From: Lachnospiraceae bacterium | GTDB lineage: Bacteria; Bacillota; Clostridia; Lachnospirales; Lachnospiraceae | DNA: 64,000 nt | Reading direction: 5' to 3' | NCBI GenBank assembly: GCA_902363675.1 | Contig: CABJAV010000006.1 | Location: 1 to 64,000, forward strand | Shown here: one piece after another, positions 1-64,000 of the stretch | Layout of the letters: every line of letters starts with the position of its first letter | Numbering within the stretch: position 1 is the first letter of the stretch | The notes under the pieces: model-generated | What the model was told of the DNA's origin: nothing | What the model saw: the letters and a program-made list of their open reading frames with translations, nothing else | Database searches by the model: none | Translations under genes and position numbers: made by a program

Positions 1-444
1 ATGAAAAAGGTCAAAGACAAAGCTGTAGAGAAAGGTAAGGACTTTCTGAGCTATTATCACTATCATAAGTTCGATAAAAAGTATGATGAACTTATCGGAC
101 AGGCTCGGAAGGAAAATCCACTTCCCGAAACCACAGAGAAAAAACGTGGTCGGAAGAAAAAAGGAAAAATCCTTGCCCTGGTAGAACGCCTTGCAAATTA
201 CAAGGCCTCAGTCTGCCTTTTTATCCATAACTTCAATGTCCCGTTTGATAACAATCAGGCGGAACGAGACCTGCGGATGATAAAGGTGAAAACAAAAGTA
301 TCCGGATGCTTCCGAACTGAGGAAGGTGCCAGAGATTATCTAAAAATCATGTCCTACGTTGGTACGGCACATAAGCAGGGGTACAATGCTTACGAAGCAA
401 TCAAAAATGCGATCTCAGGTCACCCTAATTTCATCTTTGAATAA
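1..444 (+). CDS. IS66-family transposase, C-terminal part
   Basis: This is the C-terminal end of an IS66-type DDE transposase; the 5' part lies before the window. The 147 visible residues contain the block FDNNQAERDLR followed by K..SGCFRTEEGA, which is the region around the third catalytic acid (the E of NNQAERD) in IS66 transposases. A basic linker, KKRGRKKKGK, precedes it. The frame is open from base 1, so the ATG there is probably internal rather than the true start. It stops 20 bases before the element's right end. Family assignment is firm; activity cannot be judged because the first two catalytic residues are not visible. Confidence 0.9.
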   Translation: MKKVKDKAVEKGKDFLSYYHYHKFDKKYDELIGQARKENPLPETTEKKRGRKKKGKILALVERLANYKASVCLFIHNFNVPFDNNQAERDLRMIKVKTKVSGCFRTEEGARDYLKIMSYVGTAHKQGYNAYEAIKNAISGHPNFIFE

Positions 445-464
445 GGGTGGTTCTGAATAGTTAC
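445..464 (+). repeat. Right terminal inverted repeat of the IS66 element
   Basis: The bases just after the transposase stop read, on the opposite strand, GTAACTATTCAGAACCACCC. IS66-family ends characteristically begin 5'-GTAA, so the element most likely ends at 464. The left end and the target duplication lie outside the window, so this boundary is inferred from one side only. Confidence 0.6.
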
Positions 465-508
465 AAAAAAATTATTAAAAAATTTACAAGCAAAAGGATG
501 CAGATATT

Positions 509-1186
509 ATGAAAACAATTCTAATTATTGAGGATGACATTGACTTGCGGGAAGGGATTAGCTTTTCTTTACAGTCAGAAGGGTATCAAATTTTGACAGC
601 AGAGAAACTGGAAGATGGCTGGAAAAGTATTTTGAAAGAAAATCCGGATTTGATTTTGCTGGACTGTAATCTGCCAGACGGAACAGGCTTTGATTTATGT
701 ATAAGAGTGAAAGAACATATGCAGGTTCCTATATTGATGCTGACTGCCAGAGATACGGAAATGGATGAAGTAAAGGCATTGGAATTGGGAATGGATGATT
801 TTATGTCGAAACCATTTTCACTTGCAGTTCTGAAAGCCAGGATAAAAAAACTTCTCTTAAAGGAAGAAAAGAATGTCCGATTATCTTCAAATGGAGTAAC
901 GATTGATAAAAACAGTTGTAAAGTTTTTAGAAATGATCAGGAAATTGTATGCAGCAAAATTGAATACCAGATGTTAGTCTATTTTGTGGAAAATAAAAAC
1001 CAGGTATTATCAAAAGAACAGATTTTGTCATACGTTTGGGACAGTCAGGGAAAATATGTAGATGATAATACGGTATCGGTAAATATCAGGAGACTTCGTG
1101 CCAAAATTGAGGTTGATCCTAAAAATCCGGAATTGATAAAAACAGTTCATGGTATGGGATATATTTGGAAAGAGGGAAAACGATGA
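509..1186 (+). CDS. OmpR-family response regulator
   Basis: Two-component response regulator of 225 residues. The receiver domain (about 1-115) has the acidic pocket EDD at 8-10, the phosphoacceptor Asp52 in LLDCNLPDG, and Lys101 in MSKPF. A winged-helix output domain (about 130-222) ends in the usual KTVHGMGYIW segment. Its stop overlaps the start of the kinase gene (ATGA), so the two are translationally coupled. An ABC transporter with a large permease follows, which is the arrangement of BceRS/BceAB-like modules that sense and expel peptide antibiotics; the specific inducer is unknown. The IS66 end lies only 44 bases upstream of the start, so the native promoter has probably been displaced. 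Confidence 0.92.
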   Translation: MKTILIIEDDIDLREGISFSLQSEGYQILTAEKLEDGWKSILKENPDLILLDCNLPDGTGFDLCIRVKEHMQVPILMLTARDTEMDEVKALELGMDDFMSKPFSLAVLKARIKKLLLKEEKNVRLSSNGVTIDKNSCKVFRNDQEIVCSKIEYQMLVYFVENKNQVLSKEQILSYVWDSQGKYVDDNTVSVNIRRLRAKIEVDPKNPELIKTVHGMGYIWKEGKR

Positions 1187-2094
1187 TTTACTTCATAATA
1201 GTGATATTGATATTTCTGCTGCTATATACAATTATTTATAGTTGGTTAAGAAACAGAAAAATGTATCAGACGATTGACCGTATGCTGGATGAAGTGCTGA
1301 ATAGAGAAGTTGTTACTGTGTCGGATATTAAAGAAGGGGAGATATCCGCTCTTGCAAGTAAAGTGATAAGGCTTCAGGAGAAAATGGAAAATGAACTGAT
1401 ACAGGCAGAAATGGAAAAGGAGCAGGTGAAAGGACTGATTTCCAATATGTCACATCAGTTAAAAACACCATTGGCAAATGTAATGATGTACCGGGAACTT
1501 TTGGAAGGGGAAGACTCAACTGCTGGTCAGAAAAAAATGTTTTTATCTAAAATGGAACTGCAATTGGAGAAAATTGATTGGATTCTTCGCTCTCTGTTTA
1601 AGATGGTAGGGCTGGAACAGGGCGCTATTATTTTTGAATCCGCTCCGTCATCTTTGAGGAAAACTTTGCTGAGTGCCGTAAATGCCGTATATGAAAAGGC
1701 AGAAAAGAAAAATATTGAAATTATTACGGAGCCATTTGAGGATTGTACTTTATATCATAATGATAAATGGACAGCAGAGGTGTTTGTTAATATACTTGAA
1801 AATGCCGTGAAGTATACAGAAACGGCTGGCAAAATATATATTCGTATCTGTCCCATGGAATTATTTACAGAGATACAAATAGAAGATAATGGAATTGGAA
1901 TACGGGAAACAGAATTGGCGGATATTTTCAAGCGCTTTTACAGGAGCAAAGATGTGGAGAAGAAGGAAGGCTCCGGAATCGGCTTATATTTATCACGTTT
2001 AATTTTGGAAAAAGAGAAAGGATACATGACAGTGAAGTCAGTATATGGAAAAGGCAGTTGTTTCTCGGTTTTCTTACAGAATTGTCAGAATTAA
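1183..2094 (+). CDS. Sensor histidine kinase (single membrane anchor)
   Basis: Membrane sensor kinase of 303 residues. One hydrophobic segment at about 2-22 is followed by a cytoplasmic coiled linker, an H-box SHQLKTPLANV with His91, and a HATPase domain with the N-box NILENAVKYT, DNGIGI and GSGIGLYL. There is no extracellular loop, so it probably senses through its partner transporter, as small Bce-type kinases do (inference). The start chosen is the ATG that overlaps the regulator's stop and sits behind AGAGGG; an in-frame codon 18 bases upstream lies within the regulator gene. Cognate regulator directly upstream, ABC transporter directly downstream. Confidence 0.9.
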   Translation: MIYFIIVILIFLLLYTIIYSWLRNRKMYQTIDRMLDEVLNREVVTVSDIKEGEISALASKVIRLQEKMENELIQAEMEKEQVKGLISNMSHQLKTPLANVMMYRELLEGEDSTAGQKKMFLSKMELQLEKIDWILRSLFKMVGLEQGAIIFESAPSSLRKTLLSAVNAVYEKAEKKNIEIITEPFEDCTLYHNDKWTAEVFVNILENAVKYTETAGKIYIRICPMELFTEIQIEDNGIGIRETELADIFKRFYRSKDVEKKEGSGIGLYLSRLILEKEKGYMTVKSVYGKGSCFSVFLQNCQN

Positions 2095-2167
2095 GAGCAG
2101 CATTTGTCACTTGAATGAAAGATTTGCCTGCTATTCTAACAGTATCAAAAGTAAAGGAGCTGAAATC

Positions 2168-2860
2168 ATGGAAGTATTGCAGGTAAAAGGTGTTGATAAA
2201 GTATACGGAACAAAAGATAATTCTGTTCAGGCACTGAAAAATGTCAGCTTTTCTGTGAATCAGGGAGAGTTTATAGCAATTGTAGGAACTTCCGGTTCCG
2301 GAAAAAGCACGTTATTGAATCTTGTTGGAGGATTAGATGTGCCGACAAGAGGTGAAATTATAATTCGAAAACATAATATTGCATCTTTGAAACGAAAAGA
2401 ATTAACAATTTTCAGAAGAAGAAATATCGGATTTGTTTTTCAAAATTATAGTTTAATGCCGGTTTTGAATGTGTATGATAATGTTGCTTTGCCGGTTACT
2501 TTCGATAAGGGAAAACATATTGATCATGCGTACATTGAAGATTTGTTAAAGGAACTGGGATTATGGGAAAAACGAAAAAGTTTTCCGAATGAATTGTCTG
2601 GAGGTCAGCAACAGAGAGTAGCCATGGCAAGAGCATTAGCAAACAAGCCGGCAATGATCCTTGCCGACGAACCAACCGGAAATCTTGATTCCCGCACTAC
2701 AGTTGAAGTAATGGGCCTATTAAAAAGCAGTTGTAAAAAATATAGTCAGACCATATTAATGGTAACACATAACGAAGCCTTAGCACAAAGCTGTGATAGA
2801 ATCTTACATATTGAGGACGGTATGTTGCTGCCAGAAAAAGTGATGAAGGACGGTGAATAA
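2168..2860 (+). CDS. ABC transporter ATP-binding protein (LolD/MacB/BceA type)
   Basis: ATPase subunit of 230 residues pairing with the next gene's permease. Walker A GTSGSGKST, Q-loop FVFQNYSLMP, signature LSGGQQQRVAMARAL, Walker B MILADEPTGNLD and the switch His in MVTHNEA are all intact. The frame is open further upstream, but the start chosen is the ATG behind AAAGGAGC that begins MEVLQVKGVDKVYG, where homologues begin. Cargo is unknown; the neighbouring two-component system suggests lantibiotic or other cell-wall-active peptides. The permease gene starts within a few bases of its stop. Confidence 0.93.
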   Translation: MEVLQVKGVDKVYGTKDNSVQALKNVSFSVNQGEFIAIVGTSGSGKSTLLNLVGGLDVPTRGEIIIRKHNIASLKRKELTIFRRRNIGFVFQNYSLMPVLNVYDNVALPVTFDKGKHIDHAYIEDLLKELGLWEKRKSFPNELSGGQQQRVAMARALANKPAMILADEPTGNLDSRTTVEVMGLLKSSCKKYSQTILMVTHNEALAQSCDRILHIEDGMLLPEKVMKDGE

Positions 2861-2861
2861 C

Positions 2862-5549
2862 ATGAAAAATATCATCCGTTTAGCAATTGCATATATTCGT
2901 TATTATAAAAAACAGGCGGCAGCGCTTTTGATGGGAGTGGTTTTATCTGCGGCACTATTTACGGGAATCGGTTCTTTATTTCAAAGTGGAAGAATGGCAG
3001 CATTGGAGAATGCTCGATTAGAATATGGAGATTGGCATTATAATACAAGGGGAGACTTTTCATCGGAAGAGGAATTTATAAAAAAGCTACAGGGAAAAGG
3101 ATATGAAGTTGAGAAATATGGGCTTGAAACTGTAAGAAAAGCAATTGAGGAACCATATAATATTCAGTTTGTTTATGCAGACAAAGGGTATCTGGATATG
3201 ATGGGCAGAAAGCTGAAAAAAGGGAAATATCCGGAAAAAGAAAATGAAATTGCAATGGATTCCTATACGTTAAAGAACCTGGGAGTTGAGGAAAAAACAG
3301 GAGAACAGGTTGCTTTGGATGGAGAAATATTTACTCTTAGTGGGATTCTGACAGAAATGCCGGAAAAACTTCCAAAACAGCAGGGCGATTTTATGCAGGT
3401 CTTTGTAAACAGTACATTAGATTATGGAAAGAACGGTACGTTTCTTTACCTTAAATTTGCAGAAGACGGAAATGTGTACAAACAAGTGACAGCATTTGCA
3501 AATAACTTTGGAATTAAGGTGAGGAATTTTACCCGCAATAATGGGCTTTCCTCTTATGTAGGAGCAGAAGCTCCCGCTGATATTTTAGAAACAATTAAGA
3601 CAGGATTGAAGTATAAAGAGGCAGGATTTCCTTATATTTGGGAACAATTAAATGGTAACGGAACTCTTACGGACAAAGTAATTCTGGCAGCACTTGCTTT
3701 ATTCAGTGCATTTGTCATCTACAGTTTATTTCAAATTTCTGTCAGTAAAAGAATGTCTCAGTACAGTGTGATGCAGACCCTAGGTATGTCAGATAAGATT
3801 ACGTTTGGAATCTTGCTTACGGAGATGTGCATGATATTTATAGTCGGTTATCCGATAGGTGTCATTTGTGGAAATCTCCTTGCAGCATTTACTTACGGAA
3901 AAACGGGACAGATATTTATTCCCCAGAATCAGATAAATCATACAGGAATTGACAGTAAAAGTCTGGAAAATGCAGCAATCAATTTGCCGGATGCGGGAAA
4001 ATTTCATATCAATCAGAACATCCTGATTTATGGCGCAGTGTTCCTGTTTGCTGTTCTATTAGTGATTTGCTGGATGATGATCAGACGAATGAAAAAAATG
4101 ACAATACGGCAAATGCTTGTCAAAGATACAGCAAAACACTCTAAAGACAGAAAAATATACAGTATCAGGCACGGCAATATGACAGGCATTTTAACAAAGA
4201 AATTTATGTATGCAAGGAAAAGTACGTTTGTTGGAATTTTACTGTCATTGTCAATGGGAAGTGTTATTTTTCTGGGGGCTGCTTATGTTACTGAAAATAC
4301 AAAAGTAAACAATGAGCTGACTTTTAAAGCAGATGATGGACTTGCATCAGATATACAGATTTATGAGGCATCAGATAAATTAACGGATTTTATACCGGAA
4401 AACATGATAAAGGAATTGAATAATACCACAGGTTTAAAAGCGATTCATCCTGTACGTTACTTATTAGGTGAAGTTCCGTTAAACGATGGGAAGTTTATAT
4501 GGACAGATTTTTTTGCGGAAACAGCAAATGATGAAACATGGAAACCTGATGAGGAACTGATGAAGAAATACAATGGTGTTGCAGCAAAAACCGGAGATGA
4601 TGATTATGCGCTGAAAGTTAATATTTACGGGTATGACGATGAAATGTTGAAGGAATTGGACAATTATTTATTGGAAGGAGTGGTCGATCCGCAACGGATG
4701 AGAAAAGAAAACAGCGTAATTGTTAAGACTTTGATGGATGGTCAGGGAAATTATGATGGAATAAAAATTGCCCCGGGTGATTTTCTTCAGATTAAGACAA
4801 TTAAAGATATTTCTGTTGATCCGGAAGCATTGCGATTTTTGGGTGAAGATGATTGGTATCAGGAGAAGGAACTGAAAGTTGCAGCATTGACAAGCCGTCC
4901 GTTGGCTAAAGTTGATACTTATATTGGTGATTCTGGTAAAGATTGTGTCGATATCATTATGACAAATGAACAGATGAAAGAAAATTTTGGAGTATCCGGT
5001 TATCAGACCGTCAGTATTTCCGTGGAAGAAAGTGCGGATGCAGAAAAAATATCTGCAGAATTGGGGAAATTAGCCGCAGGAGTTCCTAAATGTATTGTAA
5101 AAGATTATAGTCAGCAGATAAAAGCGCAGAATTTGTACCTTATGCAGAAAATGTTATTCTTTTATGGAATAGCAGCGGTACTTTTTGGAATTAGTATTCT
5201 TCATATTATGAACAGTATGCAGTACCTGGTAACTTCAAGAAAACATGAATTCGGAATTATGCGTGCAATGGGAATTACGGATATAGGATTTTGCAAAATG
5301 CTGATAAAGGAAGGACTTCGGTATGGAGTTTACTCTGGTTTAGTATTAACGATATTCTACATGATTGTACAAAAAGTATTATATTATTTTATGGTTCATG
5401 TATACCTGTATCTGCACCCAACGGGATTTATTTCTTGGCTGCCGTTTGTATCGGTAGTTACACTAAATATTGTGATTTGTATTCTGGTGGTTCTGGTTTC
5501 GGGAAGAACAGTTTTAAAGGAAGAAATTATAGATGAAATAAGAGAATGA
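2862..5549 (+). CDS. FtsX-like ABC transporter permease
   Basis: Permease of 895 residues with two FtsX-type halves. A hydrophobic segment near residues 15-35 is followed by an outward-facing domain. A first cluster of transmembrane segments lies around 275-405. A second hydrophobic segment (about 455-475) is followed by a long extracytoplasmic domain and three membrane segments after about residue 760. This is the layout of MacB/BceB relatives that act mechanically on substrates outside the membrane. An alternative GTG start nine bases upstream overlaps the ATPase gene but is too close to the ribosome binding site, so the ATG was preferred. Last gene of the regulator-kinase-ATPase-permease unit. 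Confidence 0.88.
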   Translation: MKNIIRLAIAYIRYYKKQAAALLMGVVLSAALFTGIGSLFQSGRMAALENARLEYGDWHYNTRGDFSSEEEFIKKLQGKGYEVEKYGLETVRKAIEEPYNIQFVYADKGYLDMMGRKLKKGKYPEKENEIAMDSYTLKNLGVEEKTGEQVALDGEIFTLSGILTEMPEKLPKQQGDFMQVFVNSTLDYGKNGTFLYLKFAEDGNVYKQVTAFANNFGIKVRNFTRNNGLSSYVGAEAPADILETIKTGLKYKEAGFPYIWEQLNGNGTLTDKVILAALALFSAFVIYSLFQISVSKRMSQYSVMQTLGMSDKITFGILLTEMCMIFIVGYPIGVICGNLLAAFTYGKTGQIFIPQNQINHTGIDSKSLENAAINLPDAGKFHINQNILIYGAVFLFAVLLVICWMMIRRMKKMTIRQMLVKDTAKHSKDRKIYSIRHGNMTGILTKKFMYARKSTFVGILLSLSMGSVIFLGAAYVTENTKVNNELTFKADDGLASDIQIYEASDKLTDFIPENMIKELNNTTGLKAIHPVRYLLGEVPLNDGKFIWTDFFAETANDETWKPDEELMKKYNGVAAKTGDDDYALKVNIYGYDDEMLKELDNYLLEGVVDPQRMRKENSVIVKTLMDGQGNYDGIKIAPGDFLQIKTIKDISVDPEALRFLGEDDWYQEKELKVAALTSRPLAKVDTYIGDSGKDCVDIIMTNEQMKENFGVSGYQTVSISVEESADAEKISAELGKLAAGVPKCIVKDYSQQIKAQNLYLMQKMLFFYGIAAVLFGISILHIMNSMQYLVTSRKHEFGIMRAMGITDIGFCKMLIKEGLRYGVYSGLVLTIFYMIVQKVLYYFMVHVYLYLHPTGFISWLPFVSVVTLNIVICILVVLVSGRTVLKEEIIDEIRE

Positions 5550-5627
5550 TACAAGGATATTTTGGAAAAAGGCGGGGTAAAAAATAAGTAAGATATTATT
5601 GATAGTCTTTGAAAAAGATGAGGAGGT

Positions 5628-5909
5628 TTAGATTATAGAGAAGTAACTAGAAAGGATAAGAAAGTTCAACTGATGTATACCGAATTTGAAATTCTTCAGC
5701 TTCTTGCAAAAAATCCTGGCAGGGTGTTCTCTAAGGAACAGATTTATGATATGGTCTGGTATGAACCATACGCAGGTGATTACAATATCGTAATGAGCCA
5801 TATCAGTCATATCCGGGAAAAGATAGAGGATGATCCGAGCCATCCGGTTTATATTCAAACGGTATGGGGTGTAGGCTATAAGTTTAATGGAAGTGCAGGC
5901 AGCGAGTGA
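5628..5909 (+). pseudogene. Remnant of an OmpR-family response regulator (output domain only)
   Basis: The frame encodes a recognisable winged-helix output domain, beginning LDYREVTRKDKKVQL and ending TVWGVGYKFNGSAG. The receiver domain is missing and an in-frame stop lies at 5619-5621. No start codon with sensible spacing follows the GGAGG at 5621-5626; the ATG at 5673 is inside the domain. It is therefore read as the 3' remains of a lost regulator gene rather than a functional short protein. Its sequence differs from the intact regulator at 509-1186, so it derives from a different two-component system. Confidence 0.75.
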
Positions 5910-5937
5910 TTTCGCTGTCTGTAAATATAGATAATGC

Positions 5938-5966
5938 TGGACAATGATTTCCTTTTATGTTATATG
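5938..5966 (+). promoter_or_regulatory. Probable pnuC promoter
   Basis: TGGACA at 5938-5943, a 17-base spacer, then TATATG at 5961-5966. It lies upstream of the terminator at 6022-6078, consistent with a transcribed leader of about 130 bases. The match is moderate. Confidence 0.4.
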
Positions 5967-5992
5967 TAAATAACAAGCAAATAAATTACGAT

Positions 5993-6078
5993 ACTTTCCT
6001 GCCACCGGGTAGGAAAGTTAAGCGTCAGAATTTCTATCGTTAGGTCTGAGAAGATAGAAAGTTTTGGCGCTTTTTTTT
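5993..6078 (+). promoter_or_regulatory. pnuC leader: hairpin plus intrinsic terminator (putative attenuator)
   Basis: Two stems are visible. The first pairs ACTTTCCTGCC (5993-6003) with GGTAGGAAAGT (6008-6018). The second pairs 6022-6038 with 6053-6070 through GC and G-U pairs and is followed directly by eight T residues, a standard intrinsic terminator. Only 28 bases separate the T-run from the pnuC start, too few for a promoter, so pnuC transcription should pass through it. That makes a riboswitch or other attenuation plausible. No named aptamer class was recognised. Confidence 0.55.
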
Positions 6079-6106
6079 ACAGAAATAAAAAGGAGTGTAA
6101 GAGAAG

Positions 6107-6817
6107 ATGGGTAATCCAATTGCAGATTTAACAAAGAAGGAATGGTGTGTGTGGATAGGTTCATTATTAATCATTATCATGTCAAATTTTTTATCCGAAG
6201 GTTTTGATCCACTGACACTGGTTGCAGCATGTATAGGGGTTACATCCCTGATATTTGCAGCAAAAGGAAATGTATGGTCGCAGATTCTGATGATAATATT
6301 CAGTATCCTTTATGGTATCATTTCGTGGCAATTCCGTTATTGGGGAGAAATGATGACATATCTTGGAATGACGATGCCGATGGCTGTATGGTCAACAATA
6401 ACATGGATAAAGAATCCGTCAGAGAGTGGAAAAGAAGTTGAAATTCAAAGACTGACAAAGAAACACATATTTTTACTAATAGTCAGTGGAATCGCTGTTA
6501 CAACACTGTTTTATATGATTTTGGCAGCATTAAAGACACAAAATATAGTATTCAGCACGATATCTGTAACGACAAGTTTCTTTGCGGCATCATTGACAAT
6601 GCTTAGATCGTCTTATTATGCAATGGGGTATGCAGCAAATGATATTGTGCTGATTGTACTCTGGGTTTTGGCATCGATCAGCAATCCACGTTATTTGTCG
6701 GTAACGATCATTTTTGGTATTTTCTTTTTTTATGATATATATGGTTTTATCAGTTGGAAGAAGAGAGAAAATGATATAAAAACACCGGAACAATGGGAGC
6801 TGCAAAGTGCAGAATGA
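6107..6817 (+). CDS. pnuC: PnuC-family nicotinamide riboside/vitamin transporter
   Basis: Integral membrane protein of 236 residues with about seven hydrophobic segments. The pattern WSQILMIIFSILYGIISWQFRYWGEM, read here from the translated frame around residues 66-90, and the later Trp-rich W....WI pair are typical of PnuC proteins. These move unphosphorylated pyridine-nucleotide precursors by facilitated diffusion, with trapping by a cytoplasmic kinase. Related Pnu proteins carry thiamine or riboflavin, so the substrate is uncertain. AAAGGAGTG precedes the ATG. A pyridoxamine-oxidase-like flavoprotein gene follows 39 bases later. Confidence 0.88.
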   Translation: MGNPIADLTKKEWCVWIGSLLIIIMSNFLSEGFDPLTLVAACIGVTSLIFAAKGNVWSQILMIIFSILYGIISWQFRYWGEMMTYLGMTMPMAVWSTITWIKNPSESGKEVEIQRLTKKHIFLLIVSGIAVTTLFYMILAALKTQNIVFSTISVTTSFFAASLTMLRSSYYAMGYAANDIVLIVLWVLASISNPRYLSVTIIFGIFFFYDIYGFISWKKRENDIKTPEQWELQSAE

Positions 6818-6856
6818 AGTGTAAATTATAAGATTATTAAATTGGAGAGTAGAATT

Positions 6857-7333
6857 ATGTTTAGAGCAATTCGTAAAAAGAAAAATGAACTTGATAAAAA
6901 TGATGCGGAGAATATTTTACAATATAGCCGACGCGGTGTTCTTGCGGTAAATGGAGATGATGGTTATCCGTATGCAATCCCTATCAACTACATCTATGAC
7001 AAAGATGTGCAAAAAATTTATTTTCATGGGGCGCGTGTAGGACATAAAGTAGATGCTTTAAAAGTTTGTGACAAGGTGTGTTTCACTGTTTATGGAAATG
7101 AAATCATCAAGGAAGAAACATGGGCACCATTTATGCAGAGTACAGTTGTGTTTGGCAGATGTCATTTAGTTGAAGCTGGAGAGAGGGCTGCTGCATTGTT
7201 AAAACAGTTTGCAATGAAGTACTATCCGGATGAACAAATGGTGGATGAGGAGATTGCACGGGCAGGAAAAGCAGCACAACTCTTTGAGATAGAAATCGAA
7301 CATCTCAGTGGTAAAGAAGTGCAGGAACGGTAA
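6857..7333 (+). CDS. Pyridoxamine 5'-phosphate oxidase family (flavin-binding) protein
   Basis: A 158-residue split-barrel flavoprotein. The N-terminal segment RRGVLAVNGDDGYPYAIPINYIYD and the following IYFHGARVGHKVDAL are characteristic of the small FMN-binding PNPOx-like family, often annotated as nitroimidazole-resistance (NimA-like) proteins. Substrate and physiological role are unknown. The start is the ATG behind GGAGAG rather than an in-frame TTG 15 bases earlier. It follows pnuC closely and may share its transcript. Confidence 0.85.
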   Translation: MFRAIRKKKNELDKNDAENILQYSRRGVLAVNGDDGYPYAIPINYIYDKDVQKIYFHGARVGHKVDALKVCDKVCFTVYGNEIIKEETWAPFMQSTVVFGRCHLVEAGERAAALLKQFAMKYYPDEQMVDEEIARAGKAAQLFEIEIEHLSGKEVQER

Positions 7334-7442
7334 ATAAACAGATGCTATATGCAAGTATTACATTGTCTGAATGAAAATATAAATTGTGCATACAATTAAC
7401 ACAATGATCACAAAATCTTCACATAAATTTAGCAGTCTACCA

Positions 7443-7471
7443 TTGACAGTGCTAACTGATGGTGCTATAAC
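7443..7471 (+). promoter_or_regulatory. Sigma-A-type promoter of the small basic peptide unit
   Basis: TTGACA at 7443-7448, a 17-base spacer and TATAAC at 7466-7471. This is one of the better promoter matches in the window. It would start a transcript of about 200 bases ending at the terminator near 7677. Confidence 0.6.
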
Positions 7472-7554
7472 ATACTCAGACAAAGAAATGTCACAATAAT
7501 AAGTGATAAATAGAAGCCATCAATCAGATGACGGTAGAAAAGAGGCGTATGAAG

Positions 7555-7635
7555 ATGGCAGACAAAAATCCAAAACATCCATTAAAGAAAAAACAGGCGA
7601 AAGCCAAGGATAAAAAGAAACATGTTTATGAATAA
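7555..7635 (+). CDS. Small highly basic peptide, 26 residues
   Basis: Short open frame encoding MADKNPKHPLKKKQAKAK followed by DKKKHVYE. Ten of 26 residues are lysine. AGAGG lies nine bases before this ATG; a second in-frame ATG six bases upstream would add MK. It is bracketed by a near-consensus promoter (7443-7471) and a strong intrinsic terminator (7645-7677), so the whole interval looks like a dedicated small transcription unit. I do not recognise the family. The composition suggests binding to nucleic acid or ribosomes, which is inference only. A noncoding RNA that happens to contain an open frame is the main alternative. Confidence 0.5.
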   Translation: MADKNPKHPLKKKQAKAKDKKKHVYE

Positions 7636-7644
7636 CATGAAAAG

Positions 7645-7677
7645 TTCCGGCAGACAGCAAGCTGCCGGAATTTTTTT
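7645..7677 (+). terminator. Intrinsic terminator after the small basic peptide
   Basis: Perfect nine-base stem TTCCGGCAG / CTGCCGGAA with an eight-base loop, followed by seven T residues. Confidence 0.85.
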
Positions 7678-7772
7678 GCTTAAATATAGGAAACGCGTTT
7701 GACCTTTTGTTTTGGTACGTTTATACTATATAGTAGTTAGGTTACTAAAGAGTTTGACACGGAAAACACGGG

Positions 7773-8080
7773 ATGAAAGAGAAGATAAATAATTATTATG
7801 AGAAGGTAATTGCGTCACTGAAAGATGCGTATTTTAGAATCAGCGTTATTGACCTTGAAAATATTCTCTCGAATGCAGTGAAATTTACACCGGAAGGCGG
7901 GAAAATATCCTATCAGGAGAAAATACAGCAAATGCTTTTGATGACGATCGCGAGGCATCAAAGAATGCAGGCATGAATGCACATTTGAGTAAGTCGGTAA
8001 ATATTGTACAAATTGAGAGAACACTAAGTGCAGAAGTTGCAAGGGCAAGACATTTCAGACAAACGAAAGATTGGAAATAA
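7773..8080 (+). pseudogene. Remnant of a hybrid histidine kinase
   Basis: The first frame (7773-7976) contains DLENILSNAVKFTPEGGKIS, the N-box of a histidine-kinase ATPase domain. A second frame takes over near 7928 and reads ANAFDDDREASKNAGMNAHLSK to a stop at 8078-8080, which is the end of a receiver domain. In intact hybrid kinases these segments are separated by the rest of the ATPase domain and most of the receiver, so a large internal deletion with a frame change has occurred. The usual Pro after the conserved Lys is Ser here. It lies immediately before the GGDEF/HD-GYP gene and may once have been its upstream partner. Confidence 0.75.
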
Positions 8081-8082
8081 AG

Positions 8083-10041
8083 ATGGAACAAAAGAAGATG
8101 ACAATGCAGGAAGCAGAGAAAAAAATCGACACTTACAAAGAAATATTTTCCGTTGTGCGTCTGCTTAAAGGGGAAGAAATAGAGGAAACACAAAAACAGA
8201 AAACAGACGGCATGGAGGGAGTAGATACTTCATGTCAGTGCTACAGTTTCTGGAAAAAACAACATCTGTGTGACAACTGCATTTCCATAAAAGCACTGCA
8301 TGAGAAAACACAAAAAACAAAGCTGGAATTTCTGGACAATGAAGTGTTTGAAGTAATTGCAAAATATATGGAAATCGATGGAGAGCCGTATGTTATGGAG
8401 TTACTGAACCGTATGGAGGAAGAAACTTTTGTTGATTCCATAGGAAGAGAAAAGCTCGTAGAAAAACTTACCGTTTATAATGACAAATTGTATAAAGATG
8501 TTTTGACAGGAGCATATAACCGCCTCTATTATGAGGAAGATGTAAAAAAGCGGATGCAGACATCCGGTGTGGCACTGATCGATGTGGATGATTTTAAGCT
8601 ATATAACGATACTTACGGACATCTCACCGGAGATATGGCACTTGTTACAGTTGCGAATGCTATCAAGAAATGTATCCGTAAAACAGATATTCTGGTACGT
8701 TACGGCGGTGATGAATTTATTTTGGTTTTGCCGGATGTCAATGAAGATATATTGATTCGCAAACTGCAGCGGGTACAGCATGCCATTCAGCATGCGAGTG
8801 TTCCGGGATATTCAAAACTACAGTTGTCAGTTAGTATTGGCGGAGTCGTATCCAGCAATGAATCGATTGAGAGTGCGGTCAGCCGTGCAGACAAACTGAT
8901 GTATCAGGCAAAGACAGACAAGAATATGGTGGTTACCGAGAAAAATAAGGTGAATCATGATGGAGAGATCAGTCCATTGGAGCAGACGAACCGCATGAAA
9001 CCACAGATTCTTATTATAGATGATTCAGAAATCAACAGAGATTTACTCGCGCAGATGTTAGAGGGAGAGTATCAGATTCTTCAGGCAGAAGATGGAGAAC
9101 ATGGAATACAGATGCTTGAGCAGCATGGAAGAGAAGTCTCACTTGTTCTTCTGGATATTATCATGCCGGGAATGGATGGATTTGAAGTGCTTTCTTATAT
9201 TAACCGCAGACAGTGGATTGAAGACATTCCGGTCATTATGATTTCGGGTGAGCATACAGAGACGGCGATTCGTCATGCATATGAATTTGGAGCTGTTGAC
9301 TATATCAACCGTCCATACGATGCGAAAATTGTTTACCAGCGTGTGACAAATACCATAAAATTATATGCAAAGCAGCGACGCCTGATTTCTCTTATTACGG
9401 ATCAGATCAATGAAAAAGAAAAAAATAACCAGATGATGATCCGCATTTTAAGTCAGATCGTTGAATTTCGTAATGGAGAGAGCGGAAGTCATGTACTTCA
9501 TATCAACAAATTGACCGAGATGCTTTTGGATTGTCTGATTCAAAAGACAGACCAATATCAGCTGGATGGACAGATGGTTTCCATGATTGCGACGGCATCT
9601 TCTCTTCATGACATCGGAAAAATAGGTGTGGATGAGAAGATTTTAAATAAACCGGGCAAACTGACGAAAGAAGAGTTTGAAATCATGAAGACGCATACGA
9701 TTATCGGTGCAGCAATACTTGAACATTTGGAAAACTATCAGGATGAGCCGATGGTCAAAGTGGCGCACGAAATCTGTCGCTGGCACCACGAGCGATTCGA
9801 TGGAAAAGGCTATCCGGATGGATTGAAAGCGGACGAGATTCCAATTTCTGCACAGGTGGTATCTGTGGCAGATGTTTATGACGCTTTGGTAAGTGAACGT
9901 GTTTATAAGAAAGCTTTTTCGCATGAAAAGGCTCTGCAGATGATCTTAGACGGTGAATGCGGACAGTTTAATCCGATTTTGATCGATTGTCTGAAAGAAA
10001 TCAGCGAGGAGATAAAGACAGAGTACAATGAACAATCATAA
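8083..10041 (+). CDS. Cys-motif / GGDEF / REC / HD-GYP signalling protein
   Basis: A 652-residue cytoplasmic protein with no membrane segment. In order: a short N-terminal domain with Cys51-x-Cys53-x9-Cys63-x2-Cys66; a GGDEF domain with intact GGDEF at 208-212 and an inhibitory-site RxxD at 199-202; a receiver domain with phosphoacceptor Asp358; and an HD-GYP domain with HD at 509-510 and GYP at 576-578. It thus carries sequence-intact cyclic-di-GMP synthase and phosphodiesterase modules around a receiver. The Cys pattern suggests metal, haem or redox sensing (inference). The start is uncertain: ATG at 8083, ATG at 8098 or TTG at 8071 are possible and none has a strong ribosome binding site. 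It overlaps the next gene by 14 bases. Confidence 0.88.
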   Translation: MEQKKMTMQEAEKKIDTYKEIFSVVRLLKGEEIEETQKQKTDGMEGVDTSCQCYSFWKKQHLCDNCISIKALHEKTQKTKLEFLDNEVFEVIAKYMEIDGEPYVMELLNRMEEETFVDSIGREKLVEKLTVYNDKLYKDVLTGAYNRLYYEEDVKKRMQTSGVALIDVDDFKLYNDTYGHLTGDMALVTVANAIKKCIRKTDILVRYGGDEFILVLPDVNEDILIRKLQRVQHAIQHASVPGYSKLQLSVSIGGVVSSNESIESAVSRADKLMYQAKTDKNMVVTEKNKVNHDGEISPLEQTNRMKPQILIIDDSEINRDLLAQMLEGEYQILQAEDGEHGIQMLEQHGREVSLVLLDIIMPGMDGFEVLSYINRRQWIEDIPVIMISGEHTETAIRHAYEFGAVDYINRPYDAKIVYQRVTNTIKLYAKQRRLISLITDQINEKEKNNQMMIRILSQIVEFRNGESGSHVLHINKLTEMLLDCLIQKTDQYQLDGQMVSMIATASSLHDIGKIGVDEKILNKPGKLTKEEFEIMKTHTIIGAAILEHLENYQDEPMVKVAHEICRWHHERFDGKGYPDGLKADEIPISAQVVSVADVYDALVSERVYKKAFSHEKALQMILDGECGQFNPILIDCLKEISEEIKTEYNEQS

Positions 10042-10861
10042 TCATCAGAAGAAAATTGCACTGATCAATGATTTTACCGGATTTGGACGGTGCTCCATTG
10101 CCGTACAGCTTCCAATTATTTCGATGATGAAAGTGCAGTGCTGTCCGTTGCCGACTTCTATTTTTTCGAATCATACCGGATATGAACATTTTTTCTATAC
10201 GGATTATACAGATAATATGGATGCCTATATGCAGGAATGGAAACGGCTGGATCTGCAGTTTAAAGGGATTTGCACTGGCTTTCTGGGTTCTGCAAAACAA
10301 ATTCAGATTGTAAGTGATTTTATCCGGCAATTTAAAGAGAACGATTCAATTGTGATCATTGATCCGGTGATGGGAGATTATGGAAAGCCTTATCCTACCT
10401 ATACGGATGAAATGTGCAAAAAAATAGTAGAGCTGGTGCGTTACGCGGATATCGTAGTTCCGAATGTGACGGAAGCATGTGTTTTGACCGATACGCCGTA
10501 CAAAGAGCGCTGGACAACAAGAGAACTGATTGTCCTGGCAGAAAAGATTTCAGCAATTGGACCGGAAAAGGTAGTTATTACAGGAATTCCACAGAAGACC
10601 TATGTATCGAATTTCTGTTATGAAAAAGAGAAAGGATACGAGATGATCCGTACCCATAAAGTGGGAAATTCCCGTTCAGGAACCGGTGATATTTTCTCAG
10701 CAATCGTTGCAGCGGATGCAGTAAACGGTGTGGAATTTACCGCATCTGTAAGAAAGGCATCAAAGTTTATCCAGAAATGTATTCAAAAGTCGGTAGAGAT
10801 GGATTTACCGCTTACAGATGGCGTCTGTTTTGAAGAACTGCTTTATACATTGCGGGCATAA
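10028..10861 (+). CDS. Pyridoxamine/pyridoxal kinase (PfkB-like)
   Basis: Ribokinase-fold vitamin B6 kinase of 277 residues, phosphorylating pyridoxal, pyridoxamine or pyridoxine with ATP. It begins with the characteristic INDFTGFGRCS segment. It has VIIDPVMGDYG mid-protein, VPNVTEA next, and the catalytic GTGD in SRSGTGDIFSA near residue 220, where the Asp acts as base. Length fits the PdxK/PdxY group. It overlaps the end of the cyclic-di-GMP gene and so is probably cotranscribed with it. The two functions have no obvious link. Confidence 0.88.
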   Translation: MNNHNHQKKIALINDFTGFGRCSIAVQLPIISMMKVQCCPLPTSIFSNHTGYEHFFYTDYTDNMDAYMQEWKRLDLQFKGICTGFLGSAKQIQIVSDFIRQFKENDSIVIIDPVMGDYGKPYPTYTDEMCKKIVELVRYADIVVPNVTEACVLTDTPYKERWTTRELIVLAEKISAIGPEKVVITGIPQKTYVSNFCYEKEKGYEMIRTHKVGNSRSGTGDIFSAIVAADAVNGVEFTASVRKASKFIQKCIQKSVEMDLPLTDGVCFEELLYTLRA

Positions 10862-10913
10862 GTATGATAGTGAAAATTTGAGAGAGTATTTATAATAAAG
10901 GAGTAAATCGACT

Positions 10914-11531
10914 ATGAATAAAGGAATGAACATTTTATACCAGGTACACAATAATCTTTATGTGAATCTGACGAATCGCTGTCCCTGCGCCTGTACATTT
11001 TGTTTAAGACAGACGATGGATTCTGTAGCAGCAGATGATGCGACTTTATGGTTAGAGCATGAACCGGAAGTCGAAGAAGTGATTGCGGAATTTGATAAAT
11101 TTGATATGTCTGTTTATGATGAGGTTGTATTCTGTGGATACGGGGAACCGACAGAGCGACGGGATGTGCTTCTTTCCGTTGCAAAATATGTAAAGGAACA
11201 TTTTCATAAGCCAATACGTATCAATACAAATGGGCTTGCTAATCTCATCTGGGAGAAAGATGTGACACCGGAATTGAAAGGTCTGATTGATACGGTATCG
11301 ATCAGCCTGAATACGCCGAATGCACAGCGTTATCATGAACTGGTACGCAGCAGATTCGGTGAGAAATCTTTTGACGCGATGCTTGCATTTGCAAAAGAAG
11401 CAACAAAGTATGTACCACATGTGGTGCTTACAACCGTCGATACGACACTGACAAAAGAAGAGGAAAAACAGTGTCAGCAGATCTGTGATTCGCTTGGAGT
11501 GACATATCGTATTCGTCCATGGGAGGATTAG
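10914..11531 (+). CDS. Short radical SAM protein (TatD-linked type)
   Basis: A 205-residue radical SAM enzyme. The Cys cluster is in NRCPCACTFCLR (C-x3-C-x2-C near residues 22-29), which would hold the 4Fe-4S cluster, and FCGYGEPTER supplies the SAM-binding glycine motif. Small size and sequence resemble the radical SAM group often encoded next to tatD nucleases; no tatD gene is in view. Substrate unknown. Start ATG is behind AAAGGAG. A hairpin at 11561-11603 ends the unit. Confidence 0.82.
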   Translation: MNKGMNILYQVHNNLYVNLTNRCPCACTFCLRQTMDSVAADDATLWLEHEPEVEEVIAEFDKFDMSVYDEVVFCGYGEPTERRDVLLSVAKYVKEHFHKPIRINTNGLANLIWEKDVTPELKGLIDTVSISLNTPNAQRYHELVRSRFGEKSFDAMLAFAKEATKYVPHVVLTTVDTTLTKEEEKQCQQICDSLGVTYRIRPWED

Positions 11532-11560
11532 ATGAAAAGGACTGAATACCTTTATATTAA

Positions 11561-11603
11561 GAAAACGCCTGTTTCGTGGAAATTCCATAAAGCAGGCGTT
11601 TTC
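11561..11603. terminator. Bidirectional terminator between the radical SAM and alcohol dehydrogenase genes
   Basis: Perfect 11-base arms GAAAACGCCTG / CAGGCGTTTTC around a 21-base loop. A-rich and T-rich arm ends serve both convergent genes. Confidence 0.7.
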
Positions 11604-11636
11604 TATATAAGATGTATTTGATGAAATCTGATAAAC

Positions 11637-12854
11637 TTAGAAATCTACTTCCGTGTCATAGTAGCAGCACTTCAACAGTTTCTCCATTTCCTCCTGACTT
11701 GGCTGTCTTGGATTGGAGCCGGTGCAGGCATCAAGGATCGCATTGGCTGCGATATCATGAAGACGATCTAAGAATACTTCTTCCGGAACGAATCCATGTT
11801 CCGTCGGATAGCTGTCCGGACCATAGTTTTTAATGCAGTGTGGAATATTCAATTCATCATTCATACCGCGAAGGTAAGCAATCAGCAGGTCAACTTTCTC
11901 GTCGAGAAAATTTCCGCCTAATCCCATGAAATCTGCAATCTCACCATAACGTTTCTTTGCTGTCTCATCCTTGGCGTTAAAGGCGATGACTTTTGGAAGG
12001 TACATCGCATTGGCAGCACCGTGGATAATATGAGCACCATAGTCTGCAAAAGCAGCACCTGTCTTATGTGCCATGGAGTGAACGATTCCAAGTAATGCGT
12101 TGGAGAATGCCATACCGGCAAGACACTGTGCGTTATGCATAGAATCACGCTTCTCCATATCTCCATTGTAAGAACCGACCAGATCACGCTGGATCATCTT
12201 GATCGCATGAAGTGCGAGAGGATCGGTAAAGTCACAATTTGCAGTGGAAACATATGCTTCGATTGCATGGGTCATTGCATCCATTCCGGTATGTGCGACC
12301 AGTTTCTGTGGCATGGTCTCTGCAAGTTCGGGATCTACGATTGCAACGTCCGGTGTGATCTCAAAGTCAGCAATCGGATATTTGATACCCTTTTCATAAT
12401 CAGTGATGATTGAAAATGCGGTCACTTCCGTTGCGGTACCGGATGTAGATGAAATTGCGCAGAAGTGTGCTTTCTGACGAAGTTTCGGAATGCCGAACAC
12501 TTTGCACATATCTTCAAATGTGATATCCGGATATTCGTATTTGATCCACATGGCTTTTGCTGCATCAATCGGAGATCCGCCGCCGATTGCAACGATCCAG
12601 TCCGGTTGGAATGCTTCCATTGCAGCAGCACCTTTCATAACAGTCTCAACCGATGGATCTGGCTCAATACCTTCAAATAACTGAACTTCCATACCAGCTT
12701 CTTCCAGGTACTGTTTTGCGCGGTCAAGGAAACCGAAACGTTTCATAGATCCACCGCCAACACAGATAATAGCGCGTTTTCCTTCGAATGTTTTGAGTGC
12801 TTCCAAAGCTCCTTTTCCATGATACAGGTCACGTGGTAATGTAAATCTTGCCAT
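11637..12854 (-). CDS. Iron-containing alcohol dehydrogenase (type III)
   Basis: Type III metal-dependent alcohol dehydrogenase of 405 residues that probably reduces aldehydes to alcohols with NAD(P)H in fermentation. Nucleotide-binding GGGS motifs occur in CVGGGSMKRFG and AIGGGSPIDAAKA. Metal-ligand segments are DAMTHAIEAYVS and HSMAHKTGA with the following His-rich AHIIHGAANA. The start is the ATG behind GGAGGAG on this strand (MARFTLPRDLYHG); an upstream in-frame ATG would add 12 residues unlike the family. Substrate (butanol, ethanol or 1,3-propanediol type) cannot be told. The leader holds a TTCG-capped hairpin and a Rex-like half-palindrome. Confidence 0.92.
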   Translation of the reverse strand: MARFTLPRDLYHGKGALEALKTFEGKRAIICVGGGSMKRFGFLDRAKQYLEEAGMEVQLFEGIEPDPSVETVMKGAAAMEAFQPDWIVAIGGGSPIDAAKAMWIKYEYPDITFEDMCKVFGIPKLRQKAHFCAISSTSGTATEVTAFSIITDYEKGIKYPIADFEITPDVAIVDPELAETMPQKLVAHTGMDAMTHAIEAYVSTANCDFTDPLALHAIKMIQRDLVGSYNGDMEKRDSMHNAQCLAGMAFSNALLGIVHSMAHKTGAAFADYGAHIIHGAANAMYLPKVIAFNAKDETAKKRYGEIADFMGLGGNFLDEKVDLLIAYLRGMNDELNIPHCIKNYGPDSYPTEHGFVPEEVFLDRLHDIAANAILDACTGSNPRQPSQEEMEKLLKCCYYDTEVDF

Positions 12855-12868
12855 AGCTCCTCCAATCT

Positions 12869-12957
12869 GCCGCCGAAGCGGCTGCCCCAATGATTATTTG
12901 GTTGATTACATCAACCTATGTGGTAATATTATACCATGATTGTTAAAAAAATGACAT
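12869..12957 (-). promoter_or_regulatory. Leader and promoter of the alcohol dehydrogenase gene
   Basis: On the minus strand a TATAAT is preceded by ATGTCAT-N4-TTAACAA (12940-12957 on the plus strand). Its right half matches the clostridial Rex consensus TTGTTAA-N4-TTAACAA at all seven positions and its left half at four. Downstream are a perfect small dyad, GGTTGAT-N3-ATCAACC (12900-12916), and GCCGC-TTCG-GCGGC (12869-12882) just before the ribosome binding site. Redox control by Rex is inferred. Confidence 0.4.
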
Positions 12958-13116
12958 GAATTTATACAAGTTTAATAAGATTTCTTGTATTTTGTAAAAA
13001 ACACGAAATAGCGACCAATATTTATGGAAACATGCTAAAATAAAAGGAACACTTTCAAAAAGAGTGAGCGAAATGTGTGAACAAACACAAATAAATTACT
13101 TCGAGGAGTGACAAAA

Positions 13117-13488
13117 ATGAAGTACTTGAGACAATTACTAATTATTCTTATTTTCTCTTTTATTGGAGAGGTATTGCACAGCCTGATTCCTATACAGGTT
13201 CCGGCAAGCATTTATGGACTTGTGTTGCTGTTTATAGCACTTTTGACTGGCATTATTCAGCTTCCACAGGTAAAAGAAGCGGCAAAGTATCTCATTGAGA
13301 TTATGCCGTTGATGTTTATTCCCGCAGGTGTCGGTTTGTTAGAAAGCTGGGGTGACCTGAAATCTATCCTTATTCCGGTTCTGATTCTTCTGGTGGCATC
13401 TACCATTTTGGTTATGGGAGTTTCCGGAAAAGTGACACAGGGAATTATTCAAAGAAGTAAACGAAAGGAATCTGAGAAACAGTCATGA
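13117..13488 (+). CDS. lrgA: LrgA/CidA holin-like membrane protein
   Basis: Small membrane protein of 123 residues with four hydrophobic segments. The PASIYGLVLLF segment and IMPLMFIPAGVGLLE are hallmarks of the CidA/LrgA family. These proteins form holin-like pores or take part in pyruvate/overflow-metabolite transport, depending on the organism. The start is ATG behind GAGGAG; a GTG nine bases upstream overlaps that site. It overlaps lrgB by four bases (ATGA). No LytSR system lies nearby in the window. Confidence 0.9.
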   Translation: MKYLRQLLIILIFSFIGEVLHSLIPIQVPASIYGLVLLFIALLTGIIQLPQVKEAAKYLIEIMPLMFIPAGVGLLESWGDLKSILIPVLILLVASTILVMGVSGKVTQGIIQRSKRKESEKQS

Positions 13489-14177
13489 GCAATTTTTTAG
13501 AAAATTCAGTATTTTTTGGTGTATTTATCAGTATCATAACTTATGAAATCGGTGTCTTAATTAAAAAGAAATTAAAGCTGGCAATCTTTAATCCGCTTTT
13601 GATTTCTATTGCGTTGATCATCGTATTTCTTCTTGCTTTTCATATTAAATATAATGTATATGAGAGCGGTGCACAGTATTTATCGTATTTTCTGACCCCG
13701 GCGACTGTAGCACTTGCGGTGCCGCTTTATGAACAGATCGAGCCGCTTAAGAAGAACTGGAAAGCCGTTGTTGCGGGAATTTTGTCTGGTGCGCTGACAT
13801 CTGCGTTATGTGTGCTTGCGGTTGCATTGATTTTCCAGTTAGATCATAAACAGTATGTTACACTTTTACCAAAGTCCATTACTACAGCAATCGGTATGGG
13901 ACTTTCGGAGGAACTTGGGGGTATTGTGACCATTACCGTTGCGGTCATCGTTGTGACAGGTGTGATCGGGAACATGTTTGCTGAGTCGATCTGCAAATTG
14001 TTCCATATTACAGATCCGGTTGCGAAAGGTATCGGAATCGGTTCGGCATCCCATGCGATGGGTACCGCCAAGGCTATGGAGATGGGGGAGATCGAAGGCG
14101 CAATGAGTAGCCTTTCCATAGCGGTATCCGGTTTACTTACGGTAGTAGTTTCCATTATTTTTGCCCAGATTTATTAA
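13485..14177 (+). CDS. lrgB: LrgB/CidB family membrane protein
   Basis: Polytopic membrane protein of 230 residues, partner of the upstream LrgA. The segment SITTAIGMGLSEELGG and the Gly-rich KGIGIGSASHAMGTAKAMEMGE near the C-terminus are the conserved core of the LrgB family. Its start codon overlaps the stop of lrgA, so the two are translationally coupled. The pair affects murein hydrolase activity or export of glycolytic by-products in studied Firmicutes; here the role is inferred from family alone. Confidence 0.92.
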   Translation: MSNFLENSVFFGVFISIITYEIGVLIKKKLKLAIFNPLLISIALIIVFLLAFHIKYNVYESGAQYLSYFLTPATVALAVPLYEQIEPLKKNWKAVVAGILSGALTSALCVLAVALIFQLDHKQYVTLLPKSITTAIGMGLSEELGGIVTITVAVIVVTGVIGNMFAESICKLFHITDPVAKGIGIGSASHAMGTAKAMEMGEIEGAMSSLSIAVSGLLTVVVSIIFAQIY

Positions 14178-14211
14178 ATACGGGAAAAAGCGGACATAAA
14201 GGAGAAGAAAA

Positions 14212-17200
14212 ATGTCGTTACAATTTGTATTGGGGAGTTCCGGAAGCGGAAAAACCGAATATGTATACGGCCAGATCGTGGCACAGGCGGGGGAGCATCC
14301 GAAGAAAAATTATCTCGTGATCGTTCCGGAACAGTTTACGATGCAGACGCAGCAGAAACTGGTTGAACTTGCGCCGAATCATGCCATTATGAATATCGAT
14401 GTCCTCAGTTTTAAAAGACTGGCATATCGTGTATTCGACGAGATGGGAAGAACCGATATTCAGGTGCTCGAAGAGACTGGAAAGAATCTTGTGCTTCGCA
14501 AGCTGGCGAGTGAGCAGGAAGAAAATCTGACTGTTTTGCGTCCGAATATGAACCGCATGGGATATATTGGAGAGGTCAAATCATTGATCTCAGAATTTAT
14601 GCAGTACAACATTACCTGGGAGCAGCTGGAAAAAATTACGCAAAAAGCTGGAATTTCTCCGGTCCTTTCGGCAAAGCTGCGTGATATTTCCGTAATGTAC
14701 CGTGCGTTTGAGACTTTTATGCAGGGAAGTTATATTACGGATGAAGAAATTTTGTCGGTACTTGCTTCAATGGCAAAAGACTCTGTAATTTTAAGCGACA
14801 GTGTTCTGGTATTTGATGAATTTACCGGATTTACGCCGGTGCAGAATCAGCTCATGCAGGAACTTCTTCAGGTGACAGATCGTATTCTTATTACACTTAC
14901 CATGGATGCCAGAGAAGATTTTTACCACAGTATGGGAAGTGAAGAGTTGTTCGATATGTCGAAGAAGACCATTCATGTGCTTTCCAAAATGGCGGATGGA
15001 TTACATATTCCGGTTTTAGAACCGATCGTACTGGCGGACAGTGACAAAAAACGATTTTATGACGCGCCGGCATTGGCATTTCTTGAAAAGAATCTTTTTC
15101 GAACTCCATACGAAAAAATGGACAAAGAAGTTGAAGAGATACACCTTGCAGCGGTGCGTACCCCGAAGGATGAGCTTACGCTTGTTGCAAGGGAAATCAA
15201 CCGTCTGGTACGGCAGGGATACCGCTACCGTGAGATCGCGGTTGTGACAGGCTCGGTTGAGACATATCAGAGTTATATTGATCCATTGTTTACCAAATAT
15301 GAGATTCCATATTTTATGGATACCACAAAGGAAGTACTGTTTCATCCGTTTATCGAGTTTATCCGTGCAACGCTTGAAATTATAACCGGTAATTACAGCT
15401 ATGAAGCGATGATGCGCTTTTTGCGGTGTGGCTTCTGTGCGATTACACAGGAGGACCTGGATGCCTGCGACAATTATCTGGTGGCTACGGGAATCCGTGG
15501 GCATGGGGCATGGAACAAGCGCTGGCTTCGCATGCCGCGGCAGAAATCCATGTATGATCTTGAAAAGCTCAATGAAATCCGGGAAAATATCGCAGACATA
15601 TTAGAACCTGTGTATGAAGTATTTTCCAGAGAGGATGCCTGCGTATCGGATGGCGTTCTGGCATTATACCAGTTACTGGTAAGACTGGATGTGGAGAAAC
15701 AGTTATGGCAGAGAGAGCAGGAACTCCTGGAAGCAGATGAGCAGACGAAATCGAAGGAGTACGGACAGATTTTTGAAATTGTCATGCACCTTTTGGAAAA
15801 ATATAATCTGCTGTTGGGGCAGAAACCTTTGGATGCAGAATCGTTTACAGAAGTTCTTGATGCAGGATTATCGGCTGCTTCCGTTGCAGTAATTCCGCCT
15901 GGATATGACAGTGTCACGATTGGTGATATTGAACGAACACGATTGAATCATGTAAAGATTCTGTTTTTTGTAGGTGTGAACGACGGGCTTATTCCAAAAA
16001 GCAGCAATCACGGCGGCATTATCTCCGAATATGAAAGAGAGATGCTTTTAGAGAGCGATATCGAGCTTGCACCCGGGGCGCGTGAGCAGGCGTTTATCCA
16101 GCGTTTTTATCTGTACCGCAATCTGACAAAACCGTCTCGGCAGCTGTATATGAGTTATGCAAGAATTGACAGGGAAGGAAAAGCGCTGCGTCCTTCGTAT
16201 CTTGTGGCTGTCATACGAAGAATTTTTCCGAAGCTGGAACTTAAGGAATATGAGGAGATTGAGGCGGCAGATGATTTCTATACAAAAGAGGCGGCAGCAG
16301 ATTATCTGATTCATGGAAAGAAAGACGAGGCATGGTTTGCTCTGGCCAAGTGGTTCATGGATACGGATGAGACGGAAAATGAAAAGATTACCGGGCTTTT
16401 GACAGCGGCATACTGTTGTTATAAAAATACACCAATCAGTCAGGCGGTGGCGCGCGCTCTGTACGGCAGGAGACTCGAAGGAAGTGTGACCCGGTTAGAA
16501 CGTTTTGCAGCCTGTGCCTATGCGCATTATCTGCAGTATGGCTTGCAGCTTCGTGAGCGGGAGACAGCTGGATTTGAGAGCGTGGACATGGGTAATCTTT
16601 ACCATGAGGCTTTGGAGAGGTACAGCCGGAAGTTAGAGGCATCGGAGTATGACTGGTTCGGCGTACCGGATGAAGCGAGATGTCTTATGGCGGCAGAAGC
16701 GATGGATGAGGCTTTGGAAGGATATCCAAATGCAAGTCTTTCTGATTCTGCACAGAATATGCATCAGACAAAGCGCATGAAGGATATTTTTGATCAGACG
16801 GTATGGGCACTGACAAAGCAGGTGCGGGCGGGCGCGTTTGTGCCGACGGATTTTGAAATCCGGTTTTCTGAGCTGGAACAATCTGCCGCATTGGAATATG
16901 AGCTGGCAAACGACGTGCAGATGCGTCTGACCGGACGGATTGACCGGTTGGACACATACGAAGACGAACAGAAACTCTGCGTGAAAGTCATTGACTATAA
17001 ATCAGGCAACACCAGATTTGATCTGATCAAAATTTACCAGGGTCTGCAGTTGCAGCTGGTCGTATATATGAATGCCGCGATGGAACTGGCAGACAAAAAG
17101 CATCCGAAAAAAGAAATTATTCCGGGCGGCATTTTGTATTATCACATCGATGATCCGGTACTTGAAACAGAGGAAAACATAAGCGAAAGCGAGGCGGAGC

Positions 17201-17610
17201 ATGCGCTTCTTATGGCACTTCGCCCGGATGGACTGGTAAATGCTGATGAAACGATTTACCGTGGCATGGATGCTGATTTTGAAGGTAAATCAGAAGTAAT
17301 TCCGGTAGAATTAAAGAAGTCAGGAGAAATTTCCATGGCACGTTCCCATGTGGCAACCACGGACGAATTTGCGTTGATCCAGCGGTATGTCACAGCGGAA
17401 ATAAAAAGACAGGGACAGCAGATCTATACGGGCGATGTAAGTGTAAATCCATATCAGAACGGGACGGAGTGCAGCTGCAATTACTGTCCGTATGCCAGTG
17501 TGTGTGGTATCGGTGGAAAGATTCCGGGATATGGATACCGTCACATGGAAAATCTGTCAAAGGATGATGTATTCGACCATATGGAAACGGATCTGGCGAG
17601 ACAGGAGTAG
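14212..17610 (+). CDS. addB: AddB subunit of the AddAB helicase-nuclease
   Basis: AddB, 1132 residues. With AddA it resects double-strand DNA ends to a Chi sequence for RecA loading. Walker A GSSGSGKTEYVY lies at the N-terminus. The C-terminal nuclease domain has VIDYKSGN with its catalytic Asp and Lys, and an iron-sulfur staple formed by a Cys in RFAACAYAHYL and the trio C-x2-C-x5-C in CNYCPYASVCG. Length matches family members. AAAGGAG precedes the ATG. addA begins nine bases after its stop and maf follows, the usual clostridial order. Confidence 0.96.
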   Translation: MSLQFVLGSSGSGKTEYVYGQIVAQAGEHPKKNYLVIVPEQFTMQTQQKLVELAPNHAIMNIDVLSFKRLAYRVFDEMGRTDIQVLEETGKNLVLRKLASEQEENLTVLRPNMNRMGYIGEVKSLISEFMQYNITWEQLEKITQKAGISPVLSAKLRDISVMYRAFETFMQGSYITDEEILSVLASMAKDSVILSDSVLVFDEFTGFTPVQNQLMQELLQVTDRILITLTMDAREDFYHSMGSEELFDMSKKTIHVLSKMADGLHIPVLEPIVLADSDKKRFYDAPALAFLEKNLFRTPYEKMDKEVEEIHLAAVRTPKDELTLVAREINRLVRQGYRYREIAVVTGSVETYQSYIDPLFTKYEIPYFMDTTKEVLFHPFIEFIRATLEIITGNYSYEAMMRFLRCGFCAITQEDLDACDNYLVATGIRGHGAWNKRWLRMPRQKSMYDLEKLNEIRENIADILEPVYEVFSREDACVSDGVLALYQLLVRLDVEKQLWQREQELLEADEQTKSKEYGQIFEIVMHLLEKYNLLLGQKPLDAESFTEVLDAGLSAASVAVIPPGYDSVTIGDIERTRLNHVKILFFVGVNDGLIPKSSNHGGIISEYEREMLLESDIELAPGAREQAFIQRFYLYRNLTKPSRQLYMSYARIDREGKALRPSYLVAVIRRIFPKLELKEYEEIEAADDFYTKEAAADYLIHGKKDEAWFALAKWFMDTDETENEKITGLLTAAYCCYKNTPISQAVARALYGRRLEGSVTRLERFAACAYAHYLQYGLQLRERETAGFESVDMGNLYHEALERYSRKLEASEYDWFGVPDEARCLMAAEAMDEALEGYPNASLSDSAQNMHQTKRMKDIFDQTVWALTKQVRAGAFVPTDFEIRFSELEQSAALEYELANDVQMRLTGRIDRLDTYEDEQKLCVKVIDYKSGNTRFDLIKIYQGLQLQLVVYMNAAMELADKKHPKKEIIPGGILYYHIDDPVLETEENISESEAEHALLMALRPDGLVNADETIYRGMDADFEGKSEVIPVELKKSGEISMARSHVATTDEFALIQRYVTAEIKRQGQQIYTGDVSVNPYQNGTECSCNYCPYASVCGIGGKIPGYGYRHMENLSKDDVFDHMETDLARQE

Positions 17611-17619
17611 GAGGAAATC

Positions 17620-20600
17620 ATGAAGTGGACAACCGAACAACAAAAAGTAATTGATCTGCGTGACCGTGATATTCTCGTATCTGCTGCCGCCGGTTCGGGA
17701 AAGACGGCCGTGCTGGTCGAGCGAATCATTCAAAGAATTACCGATAAGAAGCATCCGGTAGATATTGACCGTCTGCTTGTTGTGACATTTACGAAAGCAG
17801 CGGCAGCGGAGATGCGGGAGAGAATCGGAGCCGCCATAGAGGCACAGTGCGAGCAGTATCCGGAAGATATGCACCTGCGCCGCCAGTCTGCACTATTACA
17901 CAATGCCATGATTACAACGATTGACAGTTTCTGCCTGTTTGTTGTGCGGAATCATTTTGAGGAGATTAATTTAGACCCGAATTTTCGCATTGCGGATGAG
18001 GGGGAAATGAAACTCTTAGAACAGGATGTTATGCAGGAAGTGTTTGAGGGACAGTATGCCAATCAGGCGGAAAGCTTTTTGCATCTGATCGATGCTTATG
18101 CCGGTAAGAGGAGTGATCAGGCGGTAAGGGATATGGTAAGTAAGATTTATCATATTTCACTGAGCAGTCCGTGGCCGCTGGAATGGATGGAAGGACTTGT
18201 TGCACCGTATCAGGTGAAAAATAAAGAAGAACTGCAACAGACACAGATGATACAGGAAATCGTAACGCATGTCAGACAGCTGGTTTCGGATATGAAGATG
18301 CAGTTGGAACATCTGATGCATCTGGCATTGGCAGAGGATGGTCCGTCTGCATACGCGACAACCATTGAGCAGGATATCAAATTGCTGGAAGATGTGGATG
18401 CCTGTGCGGATTATGAGCAGATGCAGACTTTTTTTACTGGACTGAAATTTGGCAATCTGTCTGCTATCCGGAAATTTACAGGGGATCCGATCAAGAAGGA
18501 AACCGTTCAGACAACGCGCAATGCGATCAAAAAAGAGATTGAAACGATAAAAACAAAGTATTTTGGCATGAATCTGAACTTGCTGTTAGAGCAGGTAACC
18601 CGTTTGGAGCCGATTGCCGGAGAACTGGTGGAGCTTTCTATTTTGTATGCCAAAGCAATGGTTGCGGGAAAGCGTAAAAAGCGTATCGTGGATTTCTCGG
18701 ATATTGAGCATTTTGCGTTGCAGATTCTTGTGGATGATAAGACAAAAAAGTGTCGGCATACGGCAGAGGAATTCCGGAGACATTTTGAAGAAATCATGAT
18801 TGATGAGTATCAGGACAGTAACCAGGTACAGGAAGAAATTATGACGGCAATCTCCAGACATGAAGAGGGCGGTCACAACATGTTTATGGTTGGAGATGTC
18901 AAACAGAGCATTTACCGCTTCCGACTTGCCCGTCCGGAACTGTTTATGGGAAAATATGCGCTTTTTTCGACAGCGGATGCCAGACAGCAGCGCATTGATC
19001 TGCATCAGAATTTCCGAAGCAGACAGGAAGTTGTGGATTTCTGCAATGACGTTTTTTATAAAATCATGAGCCCGGATCTGGGACGTGTAACGTATGATGA
19101 CGATGCGGCACTTTACTGCGGAGCGTCCTATCCGGCCAATGCCGATATGCAGGCGGAACTTCTGCTTCTCGATGAGGCGGATGACATGCTTAAGGAGCAG
19201 GAGAATCTGGACAAAAAGCAGATGGAAGCGCACATGGTAGCTACGAAAATCCAATGGCTGATGAAGCACCAGAAAGTCGTGGACAAAGCGAGTGGACAGC
19301 TTCGACCCATACGATATGGAGACATCGTGATTCTGTTTCGTAGTCTGAAGAACTGGGGAACGGATTTTGTGTCTGTGTTAGGGGAGCATGACATCCCGGC
19401 ACATGTAGAAACTTCTACCGGCTATTTTTCTGCACTCGAAGTGCAGACGATATTAAGTTACTTAAGAATCCTGGATAATCCGTATCAGGATATTCCGATG
19501 GCAGCTGTACTGAAATCTCCAATTGTGGGACTGGATGAGGAAGAACTGGCCCAGATCCGTGTCAGTGATCCGACGGTTTCGTTTGCAGCAGCCGCATTAA
19601 AACAGATGCAGGAAGCCACGGAAGGTCCATTGGCAGAATTCTATGAGAATTATTCCAGCCTGCGTCAGGAACGGGATTTGCCGATTCATGAACTGATACA
19701 AAAGATCCTGGCGGTGACCGGATACGGCAATTATGCACAGGCGATGCCTGCCGGAGACCGCAGGGGGGCCAATCTGCAGATGTTGATTGAAAAGGCGGTG
19801 GATTATGAAAAGACAAGTTATCGCGGACTGTTTCATTTTGTGCGGTATATCGATCAGTTGCAGAAATACGAGATCGATTATGGTGAGGCGGATACGACCG
19901 GAGAGAATGCGGATGTTGTTCGCATTATGACAATCCATAAAAGTAAAGGTCTGGAATTTCCGGTTGTGTTTGTATCGGGCATGGCAAAACATTTTAATCA
20001 GATGGATACCAATGACAAACTGGTAGTGCATCCGGATCTTGGTATGGGAATCTGTGAGATTTCCGGTAAGCCCAAGGTAAAGAAAAACTGCCTCTTCCGT
20101 TCGGCAATCGCAGACAATCTGCGCAGGGAAAATCTCGGAGAGGAACTTCGTGTTCTGTATGTTGCACTGACCCGTGCAAAGGAGAAACTGATCCTCACAG
20201 GTGTAATTAAGGACGGGGAAAAGACGATAGGAAAATACACCGGAAACACAATTCCGAAGAAACCGATTGGTTATCGTGAGCGTGTGGGCGCTGCCAGTTA
20301 TCTGGACTGGGTACTGCCGGCAATGCTGTCTTATCCGGATAAGTACACGATTACATGGACGGATCCAAGGGAGATTGTCTGGGAGACCGTAAAAGAAGTT
20401 GCAGAAAAGCAGATGGATTATCAGGAGCTTATGGCGCATATACAGAATGCTAATCTTGAGGATGTGCAAAAGTATGAGAAACTGTTTTCCTACGAATATC
20501 CTTATAAAAGCCAGGCGGGACGCAAAAGCAAATATTCGGTTTCGGAATTAAAGCATGCTTCCATGGTATTACAGTACGATCAGACGGAGGGTGAAGCGCA

Positions 20601-21213
20601 GGTGCCGGAATTCCTGCTGGAAGAACATGAATCTTATGTGCCGGATTTTGCCAGAGAAGGGGACGAAAAAGAGACTACCGTATCGCTGGTGAATCCGGGT
20701 GCACTTCGTGGAACGGCAGTGCATCGTGTGATGGAGTGTCTGGATTTTATGGCTTTGGCCAAAATCGATCAAACGGATGCAAAAGCAGTGCAGCAGTTTG
20801 TGGCAGAACAGCTGGATCGGATGAAAGCATCCGGTGAGCTGATGGAAGAATATTATAACCTGATTGTTCCTGCAACGATTGAAGGCTTTGTAAAAAGCCC
20901 GGTTGCCATGCGTATGGCAAAAGCAGCGTGCAAAGGGGAACTGTATCGGGAAAAACCGTTCGTTATGCAACATGAGGATGTGCTCGTACAGGGAATCATT
21001 GATGTGTTCTGGATGGAAGAAGACAATATTATTTTGCTGGACTATAAAACAGACCGCATCAAAAAGGGCGAAGAACTTGTCATGCGTTATGAGACACAGT
21101 TGCGCCTGTACGCGGATGCATTAAGCCGTGTTTTTTCCAATGAAACGGTGCATAAAGAAGCGGAGGAATGTTTACTCTATTCTTTCCACTTACAGGAGGT
21201 AGTACGTATATGA
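17620..21213 (+). CDS. addA: AddA subunit of the AddAB helicase-nuclease
   Basis: AddA, 1197 residues: UvrD-type helicase fused to a RecB-like nuclease. Walker A is AAAGSGKTAVLV, motif II MIDEYQDSN, motif III VGDVKQSIYRFR, motif V/VI region MTIHKSKGLEFPVV and ALTRAKEKL. The C-terminal nuclease has GIIDVFW and LLDYKTDR with the catalytic Asp-x-Lys. It unwinds and cuts DNA ends with AddB. Its TGA overlaps the maf start codon (ATGA). Confidence 0.97.
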   Translation: MKWTTEQQKVIDLRDRDILVSAAAGSGKTAVLVERIIQRITDKKHPVDIDRLLVVTFTKAAAAEMRERIGAAIEAQCEQYPEDMHLRRQSALLHNAMITTIDSFCLFVVRNHFEEINLDPNFRIADEGEMKLLEQDVMQEVFEGQYANQAESFLHLIDAYAGKRSDQAVRDMVSKIYHISLSSPWPLEWMEGLVAPYQVKNKEELQQTQMIQEIVTHVRQLVSDMKMQLEHLMHLALAEDGPSAYATTIEQDIKLLEDVDACADYEQMQTFFTGLKFGNLSAIRKFTGDPIKKETVQTTRNAIKKEIETIKTKYFGMNLNLLLEQVTRLEPIAGELVELSILYAKAMVAGKRKKRIVDFSDIEHFALQILVDDKTKKCRHTAEEFRRHFEEIMIDEYQDSNQVQEEIMTAISRHEEGGHNMFMVGDVKQSIYRFRLARPELFMGKYALFSTADARQQRIDLHQNFRSRQEVVDFCNDVFYKIMSPDLGRVTYDDDAALYCGASYPANADMQAELLLLDEADDMLKEQENLDKKQMEAHMVATKIQWLMKHQKVVDKASGQLRPIRYGDIVILFRSLKNWGTDFVSVLGEHDIPAHVETSTGYFSALEVQTILSYLRILDNPYQDIPMAAVLKSPIVGLDEEELAQIRVSDPTVSFAAAALKQMQEATEGPLAEFYENYSSLRQERDLPIHELIQKILAVTGYGNYAQAMPAGDRRGANLQMLIEKAVDYEKTSYRGLFHFVRYIDQLQKYEIDYGEADTTGENADVVRIMTIHKSKGLEFPVVFVSGMAKHFNQMDTNDKLVVHPDLGMGICEISGKPKVKKNCLFRSAIADNLRRENLGEELRVLYVALTRAKEKLILTGVIKDGEKTIGKYTGNTIPKKPIGYRERVGAASYLDWVLPAMLSYPDKYTITWTDPREIVWETVKEVAEKQMDYQELMAHIQNANLEDVQKYEKLFSYEYPYKSQAGRKSKYSVSELKHASMVLQYDQTEGEAQVPEFLLEEHESYVPDFAREGDEKETTVSLVNPGALRGTAVHRVMECLDFMALAKIDQTDAKAVQQFVAEQLDRMKASGELMEEYYNLIVPATIEGFVKSPVAMRMAKAACKGELYREKPFVMQHEDVLVQGIIDVFWMEEDNIILLDYKTDRIKKGEELVMRYETQLRLYADALSRVFSNETVHKEAEECLLYSFHLQEVVRI

Positions 21214-21839
21214 GTCAGATGATTTTGGCGTCGGCATCGCCGCGGCGAAAAGAATTGTTAGAACAGATCGGGGCAGAGTTTGTAATCTGTCCGGCAAAGG
21301 GAGAGGAAGTAATCACAGAGACGGATCCGTCGGCGGTCGTTATGGAATTGTCCCGGCAAAAAGCAGAGGAAGTAGCTTACGGAGTACTTATTTATAATGA
21401 ACAGCATGCCGATCTTGCAACCCCACAGGATATTCTTGTGATCGGAGCGGATACAGTAGTTGCCTATGAGAATCAGATTCTTGGAAAACCAAAAGATGAG
21501 GAAGATGCCAGGCGGATGCTTACGATGTTATCCGGAAAAACGCATAGTGTCTATACGGGTGTGACATTTGTGTTCATTGATAAAGAAGGTCGAACCGGAG
21601 AACACTGCTTTTTTGAAAAGACGGATGTCTGTATGTATCCATTAAAAGAAGAGGAGATTGACCGTTATATTCAAAGCGGTGATCCGATGGATAAAGCGGG
21701 AAGCTATGGAATACAGGGGCGTTTTGCTATCCATATTAAGGAGATACGTGGCGATTATAACAATGTGGTAGGACTTCCGGTGGCGCGTTTGTACCAGGAA
21801 CTGCAAAAGCTCGGAGTCAGCATCTGGGAATACCGATAG
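21210..21839 (+). CDS. maf: Maf-family nucleoside triphosphate pyrophosphatase
   Basis: Maf protein, 209 residues, hydrolysing modified or non-canonical nucleoside triphosphates to monophosphates; historically linked to septum inhibition. The N-terminal LASASPRRKELLEQIG, the acidic VIGADTVV and the GKPKDEEDA/LSGKTHSVYTG segments are diagnostic. DKAGSYGIQG occurs near the C-terminus. The start is the ATG overlapping the addA stop, behind AGGAGGT; the open frame extends upstream inside addA. Confidence 0.95.
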   Translation: MSQMILASASPRRKELLEQIGAEFVICPAKGEEVITETDPSAVVMELSRQKAEEVAYGVLIYNEQHADLATPQDILVIGADTVVAYENQILGKPKDEEDARRMLTMLSGKTHSVYTGVTFVFIDKEGRTGEHCFFEKTDVCMYPLKEEEIDRYIQSGDPMDKAGSYGIQGRFAIHIKEIRGDYNNVVGLPVARLYQELQKLGVSIWEYR

Positions 21840-21975
21840 AGTGAAATGGTACCTTTCCCTTTTAATCATGAAATTACGGTTGTAGGAGAAACCGTTGTCA
21901 GGTATAATACGAATACAAGGGAACGATTCGCAAGTTCTGAAAATAAAAGAAATATCAAAACAGGAGGGCGATATT

Positions 21976-22239
21976 ATGTATGAATATGATGATGAGGTAT
22001 TAAATTATTTTTTAGAGAATCAGCAGCAGCTTTTTCCGGAAAATGTAGCAGATACATTGGAAGAGGCAGAGAACTTTTTAGAGGATTGTATGGCAGTCGT
22101 ATGCGACAACCTCAAAGATGTTAAAGATTATTTTGATGAGGCAGGAATGGATATCGCAGGAATGAGCGATGACGAAATCCTTGAGGCTAGTGAAGTATTT
22201 GCACTTCCGAGTGGAAGATTCCTGATCGTAGAAGGATAG
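21976..22239 (+). CDS. Small acidic protein, function unknown
   Basis: An 87-residue, strongly acidic protein starting MYEYDDEVLNYFLENQQQLF behind GGAGGG. No membrane segment, cysteine cluster or catalytic motif is obvious beyond single residues. Repeated short helices (ADTLEEAENFLEDC, LKDVKDYFDEAG, MSDDEILEASEVF) suggest a small all-helical fold. It lies between maf and a PrsA-like lipoprotein gene, 10 bases before the latter, so probably shares that transcript. I do not recognise the family. Confidence 0.75.
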   Translation: MYEYDDEVLNYFLENQQQLFPENVADTLEEAENFLEDCMAVVCDNLKDVKDYFDEAGMDIAGMSDDEILEASEVFALPSGRFLIVEG

Positions 22240-22249
22240 ATGAAGGCAT

Positions 22250-23242
22250 ATGAAGAAAAGTAAGGCGATTTGTGTACTGGCAATTGTGGGATTGCTGTCA
22301 TCCAATCTGGGGGGATGTACAGTAGGAAACACACAGATTCGATTGGAAACCATACAGTTGCACAGCCATAAAACAGTATTTCAGATAAATAATAACAAAT
22401 GCGAATTAAAATATGCCAAGCTGTATATGTGCAATTACCGGAATCTGTACGGACGTGCTTATGGCATGGATTTAGAACCATATGATTTCGGCAGTGATTC
22501 TTTGGAGGATTATGTCAAGGATGTGACATTACAGGAACTGGCAAGAATCTACTGTATGGATATGATTGCGCAGCAGAAGAAGATGAGTCTGACCGATGAA
22601 GAAGAAAAGCTGGTAAAATCTGCGGCAGAATCTTATTATGATTCGCTTTCCAATGAAGAAAAGTCTTACATGGATGTCAAAGAGAAAGATATTGTTACGG
22701 CATATGAACATTATGCGCTTGCAGAAAAACTCTATAAGACACTGACGGAAGGTGTGGACGAGGAAGTGAGCGATGACGAAGCCAGAGTAATTCATGTGCA
22801 GCAGATTTTTGTGACAGATGAGGAGTCAGCGCGCACAGTGCAGGACTTATTAAAGAAAGGAACGGAATTCGCCACTGTGGCACAGGACTACAACCGTTCC
22901 GGTGAGGTTGACCGGACCGTGGCAAGAGGGGAATATCCAAAAGCAGTGGAAGATATTGCGTTCAATCTTAATAATGATGAATGCTCTGATATGATAAAGG
23001 TAGATGGAGGCTATTATTTTATTAAGTGTCTGAACAAGATGGAAAAAGAACTAACCGAAAAGAACAAAGATACGATTCGGACAAAGCGGGAGAAAGAACA
23101 GTTCGAAGATGCATATCAGAAATTTGTAGATTCCGCATCGTTCCAGTTAAATGACAGCTTGTGGGATGAGGTCAAATTAGATGATATGCAGTCCTTTACA
23201 ACAGACAGTTTCTTTGAAACCTACGATAGATACTTTGAATAA
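22250..23242 (+). CDS. PrsA-like peptidyl-prolyl isomerase lipoprotein
   Basis: Extracytoplasmic foldase of 330 residues. A lipoprotein signal peptide (about 1-23) ends in the lipobox LGGC. A SurA-N-like helical region follows. A parvulin domain covers about 180-270, with VIHVQQIFV, FATVAQDYN, RGEYPKAVEDIAFNL and DGGYYFIKCL matching the parvulin pattern. It should help fold secreted proteins at the membrane surface. The mature N-terminus has an unusual Ser/His-rich stretch. Followed after 39 bases by a PAP2 phosphatase gene. Confidence 0.88.
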   Translation: MKKSKAICVLAIVGLLSSNLGGCTVGNTQIRLETIQLHSHKTVFQINNNKCELKYAKLYMCNYRNLYGRAYGMDLEPYDFGSDSLEDYVKDVTLQELARIYCMDMIAQQKKMSLTDEEEKLVKSAAESYYDSLSNEEKSYMDVKEKDIVTAYEHYALAEKLYKTLTEGVDEEVSDDEARVIHVQQIFVTDEESARTVQDLLKKGTEFATVAQDYNRSGEVDRTVARGEYPKAVEDIAFNLNNDECSDMIKVDGGYYFIKCLNKMEKELTEKNKDTIRTKREKEQFEDAYQKFVDSASFQLNDSLWDEVKLDDMQSFTTDSFFETYDRYFE

Positions 23243-23281
23243 ATGGTACCCTGGAATAGTAAAACGAAAGGACACTGATAG

Positions 23282-23815
23282 ATGAATTGGGAGTTTGACT
23301 GGCTTTACGCTATGCAGCAGATTCATAATCCGGTTCTTGACCCGATCATGGTAGGATTATCCGCTTTGGGAAATGCAGGAATCCTGTGGATTATCATATC
23401 GGTCATTTGCCTGATAAAAAAAGAGACGCGAAGATGTGGTGTACAGATGATCATTTCCATGCTTGTCGTACTGGTGATCGGAAACGGAATCTTAAAGAAC
23501 CTCGTTTGCAGACAGCGTCCCTGCTGGATCGATTCGACCGTAACACTGCTTGTCAAGAATCCGAGTGATTATTCATTCCCGTCCGGGCATTCCATGAATA
23601 GTTTCACGGCAGCAGTAACCATATGGTTCTATCACAAAAAGGTGGGGGCAGCAGCAATTGCAGTTGCAACGCTGATCGCATTTTCACGCCTGTATAACTT
23701 CGTGCATTTTCCGACGGATGTGTTTGCCGGAATTGCAATCGGAAGTATTGTGGCGATCATTGTGAACTACATTATGAAATTACATAAAACAAAAAATGGA
23801 CTACGCACCAATTAA
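23282..23815 (+). CDS. PAP2-superfamily membrane phosphatase
   Basis: Membrane phosphatase of 177 residues with the three PAP2 motifs: K-x6-RP in KNLVCRQRPC, PSGHS in FPSGHSMNSF, and SR-x5-H-x3-D in SRLYNFVHFPTDV. The His in each of the last two forms the phospho-histidine mechanism. It probably dephosphorylates undecaprenyl pyrophosphate or another lipid phosphate at the outer membrane face. Convergent with htpG and separated from it by a shared hairpin. Confidence 0.93.
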   Translation: MNWEFDWLYAMQQIHNPVLDPIMVGLSALGNAGILWIIISVICLIKKETRRCGVQMIISMLVVLVIGNGILKNLVCRQRPCWIDSTVTLLVKNPSDYSFPSGHSMNSFTAAVTIWFYHKKVGAAAIAVATLIAFSRLYNFVHFPTDVFAGIAIGSIVAIIVNYIMKLHKTKNGLRTN

Positions 23816-23835
23816 AGTGCATAGTCCATTTTTTT
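23794..23835. terminator. Bidirectional terminator between the PAP2 gene and htpG
   Basis: Near-perfect dyad: AAATGGACTA with TAGTCCATTT, extended by GCAC/GTGC, with an eight-base loop and flanking A-run and T-run that serve both directions. Confidence 0.8.
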
Positions 23836-23845
23836 GTGACACATT

Positions 23846-25927
23846 TTATTTTGTGAGTAACAACATAATTTCATTACTTCTCTTTACAAACTTACTCATT
23901 GCATCCGCAGACAATGGCTGGTTGGAAAGCATGGCCAGATCATACAGCTGCTCTGCAAACATAGAAGCGTGCTCGCCATCTTTGTTCTCGAACAGATATT
24001 TTACCAGTGCATTGTTTGCATTCAGGGTAAGTGTCTGGTCTGCTGCAAACATGTTTGGATCCATACCGCCCATGCCACCGGCAGCATACATCTTCATCAT
24101 ATCCTGCATACGTCTTCCCTGCTCGGAAAGGGTAAGGATGGAAGCAACATCTGCATCTTTTAAAGATTCTACTTTTACAGTAAGCTTATCGTTATTCAAA
24201 GTCTTTTTGAACAGATCGGAGAGTGTAGTAGTCTCTTCGGTGAGATCTGCAGTATCATCACTCTTTAACGCATCTGTGACATCTGCATCGATACGTTTGA
24301 ACTGATAATGTTCGTTTCTCTGCTCAAGCTGTGTGATGAATGAAGTATCGATGTTATGGTCTAAGATTACAGCATTCATATTCTGTTCTTTGAACATCTT
24401 GATATACTGACCCTGCTGTACCTTATCTGTTACATAGTAAATTGTGCTGCGTTCCGGCTCTTTTTCTTCTGCAGCATCGTCGGTCTTGCTTTCCGCTGTT
24501 GCAGCATCATCAGCCTTGGAATCATCAGTTTCTTTCTTTTCGTCTTCTACTGGAACGAGGAGTTCCGGCAGAGTCTGATACTTATCATTGATATCCTTGA
24601 AGAGAATGTAATCATTCATCTTATCGCAGAATTTTGTATCTTTTAAGCAGCCGTATTTGATAAATGGACTGATGTCATCCCAATATTTTTCGTAGGCTTC
24701 TTTTTCGGTCTTGCACATACCGATCAGTTTGTCGGCAACCTTCTTGGTGATGTATTCGGAAATCTTTTTTACGAATCCGTCATTCTGCAGAGCGGAACGG
24801 GAAACGTTCAGTGGAAGATCCGGACAATCGATCACACCCTTTAAGAGCATTAAAAATTCCGGAATAACTTCCTTAATGTTATCTGCGATAAATACCTGAT
24901 TGTTATAAAGCTTAATGGTTCCTTCGATGGAATCATATTCGGTATTGATCTTCGGGAAGTAGAGAATACCCTTTAAGTTGAATGGATAATCCATGTTCAG
25001 ATGAATCCAGAACAGAGGCTCTTTGTAATCCATAAATACTTTGCGGTAAAATGCCTTGTAATCCTCGTCTGTACATTCACTCGGGCTCTTGGTCCAAAGA
25101 GGCTGTGTATCATTCAATGGTACCGGACGCTTTACAATTTTTAATTTATCTTTGGCAGGGGAAACTTCTACAACTTCCTTTTCGCCATTCTCGTTTTCCT
25201 TTTCCTCTGTCTTAGCTTCCTCGTGTATTTCCTCTACAACGGTATCGGTATCCAGTTTGTCTTCTTTGTCAATTGTCTCATATTCTTCCGGAGCGTTGGC
25301 TTTGCTCAGATAAATTTCAGTTGGCATGAAAGAGCAGTATTTCTCAATTACTTCACGCGCACGGTATTCGTTGGCAAATTCCAGACAGTCTTCGTTTAAG
25401 AACAAAGTAATTTCGGTACCTACACCTTCTTTTGTTCCGTCGGACATATCGAATTCCGTGCCACCGTCACTTGCCCAGTGAACCGCTGTCGCACCTTCTT
25501 TATAAGAAAGTGTATCGATGGTAACTTCGTCTGCAACCATGAATGCAGAATAGAAACCTAAACCAAAGTGACCAATAATCTGATCTGCATCAGATTTGTC
25601 TTTGTATTTCTCTACGAAATCAGTTGCGCCGGAAAAAGCAACCTGATTGATATATTCCTCAACTTCCTCTGCGGTCATTCCAAGACCGTTATCGATGAAT
25701 TTCAGAGTCTTTTCTTCCGGATTTACGATTACCTGAATCTTGGCTTTGTAATCGGCAGGGAGAGTATATTCACCGATCATATCCAGCTTCTTTAATTTGG
25801 TAATGGCATCACAGCCGTTGGAAATTAATTCACGATAGAAGATATCGTGGTCGGAATATAACCATTTTTTTATGATAGGAAACAGATTATCGCTATCAAT
25901 TGATAAAGTACCATGTTTATTTGTCAT
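23846..25927 (-). CDS. htpG: Hsp90-family chaperone HtpG
   Basis: HtpG, 693 residues. The GHKL ATPase motifs are ELISNGCDA (N-box), DNGLGMT and GHFGLGFYSAFMV. Middle and C-terminal dimerisation domains follow, with NVSRSALQND in the middle domain. Two low-complexity charged stretches interrupt it: one near residues 233-255 rich in Glu and Lys, and one near 455-490 rich in Asp, Ala and Lys. Both are longer than in the E. coli protein and recall the charged linker of eukaryotic Hsp90. Its own promoter is at 25976-26004, with a CIRCE element just upstream. Confidence 0.96.
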   Translation of the reverse strand: MTNKHGTLSIDSDNLFPIIKKWLYSDHDIFYRELISNGCDAITKLKKLDMIGEYTLPADYKAKIQVIVNPEEKTLKFIDNGLGMTAEEVEEYINQVAFSGATDFVEKYKDKSDADQIIGHFGLGFYSAFMVADEVTIDTLSYKEGATAVHWASDGGTEFDMSDGTKEGVGTEITLFLNEDCLEFANEYRAREVIEKYCSFMPTEIYLSKANAPEEYETIDKEDKLDTDTVVEEIHEEAKTEEKENENGEKEVVEVSPAKDKLKIVKRPVPLNDTQPLWTKSPSECTDEDYKAFYRKVFMDYKEPLFWIHLNMDYPFNLKGILYFPKINTEYDSIEGTIKLYNNQVFIADNIKEVIPEFLMLLKGVIDCPDLPLNVSRSALQNDGFVKKISEYITKKVADKLIGMCKTEKEAYEKYWDDISPFIKYGCLKDTKFCDKMNDYILFKDINDKYQTLPELLVPVEDEKKETDDSKADDAATAESKTDDAAEEKEPERSTIYYVTDKVQQGQYIKMFKEQNMNAVILDHNIDTSFITQLEQRNEHYQFKRIDADVTDALKSDDTADLTEETTTLSDLFKKTLNNDKLTVKVESLKDADVASILTLSEQGRRMQDMMKMYAAGGMGGMDPNMFAADQTLTLNANNALVKYLFENKDGEHASMFAEQLYDLAMLSNQPLSADAMSKFVKRSNEIMLLLTK

Positions 25928-25975
25928 TGTATATGCATCTCCTTTGTTTTAATTCGTAAGTATTCGATACAAAAA

Positions 25976-26004
25976 ATGATATATCTGCCATTTGGAAAAG
26001 TCAA
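25976..26004 (-). promoter_or_regulatory. htpG promoter
   Basis: On the minus strand: TTGACT (25999-26004), a 17-base spacer, TATCAT (25976-25981). The transcript would have a leader of about 45 bases with AAAGGAG before the ATG. Confidence 0.65.
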
Positions 26005-26011
26005 TAGAAAA

Positions 26012-26038
26012 TCAGCACTCTTTTTAGATGAGTGCTAA
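26012..26038. promoter_or_regulatory. CIRCE operator (HrcA binding site)
   Basis: TCAGCACTC-N9-GAGTGCTAA, matching the CIRCE consensus TTAGCACTC-N9-GAGTGCTAA at 17 of 18 arm positions. It lies eight bases upstream of the htpG -35 box and 62 bases before the -35 of the divergent thioesterase gene. Confidence 0.85.
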
Positions 26039-26100
26039 CAAAAACACTGGAAATGCCGAAAAACAGGGCATTTCTGTATTTCTTAAAAGTTTATAAACTG

Positions 26101-26129
26101 TGGACATCATGCCGAAAAAATGGTACCAT
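26101..26129 (+). promoter_or_regulatory. Promoter of the thioesterase gene pair
   Basis: TGGACA (26101-26106), a 17-base spacer, TACCAT (26124-26129). A moderate match, 37 bases before the start codon. Confidence 0.4.
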
Positions 26130-26166
26130 AGTATGCGGTAAATTTTAGAAAAAGGAGTATTACGAT

Positions 26167-26556
26167 ATGTTAAAAGAAGGCATTAAAGGTACACAGGAAG
26201 TGGTTGTTTCTGAAAAAAATACAGCTAAGACAATGGGAAGCGGTGCATTGGATGTGTTTGCGACACCTGCCATGATCGCCCTGATGGAAAAGACTGCCTG
26301 GGAGAGTGTACAGCCTTATCTGGAAGAAGGAAGCGGAACCGTAGGAACTCTTATGAATGTAAAACATGTAGCGGCATCTCCGGTAGGAATGAAAATTACA
26401 TGTGAGACAGAACTTGTAAAAGTAGACGGACGCGCCCTTACATTTACAGTGAAAGCTTTTGATGAAGCCGGACTGATCGGAGAGGGAGAGCATGAGCGCT
26501 TTGTAGTTTTTAATGATAAATTTCAGGCAAAGGCAGATGCAAAACTGCAGAAATAA
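26167..26556 (+). CDS. Hotdog-fold thioesterase (FlK-like)
   Basis: A 129-residue single hotdog domain resembling fluoroacetyl-CoA thioesterase FlK and its uncharacterised relatives. The conserved Thr/Glu segment is VFATPAMIALMEKTAW and the conserved His segment is GTLMNVKHVAASPVG. It probably hydrolyses a small acyl-CoA; fluoroacetyl-CoA itself is unlikely in this setting. AAAAGGAG precedes the ATG. Its TAA overlaps the next start codon (TAATG), so the two are translated together. Confidence 0.88.
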   Translation: MLKEGIKGTQEVVVSEKNTAKTMGSGALDVFATPAMIALMEKTAWESVQPYLEEGSGTVGTLMNVKHVAASPVGMKITCETELVKVDGRALTFTVKAFDEAGLIGEGEHERFVVFNDKFQAKADAKLQK

Positions 26557-27188
26557 TGTTATACGATAAAGATATCCGGGAACCTCTTTTTGAATTCCTG
26601 GAAGAGACATATGGAAAAGTAAGATTTTTGGAAGAACAGGTAATGGGACAGTCACGTGCGGATATTGTGATGGTTGTTCCGGATGCTTTGTACGGAATCG
26701 AAATCAAAAGCGATGCAGATTCCTATATGCGGCTGGAGCGGCAGATTCAGGATTATGATCTCTATTATGATTACAATTATGTTGTTGTGGGTACAAAACA
26801 TGGAGCCAATATTGCAGAACATGTCCCGGAGCACTGGGGAATCATAACCGTGGAACAGACGGAGACGGGCATTGATTTTTACAGGATGCGTGAGCCAGAA
26901 TTAAATACTGGCATGCAGTGGACGAACAAAATTGAAATTTTGTGGAGACCGGAACTGGCTCATATTCAGGCACTGAATGAGATGCCTGCCTACAAAGCCA
27001 AAAGTAAGCGCTTTGTGGCAGATAAGATTGTAGAAATGGTGCCGAAAGAGTGTCTGGCATTACAGCTTTCAGAGGAACTTTTCGAGCGTGATTACACGAA
27101 GATCTGGGAGACAATCCAGGCGTATCGTGCAGAGAACGGACAGAAGCCGAGAAGACGTCGCAGACGCAGAAAAATCAAGAAAAAATAA
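26556..27188 (+). CDS. sce7726-like protein with a PD-(D/E)xK-type core
   Basis: A 210-residue soluble protein. The block RADIVMVVPDALYGIEIKSD, then LERQIQDYDLYYDYNYVVVGTKH, resembles the sce7726/MmcB-like family, whose Asp...Glu-x-Lys arrangement is that of restriction-endonuclease-fold nucleases. Here Asp is in RADIV and Glu-x-Lys in IEIKS. The C-terminus is extremely basic (RRRRRRRKIKKK after a short linker), consistent with nucleic-acid contact. It is translationally coupled to the thioesterase upstream, an odd pairing. Function unknown; a nuclease or DNA-repair role is inferred. Confidence 0.7.
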   Translation: MLYDKDIREPLFEFLEETYGKVRFLEEQVMGQSRADIVMVVPDALYGIEIKSDADSYMRLERQIQDYDLYYDYNYVVVGTKHGANIAEHVPEHWGIITVEQTETGIDFYRMREPELNTGMQWTNKIEILWRPELAHIQALNEMPAYKAKSKRFVADKIVEMVPKECLALQLSEELFERDYTKIWETIQAYRAENGQKPRRRRRRRKIKKK

Positions 27189-27271
27189 GTGTAAGACGGT
27201 AAAAATTATGGTATGATAAAAGAAAAGGATGAAGGTCTTTAAAGGGATGTTCGAAGGCAGGGGATTTACAT

Positions 27272-28180
27272 ATGAAGATAGCGGTTTTTGTGACAGGATG
27301 GAACAAAGAATATCTGCGCTATTTATATGGTGGACTGGTTAATGCGCAGAATAAATTTGGAGATGAAATCGACATATATACTTGTTATGCGAAGCTTGGT
27401 TCGGGAAACAGTGTCGATAAGTCAGAATTTTCATTCTTTAAGCTTGCAAATTTAAAAGAGTATGATGGCATTATATTTCCGAGCACTACAGTCAAAGAAG
27501 GCGACATTAAAAATAAAATGATCGAATGGATTCTGGACAGTGGAAGGCCTTGTGTGACTTTGGAAGAATTGATCCCATATATGTCTAGTGCCGCAATGAA
27601 TCAGTGGAATGGTATGCAGGATATGGTAGACCATCTTTTTTCAGTACATGGAATTCGTACCTTTGGTTTTTTGGGTGGTTATACGGATACCTGTGAGGCA
27701 GATTTACGAAAAAATGCGACCGTGGATTATATAGAAAAACATGGACTTGTCATGATGCCACAGTGGATACGTGATGGGATTTATGAGTATAGTGACGGAA
27801 TGGAGTATGCCACAGATCTGTTACTTGCTTATGAACAGCAGAAAGAAATTCCACAGGCGGTCGTTTGTGCAAATGATGTAATGGCAGCGGGAATTATTGA
27901 TGGTTTGTCGGATACACCTTTACAGAATAAGATTGCAGTAACCGGATTTGATCATTATTATGATGGAGAACTCTTTTCACCAACGATTACTTCTATTCGG
28001 AGACCAAGGGAAGAAGTCGCTTTTGACGGAGTGAAGCTGTTACATGAGATGGTGGAAAAAAATATGCAAATCCTATTCACAGGTATAGTCCGTACAAAAT
28101 TATTATTGGGCGAACATGTGGATGCCAAAATGTTCATGAGGCGGAAGATAATGCTGCTTTTCGTAAAAAGATGTTCATGA
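27272..28180 (+). pseudogene. LacI-type sensor half of a frameshifted sensor/diguanylate-cyclase gene
   Basis: The protein (302 residues as read) is a type I periplasmic-binding fold such as in LacI regulators but without a DNA-binding domain: MKIAVFVTGWNKEYLRYLYGG, then FGFLGGYTD, VVCANDVMAAGI and VTGFDHYYDGE. Such cytoplasmic sensor domains are found fused to GGDEF output. The last 17 or so codons look out of frame: just before 28120 the sequence reads GEHV, whereas one extra T would give GEHCGC and continue into the next frame. It is probably the 5' half of one gene with 28171-29085. A single-base sequencing error is an alternative. Confidence 0.75.
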
Positions 28181-29085
28181 AAATGTTTCAGGAACGACAG
28201 ATTTGTGCGCAATTTGATTCTATGGAAGAATCAATTGTCGGTCAGGTTTCTTTAGATCAGCTTTTGGACAAGGTGGCTGATTTTCTCGAAAAAAATGGGG
28301 CACAAATGGTTCAGATTTTACTTTCGGGAGATTTACTTTCTCACAAGGAACACAGTTATCGAAGCTGTCAGCATCTTGTACTTGATCGGAAGAAAGAAGG
28401 GCAGGACAGTAGCCAGATTCGGGTATTTATGCCACTTCATTATCAGCAACATCAGATGGGTTACTGTAAGGTTGTTGGTATGGATAAGATATTTGAAAAT
28501 GGTTTGCTAGAGGCTTTTTTCCGGACAATCTGCTATGCAATGGAAAATTATATTCAAAGACAGCAGTATGCTATTGTGAATCAGAAGTTGCAGAAAATGT
28601 ATCGGATTGACCAATTGACGGGAGTTTATAACCGTTTCGGAATGGAAGATCTTGGACAGGAGTTTTATCATAGTAACTGTTCGAAAAAGCGGAATACCAT
28701 ATTTATTTTCTGTGATATTAATCGGTTAAAATATATTAATGACACTTATGGACATCAGGCTGGTGATTGGGCGATTCAGACAACAGGCAGAGCTTTGGCA
28801 GCATTAGAGAGTGAACAAAGTATTGCATTCCGATATGGCGGAGATGAATTTGTATTTCTGACTGTGGAAGGCAGTGGTGTGGATGAAAAATTGATCCGAA
28901 TGAAATTGGAAGAACTTTGTCACGACTCTCCAATGAAAGAAAAATTAGAAATCAGCATCGGTAAAATTGTGGCATCCTGGAGAGAACCAGAGGATATGGA
29001 TACATATCTTGACCGTGCGGATGAGGCAATGTATCAGGAAAAGAAACAGTATTATGAGCAAAATCGCATAGAAAGAAGACGCTAG
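28171..29085 (+). pseudogene. GGDEF output half of the frameshifted gene
   Basis: As read, 304 residues: a helical linker region (about 1-130) followed by a GGDEF domain with the intact signature RYGGDEF, the metal/nucleotide segment DINRLKYINDTYGHQAGD and a final DEAMYQEKK. There is no RxxD inhibitory site five residues before GGDEF. The frame is open upstream of the ATG and reads CQNVHEAEDNAAFRKK in register with the end of the LacI-type sensor. The two frames therefore look like one former gene of about 600 codons. If the break is real, this half may still be made from the internal ATG, but no strong ribosome binding site precedes it. Confidence 0.78.
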
Positions 29086-29157
29086 AGTGACAGAGACTGA
29101 TTATGTAAATATTTAATATTAAAAAAAATCAACTAAATTGTTTAAATTTAATCATTG

Positions 29158-29205
29158 AATATATCAACAACTGTGATAAAATTCTATCATAGTTGTTGAT
29201 ATATT
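29158..29205. promoter_or_regulatory. 48-bp dyad in front of the leuA-AraC gene
   Basis: Arms 29158-29178 and 29185-29205 pair over 21 bases with a single G-T position and a six-base loop. Core halves are ATCAACAACTGTGATA and TATCATAGTTGTTGAT. A candidate promoter (TTGAAT 29155-29160, TAAAAT 29177-29182) lies inside it. It could be an operator for a dimeric regulator or an AT-rich attenuator; TTTTAATTTT follows. Confidence 0.6.
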
Positions 29206-29229
29206 TTAATTTTAGAAAAGAGGAACATT

Positions 29230-31230
29230 ATGAAGAATTTTGACAAGTATGAGAGACAGTATTTCCTTCCACCAGTATGTGAGTATGACTGGGTAAAGAA
29301 AGATTACATAGAGAAGGCACCTATCTGGTGTTCGGTAGATTTAAGAGATGGCAACCAGGCACTGATTGAGCCAATGAGTCTGGATGAGAAGCTGGAATTC
29401 TTCCAGATGCTTGTGGATATCGGATTTAAGGAAATCGAAGTTGGTTTTCCGGCAGCATCTGAGACAGAGTTCATTTTTATGCGTACATTGATTGAGCGTG
29501 ATATGATTCCGGATGATGTGACTGTACAGGTACTGACACAGGCCAGAGAACATATCATTAAAAAGACATTTGAAGCAGTCAAAGGTGCACCACATGCAGT
29601 AATTCATCTGTACAACTCTACGTCTGTGGCTCAGAGAGAACAGGTGTTTAAGAAAGATAAGGAACAGATCAAGAAGCTTGCCGTAGATGGAGCAGAATTA
29701 TTAAAGAAACTGGCATCTGAGACAGATGGAGATTTTTCTTTTGAGTATAGCCCGGAGAGTTTTCATGGTACAGAAGTAGAATATGCTGTTGAGGTTTGCA
29801 ATGCGGTTCTTGATGTATGGCAGCCAAGTGAGAAGCAGAAGGCAATCATCAATATTCCTGCAACGGTTGAGACAGCTATGCCACATGTATTTGCAACACA
29901 GATTGAATATGTAAGCAAGAACCTGAAATACCGTGACAATGTAGTATTAAGCCTTCACCCGCATAACGACAGAGGCTGTGGTGTCAGCGATGCTGAGTTG
30001 GGACTTTTAGCAGGTGCTGACCGTATCGAGGGTACATTGTTCGGAAATGGTGAGCGTACCGGTAATGTAGATATTATTACACTTGCCATGAATATGTTCT
30101 CCTATGGTATCGATCCGAAGCTTGACTTTGCTAATATGCCAGAGATTCGTGAAAAGTATGAGCGTCTGACAAGAATGCAGGTAAATGATCGTGCACCGTA
30201 TGCCGGAGATCTTGTATTCTCTGCATTTTCCGGGTCGCATCAGGATGCCATTGCAAAAGGCATGGCATGGAGAGAAGAAAAGCAGCTTAAGACATGGACC
30301 GTTCCATATCTTCCGATTGATCCAATGGATGTGGGAAGAACTTACGACAGCGATGTTATCCGTATCAACAGCCAGTCCGGAAAGGGAGGAATCAGTTATA
30401 TTCTGAAACAGAACTTTTCTATTTCTATGCCTGTTGCAATGCGAGAGGAAGTTGGATATGCCGTAAAGCAGGTTTCTGATGAGGAACATAAGGAACTTTC
30501 TCCACAGTGGGTATATGAGATTTTTGAGGAAAATTATGTGAACCGTATACCTTACTTTACCGTTGGAGAATGTCATTTTAAACAGAATGATGGAATTATG
30601 GCTGAGGCAAGCATTAATTTTGGAGGAAAGACAACGGTTGTAGATGCAAATGGTAACGGTCGTCTGGATGCCGTCAGCAATACATTAAAGCAGTTCTTTG
30701 ACATCAGCTATGAGTTGTCCACTTATGAGGAACATGCACTTTCTCATGGTTCTTCTTCAAAAGCCATCGCATATGTGGGAATTACCTGTGATGGTAAGAA
30801 TTACTGGGGTGTTGGTATGGATGAAGATATCATCAAGGCATCTATCAGTGCGCTGGTTGTAGCAGTGAACAAATTGCCACAGATCCAGCAGAATGAAGAA
30901 GGACAGGATGAACGTCTGACTGCTATGCTGAATTATATTCAGAACAACTATCAGACTGTTACATTGGAGAGCGTTGCAGAACAGTTCCATTTATCTGAGC
31001 CATATGTATCCAAGTATATTAAGGATAAATCCGGAAAGACATTTGGAGAGCACGTGGCACATATTCGTATGAAACGTGCGAAGACCCTTCTGAAAAACGG
31101 AAATATGACAGTTGAGAATATTGCTTATGCTGTAGGATATCAGAATGTAGAACATTTTAACCGTACATTCAAAAAGAGTTTTGATATGACGCCAATTCAG
31201 TATCGTAACGAAAGTCGCGAGCAGAAATAA
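29230..31230 (+). CDS. leuA: 2-isopropylmalate synthase fused to an AraC-type HTH domain
   Basis: A 666-residue protein. Residues 1 to about 555 are a long-form LeuA, which condenses acetyl-CoA with 2-oxoisovalerate in leucine synthesis. IWCSVDLRDGNQAL, IEVGFPAAS, the metal motif LHPHNDRG and EGTLFGNGERTGN mark the catalytic barrel. A C-terminal allosteric LeuA-dimer domain (about 430-550) binds leucine in homologues. Residues 562-666 are a complete AraC/XylS helix-turn-helix pair: VTLESVAEQFHLSEPYVSKY, then MTVENIAYAVGYQNVEHFNR and FKKSFDMTPIQYR. One continuous frame with no stop or shift joins them. RBS AAAAGAGG. No other leucine genes are nearby. A leucine-responsive enzyme-regulator is inferred. 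Confidence 0.93.
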   Translation: MKNFDKYERQYFLPPVCEYDWVKKDYIEKAPIWCSVDLRDGNQALIEPMSLDEKLEFFQMLVDIGFKEIEVGFPAASETEFIFMRTLIERDMIPDDVTVQVLTQAREHIIKKTFEAVKGAPHAVIHLYNSTSVAQREQVFKKDKEQIKKLAVDGAELLKKLASETDGDFSFEYSPESFHGTEVEYAVEVCNAVLDVWQPSEKQKAIINIPATVETAMPHVFATQIEYVSKNLKYRDNVVLSLHPHNDRGCGVSDAELGLLAGADRIEGTLFGNGERTGNVDIITLAMNMFSYGIDPKLDFANMPEIREKYERLTRMQVNDRAPYAGDLVFSAFSGSHQDAIAKGMAWREEKQLKTWTVPYLPIDPMDVGRTYDSDVIRINSQSGKGGISYILKQNFSISMPVAMREEVGYAVKQVSDEEHKELSPQWVYEIFEENYVNRIPYFTVGECHFKQNDGIMAEASINFGGKTTVVDANGNGRLDAVSNTLKQFFDISYELSTYEEHALSHGSSSKAIAYVGITCDGKNYWGVGMDEDIIKASISALVVAVNKLPQIQQNEEGQDERLTAMLNYIQNNYQTVTLESVAEQFHLSEPYVSKYIKDKSGKTFGEHVAHIRMKRAKTLLKNGNMTVENIAYAVGYQNVEHFNRTFKKSFDMTPIQYRNESREQK

Positions 31231-31263
31231 TAGTATCAGGTTTTCTGTGAAAAGAGGAAAATT

Positions 31264-31992
31264 ATGAAAAGAAAGATGAGCGTGCTTGCATTATGTCTGG
31301 CTGCAGTACTGACAATTACAGGACTGTCGGCTGGCAAAGTGCAGGCTTCGCCGAAAGTTTATACTGGGAATAATCAAAACAATATATCATATTTGACGAT
31401 TGACTATTCGGAAAGTTATAAATCAGGAAAAATCAAAGGCAAGTATACGTATACGATGCCAACACTGATTGGAACTTCAAAGGCTGTGAAAAAGATTAAT
31501 AAGGTGTTGAAAGCGGGATACACAGCGTCGCAGAAAGAAAAAGACAATCTCTGGGATTATGTCAAAACCGACAGCAAAGATGATGCTGCGAATCGGAAGA
31601 TAGTATATGAACTGACATCTACGTGTAAGGTAAGATACAATCAAAAGGGTTATATATCTTTTTCCTATGATCATTACTGGTTCGCAGGTGGCGTATCCAA
31701 TATCTGGACAGATGGTATGACGTTTGATTTGAAAACAGGAAAGAAGCTAGGTATTTCAGATGTCGTATCTGGAAGCAATACAAAAATTCGAAAAAAGATT
31801 CTTGCAAAATATGAAAAAAAGAATGGTGAACTTGGAACACTTGGGCAGGATGAAATTCTGAAAGATACCAAAATGAAAGATTTTCAATTCTACCTGAACA
31901 AAGACGGAAATGTCGTTGTATGTTTTGGACCTTATCAGCCGGGTGGCGGTAATGGAGAGAGCACGATTACACTAAAAAGCAATTTGAAGTAA
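31264..31992 (+). CDS. Secreted DUF3298/DUF4163-like protein
   Basis: A 242-residue exported protein with a signal peptide (about 1-28, KMSVLALCLAAVLTITGL, cleavage after VQA). The mature part resembles the DUF3298/DUF4163 pair found in RsiV-type anti-sigma factors and other cell-surface proteins: an ISFSYDHYWFAGGVSN segment, TFDLKTGKKLGISDVV, and the final FGPYQPGGGNGESTITL. No membrane anchor follows, so it is likely released or wall-associated. Role unknown. A short hairpin terminator follows its stop. Confidence 0.78.
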   Translation: MKRKMSVLALCLAAVLTITGLSAGKVQASPKVYTGNNQNNISYLTIDYSESYKSGKIKGKYTYTMPTLIGTSKAVKKINKVLKAGYTASQKEKDNLWDYVKTDSKDDAANRKIVYELTSTCKVRYNQKGYISFSYDHYWFAGGVSNIWTDGMTFDLKTGKKLGISDVVSGSNTKIRKKILAKYEKKNGELGTLGQDEILKDTKMKDFQFYLNKDGNVVVCFGPYQPGGGNGESTITLKSNLK

Positions 31993-31995
31993 AGA

Positions 31996-32018
31996 AAAGG
32001 AGCCGAAAGGCTCCTTTT
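31996..32018. terminator. Terminator after the secreted DUF3298-like gene
   Basis: AAAGGAGCC-GAAA-GGCTCCTTT with extra T residues; the symmetric A and T ends could also serve the convergent oxidoreductase gene. Confidence 0.8.
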
Positions 32019-32027
32019 TCGTGTAAT

Positions 32028-33398
32028 TTAAATTGTTTCTGCGATATGTCTTGCTACATATACACCGGATGCTGACGCGTGGGACAGAGAATGTGTAACG
32101 CCACTTCCGTCGCCGATGATATAAAGACCCGGATACTTACTCTGTAAATGTTCGTCGATTTCTACTTCCATATTGTAGAATTTTACTTCAACGCCGTACA
32201 GGAGAGTATCGTCATTTGCTGTTCCCGGTGCAATCTTGTCTAAAGCGTAGATCATTTCGATAATTCCGTCGAGAATACGTTTTGGAAGAACAAGGCTTAA
32301 ATCACCTGGTGTAGCTGCGAGGGTAGGGGTGACAAGGCCTTCTTCAATTCGCTTAGTGTTGCTTCGACGTCCGCGTACAAGATCTCCAAAACGCTGTACG
32401 ATGACTCCGCCACCTAACATATTGGAAAGTCTTGCGATGCTTTCGCCGTATCCGTTACTGTCCTTGAATGGCTCAGAGAAGTGCTTTGCGACAAGAAGCG
32501 CAAAGTTGGTGTTCTCTGTGCGCAGATCCGCACTTTCATAACTATGTCCGTTAACAGTTACAATACCATTTGTATTTTCATTAACGACGATACCATATGG
32601 ATTCATGCAGAAAGTTCGGACATTATCTTCGAATTTCTCTGTGCGGTAAACAATTTTGCTTTCATACAACTCATCTGTCAAATGAGAGAAGATGACTGCA
32701 GGCAATTCGACACGTACACCAATATCCACACGGTTGGATTTGGTCGGAATATTTAAATCATTGCAGACAGTTTCCATCCATTTACTTCCACTTCGTCCGA
32801 CGGAGATGACACATTTCTTACAGTCGTAGCTGTTGTCTTTTGTGTCGACGCGGTAATCGCCATTATCTAATATTTCAATTTTTTCAATTGGAGTATCAAA
32901 GAAGAAATCCATATGATCCTTCATTTCATTGTAGAGATTCTCCAAAACAATATAATTGATGTCTGTTCCGAGATGACGAACAGAGGCATCTAACAGTTTT
33001 AATTTATTCTGCAGACACAGCTTTTTTAAGTTGGTTCCTGCGGTAGAGTACATTTTAGTCCCCTCGCCACCGTGAGACATATTGATCTTGTCAACATACT
33101 CCATGAGATCAATCGCCTGCTTGCGTCCGATATATTCATAAAGAGTACCACCAAAATCGTTGGTGATATTGTATTTTCCATCAGAGAAAGCGCCTGCACC
33201 ACCAAAACCATTCATGATCGCACATGTTTTACATTTGATACAGTTCTTTACTTTATCCCCATCAATTGGACAATGACGCTTTTCGAGAGAATGACCTGCG
33301 TCAAATACTGCAATTTTTAAATCTTTATTTTTTTGCATCAGCTCATAGGCAGAAAAAATACCACCAGGACCTGCTCCAATGATTATCACATCGTACAT
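32028..33398 (-). CDS. FAD-dependent oxidoreductase (COG2509-like)
   Basis: A 456-residue flavoprotein dehydrogenase. The Rossmann FAD motif GAGPGGIFSAYEL is at the N-terminus, and IIGDGSGVTHSLSHASASG at the C-terminus completes the FAD site. A Cys cluster, CPIDGDKVKNCIKCKTC (residues about 47-63), could bind an iron-sulfur centre and is a feature of this family of uncharacterised dehydrogenases. Start ATG (MYDVIIIGAG) lies behind GGAGGT; the open frame extends seven codons upstream across that site. Substrate unknown. Confidence 0.87.
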   Translation of the reverse strand: MYDVIIIGAGPGGIFSAYELMQKNKDLKIAVFDAGHSLEKRHCPIDGDKVKNCIKCKTCAIMNGFGGAGAFSDGKYNITNDFGGTLYEYIGRKQAIDLMEYVDKINMSHGGEGTKMYSTAGTNLKKLCLQNKLKLLDASVRHLGTDINYIVLENLYNEMKDHMDFFFDTPIEKIEILDNGDYRVDTKDNSYDCKKCVISVGRSGSKWMETVCNDLNIPTKSNRVDIGVRVELPAVIFSHLTDELYESKIVYRTEKFEDNVRTFCMNPYGIVVNENTNGIVTVNGHSYESADLRTENTNFALLVAKHFSEPFKDSNGYGESIARLSNMLGGGVIVQRFGDLVRGRRSNTKRIEEGLVTPTLAATPGDLSLVLPKRILDGIIEMIYALDKIAPGTANDDTLLYGVEVKFYNMEVEIDEHLQSKYPGLYIIGDGSGVTHSLSHASASGVYVARHIAETI

Positions 33399-33524
33399 TA
33401 TATGATTACCTCCATGCATAGAAAAATTTTACTCACACTTATTAATAGTATAACATGAACTAATAAATATGAAAAGATATATTTCAAAATAAAATTCGGA
33501 GGTAAAATTCGGATGAAATTCGGA

Positions 33525-34403
33525 TTATTCAAAAGGATTAACATGTACCATAACATGCTTTACTTTTGGAAATTTTTTTTCAATATGATCATGGACACGT
33601 TCGGCAATGGCATGTGTTTCTTTTAACGGACGATCACCATCTGCGGCGATTTCTACATCGACATAGATTTTGTTGCCAAACTCACGTGTGCGCAGATCGT
33701 CGATACGAAGAACACCTTCTTCTTCACAGATACAGTCTCTTAAAAGCTGCTCATCACCTTCGTTACAGGAATGGTCGACCATTTTATCAACCGCGTCATG
33801 GAAAATATCATAGGATGCTTTGACGATAAAGACACAGATGACAAGGCTGGCAATCGAATCGCAGATCGGAAATCCGAGACGTGCACCGGCAATACCGACT
33901 AAAGCGCCGACAGAGGAGAGTGCATCGGAACGATGGTGCCATGCATCTGCCATAAGTGCAGCGGAATCTATACGGGTCGCGTTAACTTTGGTGTACCAGA
34001 ACATCGCTTCTTTTGTAGCGATGGAGATTACAGCAGCCACGAGAGCAAGGATACCAGGGACGGCCAGATCGGCATAATGTCCGCTTGCAATTGTTTTGAC
34101 TGCGGATATACCTATGGAAATACCTGTGATGAAAAGGATGACAGCAAGGATGATCGCTGCAACACATTCCAGTCGCTCATGACCATATGGATGTTCTTTG
34201 TCGGATTCTTTGGATGAAACATGGATACCAATGATGACAACGATACTGCTGAAGACATCTGATGCGGAATGTACGGCATCACTGATCATGGCGCCGGAAT
34301 TGGCAAGCAGTCCTGCAATCAACTTGAATGCAGAGAGCAAAAGATTGCCAATGATACTTACCGATGTGACACGGTTTGCTGTCTTTTGAAATTGATTACT
34401 CAT
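33525..34403 (-). CDS. Cation diffusion facilitator family transporter
   Basis: CDF-family metal exporter of 292 residues with about six membrane segments. The metal-binding motifs are SDAVHSASD in helix 2 (Asp42, His45, Asp49) and ADAWHHRSD in helix 5. A cytoplasmic C-terminal domain ending VKHVMVHVNPFE follows. It should exchange Mn, Zn or Fe for protons; the metal cannot be decided from sequence, though the iron-uptake operon next door is suggestive. Its leader contains a nine-base-pair hairpin at 34436-34459. Confidence 0.92.
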   Translation of the reverse strand: MSNQFQKTANRVTSVSIIGNLLLSAFKLIAGLLANSGAMISDAVHSASDVFSSIVVIIGIHVSSKESDKEHPYGHERLECVAAIILAVILFITGISIGISAVKTIASGHYADLAVPGILALVAAVISIATKEAMFWYTKVNATRIDSAALMADAWHHRSDALSSVGALVGIAGARLGFPICDSIASLVICVFIVKASYDIFHDAVDKMVDHSCNEGDEQLLRDCICEEEGVLRIDDLRTREFGNKIYVDVEIAADGDRPLKETHAIAERVHDHIEKKFPKVKHVMVHVNPFE

Positions 34404-34435
34404 ATAAAATATCCCCCTTATAATAAATAAATGAA

Positions 34436-34459
34436 AAGCGTTTCAACTAAGAAACGCTT
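34436..34459 (-). promoter_or_regulatory. Hairpin in the leader of the CDF transporter gene
   Basis: Perfect arms AAGCGTTTC / GAAACGCTT with a six-base loop. On the minus strand it is followed by TTCATTTATTT, so it could attenuate transcription or be an operator. It sits 32 bases downstream of the candidate -10 box. Confidence 0.5.
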
Positions 34460-34490
34460 ACGTACAAAATGGAATATATGTATCTTCTAT

Positions 34491-34519
34491 AATATAGCAA
34501 TTTATGGATGTTTGTGCAA
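34491..34519 (-). promoter_or_regulatory. Promoter of the CDF transporter gene
   Basis: Minus strand TTGCAC (34514-34519), a 17-base spacer, TATATT (34491-34496). The rest of the 369-base gap to feoA holds AT-rich sequence, including a Fur-like GATAATGATAAG at 34625-34636 and the feo promoter. Confidence 0.45.
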
Positions 34520-34695
34520 TAAAATCAGGCTTTGTTCTTAAAGAAATGCGAATGAGTTTTATATAAGAAAAATCAGTGTTTTATAAGAAAAATCAGTTGT
34601 AAAAAAGAGATGTTAGCAACAAATGATAATGATAAGTGATGTTTAATAAGAATAAGAAAATACTAACAAAAATTGGAAAAAACGAAAAAAAGACA

Positions 34696-34727
34696 TTGAC
34701 ATCTAATAAACGTTAGCGTATACTAAC
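34696..34727 (+). promoter_or_regulatory. feo operon promoter with overlapping GTTAG-N6-CTAAC operator
   Basis: TTGACA at 34696-34701, a 17-base spacer, TATACT at 34719-34724. The palindrome GTTAGCGTATACTAAC (34712-34727) covers the -10 box. An almost identical palindrome lies at 37812-37827 in front of the DUF3793-flavodoxin genes. Confidence 0.75.
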
Positions 34728-34772
34728 CAACGTGAGAAGTGAAAAACTTTATCAAGAAAGAAGGAGAGTATG

Positions 34773-34982
34773 ATGCCACTTACAATGTCGCCGAAAGGCA
34801 AAGAAGTAACAATTCAACGAATCGGTGGAAAAGATGAGGTTCGCAGACATTTAGAGGAACTGGGCTTTGTAGCTGGTGGGCTCGTGACTGTTGTTTCAGA
34901 AGCAGCCGGAAATATGATTGTAAATGTGAAAGGTGCCCGCGTAGCCATTGGTCGCGAACTGGCAAATCACATTTTCATATAA
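34773..34982 (+). CDS. feoA: FeoA-domain protein (first copy)
   Basis: A 69-residue SH3-like FeoA protein: VTIQRIGGKDEVRRHLEELGFVAG, then GNMIVNVKGARVAIGRELANHIFI. FeoA associates with the ferrous-iron permease FeoB and modulates it from the cytoplasm. The start may be either of two adjacent ATGs (34770 or 34773); the second has better spacing from AAGGAG. First gene of a feoA-feoA-feoB-regulator operon. Confidence 0.92.
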   Translation: MPLTMSPKGKEVTIQRIGGKDEVRRHLEELGFVAGGLVTVVSEAAGNMIVNVKGARVAIGRELANHIFI

Positions 34983-35009
34983 TACTAATAAGAAAAGAGG
35001 AGTAAAAAC

Positions 35010-35228
35010 ATGACTTTAAAAGATGCTAAAATCGGTCAGACAGTCACCGTAACGAAGATTACGGGCGAAGGCGCTGTCAAGAGAAGAATCATGGACATGG
35101 GCATTACAAAGGGTGTAGAAGTTTACGTTCGTAAAGTCGCACCTCTTGGCGATCCGGTCGAAGTAACCGTAAGAGGCTATGAGCTTTCGTTAAGAAAAGC
35201 GGATTCACAAATGATCGAAGTACAGTAA
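35010..35228 (+). CDS. feoA: FeoA-domain protein (second copy)
   Basis: A 72-residue FeoA protein with MTLKDAKIGQTVTVTKI, KRRIMDMGITKGVEV and DPVEVTVRGYELSLRKADS. This copy is closer to the canonical FeoA pattern than the first one; the two are diverged, so they are not a recent duplication. It sits between the first feoA and feoB with short gaps and a good ribosome binding site (AAAAGAGGAG). Confidence 0.95.
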   Translation: MTLKDAKIGQTVTVTKITGEGAVKRRIMDMGITKGVEVYVRKVAPLGDPVEVTVRGYELSLRKADSQMIEVQ

Positions 35229-35256
35229 GAAGATAGCAAATAGAAGGAGAAATCAT

Positions 35257-37410
35257 ATGTCAATTAAAATTGCACTCGCAGGTAACCCAAACTGCGGTAA
35301 GACAACGTTGTTTAATGCGTTGACCGGTGCAAACCAGTATGTTGGTAACTGGCCAGGCGTAACAGTCGAGAAAAAAGAAGGAAAATTAAAGGGACACAAG
35401 GATGTTGTGATCATGGATTTACCTGGTATCTATTCCTTATCTCCATACACATTGGAGGAAGTGGTAGCCAGAAATTACCTGATCGGTGAGCGTCCGGACG
35501 CAATCATCAATATCATTGATGGAACGAACATTGAGCGTAACCTTTATCTTACAACACAGATTATTGAGCTTGGTATCCCTGTTATTATGGCCGTCAACAT
35601 GATGGATCTTGTTACAAAGAACGGTGACCAGATCAATATCAAAGCATTAGGTGATGCTTTAGGATGCGAAGTAGTTGAAATCTCTGCTTTGAAAGGAACT
35701 GGCGTAACAAAGGCTGCTGAGAAAGCAGTAGCTGCAGCACAGCAGAAGAAAGCAGTTAATCGTGTACATGCATTTTCGGCTGATGTAGAGAACTGTATCA
35801 GCACAGTAGAGGATAAGCTTGGAAGCACAGTTGCAGAAGAACAGAAGAGATTCTTCGCAATCAAATTGATCGAGCGTGATTCAAAAATTTCGGATCAGCT
35901 TTCAGCTGTTCCGGATGTATCAGCAGAAATCAATGCATTGGAAGAGAAGATGGATGATGATACAGAGAGTATTATCACAAACGAAAGATATACATACATC
36001 ACTTCTATCATTGGAAAATGTGTAAAGAAAGCAACCGGAAAAGAAAAGCTTACAACTTCTGACAAGATCGATAAGATTGTAACAAACCGTTTTGCTGCAT
36101 TACCAATTTTTGCATTGATTATGTTCGTTGTTTACTATGTTTCCGTAACAACCGTTGGAGCGTTCTTAACAGACTGGACAAATGATACTTTATTTGGTGA
36201 GTGGATTATTCCTGGTGCACAGTCATTCTTTGACAACATTGGATGTGCTGCATGGCTGAGCGGATTGATCGTTGATGGTATTATCTCCGGTGTCGGTGCT
36301 GTACTTGGTTTCGTACCACAGATGCTTGTATTATTCATCTTCCTTGCATTCCTTGAGGGATGCGGATACATGGCGCGTGTTGCCTTTATCATGGACCGTA
36401 TTTTCCGTAAATTCGGTTTATCAGGAAAATCATTCATTCCTATGCTGATTGGTACAGGATGTGGTGTTCCTGGTGTTATGGCCAGCCGTACAATTGAAAA
36501 CGAACGTGACCGTCGTATGACAATTATGACAACCACATTTATTCCTTGTGGAGCAAAGCTTCCAATTATCGCTTTGATCGCAGGTGCATTCTTTGATAAC
36601 GCAGGATGGGTTTCATGGTCTGCATATTTTGTTGGTATCGCAGCAATCATCTGCTCTGGTATCATCTTAAAGAAAACAAAGATGTTCTCCGGAGAACCGG
36701 CACCATTCGTTATGGAGCTTCCATCTTACCATCTTCCAACTGTAGGCAGCGTACTTCGCAGCATGTGGGAGCGTGGATGGTCTTTCATCAAGAAAGCCGG
36801 AACAATCATTTTGTTATCTACCATCGTAGTATGGTTCACAACTTACTTCGGAGTTGTAGACGGATCCTTCCGTATGCTCTCTGATGAAGAAATCGATTAT
36901 AGTATCTTGGCAGCTATCGGTAAAGGCATTTCATGGATTTTCATTCCACTTGGATGGGGAGACTGGAAGTCTGCAGTGGCAGCTGTTACCGGATTAGTAG
37001 CAAAAGAGAACGTAGTAGGTACATTTGGTATCCTATTCCACTATGGAGAAGTCGGAGAGGCCGGAGAAGAAATCTGGACAAACCTTTCTGCAAACATGAC
37101 TGCAATCGCAGCATACTCTTACTTAGTATTTAACCTCTTATGTGCACCTTGCTTCGCAGCAATGGGAGCAATCAAGCGTGAGATGAACAACGCAAAATGG
37201 TTCTGGTTTGCAATCGGATACCAGTGTGGTCTTGCATACCTTGTATCTTTATGTATCTTCCAGATCGGTGGATTATTCACAGGTGCGGCAACATTTGGAT
37301 TCTGGACAATCGTAGCAATCGCTATCATTATCGGATTTATCTATATGCTTGTTCGTCCTTATAAGGAAAGTACAACATTAGAGGAAAATGTAAAAATCGC
37401 TACAAAATAA
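35257..37410 (+). CDS. feoB: Ferrous iron transport protein B
   Basis: FeoB, 717 residues. N-terminal G-domain: G1 GNPNCGKTT, G3 DLPGIYSL, G4 NMMD, G5 SALKGTG. A GDI helical domain follows, then a polytopic membrane domain (from about 285) with two gate regions, including FIPMLIGTGCGVPGVMASRT and TFIPCGAKLPII, whose Cys residues are conserved in the family. It imports Fe(II) powered by GTP hydrolysis. Codon use is biased to strongly expressed types. It is followed after 18 bases by a short Fur-like gene. Confidence 0.97.
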   Translation: MSIKIALAGNPNCGKTTLFNALTGANQYVGNWPGVTVEKKEGKLKGHKDVVIMDLPGIYSLSPYTLEEVVARNYLIGERPDAIINIIDGTNIERNLYLTTQIIELGIPVIMAVNMMDLVTKNGDQINIKALGDALGCEVVEISALKGTGVTKAAEKAVAAAQQKKAVNRVHAFSADVENCISTVEDKLGSTVAEEQKRFFAIKLIERDSKISDQLSAVPDVSAEINALEEKMDDDTESIITNERYTYITSIIGKCVKKATGKEKLTTSDKIDKIVTNRFAALPIFALIMFVVYYVSVTTVGAFLTDWTNDTLFGEWIIPGAQSFFDNIGCAAWLSGLIVDGIISGVGAVLGFVPQMLVLFIFLAFLEGCGYMARVAFIMDRIFRKFGLSGKSFIPMLIGTGCGVPGVMASRTIENERDRRMTIMTTTFIPCGAKLPIIALIAGAFFDNAGWVSWSAYFVGIAAIICSGIILKKTKMFSGEPAPFVMELPSYHLPTVGSVLRSMWERGWSFIKKAGTIILLSTIVVWFTTYFGVVDGSFRMLSDEEIDYSILAAIGKGISWIFIPLGWGDWKSAVAAVTGLVAKENVVGTFGILFHYGEVGEAGEEIWTNLSANMTAIAAYSYLVFNLLCAPCFAAMGAIKREMNNAKWFWFAIGYQCGLAYLVSLCIFQIGGLFTGAATFGFWTIVAIAIIIGFIYMLVRPYKESTTLEENVKIATK

Positions 37411-37428
37411 GATTCAAAGGAGGCAGTT

Positions 37429-37683
37429 ATGTCAGCAGAACAGCAGGAACAAAAACAAATCATCATCGAGCGGCTGAAAGAGGACGGCTGCCGAATTACA
37501 AAGCAGCGTCTGATGCTTTTGGATATCATTCTTGAAGATGAGTGCTCAAGCTGTAAAGAGATTTATTACCGGGCATCCAAAAAGGACCCGTCAATCGGTA
37601 CAGCCACAGTATATCGTATGATCAATACGTTAGAAGATATCGGTGCAATCAGTCGGAAAAATATGTACAAAATCAGTGTATAA
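37429..37683 (+). CDS. Mini-Fur: DNA-binding domain of a Fur-family regulator
   Basis: An 84-residue protein consisting only of the winged-helix half of a Fur regulator: RITKQRLMLLDIILEDECSS, CKEIYYRASKKDPSIGTATVYRMINTLEDIGAI, then a stop after RKNMYKISV. The normal C-terminal dimerisation and metal-binding domain (His/Cys motifs, about 60 residues) is absent. The gene has a strong AAAGGAGG site and is followed by its own terminator, so it looks like a real short gene rather than a broken one. Placement at the end of the feo operon suggests it modulates iron genes (inference). Confidence 0.8.
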   Translation: MSAEQQEQKQIIIERLKEDGCRITKQRLMLLDIILEDECSSCKEIYYRASKKDPSIGTATVYRMINTLEDIGAISRKNMYKISV

Positions 37684-37686
37684 TAC

Positions 37687-37728
37687 GAAGGAGATCTGCA
37701 TACAAAAAGTATGTGGGTCTTCTTTTTT
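37687..37728 (+). terminator. Terminator of the feo operon
   Basis: Stem pairing GATCTGCATAC with GTATGTGGGTC (G-U pairs included) around AAAAA, extended by GAAG/CTTC, with a trailing run of six T. Confidence 0.75.
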
Positions 37729-37774
37729 ATACTTTTTGAACTTGTTTATTGAGAATTCTTTTCAAACAACAGCC

Positions 37775-37827
37775 TTGACAAAATGTTCTGAATTAGTTAT
37801 ATTTAATATGCGTTAGAGATAACTAAC
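37775..37827 (+). promoter_or_regulatory. Promoter and GTTAG-N6-CTAAC operator of DUF3793-flavodoxin
   Basis: TTGACA at 37775-37780, a 17-base spacer, TATATT at 37798-37803. The palindrome GTTAGAGATAACTAAC at 37812-37827 sits at the likely transcription start. It shares both five-base arms and the spacing of the feo operator. Confidence 0.75.
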
Positions 37828-37848
37828 TCACATGTAAGGAGATGGATT

Positions 37849-38466
37849 ATGTGCCAGGAAATTTTTCGCATGATGGGAACAATGAATCAGGACAGCGTTG
37901 AGTTTCAGCTTGCATTGCAGTGTGCTCCACTGATTACAGGAATCAAGATTTCAAATCTGCTCATGGTTGCAGCTGAAAACGAAGACCTGGTTATGGATCT
38001 TGTACAGGGATCCGGAATTACCTGTTTTTGTGTTATGCGGACAACAAAGAAAACCGCCTTCCTCTTATATCGTAAAGCCAAGCTGGAAGCTTACATATTT
38101 AAGCCGGAAGTACAGCAGTTGCTCAGAAAGCTTGGATACGAGGATTTTTCTTTGGAGAACGTATTACATAGTTTTCGCAAAAAATATCAGGTACATATGA
38201 ACCAGGGAAAGCAGTTCCCTCATGAGATGGGGCTGCTCCTTGGATATCCGGTAGAAGATGTGGTCGGCTTTATGGAAAATAACGGTAAGAATTATCTGTA
38301 TTCCGGATATTGGAAAGTATATGCGGATGTTCCAGCAAAGAAACACATTTTTACACGATATGACGAAGCAAGAGAAACACTGATTCGTCTGTTGGCAAAT
38401 GATATTGGAATCCGGTTGATCTTTGAAATTTACCGGGATGAAAGTATAAAAGAAATAGCTGTTTAG
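37849..38466 (+). CDS. DUF3793 family protein
   Basis: A 205-residue soluble protein of the DUF3793 family, common in Clostridia: FQLALQCAPLITGIKISNLL, LYRKAKLEAYIF and FPHEMGLLLGYPVEDVVGFM are its conserved blocks, the last with GYP.EDV.GF. No catalytic function is known to me. It is encoded 12 bases before flavodoxin under a promoter with the feo-type operator, so a role in iron-starved electron transfer is likely (inference from context). Confidence 0.88.
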   Translation: MCQEIFRMMGTMNQDSVEFQLALQCAPLITGIKISNLLMVAAENEDLVMDLVQGSGITCFCVMRTTKKTAFLLYRKAKLEAYIFKPEVQQLLRKLGYEDFSLENVLHSFRKKYQVHMNQGKQFPHEMGLLLGYPVEDVVGFMENNGKNYLYSGYWKVYADVPAKKHIFTRYDEARETLIRLLANDIGIRLIFEIYRDESIKEIAV

Positions 38467-38478
38467 GAGGAAAAGAAA

Positions 38479-38910
38479 ATGAGTAAAGTATGTGTGGTTT
38501 ATTGGTCACAGTCAGGAAATACGCAGGCAATGGCAGAGGCAGTCGGTAAGGGTGCAAGTGATGCAGGTGCAGATGTTTCTGTTGTATATGTTGGCGATGC
38601 TACATTAGATGCTTTAAAAGAGTGCAAGGCATTTGCTTTAGGATGCCCTGCTATGGGCGCTGAAGTCTTGGAAGAAGCTGAGATGGAGCCATTTGTTGCA
38701 GATGTAGAAGGCATCTGTTCAGGAAAGACAATTGGTCTGTTCGGCTCTTACGGATGGGGCGATGGCCAGTGGATGCGTGATTGGGAAGAGCGCATGAGTG
38801 GTGCTGGTGCAACAATCAGCGGTGGCGAAGGCGTTATCTGTCAGGAAGCACCGGATGCTGATGCATTAGCTGCATGTGAGGCGCTTGGCAAAGCTCTCGC
38901 AGCTGTATAA
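38479..38910 (+). CDS. Flavodoxin (short-chain)
   Basis: Short-chain flavodoxin of 143 residues; it carries electrons with FMN and typically replaces ferredoxin when iron is short. The phosphate-binding loop is YWSQSGNTQAMA near the N-terminus. The isoalloxazine loops are GCPAMGAEVLEE and GSYGWGDGQWMRDW, with Trp and Gly typical of this type. The gene sits behind DUF3793 with AGGAGG upstream and shares its promoter. Confidence 0.95.
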   Translation: MSKVCVVYWSQSGNTQAMAEAVGKGASDAGADVSVVYVGDATLDALKECKAFALGCPAMGAEVLEEAEMEPFVADVEGICSGKTIGLFGSYGWGDGQWMRDWEERMSGAGATISGGEGVICQEAPDADALAACEALGKALAAV

Positions 38911-38915
38911 AATCG

Positions 38916-39020
38916 GGAAAATCGGTTAAAACCGTTTTCTATAAATATTATCTCCGCAAAGGAAACTTTGCTCCTAGTGTAAATCCGAGCCATCGCGAAA
39001 GCGGTGGCTCGCTCTCTTTT
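38916..39020 (+). terminator. Hairpins and terminator after flavodoxin
   Basis: Three stems in a row: GAAAATCGGT/ACCGTTTTC (about 38916-38941), GCAAAG-GAAA-CTTTGC (38956-38971), and CGAGCCATCGC/GCGGTGGCTCG (about 38986-39011) followed by CTCTCTTTT. The last is the likeliest terminator. The rest of this 333-base gap contains the repeat at 39103-39187. Confidence 0.6.
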
Positions 39021-39102
39021 ATATTCAAAAAAATCAGAAATAATTACTTGGAACCCTTATAAATATCTCCTTGCAGAACGAGAAAAATTAGAATATATTG
39101 TA

Positions 39103-39187
39103 GATAGTACCAAGTTTTCTATGAAAAATTTGGTATGCAGCGTCAGCCTATTTGCTGAAAGCAAATTTTGCATGGGCTTACGTTCAA
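39103..39187 (+). repeat. Structured 85-bp repeat, copy 1
   Basis: About 80% identical to 55228-55311. Two hairpins: CCAAGTTTTC with GAAAAATTTGG, and an outer stem joining GCGTCAGCC to the GGGCTTACGT end around an inner TTTGC-TGAAA-GCAAA. Several differences between copies keep pairing. It lies 57 bases before a nucleosidase-like gene on the same strand. Confidence 0.75.
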
Positions 39188-39243
39188 GAGATAGATGGAA
39201 CAGGTTATGAAACCTGAAAAAGATAGAAACAAGAGGAACAACG

Positions 39244-40095
39244 GTGATCACAATTTATTGTGCGCTTTATGCAGAAGCGCAATATCTGATACAATATTTC
39301 GAACTGAAAAAGGATGCTAAAGTAACGCATTTTCAAATGTTTTCCAATGAAAAAAAGGATATCCGGGTAGTAATTACCGGAGTCGGTAAAATCAATATGG
39401 TAGTAGCGATAGCAGAACTTTCGGCTTTGTATCCGCCAAAAGCGGAAGATATTATTGTGAATTATGGAAGTTGTGCGGTGAAGAATTGTGCGGTGGGAAG
39501 TATATTTATGTGTAACAAGATTGTAGAAGAGTTGACGGCACGTACATTTTATCCGGACATGTTATACCAGCATCCGTTTGCGGAAGCCTGCCTACATACG
39601 GTAGAAAAGGAAAAGCTGGAGAATTTGGCTGACGATTGTATTTATGACATGGAGGCGGCAGCTTTCTATCAAGGAGCAGCTTTTTATTATGGACCGCATC
39701 AGATGCTTTTTCTAAAGGCTGTCACAGATCATGGAGATATTCATGCTGAGGATCCGAAGGAATTTCAAAAACGCTTCTGCAACATTATGAATCAGGCAGG
39801 AGAAGAAATTGCCGCGTATTTGGATGAAAAATTACAGACGAATATTCAGGAGGAAGAGTGGAAGCTGGCTATGCAGGAGACGGCTTTTGAAGATCGTGTA
39901 AGACAGTTGGCAGAAGATCTGCATTGTTCAAAAACAATGGAAGCTACCGTGCGTCAGCTGATGCGATACTGGAAGCTTGCCGGTATAGATGTAAACACAT
40001 TGCTTGCGCCGTTTTACGACAGTGAAAAACTACCATGTAAAGATAAAAGGGAAGGGAGCAGAATACTCAATGAATTACGCACAAAATGGTTATAA
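39244..40095 (+). CDS. Nucleoside phosphorylase/nucleosidase-like protein
   Basis: A 283-residue protein whose first 200 residues are a PNP/MTA-SAH-nucleosidase fold: VVITGVGKINMVVAIAEL, IIVNYGSCAV and the signature DMEAAAFYQGA with the ribose-binding Met-Glu. A helical C-terminal extension of about 80 residues (EDRVRQLAEDLHCSKTMEATV onward) is outside the usual fold. Start is GTG behind GAGGAAC. It overlaps the spore-photoproduct-lyase-like gene by 26 bases, so the two are coupled. Perhaps it clears 5'-deoxyadenosine or a related radical SAM by-product (inference). Confidence 0.78.
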   Translation: MITIYCALYAEAQYLIQYFELKKDAKVTHFQMFSNEKKDIRVVITGVGKINMVVAIAELSALYPPKAEDIIVNYGSCAVKNCAVGSIFMCNKIVEELTARTFYPDMLYQHPFAEACLHTVEKEKLENLADDCIYDMEAAAFYQGAAFYYGPHQMLFLKAVTDHGDIHAEDPKEFQKRFCNIMNQAGEEIAAYLDEKLQTNIQEEEWKLAMQETAFEDRVRQLAEDLHCSKTMEATVRQLMRYWKLAGIDVNTLLAPFYDSEKLPCKDKREGSRILNELRTKWL

Positions 40096-41101
40096 CAGTG
40101 CTTTTTCCCATATATATGTGGAGGAACGTATTCTTTCACATCCCAGAACGCAGAAAATTCTGGCGCATTTTCCAAATGCACAAGTGATTTCCATTGGACA
40201 TTATAAAGATGTGTTTTGCCGGAGAGGACAACAATATGTCCAGCAGCATCAGGCGCAGAATCTGATTCTTGCTAAGAAAGAAGATCATTTTATTTATGAG
40301 GGGGCGAAACCCTGTCAGGATTTTGGAAATGAGCATTTCTATTACTGTTCGACAATGATGAACTGCATGTTCGATTGCAGTTATTGTTATCTGAAAGGCA
40401 TGTATCCGTCCGGGCATATGGTCATATTTGTCAATCTTGAAGATTATTTTGAAAAGCTCGAAGAGATGCTGGCAAAGAGTGAAATCTATTTGTGCGTGTC
40501 CTATGATGCGGATCTTCTGGCGATGGATTCCCTGACAGGATATGCGTCAGCATGGGCAGATTTTGCAAAAAAGCATGGAAATTTGAAAATAGAGATTCGA
40601 ACAAAAAGTGCGCGTATGGAGATGTGGGAGCAGTGTGAACCAGCATCCAATGTTATTTACGCATTTACTGTAGCTCCAGAGGAAATTATTGCAGCCAGTG
40701 AGAAAAAGACACCGTCGGCAAAAGCACGTATTGCCTGTGCTGCTGAAGGAGTCAAAAGAGGATTTGCTGTGCGGCTGTGTTTTGATCCGATGCTGTATCT
40801 GCCAAATTGGAAAGAATATTATGGAAATCTGTTGGAAGCATTTGATCAGGCATTTGTTGAAAAAGGTTGTCGCTTTTCGGATGTGATGGATGTGAGTGTT
40901 GGTGCATTCCGCATTTCACAGGATTACATGAAAAAAATAAGGCGTGTGGAGCCGGATTCCGTGATTGTGCAGTTCCCGTTTGTCAATGAAGGCGGCATAT
41001 ATCAGTATCCCAGGTCTCTGTTAGAACGGATGGAACAGTATCTGGTGGAAGAGCTGGAAAAGCGTATTCCGCGTAATCGTATTTTTTTGGACAGGGAGTG
41101 A
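40070..41101 (+). CDS. splB: Spore photoproduct lyase family radical SAM protein
   Basis: A 343-residue radical SAM protein of the spore photoproduct lyase type, which splits the thymine dimer 5-thyminyl-5,6-dihydrothymine in germinating spores. The cluster motif is MFDCSYCYLKG with the first Cys four residues before (C-x3-C-x2-C). KIEIRTKSARMEMW and VRLCFDPML match SplB. The C-terminal Cys needed as hydrogen donor in B. subtilis SplB (Cys141) corresponds to a region I cannot align with certainty. The start is the ATG behind GGGAG, inside the upstream gene. An SDR gene follows directly. Confidence 0.82.
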   Translation: MNYAQNGYNSAFSHIYVEERILSHPRTQKILAHFPNAQVISIGHYKDVFCRRGQQYVQQHQAQNLILAKKEDHFIYEGAKPCQDFGNEHFYYCSTMMNCMFDCSYCYLKGMYPSGHMVIFVNLEDYFEKLEEMLAKSEIYLCVSYDADLLAMDSLTGYASAWADFAKKHGNLKIEIRTKSARMEMWEQCEPASNVIYAFTVAPEEIIAASEKKTPSAKARIACAAEGVKRGFAVRLCFDPMLYLPNWKEYYGNLLEAFDQAFVEKGCRFSDVMDVSVGAFRISQDYMKKIRRVEPDSVIVQFPFVNEGGIYQYPRSLLERMEQYLVEELEKRIPRNRIFLDRE

Positions 41102-41109
41102 AAAAGATA

Positions 41110-41844
41110 ATGCAACAGAAAAAGAGTGCAATTGTAACGGGAGCAAGTTCCGGCATTGGATTTTCCATTGCAAAAGAATTGTGTAATCTTGGATATGAGG
41201 TATATGGATTCGGCCGTAATTTTTCAAAAGCAGAGGTTGCTTCCTATATAGAAACACAACCCTTGTTCCATGCAAAGGTCTGTGACCTTTTAGAAACGCA
41301 GCGAATGTGCGATATGGCAAAAGGGATCGCAAAGAGTACGCAACTGCATATTTTAGTCAATGCGGCCGGTGTTGGATATTATGGACTGCATGAAGAATTG
41401 AACGTAAAACAGATTCAGACATTGGTGCGCACCAACCTGGAAGTGCCGATGATCCTGACGAATCGTCTGCTTCGCACGTTAAAACAAAACAGAGGACATA
41501 TCATCAATGTTTCCTCCATCACAGCAAAACAGAATAATCCGCATGGCTGTGCATATGGTGCAGTAAAAGCAGGACTGACCAGCTTTGGCGCAAGCCTTTT
41601 TGAAGAGGCGCGAAAGTACGGGATTAAGGTAACGACAATACATCCAGATATGACAGATACGGATTTGTATCGGGATGCGGATTTCACCTGTGCAAAAGAA
41701 GCAGGATGCTATTTAGAAAGCGAGCAGATTGCACAGGCAGTGCGCTTTCTGTTAGAACAGCCCAAAGGAACTGTGATTCCGGAACTTACAATCCGGCCGC
41801 AGTATCATAGAATCGCACGGAAAGCAAAGAACGCTGATGCTTAG
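41110..41844 (+). CDS. Short-chain dehydrogenase/reductase
   Basis: Classical SDR of 244 residues. TGASSGIGFSIAKEL binds the NAD(P) cofactor, NAAGVGYYG follows, and Ser in NVSSITAKQ with Tyr-x3-Lys in YGAVKAG are the catalytic residues. The start chosen is ATG at 41110; a GTG 12 bases upstream overlaps the stop of the previous gene. Substrate unknown. Its recurring place next to SplB-like genes in Clostridia suggests a shared, non-obvious pathway (inference from memory of neighbourhoods). Confidence 0.9.
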   Translation: MQQKKSAIVTGASSGIGFSIAKELCNLGYEVYGFGRNFSKAEVASYIETQPLFHAKVCDLLETQRMCDMAKGIAKSTQLHILVNAAGVGYYGLHEELNVKQIQTLVRTNLEVPMILTNRLLRTLKQNRGHIINVSSITAKQNNPHGCAYGAVKAGLTSFGASLFEEARKYGIKVTTIHPDMTDTDLYRDADFTCAKEAGCYLESEQIAQAVRFLLEQPKGTVIPELTIRPQYHRIARKAKNADA

Positions 41845-41893
41845 AAATAAAAAATATATGTAAAGAATTGTAGATAGAAAGTAAGTGGAAATA

Positions 41894-42745
41894 ATGAAAG
41901 AGAAACAACAGGGAATTTTATTTATCATATTGGCAGGATTTTTCTTTGCCTCGATGAGCTTTTTTGTACGTTTGTCGGGTGATTTGCCTACCATGGAGAA
42001 AGCATTCTTTCGAAATGCAGTGGCTGTTCTTGTGGCTGCATTTATGCTTGCACGTACAAAAGAAGGATTTCATGTACAGAAAGGCAGCTGGCCGGATTTG
42101 CTTATGCGAAGCTTTTGTGGCACGGTGGGATTAATCTGCAACTTTTATGCCGTTGATCACATGAATATTGCAGATGCAAATATTTTAAATAAGCTGTCAC
42201 CATTTTTTGCAATACTGATGTCTTATTTTATCTTAAAGGAGAAAGCAAACAAAGTAGAATGGGCATGTGTTGCAGTGGCATTTATCGGTGCTGTGTTTGT
42301 TGTAAAACCGGCATTTAATATGCAGTTTGTCAATGCAATGATCGGAGTAACTGGCGGTCTTGGAGCTGGCATTGCTTATACATTTGTGCGCAAACTTGGC
42401 AAAAAGGGAGAACGTGGACCGATTATCGTCATGGTGTTTTCGACATTTTCCTGCCTGTGTACAGTTCCGTTTCTGATCTCAGAATTTCAGCCGATGAAAG
42501 CGGTGCAGCTTCTTTGTCTGCTGATGGCGGGAGTCAGTGCTGCCGGAGGGCAGATCTTTATAACCAAGGCATATACAAAAGCACCGGCAAAGGAAATTTC
42601 AGTATTTGATTATACCCAGGTGCTGTTTGCTGCATTGCTGGGATTTGTGTTCTTCGGGCAGATTCCGGATTGGATGAGTCTGGTGGGATATCTGATCATT
42701 ATTGGAAGTGCAATCTTCAAATGGAACTACTTACGTAAAGAATAA
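41894..42745 (+). CDS. EamA/DMT-family transporter
   Basis: Drug/metabolite transporter of 283 residues with ten predicted membrane segments in two EamA repeats. GILFIILAGFFFASMSFFVRL and later LLGFVFFGQIPDWMSLVGYLIIIGSA, quoted in part, mark the first and last helices; the repeat motif FILKEKANKVEWACVAVAFI lies mid-protein. It resembles the SAM/metabolite exporters near COG0697. Substrate unknown. The start is ATG 41894 rather than the GTG nine bases upstream. Confidence 0.88.
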   Translation: MKEKQQGILFIILAGFFFASMSFFVRLSGDLPTMEKAFFRNAVAVLVAAFMLARTKEGFHVQKGSWPDLLMRSFCGTVGLICNFYAVDHMNIADANILNKLSPFFAILMSYFILKEKANKVEWACVAVAFIGAVFVVKPAFNMQFVNAMIGVTGGLGAGIAYTFVRKLGKKGERGPIIVMVFSTFSCLCTVPFLISEFQPMKAVQLLCLLMAGVSAAGGQIFITKAYTKAPAKEISVFDYTQVLFAALLGFVFFGQIPDWMSLVGYLIIIGSAIFKWNYLRKE

Positions 42746-42768
42746 AAAGATGAGGCGCGTATAGACTT

Positions 42769-42809
42769 ACGTTAAAAGGACTGCCGTTTTCCGGCAGTCC
42801 TTTTAACGT
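42769..42809. terminator. Bidirectional terminator between the EamA and activase genes
   Basis: Perfect 18-base stem (42769-42786 with 42792-42809), loop TTTTC, and A-rich and T-rich ends on either side. It serves two convergent genes. Confidence 0.88.
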
Positions 42810-42814
42810 ACACT

Positions 42815-45800
42815 TTATTTGTTTATCTCTTTCTTGAGATTCTTCTGTGCAGTAGAGAGCATCAATTTAATTCGATTCAGCTGATTTACCTCAGATGCAC
42901 CCGGATCATAATCAATCGCTACAATATTAGCACCCGGATATTCATGACGAATTTCCTTGATCACACCCTTACCTACAATATGGTTTGGCAGACATGCAAA
43001 TGGCTGTGCGCAGACGATGTTTGTAGCACCCTGGTGGATCAGCTCTAACATCTCGCCGGTCAGGAACCAGCCTTCACCAGTCTGGTTGCCGATGGATACA
43101 ATGTGTTCTGCATCCTTTGCGAGATCCTGAATGTAAGCAGTAGGCTCAAAATGTTTACTCTTTGCAAGTTCATCCCTGGCAGCTTTACGGATCCACTCAA
43201 AGAAATGAATCAGCATATTGTTGATGCGTTTGGATTTCTGTGTGGCACCTAAATAATCTGCCTTAAAGTTCTGGTTATAACAGCAGTAGAGCAGGAAGTC
43301 TGTCAAATCTGGTACGACAGCTTCCGCACCTTCGGATTCGAGCAGGTCAACAATATAATTGTTGGCTGCAGGAAGAAATTTGACAAGAATCTCACCAACA
43401 ACACCGACGCGAGGCTTCTTCTCGTCGGTCATCGGAAGATTGTCAAAGTCACGGATGATCTCACGGCACATCTTCTTGAATTTGCGGTGAGAAAGAATTT
43501 TGGTGTTTCCAACAAATTCCATAACACGTTTCTTCCATTTTTCATGCAATGCGTTTGCAGAACCCGGCACGGCCTCATATGGACGAACGCGATAGAGACA
43601 GCGCATGAAGATATCACCGAACTCAAGCGCATACAGACCATGCTGAATGAGACTAGGTGTAATTTTGAAACCAGGGTTTTTCTCCAGTCCGACCATGTTG
43701 ATGGAGATAACCGGAACATCCGGATAACCGGCTTTGATCAACGCACGGCGGATGAAGCCGATGTAGTTGGTTGCACGGCATCCACCACCAGTCTGGGAAA
43801 TCAGGATAGCTGTCTTTGTCATATCGTATTTGCCTGACATTACAGCACTCATGATCTGACCAATGACAATAAGGGATGGATAGCATGCGTCATTGTTTAC
43901 GTATTTTAATCCTACATCTACACATTCTCTTGCAGGAATATCCGGAATGACCAGATTGTATCCAGCAGCACGGAATGCAGGAAGGAGCAGATCAAAATGA
44001 ATTGGTGACATCTGCGGACAAATGATGGAGTAGTTGTTTTTACGCATTTCCTCTGTAAAAATAACACGCTCGTAATTTGCCGGATGGATTTCACGCTTCT
44101 CGTGTTTTTTCTCTTTTACGCGAATTGCAGACAGAAGAGAACGGATACGGATACGCGCTGCTCCAAGGTTGTTTACTTCATCGATTTTCAGGCAGGTGTA
44201 AATCTTGCCGGAACCTGTCAGAATGTCATTGACGCAGTCGGTTGTTACGGCATCGAGACCGCATCCGAAGGAATTTAGCTGGATGAGATCCAAATCATCT
44301 CTTGTCTTTACATAGTTTGCTGCAGAGTAAAGACGGCTGTGATACATCCACTGATCCATAACGATGAGCGGACGCTCGAGATTGCCAAGGTGGGAGATAG
44401 AATCTTCTGTCAGTACACAGATACCGTAGGAGTTGATCAGTTCCGGAATACCATGGTTGATCTCAGGGTCCACATGATATGGGCGTCCTGCCAGAACAAT
44501 ACCGCGACGACCGGTTTCTTCCATATATTTTAATATTTCTTCACCCTTTTTCTGCATCTCAAGGCGTGTAACTTCTAATTCTTTCCAGCCTTCGGAGACC
44601 GCATCGCGGACTTCGGATTCGGAAATATGGAACTCTTTCTTGAAGCAGGCAACCAGCTGCTGGGAGAGAACTTCTTCGTTGGTAAAAGCCATAAACGGAT
44701 TTAAGAACCGCATCTGACCACTTGTGATTTCATCCACGTTATTCTTGATATTCTCAGAATAAGAAGTAACAATCGGACAGTTGTAGTGGTTGTTTGCATC
44801 CGGAAATTCATTTCTTTCGTATGGAATAGCCGGATAGAAGATAAAGTCCACGTTCTGGTGAAGGAGCCATGCAATGTGTCCATGTGCAAGTTTTGCAGGA
44901 TAACATTCAGACTCGCTAGGGATACTGTCGATACCGAGCTCGTAAATCTTTCGCGTAGACTGCGGAGACAGTACAACGGAAAAGCCGAGCTTTTTGAAGA
45001 ACGTAGCCCAGAATGGATAATTCTCGTACATGTTCAGAACACGTGGAATACCAACCGTTCCGCGGGTCGCTTCCTCTGCAGAAAGCGGTTTGTAGTCAAA
45101 CAGTCTCTTGTTTTTATATTCAAATAGGTTTGGAATATTTTCTTTATTCTTTTCTTTTCCAAGTCCGCGTTCACAACGGTTTCCGGTGATATACTGACGG
45201 TTGTCAGAGAACTTGTTGATCGTCAGCAGGCAGTGATTGGTACATCCCTGGCAGCGCGCAAGCTTTGTTGTGTAGGAAAGCTCGTTGATCTGCTCGATGG
45301 TAAGCATACTTGTCTGGTAGCCTTCTTCGTGACGTTCTCTTGCGATGAGCGCAGCTCCGAAAGCACCCATGATTCCGGCGATATCCGGACGGGTTGCGTG
45401 GACACCTGCGATTTTCTCAAAGCTTCGGAGTACAGCGTCATTGTAGAATGTTCCACCCTGTACAACAATATTTTCGCCTAAATCTCTGGCATCGGATAAT
45501 TTGATAACCTTGAATAAAGCGTTCTTGATAACCGAATATGCAAGTCCGGCAGAAATATCAGCGACAGAGGCACCTTCTTTCTGAGCCTGCTTAACTTTGG
45601 AATTCATAAATACGGTACATCTTGTTCCAAGATCGATTGGATTCTTCGCAAAAAGTGCTTCTTTGGCGAAATCCTGTACTGAGAAATTCAATGATTTTGC
45701 AAAAGTCTCGATGAAGGAACCACATCCGGAAGAACATGCCTCGTTCAACTGTACGGAATCAACAGTCTGATTCTTGATCTTGATACATTTCATATCCTGA

Positions 45801-47074
45801 CCACCGATATCTAAGATACAGTCAACTTTCGGATCGAAGAAAGCAGCTGCGTAATAATGGGCAACTGTCTCAACCTCGCCGTCGTCCAGCATCAGCGCGG
45901 CTTTCAAAAGTGCCTCGCCGTATCCGGTAGAGCAGGAATGAACAATATGTGCTTTTTCCGGCAGCTTTTCATAGATTTCCTGAATGGAATGGATTGCTGT
46001 AGCCAGAGGGCTTCCGTTGTTGTTGCTGTAGAAAGAATACAGCAGGTCACCATTCTCACTTACCAATGCAATCTTTGTTGTTGTAGAACCGGCATCAATT
46101 CCCAGATAACAGTTTCCTTCGTAAGATGCAAGGTCTGCGGTCTGTACATGATTGTTTCCATGACGTCTGGTAAATGCGTCATAGTCTGCCTGATCGGCAA
46201 AAAGCGGATCCAGGCGGGCTACTTCGAATTCCATCTTGATACCGGAAGAAAGCTTCTTTAATAAAGTGGAAAGCGTGGTAACAGAGTCTTCTTTATAATT
46301 AAGTGCCGAACCAATTGCTGCAAACAGATGGGAATTGTCCGGTGTGATCGCATGTTCATCGTCCAGATTAAGTGTGCGGATAAAAGCAGCCTTTAATTCA
46401 GAAAGAAAGTGCAGTGGTCCGCCAAGGAATGCCACATGTCCACGAATTGGTTTACCGCAGGCAAGTCCACTGATCGTCTGATTTACAACTGCCTGAAAAA
46501 TGGAGGCAGACAGGTCTTCACGTGTTGCACCTTCATTGATCAGCGGTTGAATATCGGTTTTGGCAAATACGCCGCAACGGGCTGCAATCGGATAGATTGC
46601 TTTGTAGTTCTTGGCATATTCATTGAGTCCGGAAGCATCCGTCTGAATAAGAGAAGCCATCTGGTCAATGAAAGAACCGGTACCACCGGCACAGATACCA
46701 TTCATACGCTGCTCAACATTACCGCCTTCAAAATATATAATTTTGGCATCTTCACCACCGAGCTCAATCGCCACATCTGTCTGCGGGGCATAGTGCTGAA
46801 GTGCTGTAGAAACAGAGATTACCTCCTGTACAAACGGAACCTCAAGATGCTTGGCGAGGGTGAGACCGCCGGAACCGGTGATCATTGGAGCTACTGAAAG
46901 CTCACCAAGCTGATCAAATGCCTTCTGGATCAGAGAAGTCAGTGTTTCCTGAATGTTGGCAAAATGACGTTCGTAATCAGAAAAAAGCAGATTGTCCTGC
47001 TCATCTAACACAGCCACTTTTACTGTGGTAGATCCGATGTCAATTCCAAGTTTATGTAAGGATTTATTTTCCAT
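42815..47074 (-). CDS. Giant acyl-CoA dehydratase activase-like protein (double ASKHA + DUF2229)
   Basis: A 1419-residue protein. Two BadF/BadG/HgdC-type ASKHA ATPase domains lie in tandem (about 1-265 and 325-590), each with DIGSTT or DAGSTT phosphate motifs and [16 protein letters not shown] adenosine segments. Each has its own bridging cysteine: [11 protein letters not shown] and [10 protein letters not shown]. Next come a Cys cluster CQGCTNHC (about 625), a DUF2229 region, and a C-terminal part resembling HgdB-type dehydratase subunits ([17 protein letters not shown]). Such proteins use ATP to drive electrons to a radical dehydratase. Substrate unknown; no dehydratase subunits or CoA-transferase lie nearby. 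It has its own promoter at 47144-47172. Confidence 0.87.
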
Positions 47075-47143
47075 AAAAAGTAACCTCCGCCTTAGTGTCT
47101 ATTATAAATAGGTAAGTAATCATACCGCTCATAAGCATACAAC

Positions 47144-47172
47144 ATTATACGACAAGGGCGAACAAAATACAA
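47144..47172 (-). promoter_or_regulatory. Promoter of the activase-like gene
   Basis: Minus strand TTGTAT (47167-47172), a 17-base spacer, TATAAT (47144-47149); the leader is about 65 bases and ends in GGCGGAGG. Confidence 0.6.
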
Positions 47173-47253
47173 TGAGCGAAAAAATAAACATTTTATAAAA
47201 TAAGAAACGATTTTCGTGAAAAATAAACATTCTGTTAAGAATGAGCACCTTCA

Positions 47254-47283
47254 TTGACAAGTAAGTCTGCAAAAAAGTATAAT
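47254..47283 (+). promoter_or_regulatory. Promoter of the rhomboid-like gene
   Basis: TTGACA (47254-47259), an 18-base spacer, TATAAT (47278-47283), 42 bases before the start. Confidence 0.65.
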
Positions 47284-47324
47284 ACAATAAGTTAAATGCA
47301 AGAAACGAGAGTTAGGAGAAAAAT

Positions 47325-48218
47325 ATGAACTGGATAGACAAAATGGAAAAGAAGTGGGGAAGATACGCAATCGTTAATCTCTCCCGGTATTTGGTATTTG
47401 CACAGATCATTGGACTGGTGATGGCGATGGCCGTTCCACAGGTCCTTTCGTATATGACATTCTCCGGATATGATATTTTACATGGTCAGATTTGGAGACT
47501 GATCAGCTGGATTTTTATCCCGACAGCATCACTGGATATTTTCGGACTGCTGTTTTTGTTCTGTGTGTTTATGTGGGGCAGTCAGTTGGAAAGCCTGATC
47601 GGAACATTTCGTTTGAATCTGTTCGTGTGGGGTGGTGTTCTCTGGTGTGATATCGCGGGAATGATTGCATATGTTCTCTTACGACTGAAATTTTCGGTTA
47701 ATGTCAGCCCAAATCTTACACCGTACTATATTCTCATGTCCATGCTGCTTGCAATTGCCATCTGTCTGCCGGATGCGGAGGTTCGCCTGTATTTTGTACT
47801 TCCGATTAAAATGAAGTGGATGCTTGTATTCGAGCTGGTTTATGTGGGATATGCTGTTGTGATGTGTTACGTGAATGGTTTTCAGGCATATGGTTCAAAT
47901 GGTGCAGGTGGACAACTACTGGCATTTATCGTTGGAACGCTGCAAAGCCTGCCAATCCTTGTTCCGGTGTTGCATATGTTCTGGTTTTTCCATGCAATCA
48001 AGATGCGTCTTTCCAGAAAGCAGAGAAAACGGCAGAAACAGTTTCAGTCGCAGATGTCTGCGCCACGTCCTGGTTCCGGAATTTCCATGCACAAATGTGC
48101 AATCTGCGGACGTACAGAAATTACAAATCCGGAGCTGGAATTCCGCTATTGCAGCAAATGCGTCGGCAATCGGGAATACTGTCAGGATCATCTGTTTACG
48201 CATCAGCATGTGCGATAA
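47325..48218 (+). CDS. Rhomboid-like membrane protein with C-terminal zinc ribbon
   Basis: A 297-residue membrane protein with about six hydrophobic segments. ILHGQIWRLISWIFIPTA near the first loop and GGQLLAFIVGTLQ late in the core resemble the rhomboid/TMEM115-like fold. The catalytic Gly-x-Ser-Gly is not evident (the nearest motif is GSNGAGG), so it may be a non-proteolytic member. The cytoplasmic tail ends in a Cys/His-rich zinc ribbon: KCAICGRTEI...YCSKCV...YCQDH. Function unknown. Single gene with its own promoter. Confidence 0.7.
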   Translation: MNWIDKMEKKWGRYAIVNLSRYLVFAQIIGLVMAMAVPQVLSYMTFSGYDILHGQIWRLISWIFIPTASLDIFGLLFLFCVFMWGSQLESLIGTFRLNLFVWGGVLWCDIAGMIAYVLLRLKFSVNVSPNLTPYYILMSMLLAIAICLPDAEVRLYFVLPIKMKWMLVFELVYVGYAVVMCYVNGFQAYGSNGAGGQLLAFIVGTLQSLPILVPVLHMFWFFHAIKMRLSRKQRKRQKQFQSQMSAPRPGSGISMHKCAICGRTEITNPELEFRYCSKCVGNREYCQDHLFTHQHVR

Positions 48219-48308
48219 CGACTATAAGATTTTTTGAAAAATAATATTAGGTATCCTAATGATTTTTAAAATTTGTGTCAAATTCTGTTTGGTTTTGAAA
48301 AAAATGCG

Positions 48309-48337
48309 TTGACTGAAAAAATTTAGTATGCTACTTT
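48309..48337 (+). promoter_or_regulatory. Promoter of the nucleoside ABC transporter operon
   Basis: TTGACT (48309-48314), a 17-base spacer, TACTTT (48332-48337). An ATTAGG-TAT-CCTAAT dyad lies at 48246-48260 upstream. No purine-riboswitch core was seen in the leader. Confidence 0.45.
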
Positions 48338-48382
48338 GGTAGGGTGAAAAAGAAAAAGGTCGACCGACAGGAGGAAAACATT

Positions 48383-49690
48383 ATGAAAAAGAAGATCTTG
48401 AGTTTGTTATTGGTTGCAGGTCTTTCTGTATCCCTGTTTGCAGGATGCGGTTCAGGTGCTGCAGATGCAGATAAGGCAACAGCAGAAGGTGGAAAAGAAG
48501 CTGCTTCCGATTTGAAAATCGGAGCAATCTTAATCGGTGATGAGACAGAGACATATTCAAAGGCTCACATCGATGGTATCAAGGAAGCTGCAAAGGAATT
48601 AGGTATTCCAGAAAATAACATTGAGTGGAAGGAACGTATTGACGAGTCTGAAGACTGCTACGACGCAGCCAAAGCACTGGTTGCTGATGGATGTACACTT
48701 GTTATTTCCAACAGTTATGGACATCAGGATTACATTGCAGAAGCGGCAGAAGAGTTTACAGATGTCAATTTCGTATCAATGACTGGTGACTACGCAGCAA
48801 TCTCAGGATTGGACAATTATTATAATGCATTTACAAATGTATATGAGTCCCGCTATGTATCAGGTGTCGTTGCAGGTATGAAGATTGCAGAACTTGATAA
48901 GAATGGTGAGATTCCAAAAGACGGATATGACGAAGATGGAAATGTCAAGGTCGGATATGTAGGCGCTTACCCATACGCAGAGGTAGTTTCCGGATATACC
49001 GCATTTTTCCTTGGTATCCAGTCTGTATTTCCAAATGTTGTCATGGACGTACAGTATACAAATTCATGGTTTGATATCGACGGTGAGGCAGCTGCGGCAG
49101 ATATGCTGATCAAGCGTGGATGTGTGATCATCGGACAGCACGCAGATTCTACCGGAGCTCCGGATACGGTTGAGAAAGCATGGCAGAACGGACAGGTTGT
49201 TTATTCTGTAGGATATAACATGAGCATGCTTGATGTTGCACCGGATGCAGCACTTACCAGTGCTACCAACGTATGGTCTGCATACTACAAGGAGCTTTTT
49301 AGCGATGTATTAAACGGAAAAGAAATTCCGCAGGATTGGTCAAAAGGATTCAATGATGATGCAGTTGCAATCACAGATCTTGGACCAAACGTTGCAGAAG
49401 GCACTGCAGACAAGGTCGCAGAAGTTGAAGCAGCACTTAAGGATGGTTCTTTACACGTATTTGATACATCCAAGTTTACCGTAAATGGAAAACAGATCAC
49501 AGAAGATGATGCAAAGGTTGATCTTTCTTATGTAGATTACTCAACAAATACCGTTGTTTACAAGGGAGATACAAAGACTGCACTTGTTACAGATGATGAT
49601 GGAAATTCCTATTTTGAAGAGTCTGTACTTCGTGCTGCACCATATTTCACATTGAGAATTGATGGTATTACAGAACTGAACGCAAACTAA
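48383..49690 (+). CDS. BMP-family (nucleoside-binding) lipoprotein
   Basis: Solute-binding lipoprotein of 435 residues. The signal peptide ends in the lipobox LFAGC. The mature protein is a BMP/PnrA-like type I binding fold with KIGAILIGDETETYS, a KALVADGCTLVISN segment, VNFVSMTGDY and a GYVGAYPYAEVVSG hinge. Relatives bind purine nucleosides or riboflavin-like ligands. The open frame begins 13 codons earlier, but AGGAGG lies immediately before this ATG. It is followed by a stem-loop and by ATPase and two permease genes. Confidence 0.93.
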   Translation: MKKKILSLLLVAGLSVSLFAGCGSGAADADKATAEGGKEAASDLKIGAILIGDETETYSKAHIDGIKEAAKELGIPENNIEWKERIDESEDCYDAAKALVADGCTLVISNSYGHQDYIAEAAEEFTDVNFVSMTGDYAAISGLDNYYNAFTNVYESRYVSGVVAGMKIAELDKNGEIPKDGYDEDGNVKVGYVGAYPYAEVVSGYTAFFLGIQSVFPNVVMDVQYTNSWFDIDGEAAAADMLIKRGCVIIGQHADSTGAPDTVEKAWQNGQVVYSVGYNMSMLDVAPDAALTSATNVWSAYYKELFSDVLNGKEIPQDWSKGFNDDAVAITDLGPNVAEGTADKVAEVEAALKDGSLHVFDTSKFTVNGKQITEDDAKVDLSYVDYSTNTVVYKGDTKTALVTDDDGNSYFEESVLRAAPYFTLRIDGITELNAN

Positions 49691-49717
49691 AAACGTACCA
49701 TAAGGTAATAGAAAGAA

Positions 49718-49747
49718 GGGAGCATGTGGTATCTGCCATATGCTCCC
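49718..49747 (+). other. Stem-loop between binding-protein and ATPase genes
   Basis: GGGAGCATGTGG pairs with CCATATGCTCCC (one G-U), loop about six bases, no T-run. Such intra-operon stems usually stabilise the message of the abundant binding protein and lower expression downstream. Confidence 0.55.
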
Positions 49748-49776
49748 ATAATGTGTTTCTAGAAAGGAATTTATAA

Positions 49777-51324
49777 ATGGGTGAAGTAGAACAAAAGCTG
49801 GCAATTGACATGCGAAATATTACCAAGACTTTTGGAACAGCTGTGGCGAACAACAAGGTGAACCTACAGGTGAAATACGGAGAGGTATTATCGCTGTTAG
49901 GTGAGAACGGAAGTGGAAAAACAACCTTGATGAACATGTTGTCCGGTATTTATTTTCCAGATGCAGGACAGATCTTTATCAAAGGACAGGAAGTAACCAT
50001 CCGTTCGCCACATGATGCACTGGAACTGGGAATTGGTATGGTGCATCAGCATTTTAAGCTGGTGGATGTTTTTTCTGCAACTGAGAACGTAATACTTGGA
50101 TTAAAAGAAAAGGAGTCCCGCAGACAGGTAGAGGAGAAAATACAGAAAATCTGTGATAAATACGGATTTGAAGTGGATCCTAAGAAAAAAGTGTATGACA
50201 TGTCTGTGGCAGAAAAGCAGACACTGGAGATTGTAAAAGTACTGTATCGTGGTGCAGATATTCTGATTCTGGATGAGCCGACAGCGGTACTGACACCGCA
50301 GGAGACAAAACGACTCTTTAAGGTGATGCAAAACATGAAAGCTGACGGAAAGGCAATCATTATCATCACACATAAGCTGAACGAAGTGCTCAGCGTTTCT
50401 GACTGTGTGACCATTTTAAGAAAAGGTGAGTATGTCGGAACCGTTCCAACTTCGGAAGCAACTGAGAGTTCTCTGACCGAGATGATGGTTGGAAAGAAAG
50501 TGGAACTGAACATTGACCGTCCAGTTGTAGAGCAGAAAGAAATACGTCTGAAAGTGGAACATGTTTCGGTTGATAATGAATATGGTGTTTCCGTACTTGA
50601 TGATGTCAATTTTGAAGCATACAGTGGAGAAATCCTCGGCATTGCCGGCATTTCCGGATGCGGTCAGAAGGAGCTTCTTGAGGCAATCGCCGGACTGCAG
50701 GTGACAAAAGAGGGTGGCAGCATCCAGTATACAGCTCCGGGAAAAGAAGCAGAGGAGCTGTTGGACAAGACACCAAAGCAGATTCGTGAGTATGGTGTTG
50801 CTTTGTCCTTCGTTCCGGAAGATCGTCTGGGAATGGGACTTGTCGGTTCTATGGGAATGACAGAAAACATGCTGCTTCGAAGCTACACCGATGGACAATC
50901 ACCATTCCTTTCTATGAAAAAACCAAGAAAACTGGCATACAAGATCAAGGACAGTCTGGATGTCGTGACAACTGGAGTGAATACACCTGTGCGCAAACTT
51001 TCCGGTGGAAATGTACAGAAAATTCTGGTGGGACGTGAGATTGCCAATTCGCCAAACGTTCTGATGACAGCGTACGCAGTCCGTGGACTGGATATCAATA
51101 CTTCATATACAATCTACCGCCTTTTGAATGAGCAGAAGAAAAAAGGTGTGGCAGTCATTTATGTAGGGGAAGATTTGGATGTGCTGCTTGCATTGTCCGA
51201 TCGGATTCTGGTGCTTTGTGAGGGAAAAGTAAATGGAATTTTAGATGCCCGCACAACAACAAAAGAAGAGGTTGGTCTGTTGATGACAAACTTAAAGGAA
51301 CAGGGAGGTGCAGATCATGAATAG
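49777..51324 (+). CDS. Nucleoside ABC transporter ATP-binding protein (two-domain)
   Basis: A 515-residue protein with two ATPase domains, as in sugar/nucleoside importers. Domain 1: Walker A GENGSGKTT, the coupling segment MVHQHFKL, Walker B ILILDEPTAVLTP. Domain 2 has a degenerate Walker A (GISGCGQKE), signature LSGGNVQK, and an altered Walker B region (VLMTAYAVRGLDI), typical of these proteins' inactive second site. Its end overlaps the first permease gene. Confidence 0.94.
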   Translation: MGEVEQKLAIDMRNITKTFGTAVANNKVNLQVKYGEVLSLLGENGSGKTTLMNMLSGIYFPDAGQIFIKGQEVTIRSPHDALELGIGMVHQHFKLVDVFSATENVILGLKEKESRRQVEEKIQKICDKYGFEVDPKKKVYDMSVAEKQTLEIVKVLYRGADILILDEPTAVLTPQETKRLFKVMQNMKADGKAIIIITHKLNEVLSVSDCVTILRKGEYVGTVPTSEATESSLTEMMVGKKVELNIDRPVVEQKEIRLKVEHVSVDNEYGVSVLDDVNFEAYSGEILGIAGISGCGQKELLEAIAGLQVTKEGGSIQYTAPGKEAEELLDKTPKQIREYGVALSFVPEDRLGMGLVGSMGMTENMLLRSYTDGQSPFLSMKKPRKLAYKIKDSLDVVTTGVNTPVRKLSGGNVQKILVGREIANSPNVLMTAYAVRGLDINTSYTIYRLLNEQKKKGVAVIYVGEDLDVLLALSDRILVLCEGKVNGILDARTTTKEEVGLLMTNLKEQGGADHE

Positions 51325-52408
51325 AGAGCCGTTGATTCGCGTGACAAAAAGGGACGGAATGCCTCTGTACAAAAATATGCTGATTCGTGCATGTTCTATT
51401 GTGATGGCAATGCTTCTGGTTGTGTTTTTTGTGCATCTGACAGCAAAAATCTCCGCAGGAGAGACCCTTTCCTATATGTGGGAAGGCGTATTTGGAAATT
51501 CGATTTATATGAGAGATACCGTGTTCTATGCAGCAAAACTTCTGTGCATCGCAGTTGCGTTGGCACCGGCGTTTAAAATGCGTTTCTGGAACTGTGGTGC
51601 CGAGGGTCAGGTACTTGCCGGAGGTCTGGCGACCGCAATCGTTATGGTATATTGCGGAAATGTACCAGCGCCACTTTTGTATCTTATTATGGTGATTTCT
51701 GCGATTGCACTTGCCGCGGTATGGGCAATCCTGCCGGCGATATTTAAAGCAAAAATGGGTGTAAACGAAACACTGTTTACTCTGATGATGAACTATGTTG
51801 CAATCCAGCTGGTTGACTTTTTCTATAATAAATGGAAAGGCGCAGCTTCATCTCTTGGAAAGCTCAACAAAGGAACCAAAGCCGGATATCTTCCAACCCT
51901 ATTTGGAAGTGATAACTCCTGGCTTGTGATCGCGGTTGTTATTTTTACGATTGGCATTTATTTTTATTTGTCCAAGACAAAACATGGATATGAAATTTCG
52001 GTTGTCGGCGAATCCGAGCGGACTGCGGAATATGCGGGGATCAGTGTGAAGACGGTTATTATCCGGACGATGGCTCTTTCAGGAATTATCTGTGGTATTT
52101 GCGGAATGATGACCGTTGCGGGACATGATCATTCTATTTCTTCATCTAACACAGCCGGAGGATACGGATTTACAGCAATTATCGTAGCATGGCTTGCAAA
52201 ATTTAACACAGGACTTATGGTAGTCATTTCAGTGTTTGTTATTTTCCTTGAAAGAGGAACTTCCCATGTAGCAGATAAATGCAGCGGATTCGATGCGAGT
52301 GCTTCGAAAATTGTTATCGGATTGGTTCTCTTCTTTGTCATTGGCAGTGAGTTCTTTGTTAATTACAAACTAAATTTCCGTGGAAAACATGATAAGGAGG
52401 TAGCATAG
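51317..52408 (+). CDS. Nucleoside ABC transporter permease 1
   Basis: A 363-residue membrane permease of the BPD_transp_2 family with about nine membrane segments. FWNCGAEGQVLAGGLAT is the family's coupling signature, and ESERTAEYAGISV the conserved cytoplasmic loop. It starts eight bases before the ATPase stop at an ATG with GGGAGGTG. It works with the next gene as a heterodimer. Confidence 0.93.
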   Translation: MNREPLIRVTKRDGMPLYKNMLIRACSIVMAMLLVVFFVHLTAKISAGETLSYMWEGVFGNSIYMRDTVFYAAKLLCIAVALAPAFKMRFWNCGAEGQVLAGGLATAIVMVYCGNVPAPLLYLIMVISAIALAAVWAILPAIFKAKMGVNETLFTLMMNYVAIQLVDFFYNKWKGAASSLGKLNKGTKAGYLPTLFGSDNSWLVIAVVIFTIGIYFYLSKTKHGYEISVVGESERTAEYAGISVKTVIIRTMALSGIICGICGMMTVAGHDHSISSSNTAGGYGFTAIIVAWLAKFNTGLMVVISVFVIFLERGTSHVADKCSGFDASASKIVIGLVLFFVIGSEFFVNYKLNFRGKHDKEVA

Positions 52409-52409
52409 T

Positions 52410-53399
52410 ATGGCAACGTTAATTGGATGGATTGTTCGTGCGGTCGTATTTGGAACGATCGTAATGTACGGAGCTATGGGTGAAATCCTTACAGAAAAAG
52501 CCGGTCACCTGAATCTTGGTACACCGGGTATCATGTGTATCGGTGGGGCATTTGGTTTTGCCGGGGCATATGCATATGAGAACGCGGTTGCAGATCCGAA
52601 CGCATTTTTATGTGCAATCATTGCAGTGGGAGTTGCATTTATCGCAGGTGCCATTGCCGGCGCAGTTTATACCTTTCTTACCGCAACACTTCTGGTAAAT
52701 CAGAATGTCGTTGGTCTGACATTGACAATTTTTGGCGTCGGTGTGGGAAAATTCTTCGGAACCTATGTGATCCCGGAAGGCGCAGTGACAACAAAAGCTT
52801 TGTTCGCCAACAAAGTATTTATTGCAAAAGTTCCGGTGCTTCATAAATTAGGTGTGATCGGAGATCTGTTTTTCTCTTATGGATTTATGGTATATGTGGC
52901 AATTATAGTGGCAATCATATTGCACCTGTTCCTGACAAGAAGCAGAGCGGGACTGAATCTGCGTGCTGTGGGCGAGAATCCGGCCACGGCAGATGCAGCG
53001 GGAATCAACGTGACAAAATACAAATACATCGCGATCATCGTTGGCTCCGGTATCACCGGACTTGGCGGCGTATTGTATGTGCTGGATTATGGTAACGGAA
53101 CCTGGGCGACGGCTTCGGGTGATGCCATTGAAGCACTGGCATGGCTGTCAGTTGCACTCGTTATATTTGTCCGCTGGAATACAATCAGAGCAATCTGGGG
53201 ATCCTATCTGTTTGGATTGTGTTACTGGGCATACAATTATGTACCGACCCTGATTGGAATAAAAATTAATACGGAACTTGCACAGATGCTTCCGTATATC
53301 GTAACGATTATAATTCTCATTGTGGGATGTACGCGGATGAAACAGGAAAATCGCGGACCGGCATATCTGGGACGGAGCTATTTCCGTGAGGACCGGTAA
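52410..53399 (+). CDS. Nucleoside ABC transporter permease 2
   Basis: A 329-residue permease, partner of the previous gene. EILTEKAGHLNLGTPGIM is the coupling signature and GENPATADAAGINV the conserved cytoplasmic loop. About eight membrane segments. AAGGAGGT precedes the ATG, two bases after the upstream stop. Last gene of the transporter operon; the gene for glutaminyl-tRNA synthetase follows with its own promoter. Confidence 0.93.
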   Translation: MATLIGWIVRAVVFGTIVMYGAMGEILTEKAGHLNLGTPGIMCIGGAFGFAGAYAYENAVADPNAFLCAIIAVGVAFIAGAIAGAVYTFLTATLLVNQNVVGLTLTIFGVGVGKFFGTYVIPEGAVTTKALFANKVFIAKVPVLHKLGVIGDLFFSYGFMVYVAIIVAIILHLFLTRSRAGLNLRAVGENPATADAAGINVTKYKYIAIIVGSGITGLGGVLYVLDYGNGTWATASGDAIEALAWLSVALVIFVRWNTIRAIWGSYLFGLCYWAYNYVPTLIGIKINTELAQMLPYIVTIIILIVGCTRMKQENRGPAYLGRSYFREDR

Positions 53400-53415
53400 G
53401 GTGAAAAGCATATAT

Positions 53416-53442
53416 GACGCATACATATGATATGTATGCGTC
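53416..53442. terminator. Perfect dyad after the transporter operon
   Basis: GACGCATACATA-TGA-TATGTATGCGTC, 12 perfect pairs with a three-base loop, ending two bases before the glnS -35 box. Without a T-run it is a weak terminator at best and could be an operator for glnS. Confidence 0.5.
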
Positions 53443-53444
53443 TA

Positions 53445-53473
53445 TTGACAAAAAAAGTATATATCCCTATAAT
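53445..53473 (+). promoter_or_regulatory. Consensus promoter of glnS
   Basis: TTGACA (53445-53450), a 17-base spacer, TATAAT (53468-53473): a perfect sigma-A match. The leader is only about 30 bases, so no T-box fits. Confidence 0.85.
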
Positions 53474-53510
53474 CAAAGAACAATAGGAATACGGCTGGAG
53501 GAGTACGAAT

Positions 53511-55196
53511 ATGGAAAATGAAACAGTTTCCAAGAATTTTATTGAACAGATCATAGAGAAAGATCTGGCAGAGGGACATTGTGAGACAATCGCAACAAGA
53601 TTCCCTCCGGAACCGAATGGATATCTTCACATCGGACATGCAAAGTCAATTCTTCTGAATTATGGACTTGCCAAAAAATATGGTGGCAAATTCAATCTTC
53701 GTTTCGATGATACAAACCCTACAAAAGAAAAACTTGAATTTGTAGAATCTATCAAAGCAGATGTTAAATGGTTGGGCGCAGATTGGGAGGACAGACTCTT
53801 TTTTGCATCCAATTATTTTGACCAGATGTATGAAGCAGCGATCAAATTAATTAAAAAAGGCAAAGCATATGTGTCGGATCTGAATGCAGATGAAATCCGT
53901 GAATACCGCGGAACATTAAAAGAACCTGGAAAAGAAGATCCATATGCAAGCAGAAGCGTAGAAGAGAACCTGAAACTTTTTGGAGAGATGAAAGAAGGCA
54001 AATGTGAGGACGGAAGCCGTGTGCTTCGTGCGCGCATTGATATGTCATCTTCCAATATTAATATGCGCGATCCAATCCTGTATCGTGTGGCTCATATGAC
54101 ACATCACAATACCGGTGACAAATGGTGCATTTATCCAATGTATGATTTTGCACACCCAATCGAGGATGCAATCGAAGGAATTACTCATTCCATCTGCACG
54201 CTTGAGTTTGAGGATCACAGACCGCTTTATGACTGGGTTGTTACCGAGCTTGGGTATAAGACAAGTGCGGATGATACACCAAAACAGATCGAGTTTGCAA
54301 AATTATATCTGACCAATGTTGTAACAGGAAAGCGTTATATTAAGAAGCTTGTAGAAGAAAACATAGTTGACGGATGGGATGATCCGCGTCTCGTTTCTAT
54401 TGCAGCACTTCGCCGCAGAGGTTATACACCGGAATCTATCCAGAATTTTGTAGAATTATGTGGAATTTCCAAGGCAAACAGCTCTGTGGATTATGCAATG
54501 TTAGAGTACTGTATTCGTGAGGATTTGAAGATGAAACGTCCTCGTATGATGGCAGTGCTTGATCCAGTAAAAGTTGTTATTGACAACTATCCGGAAGGAC
54601 AGGTAGAGCAGCTTCCGGTAGATAACAACCTAGAGAATCCGGAACTTGGACAGAGAATTGTTCCGTTTACAAGAGAGCTTTACATCGAAAGAGATGACTT
54701 CATGGAGGAGCCGCCTAAGAAATATTTCCGTATGTTCCCAGGCAATGAAGTGCGCTTGATGAACGCATATTTCGTGAAATGTGAAGGCTATGAAAAGGAT
54801 GAGAACGGCAATGTGACAGTAATCCATTGTACTTACGATCCGGCATCTAAGGGTGGAAACAGCCCGGATGGACGTAAAGTCAAAGGAACGATTCACTGGG
54901 TTTCCGCAGAGTATGGACAGAAAGCAACCATTCGCCTGTATGAGAACATCGTAAATGAAGAACTTGGTGTATACAATGAGGACGGCAGTCTGAACCTGAA
55001 TCCAAATTCTCTTACAATACTTACAGACAGTATTGTTGAGCCTGCCCTGATGGAAGCAAAGCCATATGAGAGCTTCCAGTTTGTACGTCAGGGATTCTTC
55101 TGCGCAGACTATAAAGACTCCAAACCGGGACAGCCGGTATTCAACCGTATCGTCTCCTTGAAGAGCTCTTTCAAACTGCCAAAAAATCCGGCATAA
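53511..55196 (+). CDS. glnS: Glutaminyl-tRNA synthetase
   Basis: GlnRS, 561 residues, class I. The HIGH motif is in [10 protein letters not shown] (His40-His43) and the KMSKS-like loop in [15 protein letters not shown] and the Asp in the acceptor-binding insert are conserved; [14 protein letters not shown] is the family signature. The C-terminal anticodon-binding barrels complete a full-length protein. Many Clostridia make Gln-tRNA only through GatCAB; a direct GlnRS, as here, was acquired by some lineages (family knowledge). AGGAGG site, own consensus promoter. Confidence 0.95.
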
Positions 55197-55227
55197 AATA
55201 AACTGCAATTTACGGAAATTGCGTAGA

Positions 55228-55311
55228 GATAGTGTCAAGTTTTCTATGAAAACTTGATATGTAGCGTCAGTCCATTTGCTGAAAGCAAATTTTTCATGGA
55301 CTGACGTTCAA
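55228..55311 (+). repeat. Structured 85-bp repeat, copy 2
   Basis: Two hairpins with perfect stems: TCAAGTTTTC-TAT-GAAAACTTGA and GCGTCAGTCCA...TGGACTGACGT, the latter enclosing TTTGC-TGAAA-GCAAA. It differs from copy 1 (39103-39187) mainly by paired or wobble changes. It ends 24 bases before the DUF2225 gene. Confidence 0.75.
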
Positions 55312-55335
55312 TCAAGAAGAATAGATGGGGGAAAT

Positions 55336-56094
55336 ATGAATATGACAGCGGAGAAGGAAGCGGAGTATCTGTTTGATAAGAATGTGGAGTGTCCGGTTTG
55401 CGACAGTACATTTCGCACCAGAGTGGTGAAGACAGGTCGTGTGCGTCGTTTGGAATCGGATTTTGATTTGAGACCCCGTCATCCGGATGTGGACACTATT
55501 AAATATGATGTGGTGTCTTGTCCATATTGTGGTTATACGGCACTTAACCGATTCTTTACCGATTTGACGAGAGGTCAGAAAATGTTGATCAGGGAAGGTG
55601 TCTGCAGTAAGTTCCATCCTGCTGAAAACGGTGATGAGGAGAAAAAGATTACACCGTACTCCTATGATAAAGCAATTGATCGGTATAAACTTGCTTTTTA
55701 CAATGCGCTTGTAAAGAAGGGGCGTGCAAGTGAGAAAGCATATACCTGTTTGAAAATTTCATGGCTGTATCGTGGGCAAATTGAACAGTTGGAAGCAGAG
55801 CAGCGTGCAGATTTGGCGGAAAAAATTCAGACATGCAGACAGCAGGAAAACGCGTACTATAAACAGGCGTACGAAGGGTTTATTGATGCTATTGCATCCG
55901 AAAATTTTCCGATTTGCGGCATGGATGAGCATACCGTGAATTATCTTGTTGCAAGCATGGCATATAAACTCGGACATATGGATGTGGCATCGAAACTTGT
56001 GTCGGCAATTCTTGTTTCGCGTACAGCGGGCAGAACGGTAAAGGATCGTGCGTATGATTTGAAAGAGCAGATCATTGAAAAACTGCATGAATAA
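55336..56094 (+). CDS. DUF2225 family protein
   Basis: A 252-residue cytoplasmic protein of the DUF2225 family. Two zinc-ribbon-like Cys pairs are visible: ECPVCDSTF and SCPYCGYTALN. These are followed by a TPR-like helical part in which YDKAIDRYKLAFYNAL is the clearest helix. Function unknown. The ATG behind GGGGGAAAT (MNMTAEKEAEYL) is preferred over the longer open frame that runs into the repeat. RNase H follows after 18 bases. Confidence 0.88.
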   Translation: MNMTAEKEAEYLFDKNVECPVCDSTFRTRVVKTGRVRRLESDFDLRPRHPDVDTIKYDVVSCPYCGYTALNRFFTDLTRGQKMLIREGVCSKFHPAENGDEEKKITPYSYDKAIDRYKLAFYNALVKKGRASEKAYTCLKISWLYRGQIEQLEAEQRADLAEKIQTCRQQENAYYKQAYEGFIDAIASENFPICGMDEHTVNYLVASMAYKLGHMDVASKLVSAILVSRTAGRTVKDRAYDLKEQIIEKLHE

Positions 56095-56112
56095 TAGCTT
56101 AGCGGAGGAAGT

Positions 56113-56736
56113 ATGGCAGGAAAATATTATGCTGTCCGATGCGGCAGAAAACCCGGTATTTATTACTCATGGGACATTTGCAAGAAAGTGGTAGATGGAT
56201 ACCCTGGAGCAAAATACAAGAGTTTTAAGACAAAAGAAGAGGCTCTTGCATTTGTTGGGGACGCAATGATAACAGAAAATAACTCCGGCAAAGAGACAAA
56301 GCAGGCGTTTTCAAAGGAGCCGGAGCATTATGCTTTCGTGGATGGTTCCTTTAATACAGCAACTTCTGTATACGGATATGGTGGTTTCCTTGTTACAAAT
56401 GGGCAGCGCCATGTGGTACAGGGATCTGGGACTGACCCGGAGATGGCTGCCATGCGCAATGTTGCAGGAGAAGTTTTAGGAAGTATGGCGGCAATGAAAT
56501 TAGCACTTGAACTTGGACTCACGGAACTTACCATATATTATGATTATATGGGGATTGAAATGTGGGCGACCGGTCAGTGGAAACGCAATAAACAGGGAAC
56601 TATTGCGTATTACGATTATGTGCAGTCTATACGCAGCCGGTTGAAACTTACCTTTGTCAAGGTAAAGGGACATTCCGGCGTAGAAGGCAATGAAGAAGCA
56701 GACCGGATTGCGAAGCATGCGGTCGGAATTGAATAG
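56113..56736 (+). CDS. Ribonuclease H with viroplasmin-type N-terminus
   Basis: A 207-residue type 1 RNase H. A small N-terminal RNA/DNA-hybrid-binding domain (about 1-48: KYYAVRCGRKPGIYYSW, then FKTKEEALAFV) is fused to the catalytic domain (about 75-205). Catalytic acids appear in FVDGSFN (Asp), GEVLGSM (Glu), YYDYMGIE (Asp) and a final EEADRIAKHA (Asp). KVKGHSGVEGN holds the conserved His. It cuts RNA in RNA-DNA hybrids. It lies between DUF2225 and aroB on one strand with short gaps. Confidence 0.94.
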   Translation: MAGKYYAVRCGRKPGIYYSWDICKKVVDGYPGAKYKSFKTKEEALAFVGDAMITENNSGKETKQAFSKEPEHYAFVDGSFNTATSVYGYGGFLVTNGQRHVVQGSGTDPEMAAMRNVAGEVLGSMAAMKLALELGLTELTIYYDYMGIEMWATGQWKRNKQGTIAYYDYVQSIRSRLKLTFVKVKGHSGVEGNEEADRIAKHAVGIE

Positions 56737-56751
56737 AACAGAGGTGATAAA

Positions 56752-57864
56752 GTGAGCGTATTTAACGTAGAATTGAAAAAAGTGGTAGATGACAGTTATG
56801 ATATTGAGATTGGATACAATCTCAAAGATCAGTTGGTAGATGATCTGGAGACGGGATTGCTTGGTTCCACCAAGAAGCTTGCAGTTATCACAGATAGCAA
56901 TGTGCGTGATCTGTATGCAAAGCCAATTTGTGAAAAACTGATCCATGCAGGTTATAGGGTTGATCTGTTTGTTTTTCCTGCCGGAGAAAAAAGCAAGACA
57001 AGAAAGACAAAAGAACGCATCGAAGATGCTATGTTAGAAAAAGGATACCGCAGAGACTGTGCAATTATCGCAATCGGCGGAGGTGTTGTAACAGATTTGG
57101 CAGGATTTGTTGCAGGAACTTATGGAAGAGGGATTCCTTTTATCAATTATGCGACTACATTACTTGCAGCAGCTGATGCTTCGGTAGGCGGAAAGACTGC
57201 AGTGGATACGCCACTGGCAACCAACCTTATCGGATTGTTTAATCAGCCGCAGAAAGTATATATTGACATTGCAGCATGGAAGACACTTCCACATAGAGAG
57301 ATGGTAAGTGGTTTGTCGGAGACAATCAAGCATGCATGTCTCGGCAGTATGGATATGTTTGAATTTATCGAAGAACACTTAGATGATATATTCAGTTTTC
57401 AGAAATTTGCCTGTGAATATATCGCAGAGAACAACTGCAAGATCAAGTATAATATTGTAATGAAAGATGAGCGCGAGAGTGGATTGCGTGAAGTGCTGAA
57501 TCTGGGACATACGGTTGGACGTGCAATAGAGACGGTCAGCGATTATCAGCTCCTTCACGGAGAGGCCCTTGGTATTGGCATGGCAGCAGAAGTTATGCTT
57601 TCCGCAAGACTTGGCTATATGTCCGAGGAAGAAGCAGAACGTGTGATTGCATTGTATGACCGTGCGGGACTTCCGACACATATTCCGGATTACGTAGACA
57701 GAGAGGCACTTGTGCGCAAACTCTATACCGATAAGAAAGTACGTGATGGAAAACTTCGCTTTGTATTACAGAAGGGAATCGGTGATGTGGTGGAATTTGC
57801 ACCGGGCGTATTTGCCAAACCAATCGAAGAGAGTCTGGCAAGAGAAATCATTATGGAACTTTAA
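56752..57864 (+). CDS. aroB: 3-Dehydroquinate synthase
   Basis: AroB, 370 residues, second step of the shikimate pathway. AIGGGVVTDLAGFVAGTYGRG binds NAD, YATTLLAAADASVGGKTAVD follows, and the metal ligands lie in the ETIKH and LNLGHTVGRAIE segments. Start is GTG behind GAGGTGAT. No other aro genes are adjacent, unlike the usual aro operon; it ends 19 bases from the convergent tmcAL gene, with no clear terminator between. Confidence 0.95.
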   Translation: MSVFNVELKKVVDDSYDIEIGYNLKDQLVDDLETGLLGSTKKLAVITDSNVRDLYAKPICEKLIHAGYRVDLFVFPAGEKSKTRKTKERIEDAMLEKGYRRDCAIIAIGGGVVTDLAGFVAGTYGRGIPFINYATTLLAAADASVGGKTAVDTPLATNLIGLFNQPQKVYIDIAAWKTLPHREMVSGLSETIKHACLGSMDMFEFIEEHLDDIFSFQKFACEYIAENNCKIKYNIVMKDERESGLREVLNLGHTVGRAIETVSDYQLLHGEALGIGMAAEVMLSARLGYMSEEEAERVIALYDRAGLPTHIPDYVDREALVRKLYTDKKVRDGKLRFVLQKGIGDVVEFAPGVFAKPIEESLAREIIMEL

Positions 57865-57883
57865 AAATGCATACAAGGAATGC

Positions 57884-59203
57884 TTATACAATCACGAGCG
57901 GATGCTGATATTCGTTCGGCAGTGTAAGCCCCTGATGGATGGACGAAATTCCTCGATAGAGATCGGCAGAGAATAAATCATGCTGCCAGAATCGGTCGTC
58001 GGAAAGTACATGGGAAGCATCAGCAACTTTGGTAATCAAAGGGGCGGATGCTTCTTTTTTGATTGCGGAAAGAAGAGGTGCAGAATCTCTTCGGAAACCA
58101 AGCACTCGCAGATAGGTGATGCGTTCGTTCATAGAAGAAACAGTATAATCTTCCTGCACGATATTTAAAAGTATGTGTAAAAGCACACGACAGATACGCG
58201 TGTACGTAATTTCTTTACTTTTTAACAGAGATGCAAACTGGGAGAAAGACATAAACTGATGCAGATGTTTTTTGATCTTGCAGGACAGTTCGCGGCTGCA
58301 ATCGGCAAATTTTTCGTATCCACAATGCTGATACAACAGCAGCTTTGTATAGAGTGCGTCAGAAAAGTCATCGGTATCCAACAGGGAAGCAAAGCCGCTT
58401 GCTTCTAAAATCGAAAAAGATTCAACTGGCAGCTGGGACTGGATTTGTGCGAAAGCAGATGATACATCATTGGCTGTTTTTGAAGAAACGTCCACAGAGT
58501 ATGCAGAAAAAAGGGTGTTCCGAATTGCCGTAGCGGATGCAAAACTGCCATCCATCCGGTTACTGTGGTAGCCTTCTCCGACACGTTGTAATGGAAAGCC
58601 GGACATTTGCTTTCCAGAAACAGAAACAGAAACTGCCTGTTCATGATTCCATCGGCAGAGTGATTTTTCATATTCCAATCCTAAAATATTGTTGGGCGAA
58701 GACAAAAAAGCGGAAATTGTCCCGGAAGGAATATCTGGAAGACAGGCAGCGACCGCTTTGCTCCGTGCGGTTGGAAAAGACGCACCGCTTTTTAAAAGAG
58801 CAGAGAGATATTCCTGAAATTTGCCGGAACCTGCAGAAGTGTTTGCAGAAAGCACAGAGACGATTGCATGAAACAGATTTGTATCCATAGTCTCGCACCC
58901 GTAACAGAGATGATCGACGACACCGGTCTTTCCGAGGAGCGCGACACCACCTGCTGCAAAATATTCCGCGGAGGAAGTTGCCCATACGGTGGGAAGTTCT
59001 AATACAAGATCCGCACCAGCAGAGAGTGCCATCCGGGCACGCGTATGCTTGTCTGACAGGGCAGGAACACCACGTTGCAGAAAATCTCCACTCATGGCGA
59101 TGATAATATAGTCAGCATCTGTACGTTTTCGTACCTGTTCAAGCTGATATTTGTGTCCGTTATGGAATGGATTGTATTCTGCAATGATGCCTGCAACTTT
59201 CAT
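57884..59203 (-). CDS. tmcAL: tRNA(Met) cytidine acetate ligase
   Basis: TmcAL (YlbM family), 439 residues; it makes N4-acetylcytidine at the wobble base of elongator tRNA-Met from acetate and ATP. IIAEYNPFHNGHKYQL carries the nucleotidyl-transferase HxGH motif, with AMSGDFLQRGVPA and LVLELPTVW. The start is the ATG behind GGGAG on this strand; the open frame extends 19 residues further without family similarity. Its acetate requirement is interesting beside ackA, the divergent neighbour. Confidence 0.93.
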   Translation of the reverse strand: MKVAGIIAEYNPFHNGHKYQLEQVRKRTDADYIIIAMSGDFLQRGVPALSDKHTRARMALSAGADLVLELPTVWATSSAEYFAAGGVALLGKTGVVDHLCYGCETMDTNLFHAIVSVLSANTSAGSGKFQEYLSALLKSGASFPTARSKAVAACLPDIPSGTISAFLSSPNNILGLEYEKSLCRWNHEQAVSVSVSGKQMSGFPLQRVGEGYHSNRMDGSFASATAIRNTLFSAYSVDVSSKTANDVSSAFAQIQSQLPVESFSILEASGFASLLDTDDFSDALYTKLLLYQHCGYEKFADCSRELSCKIKKHLHQFMSFSQFASLLKSKEITYTRICRVLLHILLNIVQEDYTVSSMNERITYLRVLGFRRDSAPLLSAIKKEASAPLITKVADASHVLSDDRFWQHDLFSADLYRGISSIHQGLTLPNEYQHPLVIV

Positions 59204-59260
59204 AATTGTCTCCCTTTGTTTTTTTTTAGAATCATAGCATATAATTTCCAATATTTCCAC

Positions 59261-59289
59261 TTGTATGCGGGCAAAAATATGTTTATAAT
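59261..59289 (+). promoter_or_regulatory. Promoter of ackA
   Basis: TTGTAT (59261-59266), a 17-base spacer, TATAAT (59284-59289). Confidence 0.6.
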
Positions 59290-59342
59290 AGGAACAGATT
59301 GTTATGTAAAATCACAAACTAAATTGACAAGGGAGAATGCAA

Positions 59343-60533
59343 ATGAACGTATTAGTAATCAATTGTGGAAGCTCTTCCCTTAAGTACCAGCTGATTAATT
59401 CTGATTCAGAAGAGGTACTTGCCAAGGGCTTATGTGAAAGAATCGGTATCGATGGAAGACTCGTATATCAGAAAGAAGGAATGGATAAGGAGATTACTGA
59501 AGCTCCGATGCCAACACATAAAGAAGCCATTCAGATGGTTCTGGATGCACTACATAATCCAAAGAGCGGCGCAGTAAAGGACTTAAGTGAGATCGATGCA
59601 GTAGGACATCGTGTGGTACATGGTGGTGAGAAATTTGCTGCATCTGTAGTTTTAAATGAAGAAGTACTTGCAAAGGTAGAAGAGTGTAACGAACTTGCGC
59701 CACTTCATAACCCTGCAAATTTAATTGGTATCCGTGCATGTCAGGAACTGATGCCAAATGTGCCGATGGTTGGTGTGTTTGATACTGCTTTTCATCAGAC
59801 AATGCCTAGAAAAGCATACCTCTACGGTCTGCCATACGAATATTATGAGAAATACAAAGTAAGAAGATACGGATTCCACGGAACAAGCCACAGTTTTGTG
59901 TCTAAACGCTGCGCACAGTATTTGAACATGGATCTGAACAATTCCAAGATTATTGTTGCTCATCTTGGAAACGGAGCATCCATCTCTGCAGTAGTAAATG
60001 GCAAGTGTGTTGACACATCTATGGGATTGACACCACTTGAGGGACTTGTTATGGGAACACGCTCTGGTGATATTGATCCTGCAATTATGGAGTTTATTGC
60101 AAAGAAAGAGAATCTTGACATCGATGGAATGATGGAAGTGCTGAATAAAAAGTCAGGTGTAGAAGGAATGTCTGGTGTATCCAGTGATTTCCGTGATCTT
60201 GAGGCTGCTTACAACGAGGGCAATCCAAGAGCAATCGATGCATGTGAGGTATTTGCATATCGTGTAGCAAAATATATTGGTGCATATGTAGCAGCAATGA
60301 ACGGAGTAGATGCCATCGCCTTTACTGCAGGTATTGGTGAAAATACATCTTTTATTCGTGAGAAGATTCTTGCATATTTTGGATATCTTGGAATCGAAAT
60401 CGACAAAGAAAAAAACAATATCCGTGGCGTAGAAGAGATTATTTCTACACCGGATTCAAAAGTAACTGTATGTGTGATTCCTACTAACGAGGAACTTGCA
60501 ATCTGCCGTGAGACGGTTGCACTCGTTAAATAA
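59343..60533 (+). CDS. ackA: Acetate kinase
   Basis: AckA, 396 residues; it makes ATP from acetyl phosphate at the end of fermentation. [34 protein letters not shown] and TRSGDIDP are the ASKHA and substrate motifs. ATG at 59343 is preferred; another ATG six bases upstream is too close to GGGAG. The usual partner pta is not next to it: tmcAL is divergent and DUF177 follows with its own promoter. Confidence 0.97.
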
Positions 60534-60573
60534 CTGTAAAGTAAAAATACTTGCAAATAGTTGTAAAAATTTG

Positions 60574-60602
60574 TTGACAAACAAAGATACCATATGTATA
60601 AT
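60574..60602 (+). promoter_or_regulatory. Consensus promoter of DUF177-rpmF
   Basis: TTGACA (60574-60579), a 17-base spacer, TATAAT (60597-60602): a perfect match. Confidence 0.85.
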
Positions 60603-60628
60603 TGGTTAGGTGTGAATAGGAGAATACT

Positions 60629-61153
60629 GTGAATATTGATATTTCAATGATTACGAAGTCCATAAACGAGGAGCTGACACAGGAAGCGGAAATTACACTT
60701 GATGCGTTTCGCTCCAGGTTGGGAAATTTTCCTATCATCAGTAAAGCACCGGTAACACTTCACATCCGTAACGAAGAGAATGCAACTGTGTTCATTAGAG
60801 GTACGGTAGATATCGAAGTTATGATTCCGTGTGCAAGGTGTCTCGAAGAAGTTCGGACGCCAATCCATTTCGACATTGATAAGAAACTTCGCATAGAAGA
60901 AGATGGTCTTGTGGATGATGAGATGGAACAACCGGATTACCTGATTGGGTTTGAACTGGATGTAGATAAACTTGTCTACGCCGAGATTTTGGTGAACTGG
61001 CCAATGAGAGTTCTGTGCAAGGATGATTGCAAAGGAATTTGCAAAGTCTGCGGTATGAACTTGAATAAGGGAGACTGCAGTTGCCAGAGAACAGAGCTTG
61101 ATCCAAGAATGGCAGCAATCCAAGATATATTTAACAAGTTTAAGGAGGTGTAA
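60629..61153 (+). CDS. DUF177 (YceD-like) protein
   Basis: A 174-residue DUF177/YceD protein, nearly always encoded next to rpmF and linked to 23S rRNA accumulation in other bacteria. VMIPCARCLEEVRTPI and the C-terminal CKDDCKGICKVCGMNLN with CSC form the conserved zinc-type cysteine set. Start is GTG behind AGGAG. Four bases separate its stop from the rpmF start. Confidence 0.94.
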   Translation: MNIDISMITKSINEELTQEAEITLDAFRSRLGNFPIISKAPVTLHIRNEENATVFIRGTVDIEVMIPCARCLEEVRTPIHFDIDKKLRIEEDGLVDDEMEQPDYLIGFELDVDKLVYAEILVNWPMRVLCKDDCKGICKVCGMNLNKGDCSCQRTELDPRMAAIQDIFNKFKEV

Positions 61154-61157
61154 ACAA

Positions 61158-61337
61158 ATGTCAATTTGTCCAAAGAATAAATCTTCTAAGGGAAGAAGAG
61201 ATAAGAGAAGAGCAAACTGGAAAATGTCTGCTCCAACCTTAGTAAAGTGCAGCAAGTGCGGCGAATTAATGATGCCTCACAGAGTATGCAAGAACTGTGG
61301 ATCTTATAACAAAAAAGAGATCATTCCACAGGACTAA
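61158..61337 (+). CDS. rpmF: 50S ribosomal protein bL32
   Basis: bL32, 59 residues: a basic N-terminus (KNKSSKGRRDKRRANW) and a zinc ribbon with Cys31, Cys34, Cys44 and Cys47 (CSKCG, CKNCG). The four-cysteine form indicates the zinc-dependent paralogue. ATG behind AAGGAGGT. Longer open frames upstream overlap DUF177 and are not real. Confidence 0.97.
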   Translation: MSICPKNKSSKGRRDKRRANWKMSAPTLVKCSKCGELMMPHRVCKNCGSYNKKEIIPQD

Positions 61338-61357
61338 TTAAGGATGAACATGAAAGA

Positions 61358-61398
61358 ATCAAGAGTTCGACGTAAGCGTCGGGCTCTTGATTTTTTTG
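61358..61398 (+). terminator. Terminator after rpmF
   Basis: AATCAAGAG pairs with CTCTTGATT, enclosing a CGACG-TAAG-CGTCG inner stem, followed by seven T. Confidence 0.88.
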
Positions 61399-61467
61399 TC
61401 CGAAGTGATGATTCGGAGCTGATTACAAAATAACCCAAAATTAACATGAAATCCAATAAATTTATCG

Positions 61468-61496
61468 TTGATTTATGAAATGATATATAGTACTAT
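61468..61496 (+). promoter_or_regulatory. Probable promoter of plsX-acpP
   Basis: TTGATT (61468-61473), a 17-base spacer, TACTAT (61491-61496). No FapR-type palindrome was seen. Confidence 0.4.
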
Positions 61497-61526
61497 TTCT
61501 AATAGATGCATAAGGAGGAAGAAACC

Positions 61527-62549
61527 ATGCAGACTATTACGAAGGTAGCTCTTGATGCGATGGGTGGGGACAATGCGCCTGCAGAGATCGTCAAGGGAGC
61601 TGTGGATGCGGTTACTTCCCGTGGGGACATTAAAGTCTATCTGGTAGGACAGACTGATGTCGTACAGGAAGAATTGAACAAATATCCGTATCCCAAGGAA
61701 AGAATTGAAATCGTGGAGGCACCGGAAGTTATTGAGATGGCGGAGCCACCCGTACAGGCAATTCGCAAAAAAAAGCAGTCATCTATGGTGGTTGCAATGA
61801 ATATGGTAAAACAAAAAGAAGCAGACGCTTTTGTTTCGGCAGGAAGTTCTGGTGCTGTACTTGTAGGAGGGCAGACGATTGTTGGCAGAATCAAAGGAAT
61901 CCGTCGTCCGCCATTAGCACCATTGATTCCAACAGAGTCCGGCGTGTCGCTTCTGATTGATTGTGGCGCGAATGTAGATGCAAGACCGGAACATTTGCTT
62001 CAGTTTGCACAGATGGGTTCTATTTATATGGAGAATGTTGTCGGTGTAAAAAATCCGCGTGTAGCGATTGTCAATATTGGTGCGGAGGAAGAAAAAGGTA
62101 ATGCTTTGGTTAAGGAAACGTTTCCATTGCTTCGCGAGTGCAAGGACATTAATTTTGTTGGAAGCATCGAAGCGCGTGAAATTCCACATGGTGGAGCAGA
62201 CGTTATTGTATGTGAGGCTTTTGTCGGAAATGTAATCCTTAAATTATATGAGGGACTTAGTTCTACGCTGGTTGGGGCCATCAAACATGGATTGATGAGC
62301 ACCTTAAAGAGTAAGATTGGAGCTGCGCTTGCGTTGCCAGCGCTTAAAAAGACACTGAAAGATTTTGATGCCAGTGAATATGGTGGAGCACCACTTCTTG
62401 GGCTCAATGGTCTTGTGGTGAAGACACATGGAAGCTCGAAAGCAAAAGAAATTACAAATTCCATTTATCAGTGCGTGACATTCCGTGAGGAGAACATCAA
62501 CGGAATTATCAAAGAAAGAATCGTTGACGCACAGGAGAACGAACAATAG
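61527..62549 (+). CDS. plsX: Phosphate acyltransferase PlsX
   Basis: PlsX, 340 residues; it converts acyl-ACP to acyl-phosphate for phospholipid synthesis. [19 protein letters not shown] at the N-terminus, [20 protein letters not shown] and the late [12 protein letters not shown] are diagnostic. The start is the ATG behind AAGGAGGAAG; an upstream in-frame ATG overlaps that site. acpP follows after 16 bases, a functional pairing. Confidence 0.96.
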
Positions 62550-62565
62550 AAAGGAAGGAAAAGCT

Positions 62566-62802
62566 ATGGAATTCGAAAAGTTAAAACAGATTATTGTGGA
62601 AGTATTAAACGTAGATGAGAACGAGATCACAATGGATACTACATTTATTGATGATCTTGGAGCGGATTCGCTGGATGTATTTCAGATTATTATGGGCCTT
62701 GAGGAAGAATTTGATATTGAGATTCCAAATGAGCAGGCTGAGAAAATTGTTACAGTAGCGGATGCGGTTGAGCAGATTAAGAGTGCACTGAATAATAACT
62801 AA
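62566..62802 (+). CDS. acpP: Acyl carrier protein
   Basis: ACP, 78 residues, acidic. Ser35 in [10 protein letters not shown] carries the phosphopantetheine arm. [19 protein letters not shown] is the usual helix II-III segment. AAAGGAAGG precedes the ATG. It supplies acyl groups to PlsX upstream and to fatty-acid synthesis. A hairpin terminator follows. Confidence 0.97.
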
Positions 62803-62810
62803 GAATGTGT

Positions 62811-62841
62811 AAGGAGTCCGATGATAGGACTCCTTCTTTTA
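62811..62841 (+). terminator. Terminator between acpP and rnc
   Basis: AAGGAGTCC / GGACTCCTT, nine perfect pairs with a seven-base loop, then CTTTT. An ATG inside the loop begins the longest open frame of rnc but is not its start. Confidence 0.75.
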
Positions 62842-62865
62842 AATGAAGCAGGAAAGGAAAACGTC

Positions 62866-63555
62866 GTGACAGATATTAAGACATTTCAAAAGGAAATCGG
62901 ATATCAGTTTCAAAATGAGCATTTGTTAGTACAGGCTCTGACACACAGCTCTTATGCCAATGAGAAGCATATGAAAAAATTATCAGACAATGAGCGCCTG
63001 GAATTTTTGGGAGATGCTGTACTTGAGATTATATCGAGCGATTTTTTGTACAAGAACTATCCACAGAAACCGGAAGGAGAACTGACAAAGCTGCGTGCGA
63101 GCATTGTTTGTGAGCCGACACTTGCATTGTGTACGGAAGCAATTCATCTTGGGGATTATCTGTATCTTGGTAATGGTGAGGATCTGACAGGGGGAAGAAA
63201 GCGTAAATCCATTCTATCAGATGCGTTAGAGGCAGTCATTGGTGCCATTTATCTTGATGGTGGTTTTGCTAATGCAAAAGAGTTTGTGTTAAAATATATT
63301 TTAACAGACATTGAGCATAAGCAGCTCTTTTATGATAGCAAGACTATCTTGCAGGAAGTCGTGCAGGGGGAACATGAGAAGTTGACTTATGATCTTATCA
63401 GTGAGAACGGACCGGATCATAACAAGAGTTTTACGGTAGAAGCCCGCGTTGGAAGCCGTGTGTTGGGAGAGGGAACCGGAAGAACCAAGAAAGCAGCCGA
63501 ACAGGAAGCTGCATATAAGGCCCTTCTTATGTTGAAAAAAGACCAAAGGGAGTAA
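62866..63555 (+). CDS. rnc: Ribonuclease III
   Basis: RNase III, 229 residues from the GTG start. It cuts double-stranded RNA, including rRNA precursors. The signature NERLEFLGDAVL and the second catalytic segment SDALEAVIGAIYLDGG form the nuclease domain; a dsRNA-binding domain fills about 155-225 and ends RTKKAAEQEAAYKAL. The GTG lies behind AAAGGAAAA and gives the normal family length; the ATG at 62821 sits in the terminator hairpin. smc starts a few bases after its stop, the common rnc-smc order. Confidence 0.94.
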   Translation: MTDIKTFQKEIGYQFQNEHLLVQALTHSSYANEKHMKKLSDNERLEFLGDAVLEIISSDFLYKNYPQKPEGELTKLRASIVCEPTLALCTEAIHLGDYLYLGNGEDLTGGRKRKSILSDALEAVIGAIYLDGGFANAKEFVLKYILTDIEHKQLFYDSKTILQEVVQGEHEKLTYDLISENGPDHNKSFTVEARVGSRVLGEGTGRTKKAAEQEAAYKALLMLKKDQRE

Positions 63556-63558
63556 TGC

Positions 63559-64000
63559 ATGTATTTAAAGAGTATAGAGGTTCAGGGCTTTAAATCTTTT
63601 GCAAACAAAATTGTATTCGAGTTTCATCAGGGAATTACAGGTATTGTAGGCCCAAATGGAAGTGGAAAAAGTAACGTAGCCGATGCAGTGCGCTGGGTGC
63701 TTGGTGAGCAGTCGGTAAAGCAGTTGCGAGGTTCTTCCATGCAGGATGTTATTTTTGCAGGTACTGAGAATCGTAAACCGCTCAGTTATGCCTACGTTGC
63801 TATAACGCTGGACAACTCGGATCATCAGCTTGCGATTGATTTTGAGGAAGTGACCGTTGCCAGACGATTGTATCGTTCCGGAGAGAGTGAATATCTGATC
63901 AACGGAAATCTCTGTCGTCTGAAACAGGTATCGGAGCTTTTTTACGATACAGGTATCGGTAAGGAAGGCTATTCCATCATCGGACAGGGTCAGATTGACC
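63559..64000 (+). CDS. smc: Chromosome segregation protein SMC, N-terminal part
   Basis: The first 147 codons of SMC, cut by the window end. It starts MYLKSIEVQGFKSFANK behind AAAGGGAG, four bases after the rnc stop. The Walker A motif GPNGSGKSNVADAVRWVLGE and the following QSVKQLRG segment are canonical, as is the final visible GQGQID-like stretch. SMC, with ScpA and ScpB, compacts and segregates the chromosome. Being unfinished, the hinge and C-terminal signature cannot be seen. Confidence 0.95.
   Translation, partial: MYLKSIEVQGFKSFANKIVFEFHQGITGIVGPNGSGKSNVADAVRWVLGEQSVKQLRGSSMQDVIFAGTENRKPLSYAYVAITLDNSDHQLAIDFEEVTVARRLYRSGESEYLINGNLCRLKQVSELFYDTGIGKEGYSIIGQGQID

Follow-up and report, generated by a model that had tools for sequence, protein, structure and literature searches.

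The window, the whole 64,000-nucleotide stretch of Lachnospiraceae DNA analyzed here, carries a leuA gene that runs without interruption into an AraC-type DNA-binding domain. A ribosome-binding-like AGAGG lies ahead of its ATG. The gene and the parts of its protein are:

29230..31230, + strand: leuA-araC fusion gene, ATG start, 666 amino acids, stop codon included
29320..30150, + strand: HMGL-like catalytic domain, residues 31-307 (Pfam PF00682, 1.7e-70)
30208..30408, + strand: IPMS_D2 post-catalytic domain, residues 327-393 (Pfam PF22615), which contains Y360
30496..30876, + strand: LeuA_dimer allosteric, leucine-binding domain, residues 423-549 (Pfam PF08502)
30877..30912, + strand: variable linker, residues 550-561, from column entropy
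30913..31209, + strand: AraC-type DNA-binding domain, residues 562-660, from Pfam, AlphaFold and conservation

The sequence-only reading of this DNA had described one unbroken frame for a complete long-form LeuA and a complete two-HTH AraC domain, and domain searches with Pfam and NCBIfam agree. All Pfam matches lie above their curated cut-offs, the three LeuA domains being followed by the AraC domain, whose start had been placed near base 30913; residue 562 is encoded from exactly this base. Residues 5-548 match NF002991 / PRK03739 (long-form 2-isopropylmalate synthase) with 801.6 bits against a cut-off of 455, while the cut-off of the yeast-type equivalog TIGR00970 is missed (659.9 versus 697.4 bits), so that the protein is assigned to the broader subfamily only. 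Pfam HTH_18 covers residues 583-660 (75.5 bits) and HTH_AraC residues 622-660 (51.6 bits). Both HTH units and the signature of the second HTH are present, consistent with membership of the AraC/XylS family. Mutation of the HTH had been named as a sign that would speak against the fusion, and the HTH in the window is not degenerate.

The residues D40, H243, H245, E275, N279, H337 and Y360 are invariant in an alignment of 43 rows (38 fused, 5 non-fused); catalytic roles are ascribed to these residues. Y360 aligns with Tyr410 of Mycobacterium tuberculosis LeuA in an alignment to 1sr9, and the GNG loop of the regulatory domain aligns as well. According to a study on the mycobacterial enzyme, the Tyr410Phe variant is insensitive to leucine and Y410 belongs to a groove together with the GxGERxG motif and H379 (PMC2704214). 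As the counterpart of Tyr410 and the GNG loop are kept in the fusion, leucine sensing by the LeuA part is likely intact.

An AlphaFold model of the fusion has a mean pLDDT of 78.4 and a pTM of 0.58, a value at which the relative placement of the domains is unreliable. The C-terminal part is modeled as seven helices with pLDDT of 79-89 in ten-residue blocks, and seven is the count expected for an AraC DNA-binding domain. Its recognition helices presumably span residues ~589-601 and 639-651, as judged from the anatomy of the family. Using Foldseek, the closest solved enzyme is M. tuberculosis LeuA (3hps, E 8.1e-52), and the best 50 matches listed are all enzymes aligned to the LeuA part.

Two further genes lie upstream on the same strand: 27272-28180 encodes a protein with a LacI-type sugar-binding domain without HTH, and 28171-29085, overlapping it by 10 bases and ending just upstream of leuA, encodes a GGDEF protein. 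The two may form a sensor-cyclase pair, or they may be the halves of one gene that has been split.

Distribution, selection and history of the fusion

In a protein search, the best 120 of 7984 scored matches were all 665-667 amino acids long, with an identical domain set and 99-100% identity, and the commonest of them occurs in 656 contigs. They come from Agathobacter, Roseburia, Lachnobacterium or Lachnospiraceae and, where named, are called plain 2-isopropylmalate synthase; counts of regulators will therefore miss the fusion. The full-length fusion (match to residue 660 or beyond) is found in at least 68/299 genomes of the family of Roseburia faecis. None of seven Lachnospiraceae gut genomes checked (R. 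faecis, R. hominis, Mediterraneibacter massiliensis and others) holds a second full-length LeuA match beside this enzyme. In Lachnobacterium bovis (G004:C6:4452-4629) we noticed two short stretches, 57-58% like LeuA residues 1-60, in small frames.

For comparison of whole loci we gathered 186, dropped L073 (start off the contig) and removed duplicates (185 to 176); L076, an AraC-only match, was also dropped. The 176 unique loci comprise 123 fused loci, each counted as such for a single open frame of at least 640 codons, 45 with LeuA only, 6 scored split and 2 cut by contig ends. Of those scored split, L034 is so only because its contig ends, leaving five true splits (L058, L059, L069, L188, L189). 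Internal stops reported by the search were inspected in four loci; where present, they lie at residue ~662, the normal end of the protein. Homologs with a stop between leuA and araC had been proposed as the observation that would overturn the fusion; true splits of any kind make up 5/176 loci, while 123 are fused in one frame. An assembly or frame artefact that joined leuA to an adjacent araC gene has next to no probability and is already refuted, as the same architecture occurs in at least 68/299 genomes of the family and in hundreds of contigs. Homologs had also been considered possible in related gut Firmicutes, and the fusion proves to be widespread in the R. faecis family and under selection. 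It is fixed and old.

Among the 123 fused proteins, mean column entropy is 1.05 for the AraC domain, 1.09 for the leucine-binding domain, 0.52 for the catalytic domain and 2.54 for the linker, the AraC domain being about as conserved as the leucine-binding domain. The two recognition helices are better conserved than the AraC domain as a whole (0.57 and 0.81). For the AraC part, dN/dS is 0.00-0.04 in 5/10 pairs with unsaturated dS, compared with 0.01-0.05 for LeuA in 10/10; dN of the AraC part is somewhat higher than that of LeuA in 3/10 pairs. Purifying selection on the AraC part is strong.

A quick tree of LeuA residues 1-549 (173 rows, L059 left out, root not inferred) unites all 123 fused rows in one supported group of 141 (SH-aLRT 95), which also contains 13 LeuA-only and 5 split rows; the other 32 LeuA-only rows lie outside. 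The simplest reading is a single fusion event with several later losses. Of the 13 LeuA-only rows within the group, however, five (L169 plus four that cluster together) arise at its unresolved base, so loss is not demonstrated for those five.

Three Ruminobacter rows (L021, L023 and L025; L023 is the isolate R. amylophilus DSM 1361) nest among Lachnospiraceae, and their loci carry the fusion together with both DNA sites described below. In L025 the fusion gene lies 640 bp from malE, whose product scores 482 bits against a MalE equivalog cut-off of 291 and matches E. coli maltose-binding protein constructs at 4.6e-117. Neighbors of the fusion in L023 include genes for an NAD diphosphatase (over its cut-off) and a pabB-like protein (under its cut-off), and by eye the same two follow in L025. 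The E. coli-type malE and the other neighbors indicate that the Ruminobacter fusion sits in a gammaproteobacterial chromosome; the fused gene thus moved laterally into this gammaproteobacterium. A further, distant LeuA match (29% identity) occurs in R. amylophilus, on the same contig as an aconitase-family gene that is probably leuC.

In three of the split loci (L058, L059 and L069) the AraC part lies in the -1 frame after leuA, the shift falling at an A9 run that is identical in all three and sits in the linker after LeuA residue ~549, and L188 has the same arrangement at an A8 run. Between L058 and L069, dS is 0.67 for LeuA and 0.88 for AraC while dN in the AraC frame is 0.066; the two other frames of the AraC part have dN higher than dS. 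The AraC frame of this pair still evolves as protein. The arrangement suggests programmed slippage at the A run, by which LeuA and LeuA-AraC would be made from one gene. The candidate operator described below is present in L059, L069 and L188, and L058 has only 44 bp of upstream sequence. L059 is also broken early in the LeuA frame (72 codons). The in-frame fusion L030 also has A9 in its linker, besides a T-box and the AraC-linked operator, and slippage there would yield LeuA alone. Separately, in the close relative L189 (G074; 82% in LeuA) a stop and a change of frame separate leuA from the AraC part, a single case that may reflect mutation or assembly error.

A candidate operator upstream of leuA

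Reading the upstream DNA of relatives first brought a shared element to notice. In the window, the promoter region contains:

29119..29156, + strand: site 1, the conserved AraC-linked candidate operator, 38.6 bits on the family matrix
29172..29182, + strand: extended -10 region TGTGATAAAAT, from the family pattern, after a 15-bp gap from site 1
29156..29207, no strand: dyad spanning the -10 box and the predicted start, 52 bp, 22/26 positions pair, center 29181.5

A dyad upstream of the gene had been seen in the sequence-only reading and is real. It can be read as another pair of inverted copies of the site, at 29154-29191 (+, 9.7 bits) and 29172-29209 (-, 14.7 bits). The predicted transcription start, near 29189, falls inside the dyad, which should therefore act as DNA and not as an RNA hairpin. 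Rfam detected no T-box, riboswitch or other RNA leader in the window, and the best operator match in the rest of the 64 kb scores 0.3 bits.

An EM-built operator matrix (38 columns, 34.8 bits) was scored at 12 bits or more within 900 bp upstream. Fused loci with at least 200 bp of upstream sequence numbered 121, the fused loci L014 and L217 being dropped for shorter upstream DNA and the split L058 for its 44 bp. The candidate operator is present in 112/121 fused, 5/5 scored-split and 2/2 cut loci, compared with 0/45 LeuA-only loci of the subfamily and 0/545 Markov controls. A held-out model, seeded with the window's own site and built from 38 loci of the tree region to which the window belongs, reached 5 bits or more in 72/84 other fused loci and 1/45 LeuA-only loci. 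The spacing from the operator to an extended -10 (TRTGNTA) is exactly 16 bp in 82/119 site-bearing loci, 13/119 being without such a box, while the operator stands anywhere from 60 to 824 bp ahead of the ATG. At operator promoters the -35 match averages 3.15 of 6 bases versus 2.55 at random positions, and 2/93 reach 5 of 6 bases of the consensus; as the match is slightly above random, a "weak -35" is a matter of degree. The placement of the candidate site, next to the -35 and with a fixed spacing, fits the pattern of AraC/XylS regulators. A second copy after the first (site 2, at least 5 bits), whose orientation varies among loci, is found in 60/104 T-box-free fused or split loci and in 1/580 controls.

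All 13 LeuA-only loci within the fused group lack the operator. On supported branches an average of 4.5 of 5 independent pairs agree and none disagrees (p 0.0625, five pairs being unable to reach 0.05), and a thinned careful tree gives 4.6 agreeing pairs and none disagreeing. Joint loss of domain and operator is suggestive, not significant.

Nine of the 121 fused loci fall below 12 bits, three as near misses (8.3-11.9) and six without a site. Two of the latter, L048 and L050 of the Agathobacter ruminis group, have lost the site with the HTH intact and carry TTGACT-17-TAGCAT upstream. L234 is fused without a site and its recognition helices have decayed; a T-box-like signature found there by pattern is not confirmed by Rfam. 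The remaining site-less fused loci keep the HTH. A near-consensus promoter was found in 5/9 fused loci without a site versus 13/112 with one, and in 10/45 LeuA-only loci, all small numbers. Fusions can be neutral, and in L234 a fused AraC domain has been able to decay, so that the domain might be a passenger or an oligomerisation piece that has lost DNA binding. We regard this as very improbable, because the domain is strongly constrained, most of all in its recognition helices, and because L234, the only clearly decayed copy noticed, is also without the site.

A T-box leader signature is found by pattern in 34/45 LeuA-only loci and in 13/121 fused loci, 12 of which keep the AraC-linked site. 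Of 20 loci submitted to Rfam, split and fused ones among them, 14 proved to have a T-box. In the eight fused loci with an Rfam-placed T-box, the operator lies upstream of the T-box. Site 2 at 5 bits or more is found in 1/12 T-box loci. An apparent lack of the operator in fused T-box loci was rejected, as a 250-bp search had been too short and the site lies farther upstream. Mutual exclusion of T-box and site 2 (60/104 versus 1/12) fell in the independent-pairs test. In the non-fused locus L170 (G086), a Clostridiales-1 RNA match at 3439-3602 (-) lies between the T-box and the leuA start.

Genome-wide searches place the site almost entirely at leuA. A 31-base pattern with up to three mismatches gave one match each in 29/36 genomes, every one just upstream of leuA by manual comparison with the leuA coordinates and with matrix scores of 34.3-46.9, and no match in the other 7; the reversed-pattern control gave one match in all 36 genomes. 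Using a 64-base pattern that includes the -10 region, we obtained 31 matches in 28/33 genomes and none in the other 5 (control 0). Of these matches 27 are at leuA, one of them (G313) on another contig whose end by eye overlaps the start of L014, and 4 at leuB of Butyrivibrio. This leuB operator is present in 4/4 Butyrivibrio genomes (L292, L314, L315, L318) with the same spacing to TATAAT, and one leuB locus scores 10.5 bits on the operator matrix; the other 19/23 leuB loci score no higher than 2.1 bits with the 28-base core. The operator is absent from the 30 leuC/aconitase-family loci scanned, some of which are aconitase or a second match on one gene, and Rfam found nothing in 14 leuC and 3 leuA loci. 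In 1.6 Mb scanned on both strands, all matches of at least 10 bits lie upstream of leuA. A 19-base pattern with one mismatch gave 43 matches in 14 genomes versus 14 for the reversed control; of 30 such matches made into loci, only 7, at leuA, reach 10 bits. Weaker further sites may possibly exist elsewhere in the genomes.

The gain of the operator at leuB argues for a trans-acting regulator of leucine synthesis. As leuC, and leuB outside Butyrivibrio, are without the site, the pathway as a whole would stand outside this control. If it binds these sites, the fusion would be a transcription factor with nearly one target, its own promoter. Alternatively, another regulator may occupy the promoter element, with the fused AraC domain serving other targets or the allostery of the enzyme, as the domain without a site in L048/L050 and a few other loci might suggest. 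We consider this improbable: none of the 45 loci that lack the domain has the site, a self-regulator accounts well for a single strong site in a genome, and the site accompanies the fusion even in Ruminobacter, in which one would not expect a separate regulator from Lachnospiraceae.

Proposed mechanism and comparison with known systems

The fusion, the selection on it, the operator, its co-occurrence with the domain and its near-single-target distribution are read from sequence; from these we infer that the protein binds DNA, responds to leucine, activates from site 1 and represses from site 2. We think it likely that LeuA-AraC combines enzyme and transcription factor in one chain, with its own promoter as essentially the sole target. 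One protein would then probably make leucine and sense leucine to set the activity of its own gene. The earlier suggestion, by which leucine sensing in the enzyme would also place a DNA-binding domain, gains support at the level of sequence from a widespread, selected fusion and an element at leuA that tracks the AraC domain.

LeuA is a dimer in known structures, and a LeuA dimer would supply two DNA-binding domains. In the proposed mechanism, the LeuA part makes 2-isopropylmalate, dimerizes and binds leucine, and the C-terminal AraC domains would bind site 1 beside the -35, as well as site 2 over the start in loci that have it. Leucine-free protein would most likely activate leuA from site 1, which we propose on account of the fixed spacing to the extended -10 and the weak -35. 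Binding of leucine, or surplus protein filling site 2, would lower transcription. One allosteric site would thereby set both the activity and the synthesis of the enzyme.

A pure autorepressor, in which only leucine-bound LeuA-AraC binds the sites and blocks the promoter with no activation, is a possible but rather unlikely alternative. Genes of amino-acid synthesis are classically repressed by their end product, an extended -10 could function without an activator, and both the window and the 60 T-box-free loci given above have a second site after the -10. The other 44/104, however, as well as 11/12 T-box loci, are without a second site of at least 5 bits, and the strongest and most conserved site lies upstream at a fixed spacing to the -10 that a repressor does not need. 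Furthermore, L048 and L050, which lost site 1, carry TTGACT with a spacer of 17 bp, as though to make up for a lost activator, and the excess of near-consensus promoters among site-less fused loci points the same way, within its small numbers. Activation from site 1 by the leucine-free protein is therefore preferred.

If this mechanism holds, feedback inhibition and transcriptional feedback share one protein and plausibly one ligand site. A fuller picture would be a self-contained, portable leucine homeostat. A single leucine site would set activity and transcription through about one operator per genome, replacing or overlaying T-box control; the gene would have moved with its operator into a gammaproteobacterium and recruited leuB in Butyrivibrio, with A9 slippage uncoupling the doses of enzyme and regulator in one lineage. 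Taken jointly, we see this picture as evenly poised between right and wrong. The natural set of fused, non-fused, T-box and frameshifted genes makes dual feedback by one allosteric site directly testable.

No description of a LeuA-AraC protein was found among the matches listed in the open-access literature, in agreement with the initial statement that no characterized protein of this kind was known. M. tuberculosis LeuA (1sr9, 3fig) is the same three-domain enzyme, with 44% identity over 564-566 aligned columns, but has no DNA-binding domain; its chain ends after the regulatory domain, whereas the fusion continues into AraC. T-box leader RNA represents an alternative leucine-linked control of leuA, and the window has none according to Rfam. 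With AraC/XylS regulators LeuA-AraC shares the two-HTH domain, and its candidate site near the -35 at fixed spacing and the frequent second copy after the promoter fit that family. In those regulators the effector and dimerization part is a cupin-type or other dedicated sensor domain, while in LeuA-AraC it is a whole enzyme.

The complete, conserved enzyme, the selected DNA-binding domain and the candidate operator that tracks this domain are what would be expected of a trigger enzyme, and a trigger enzyme of new make-up is our best reading. Like the E. coli trigger enzymes PutA, BirA and NadR, LeuA-AraC is a metabolic enzyme that gained a DNA-binding domain; unlike them, it is a biosynthetic enzyme with a feedback-inhibitor site and carries an AraC-type domain at the C-terminus. 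The nearest case in kind is PutA of E. coli. This proline dehydrogenase binds DNA nowhere but in the putA-putP spacer and is thus a single-target regulator whose target includes its own gene (PMC8249747). PutA is described as a repressor, while the upstream site of LeuA-AraC suggests activation.
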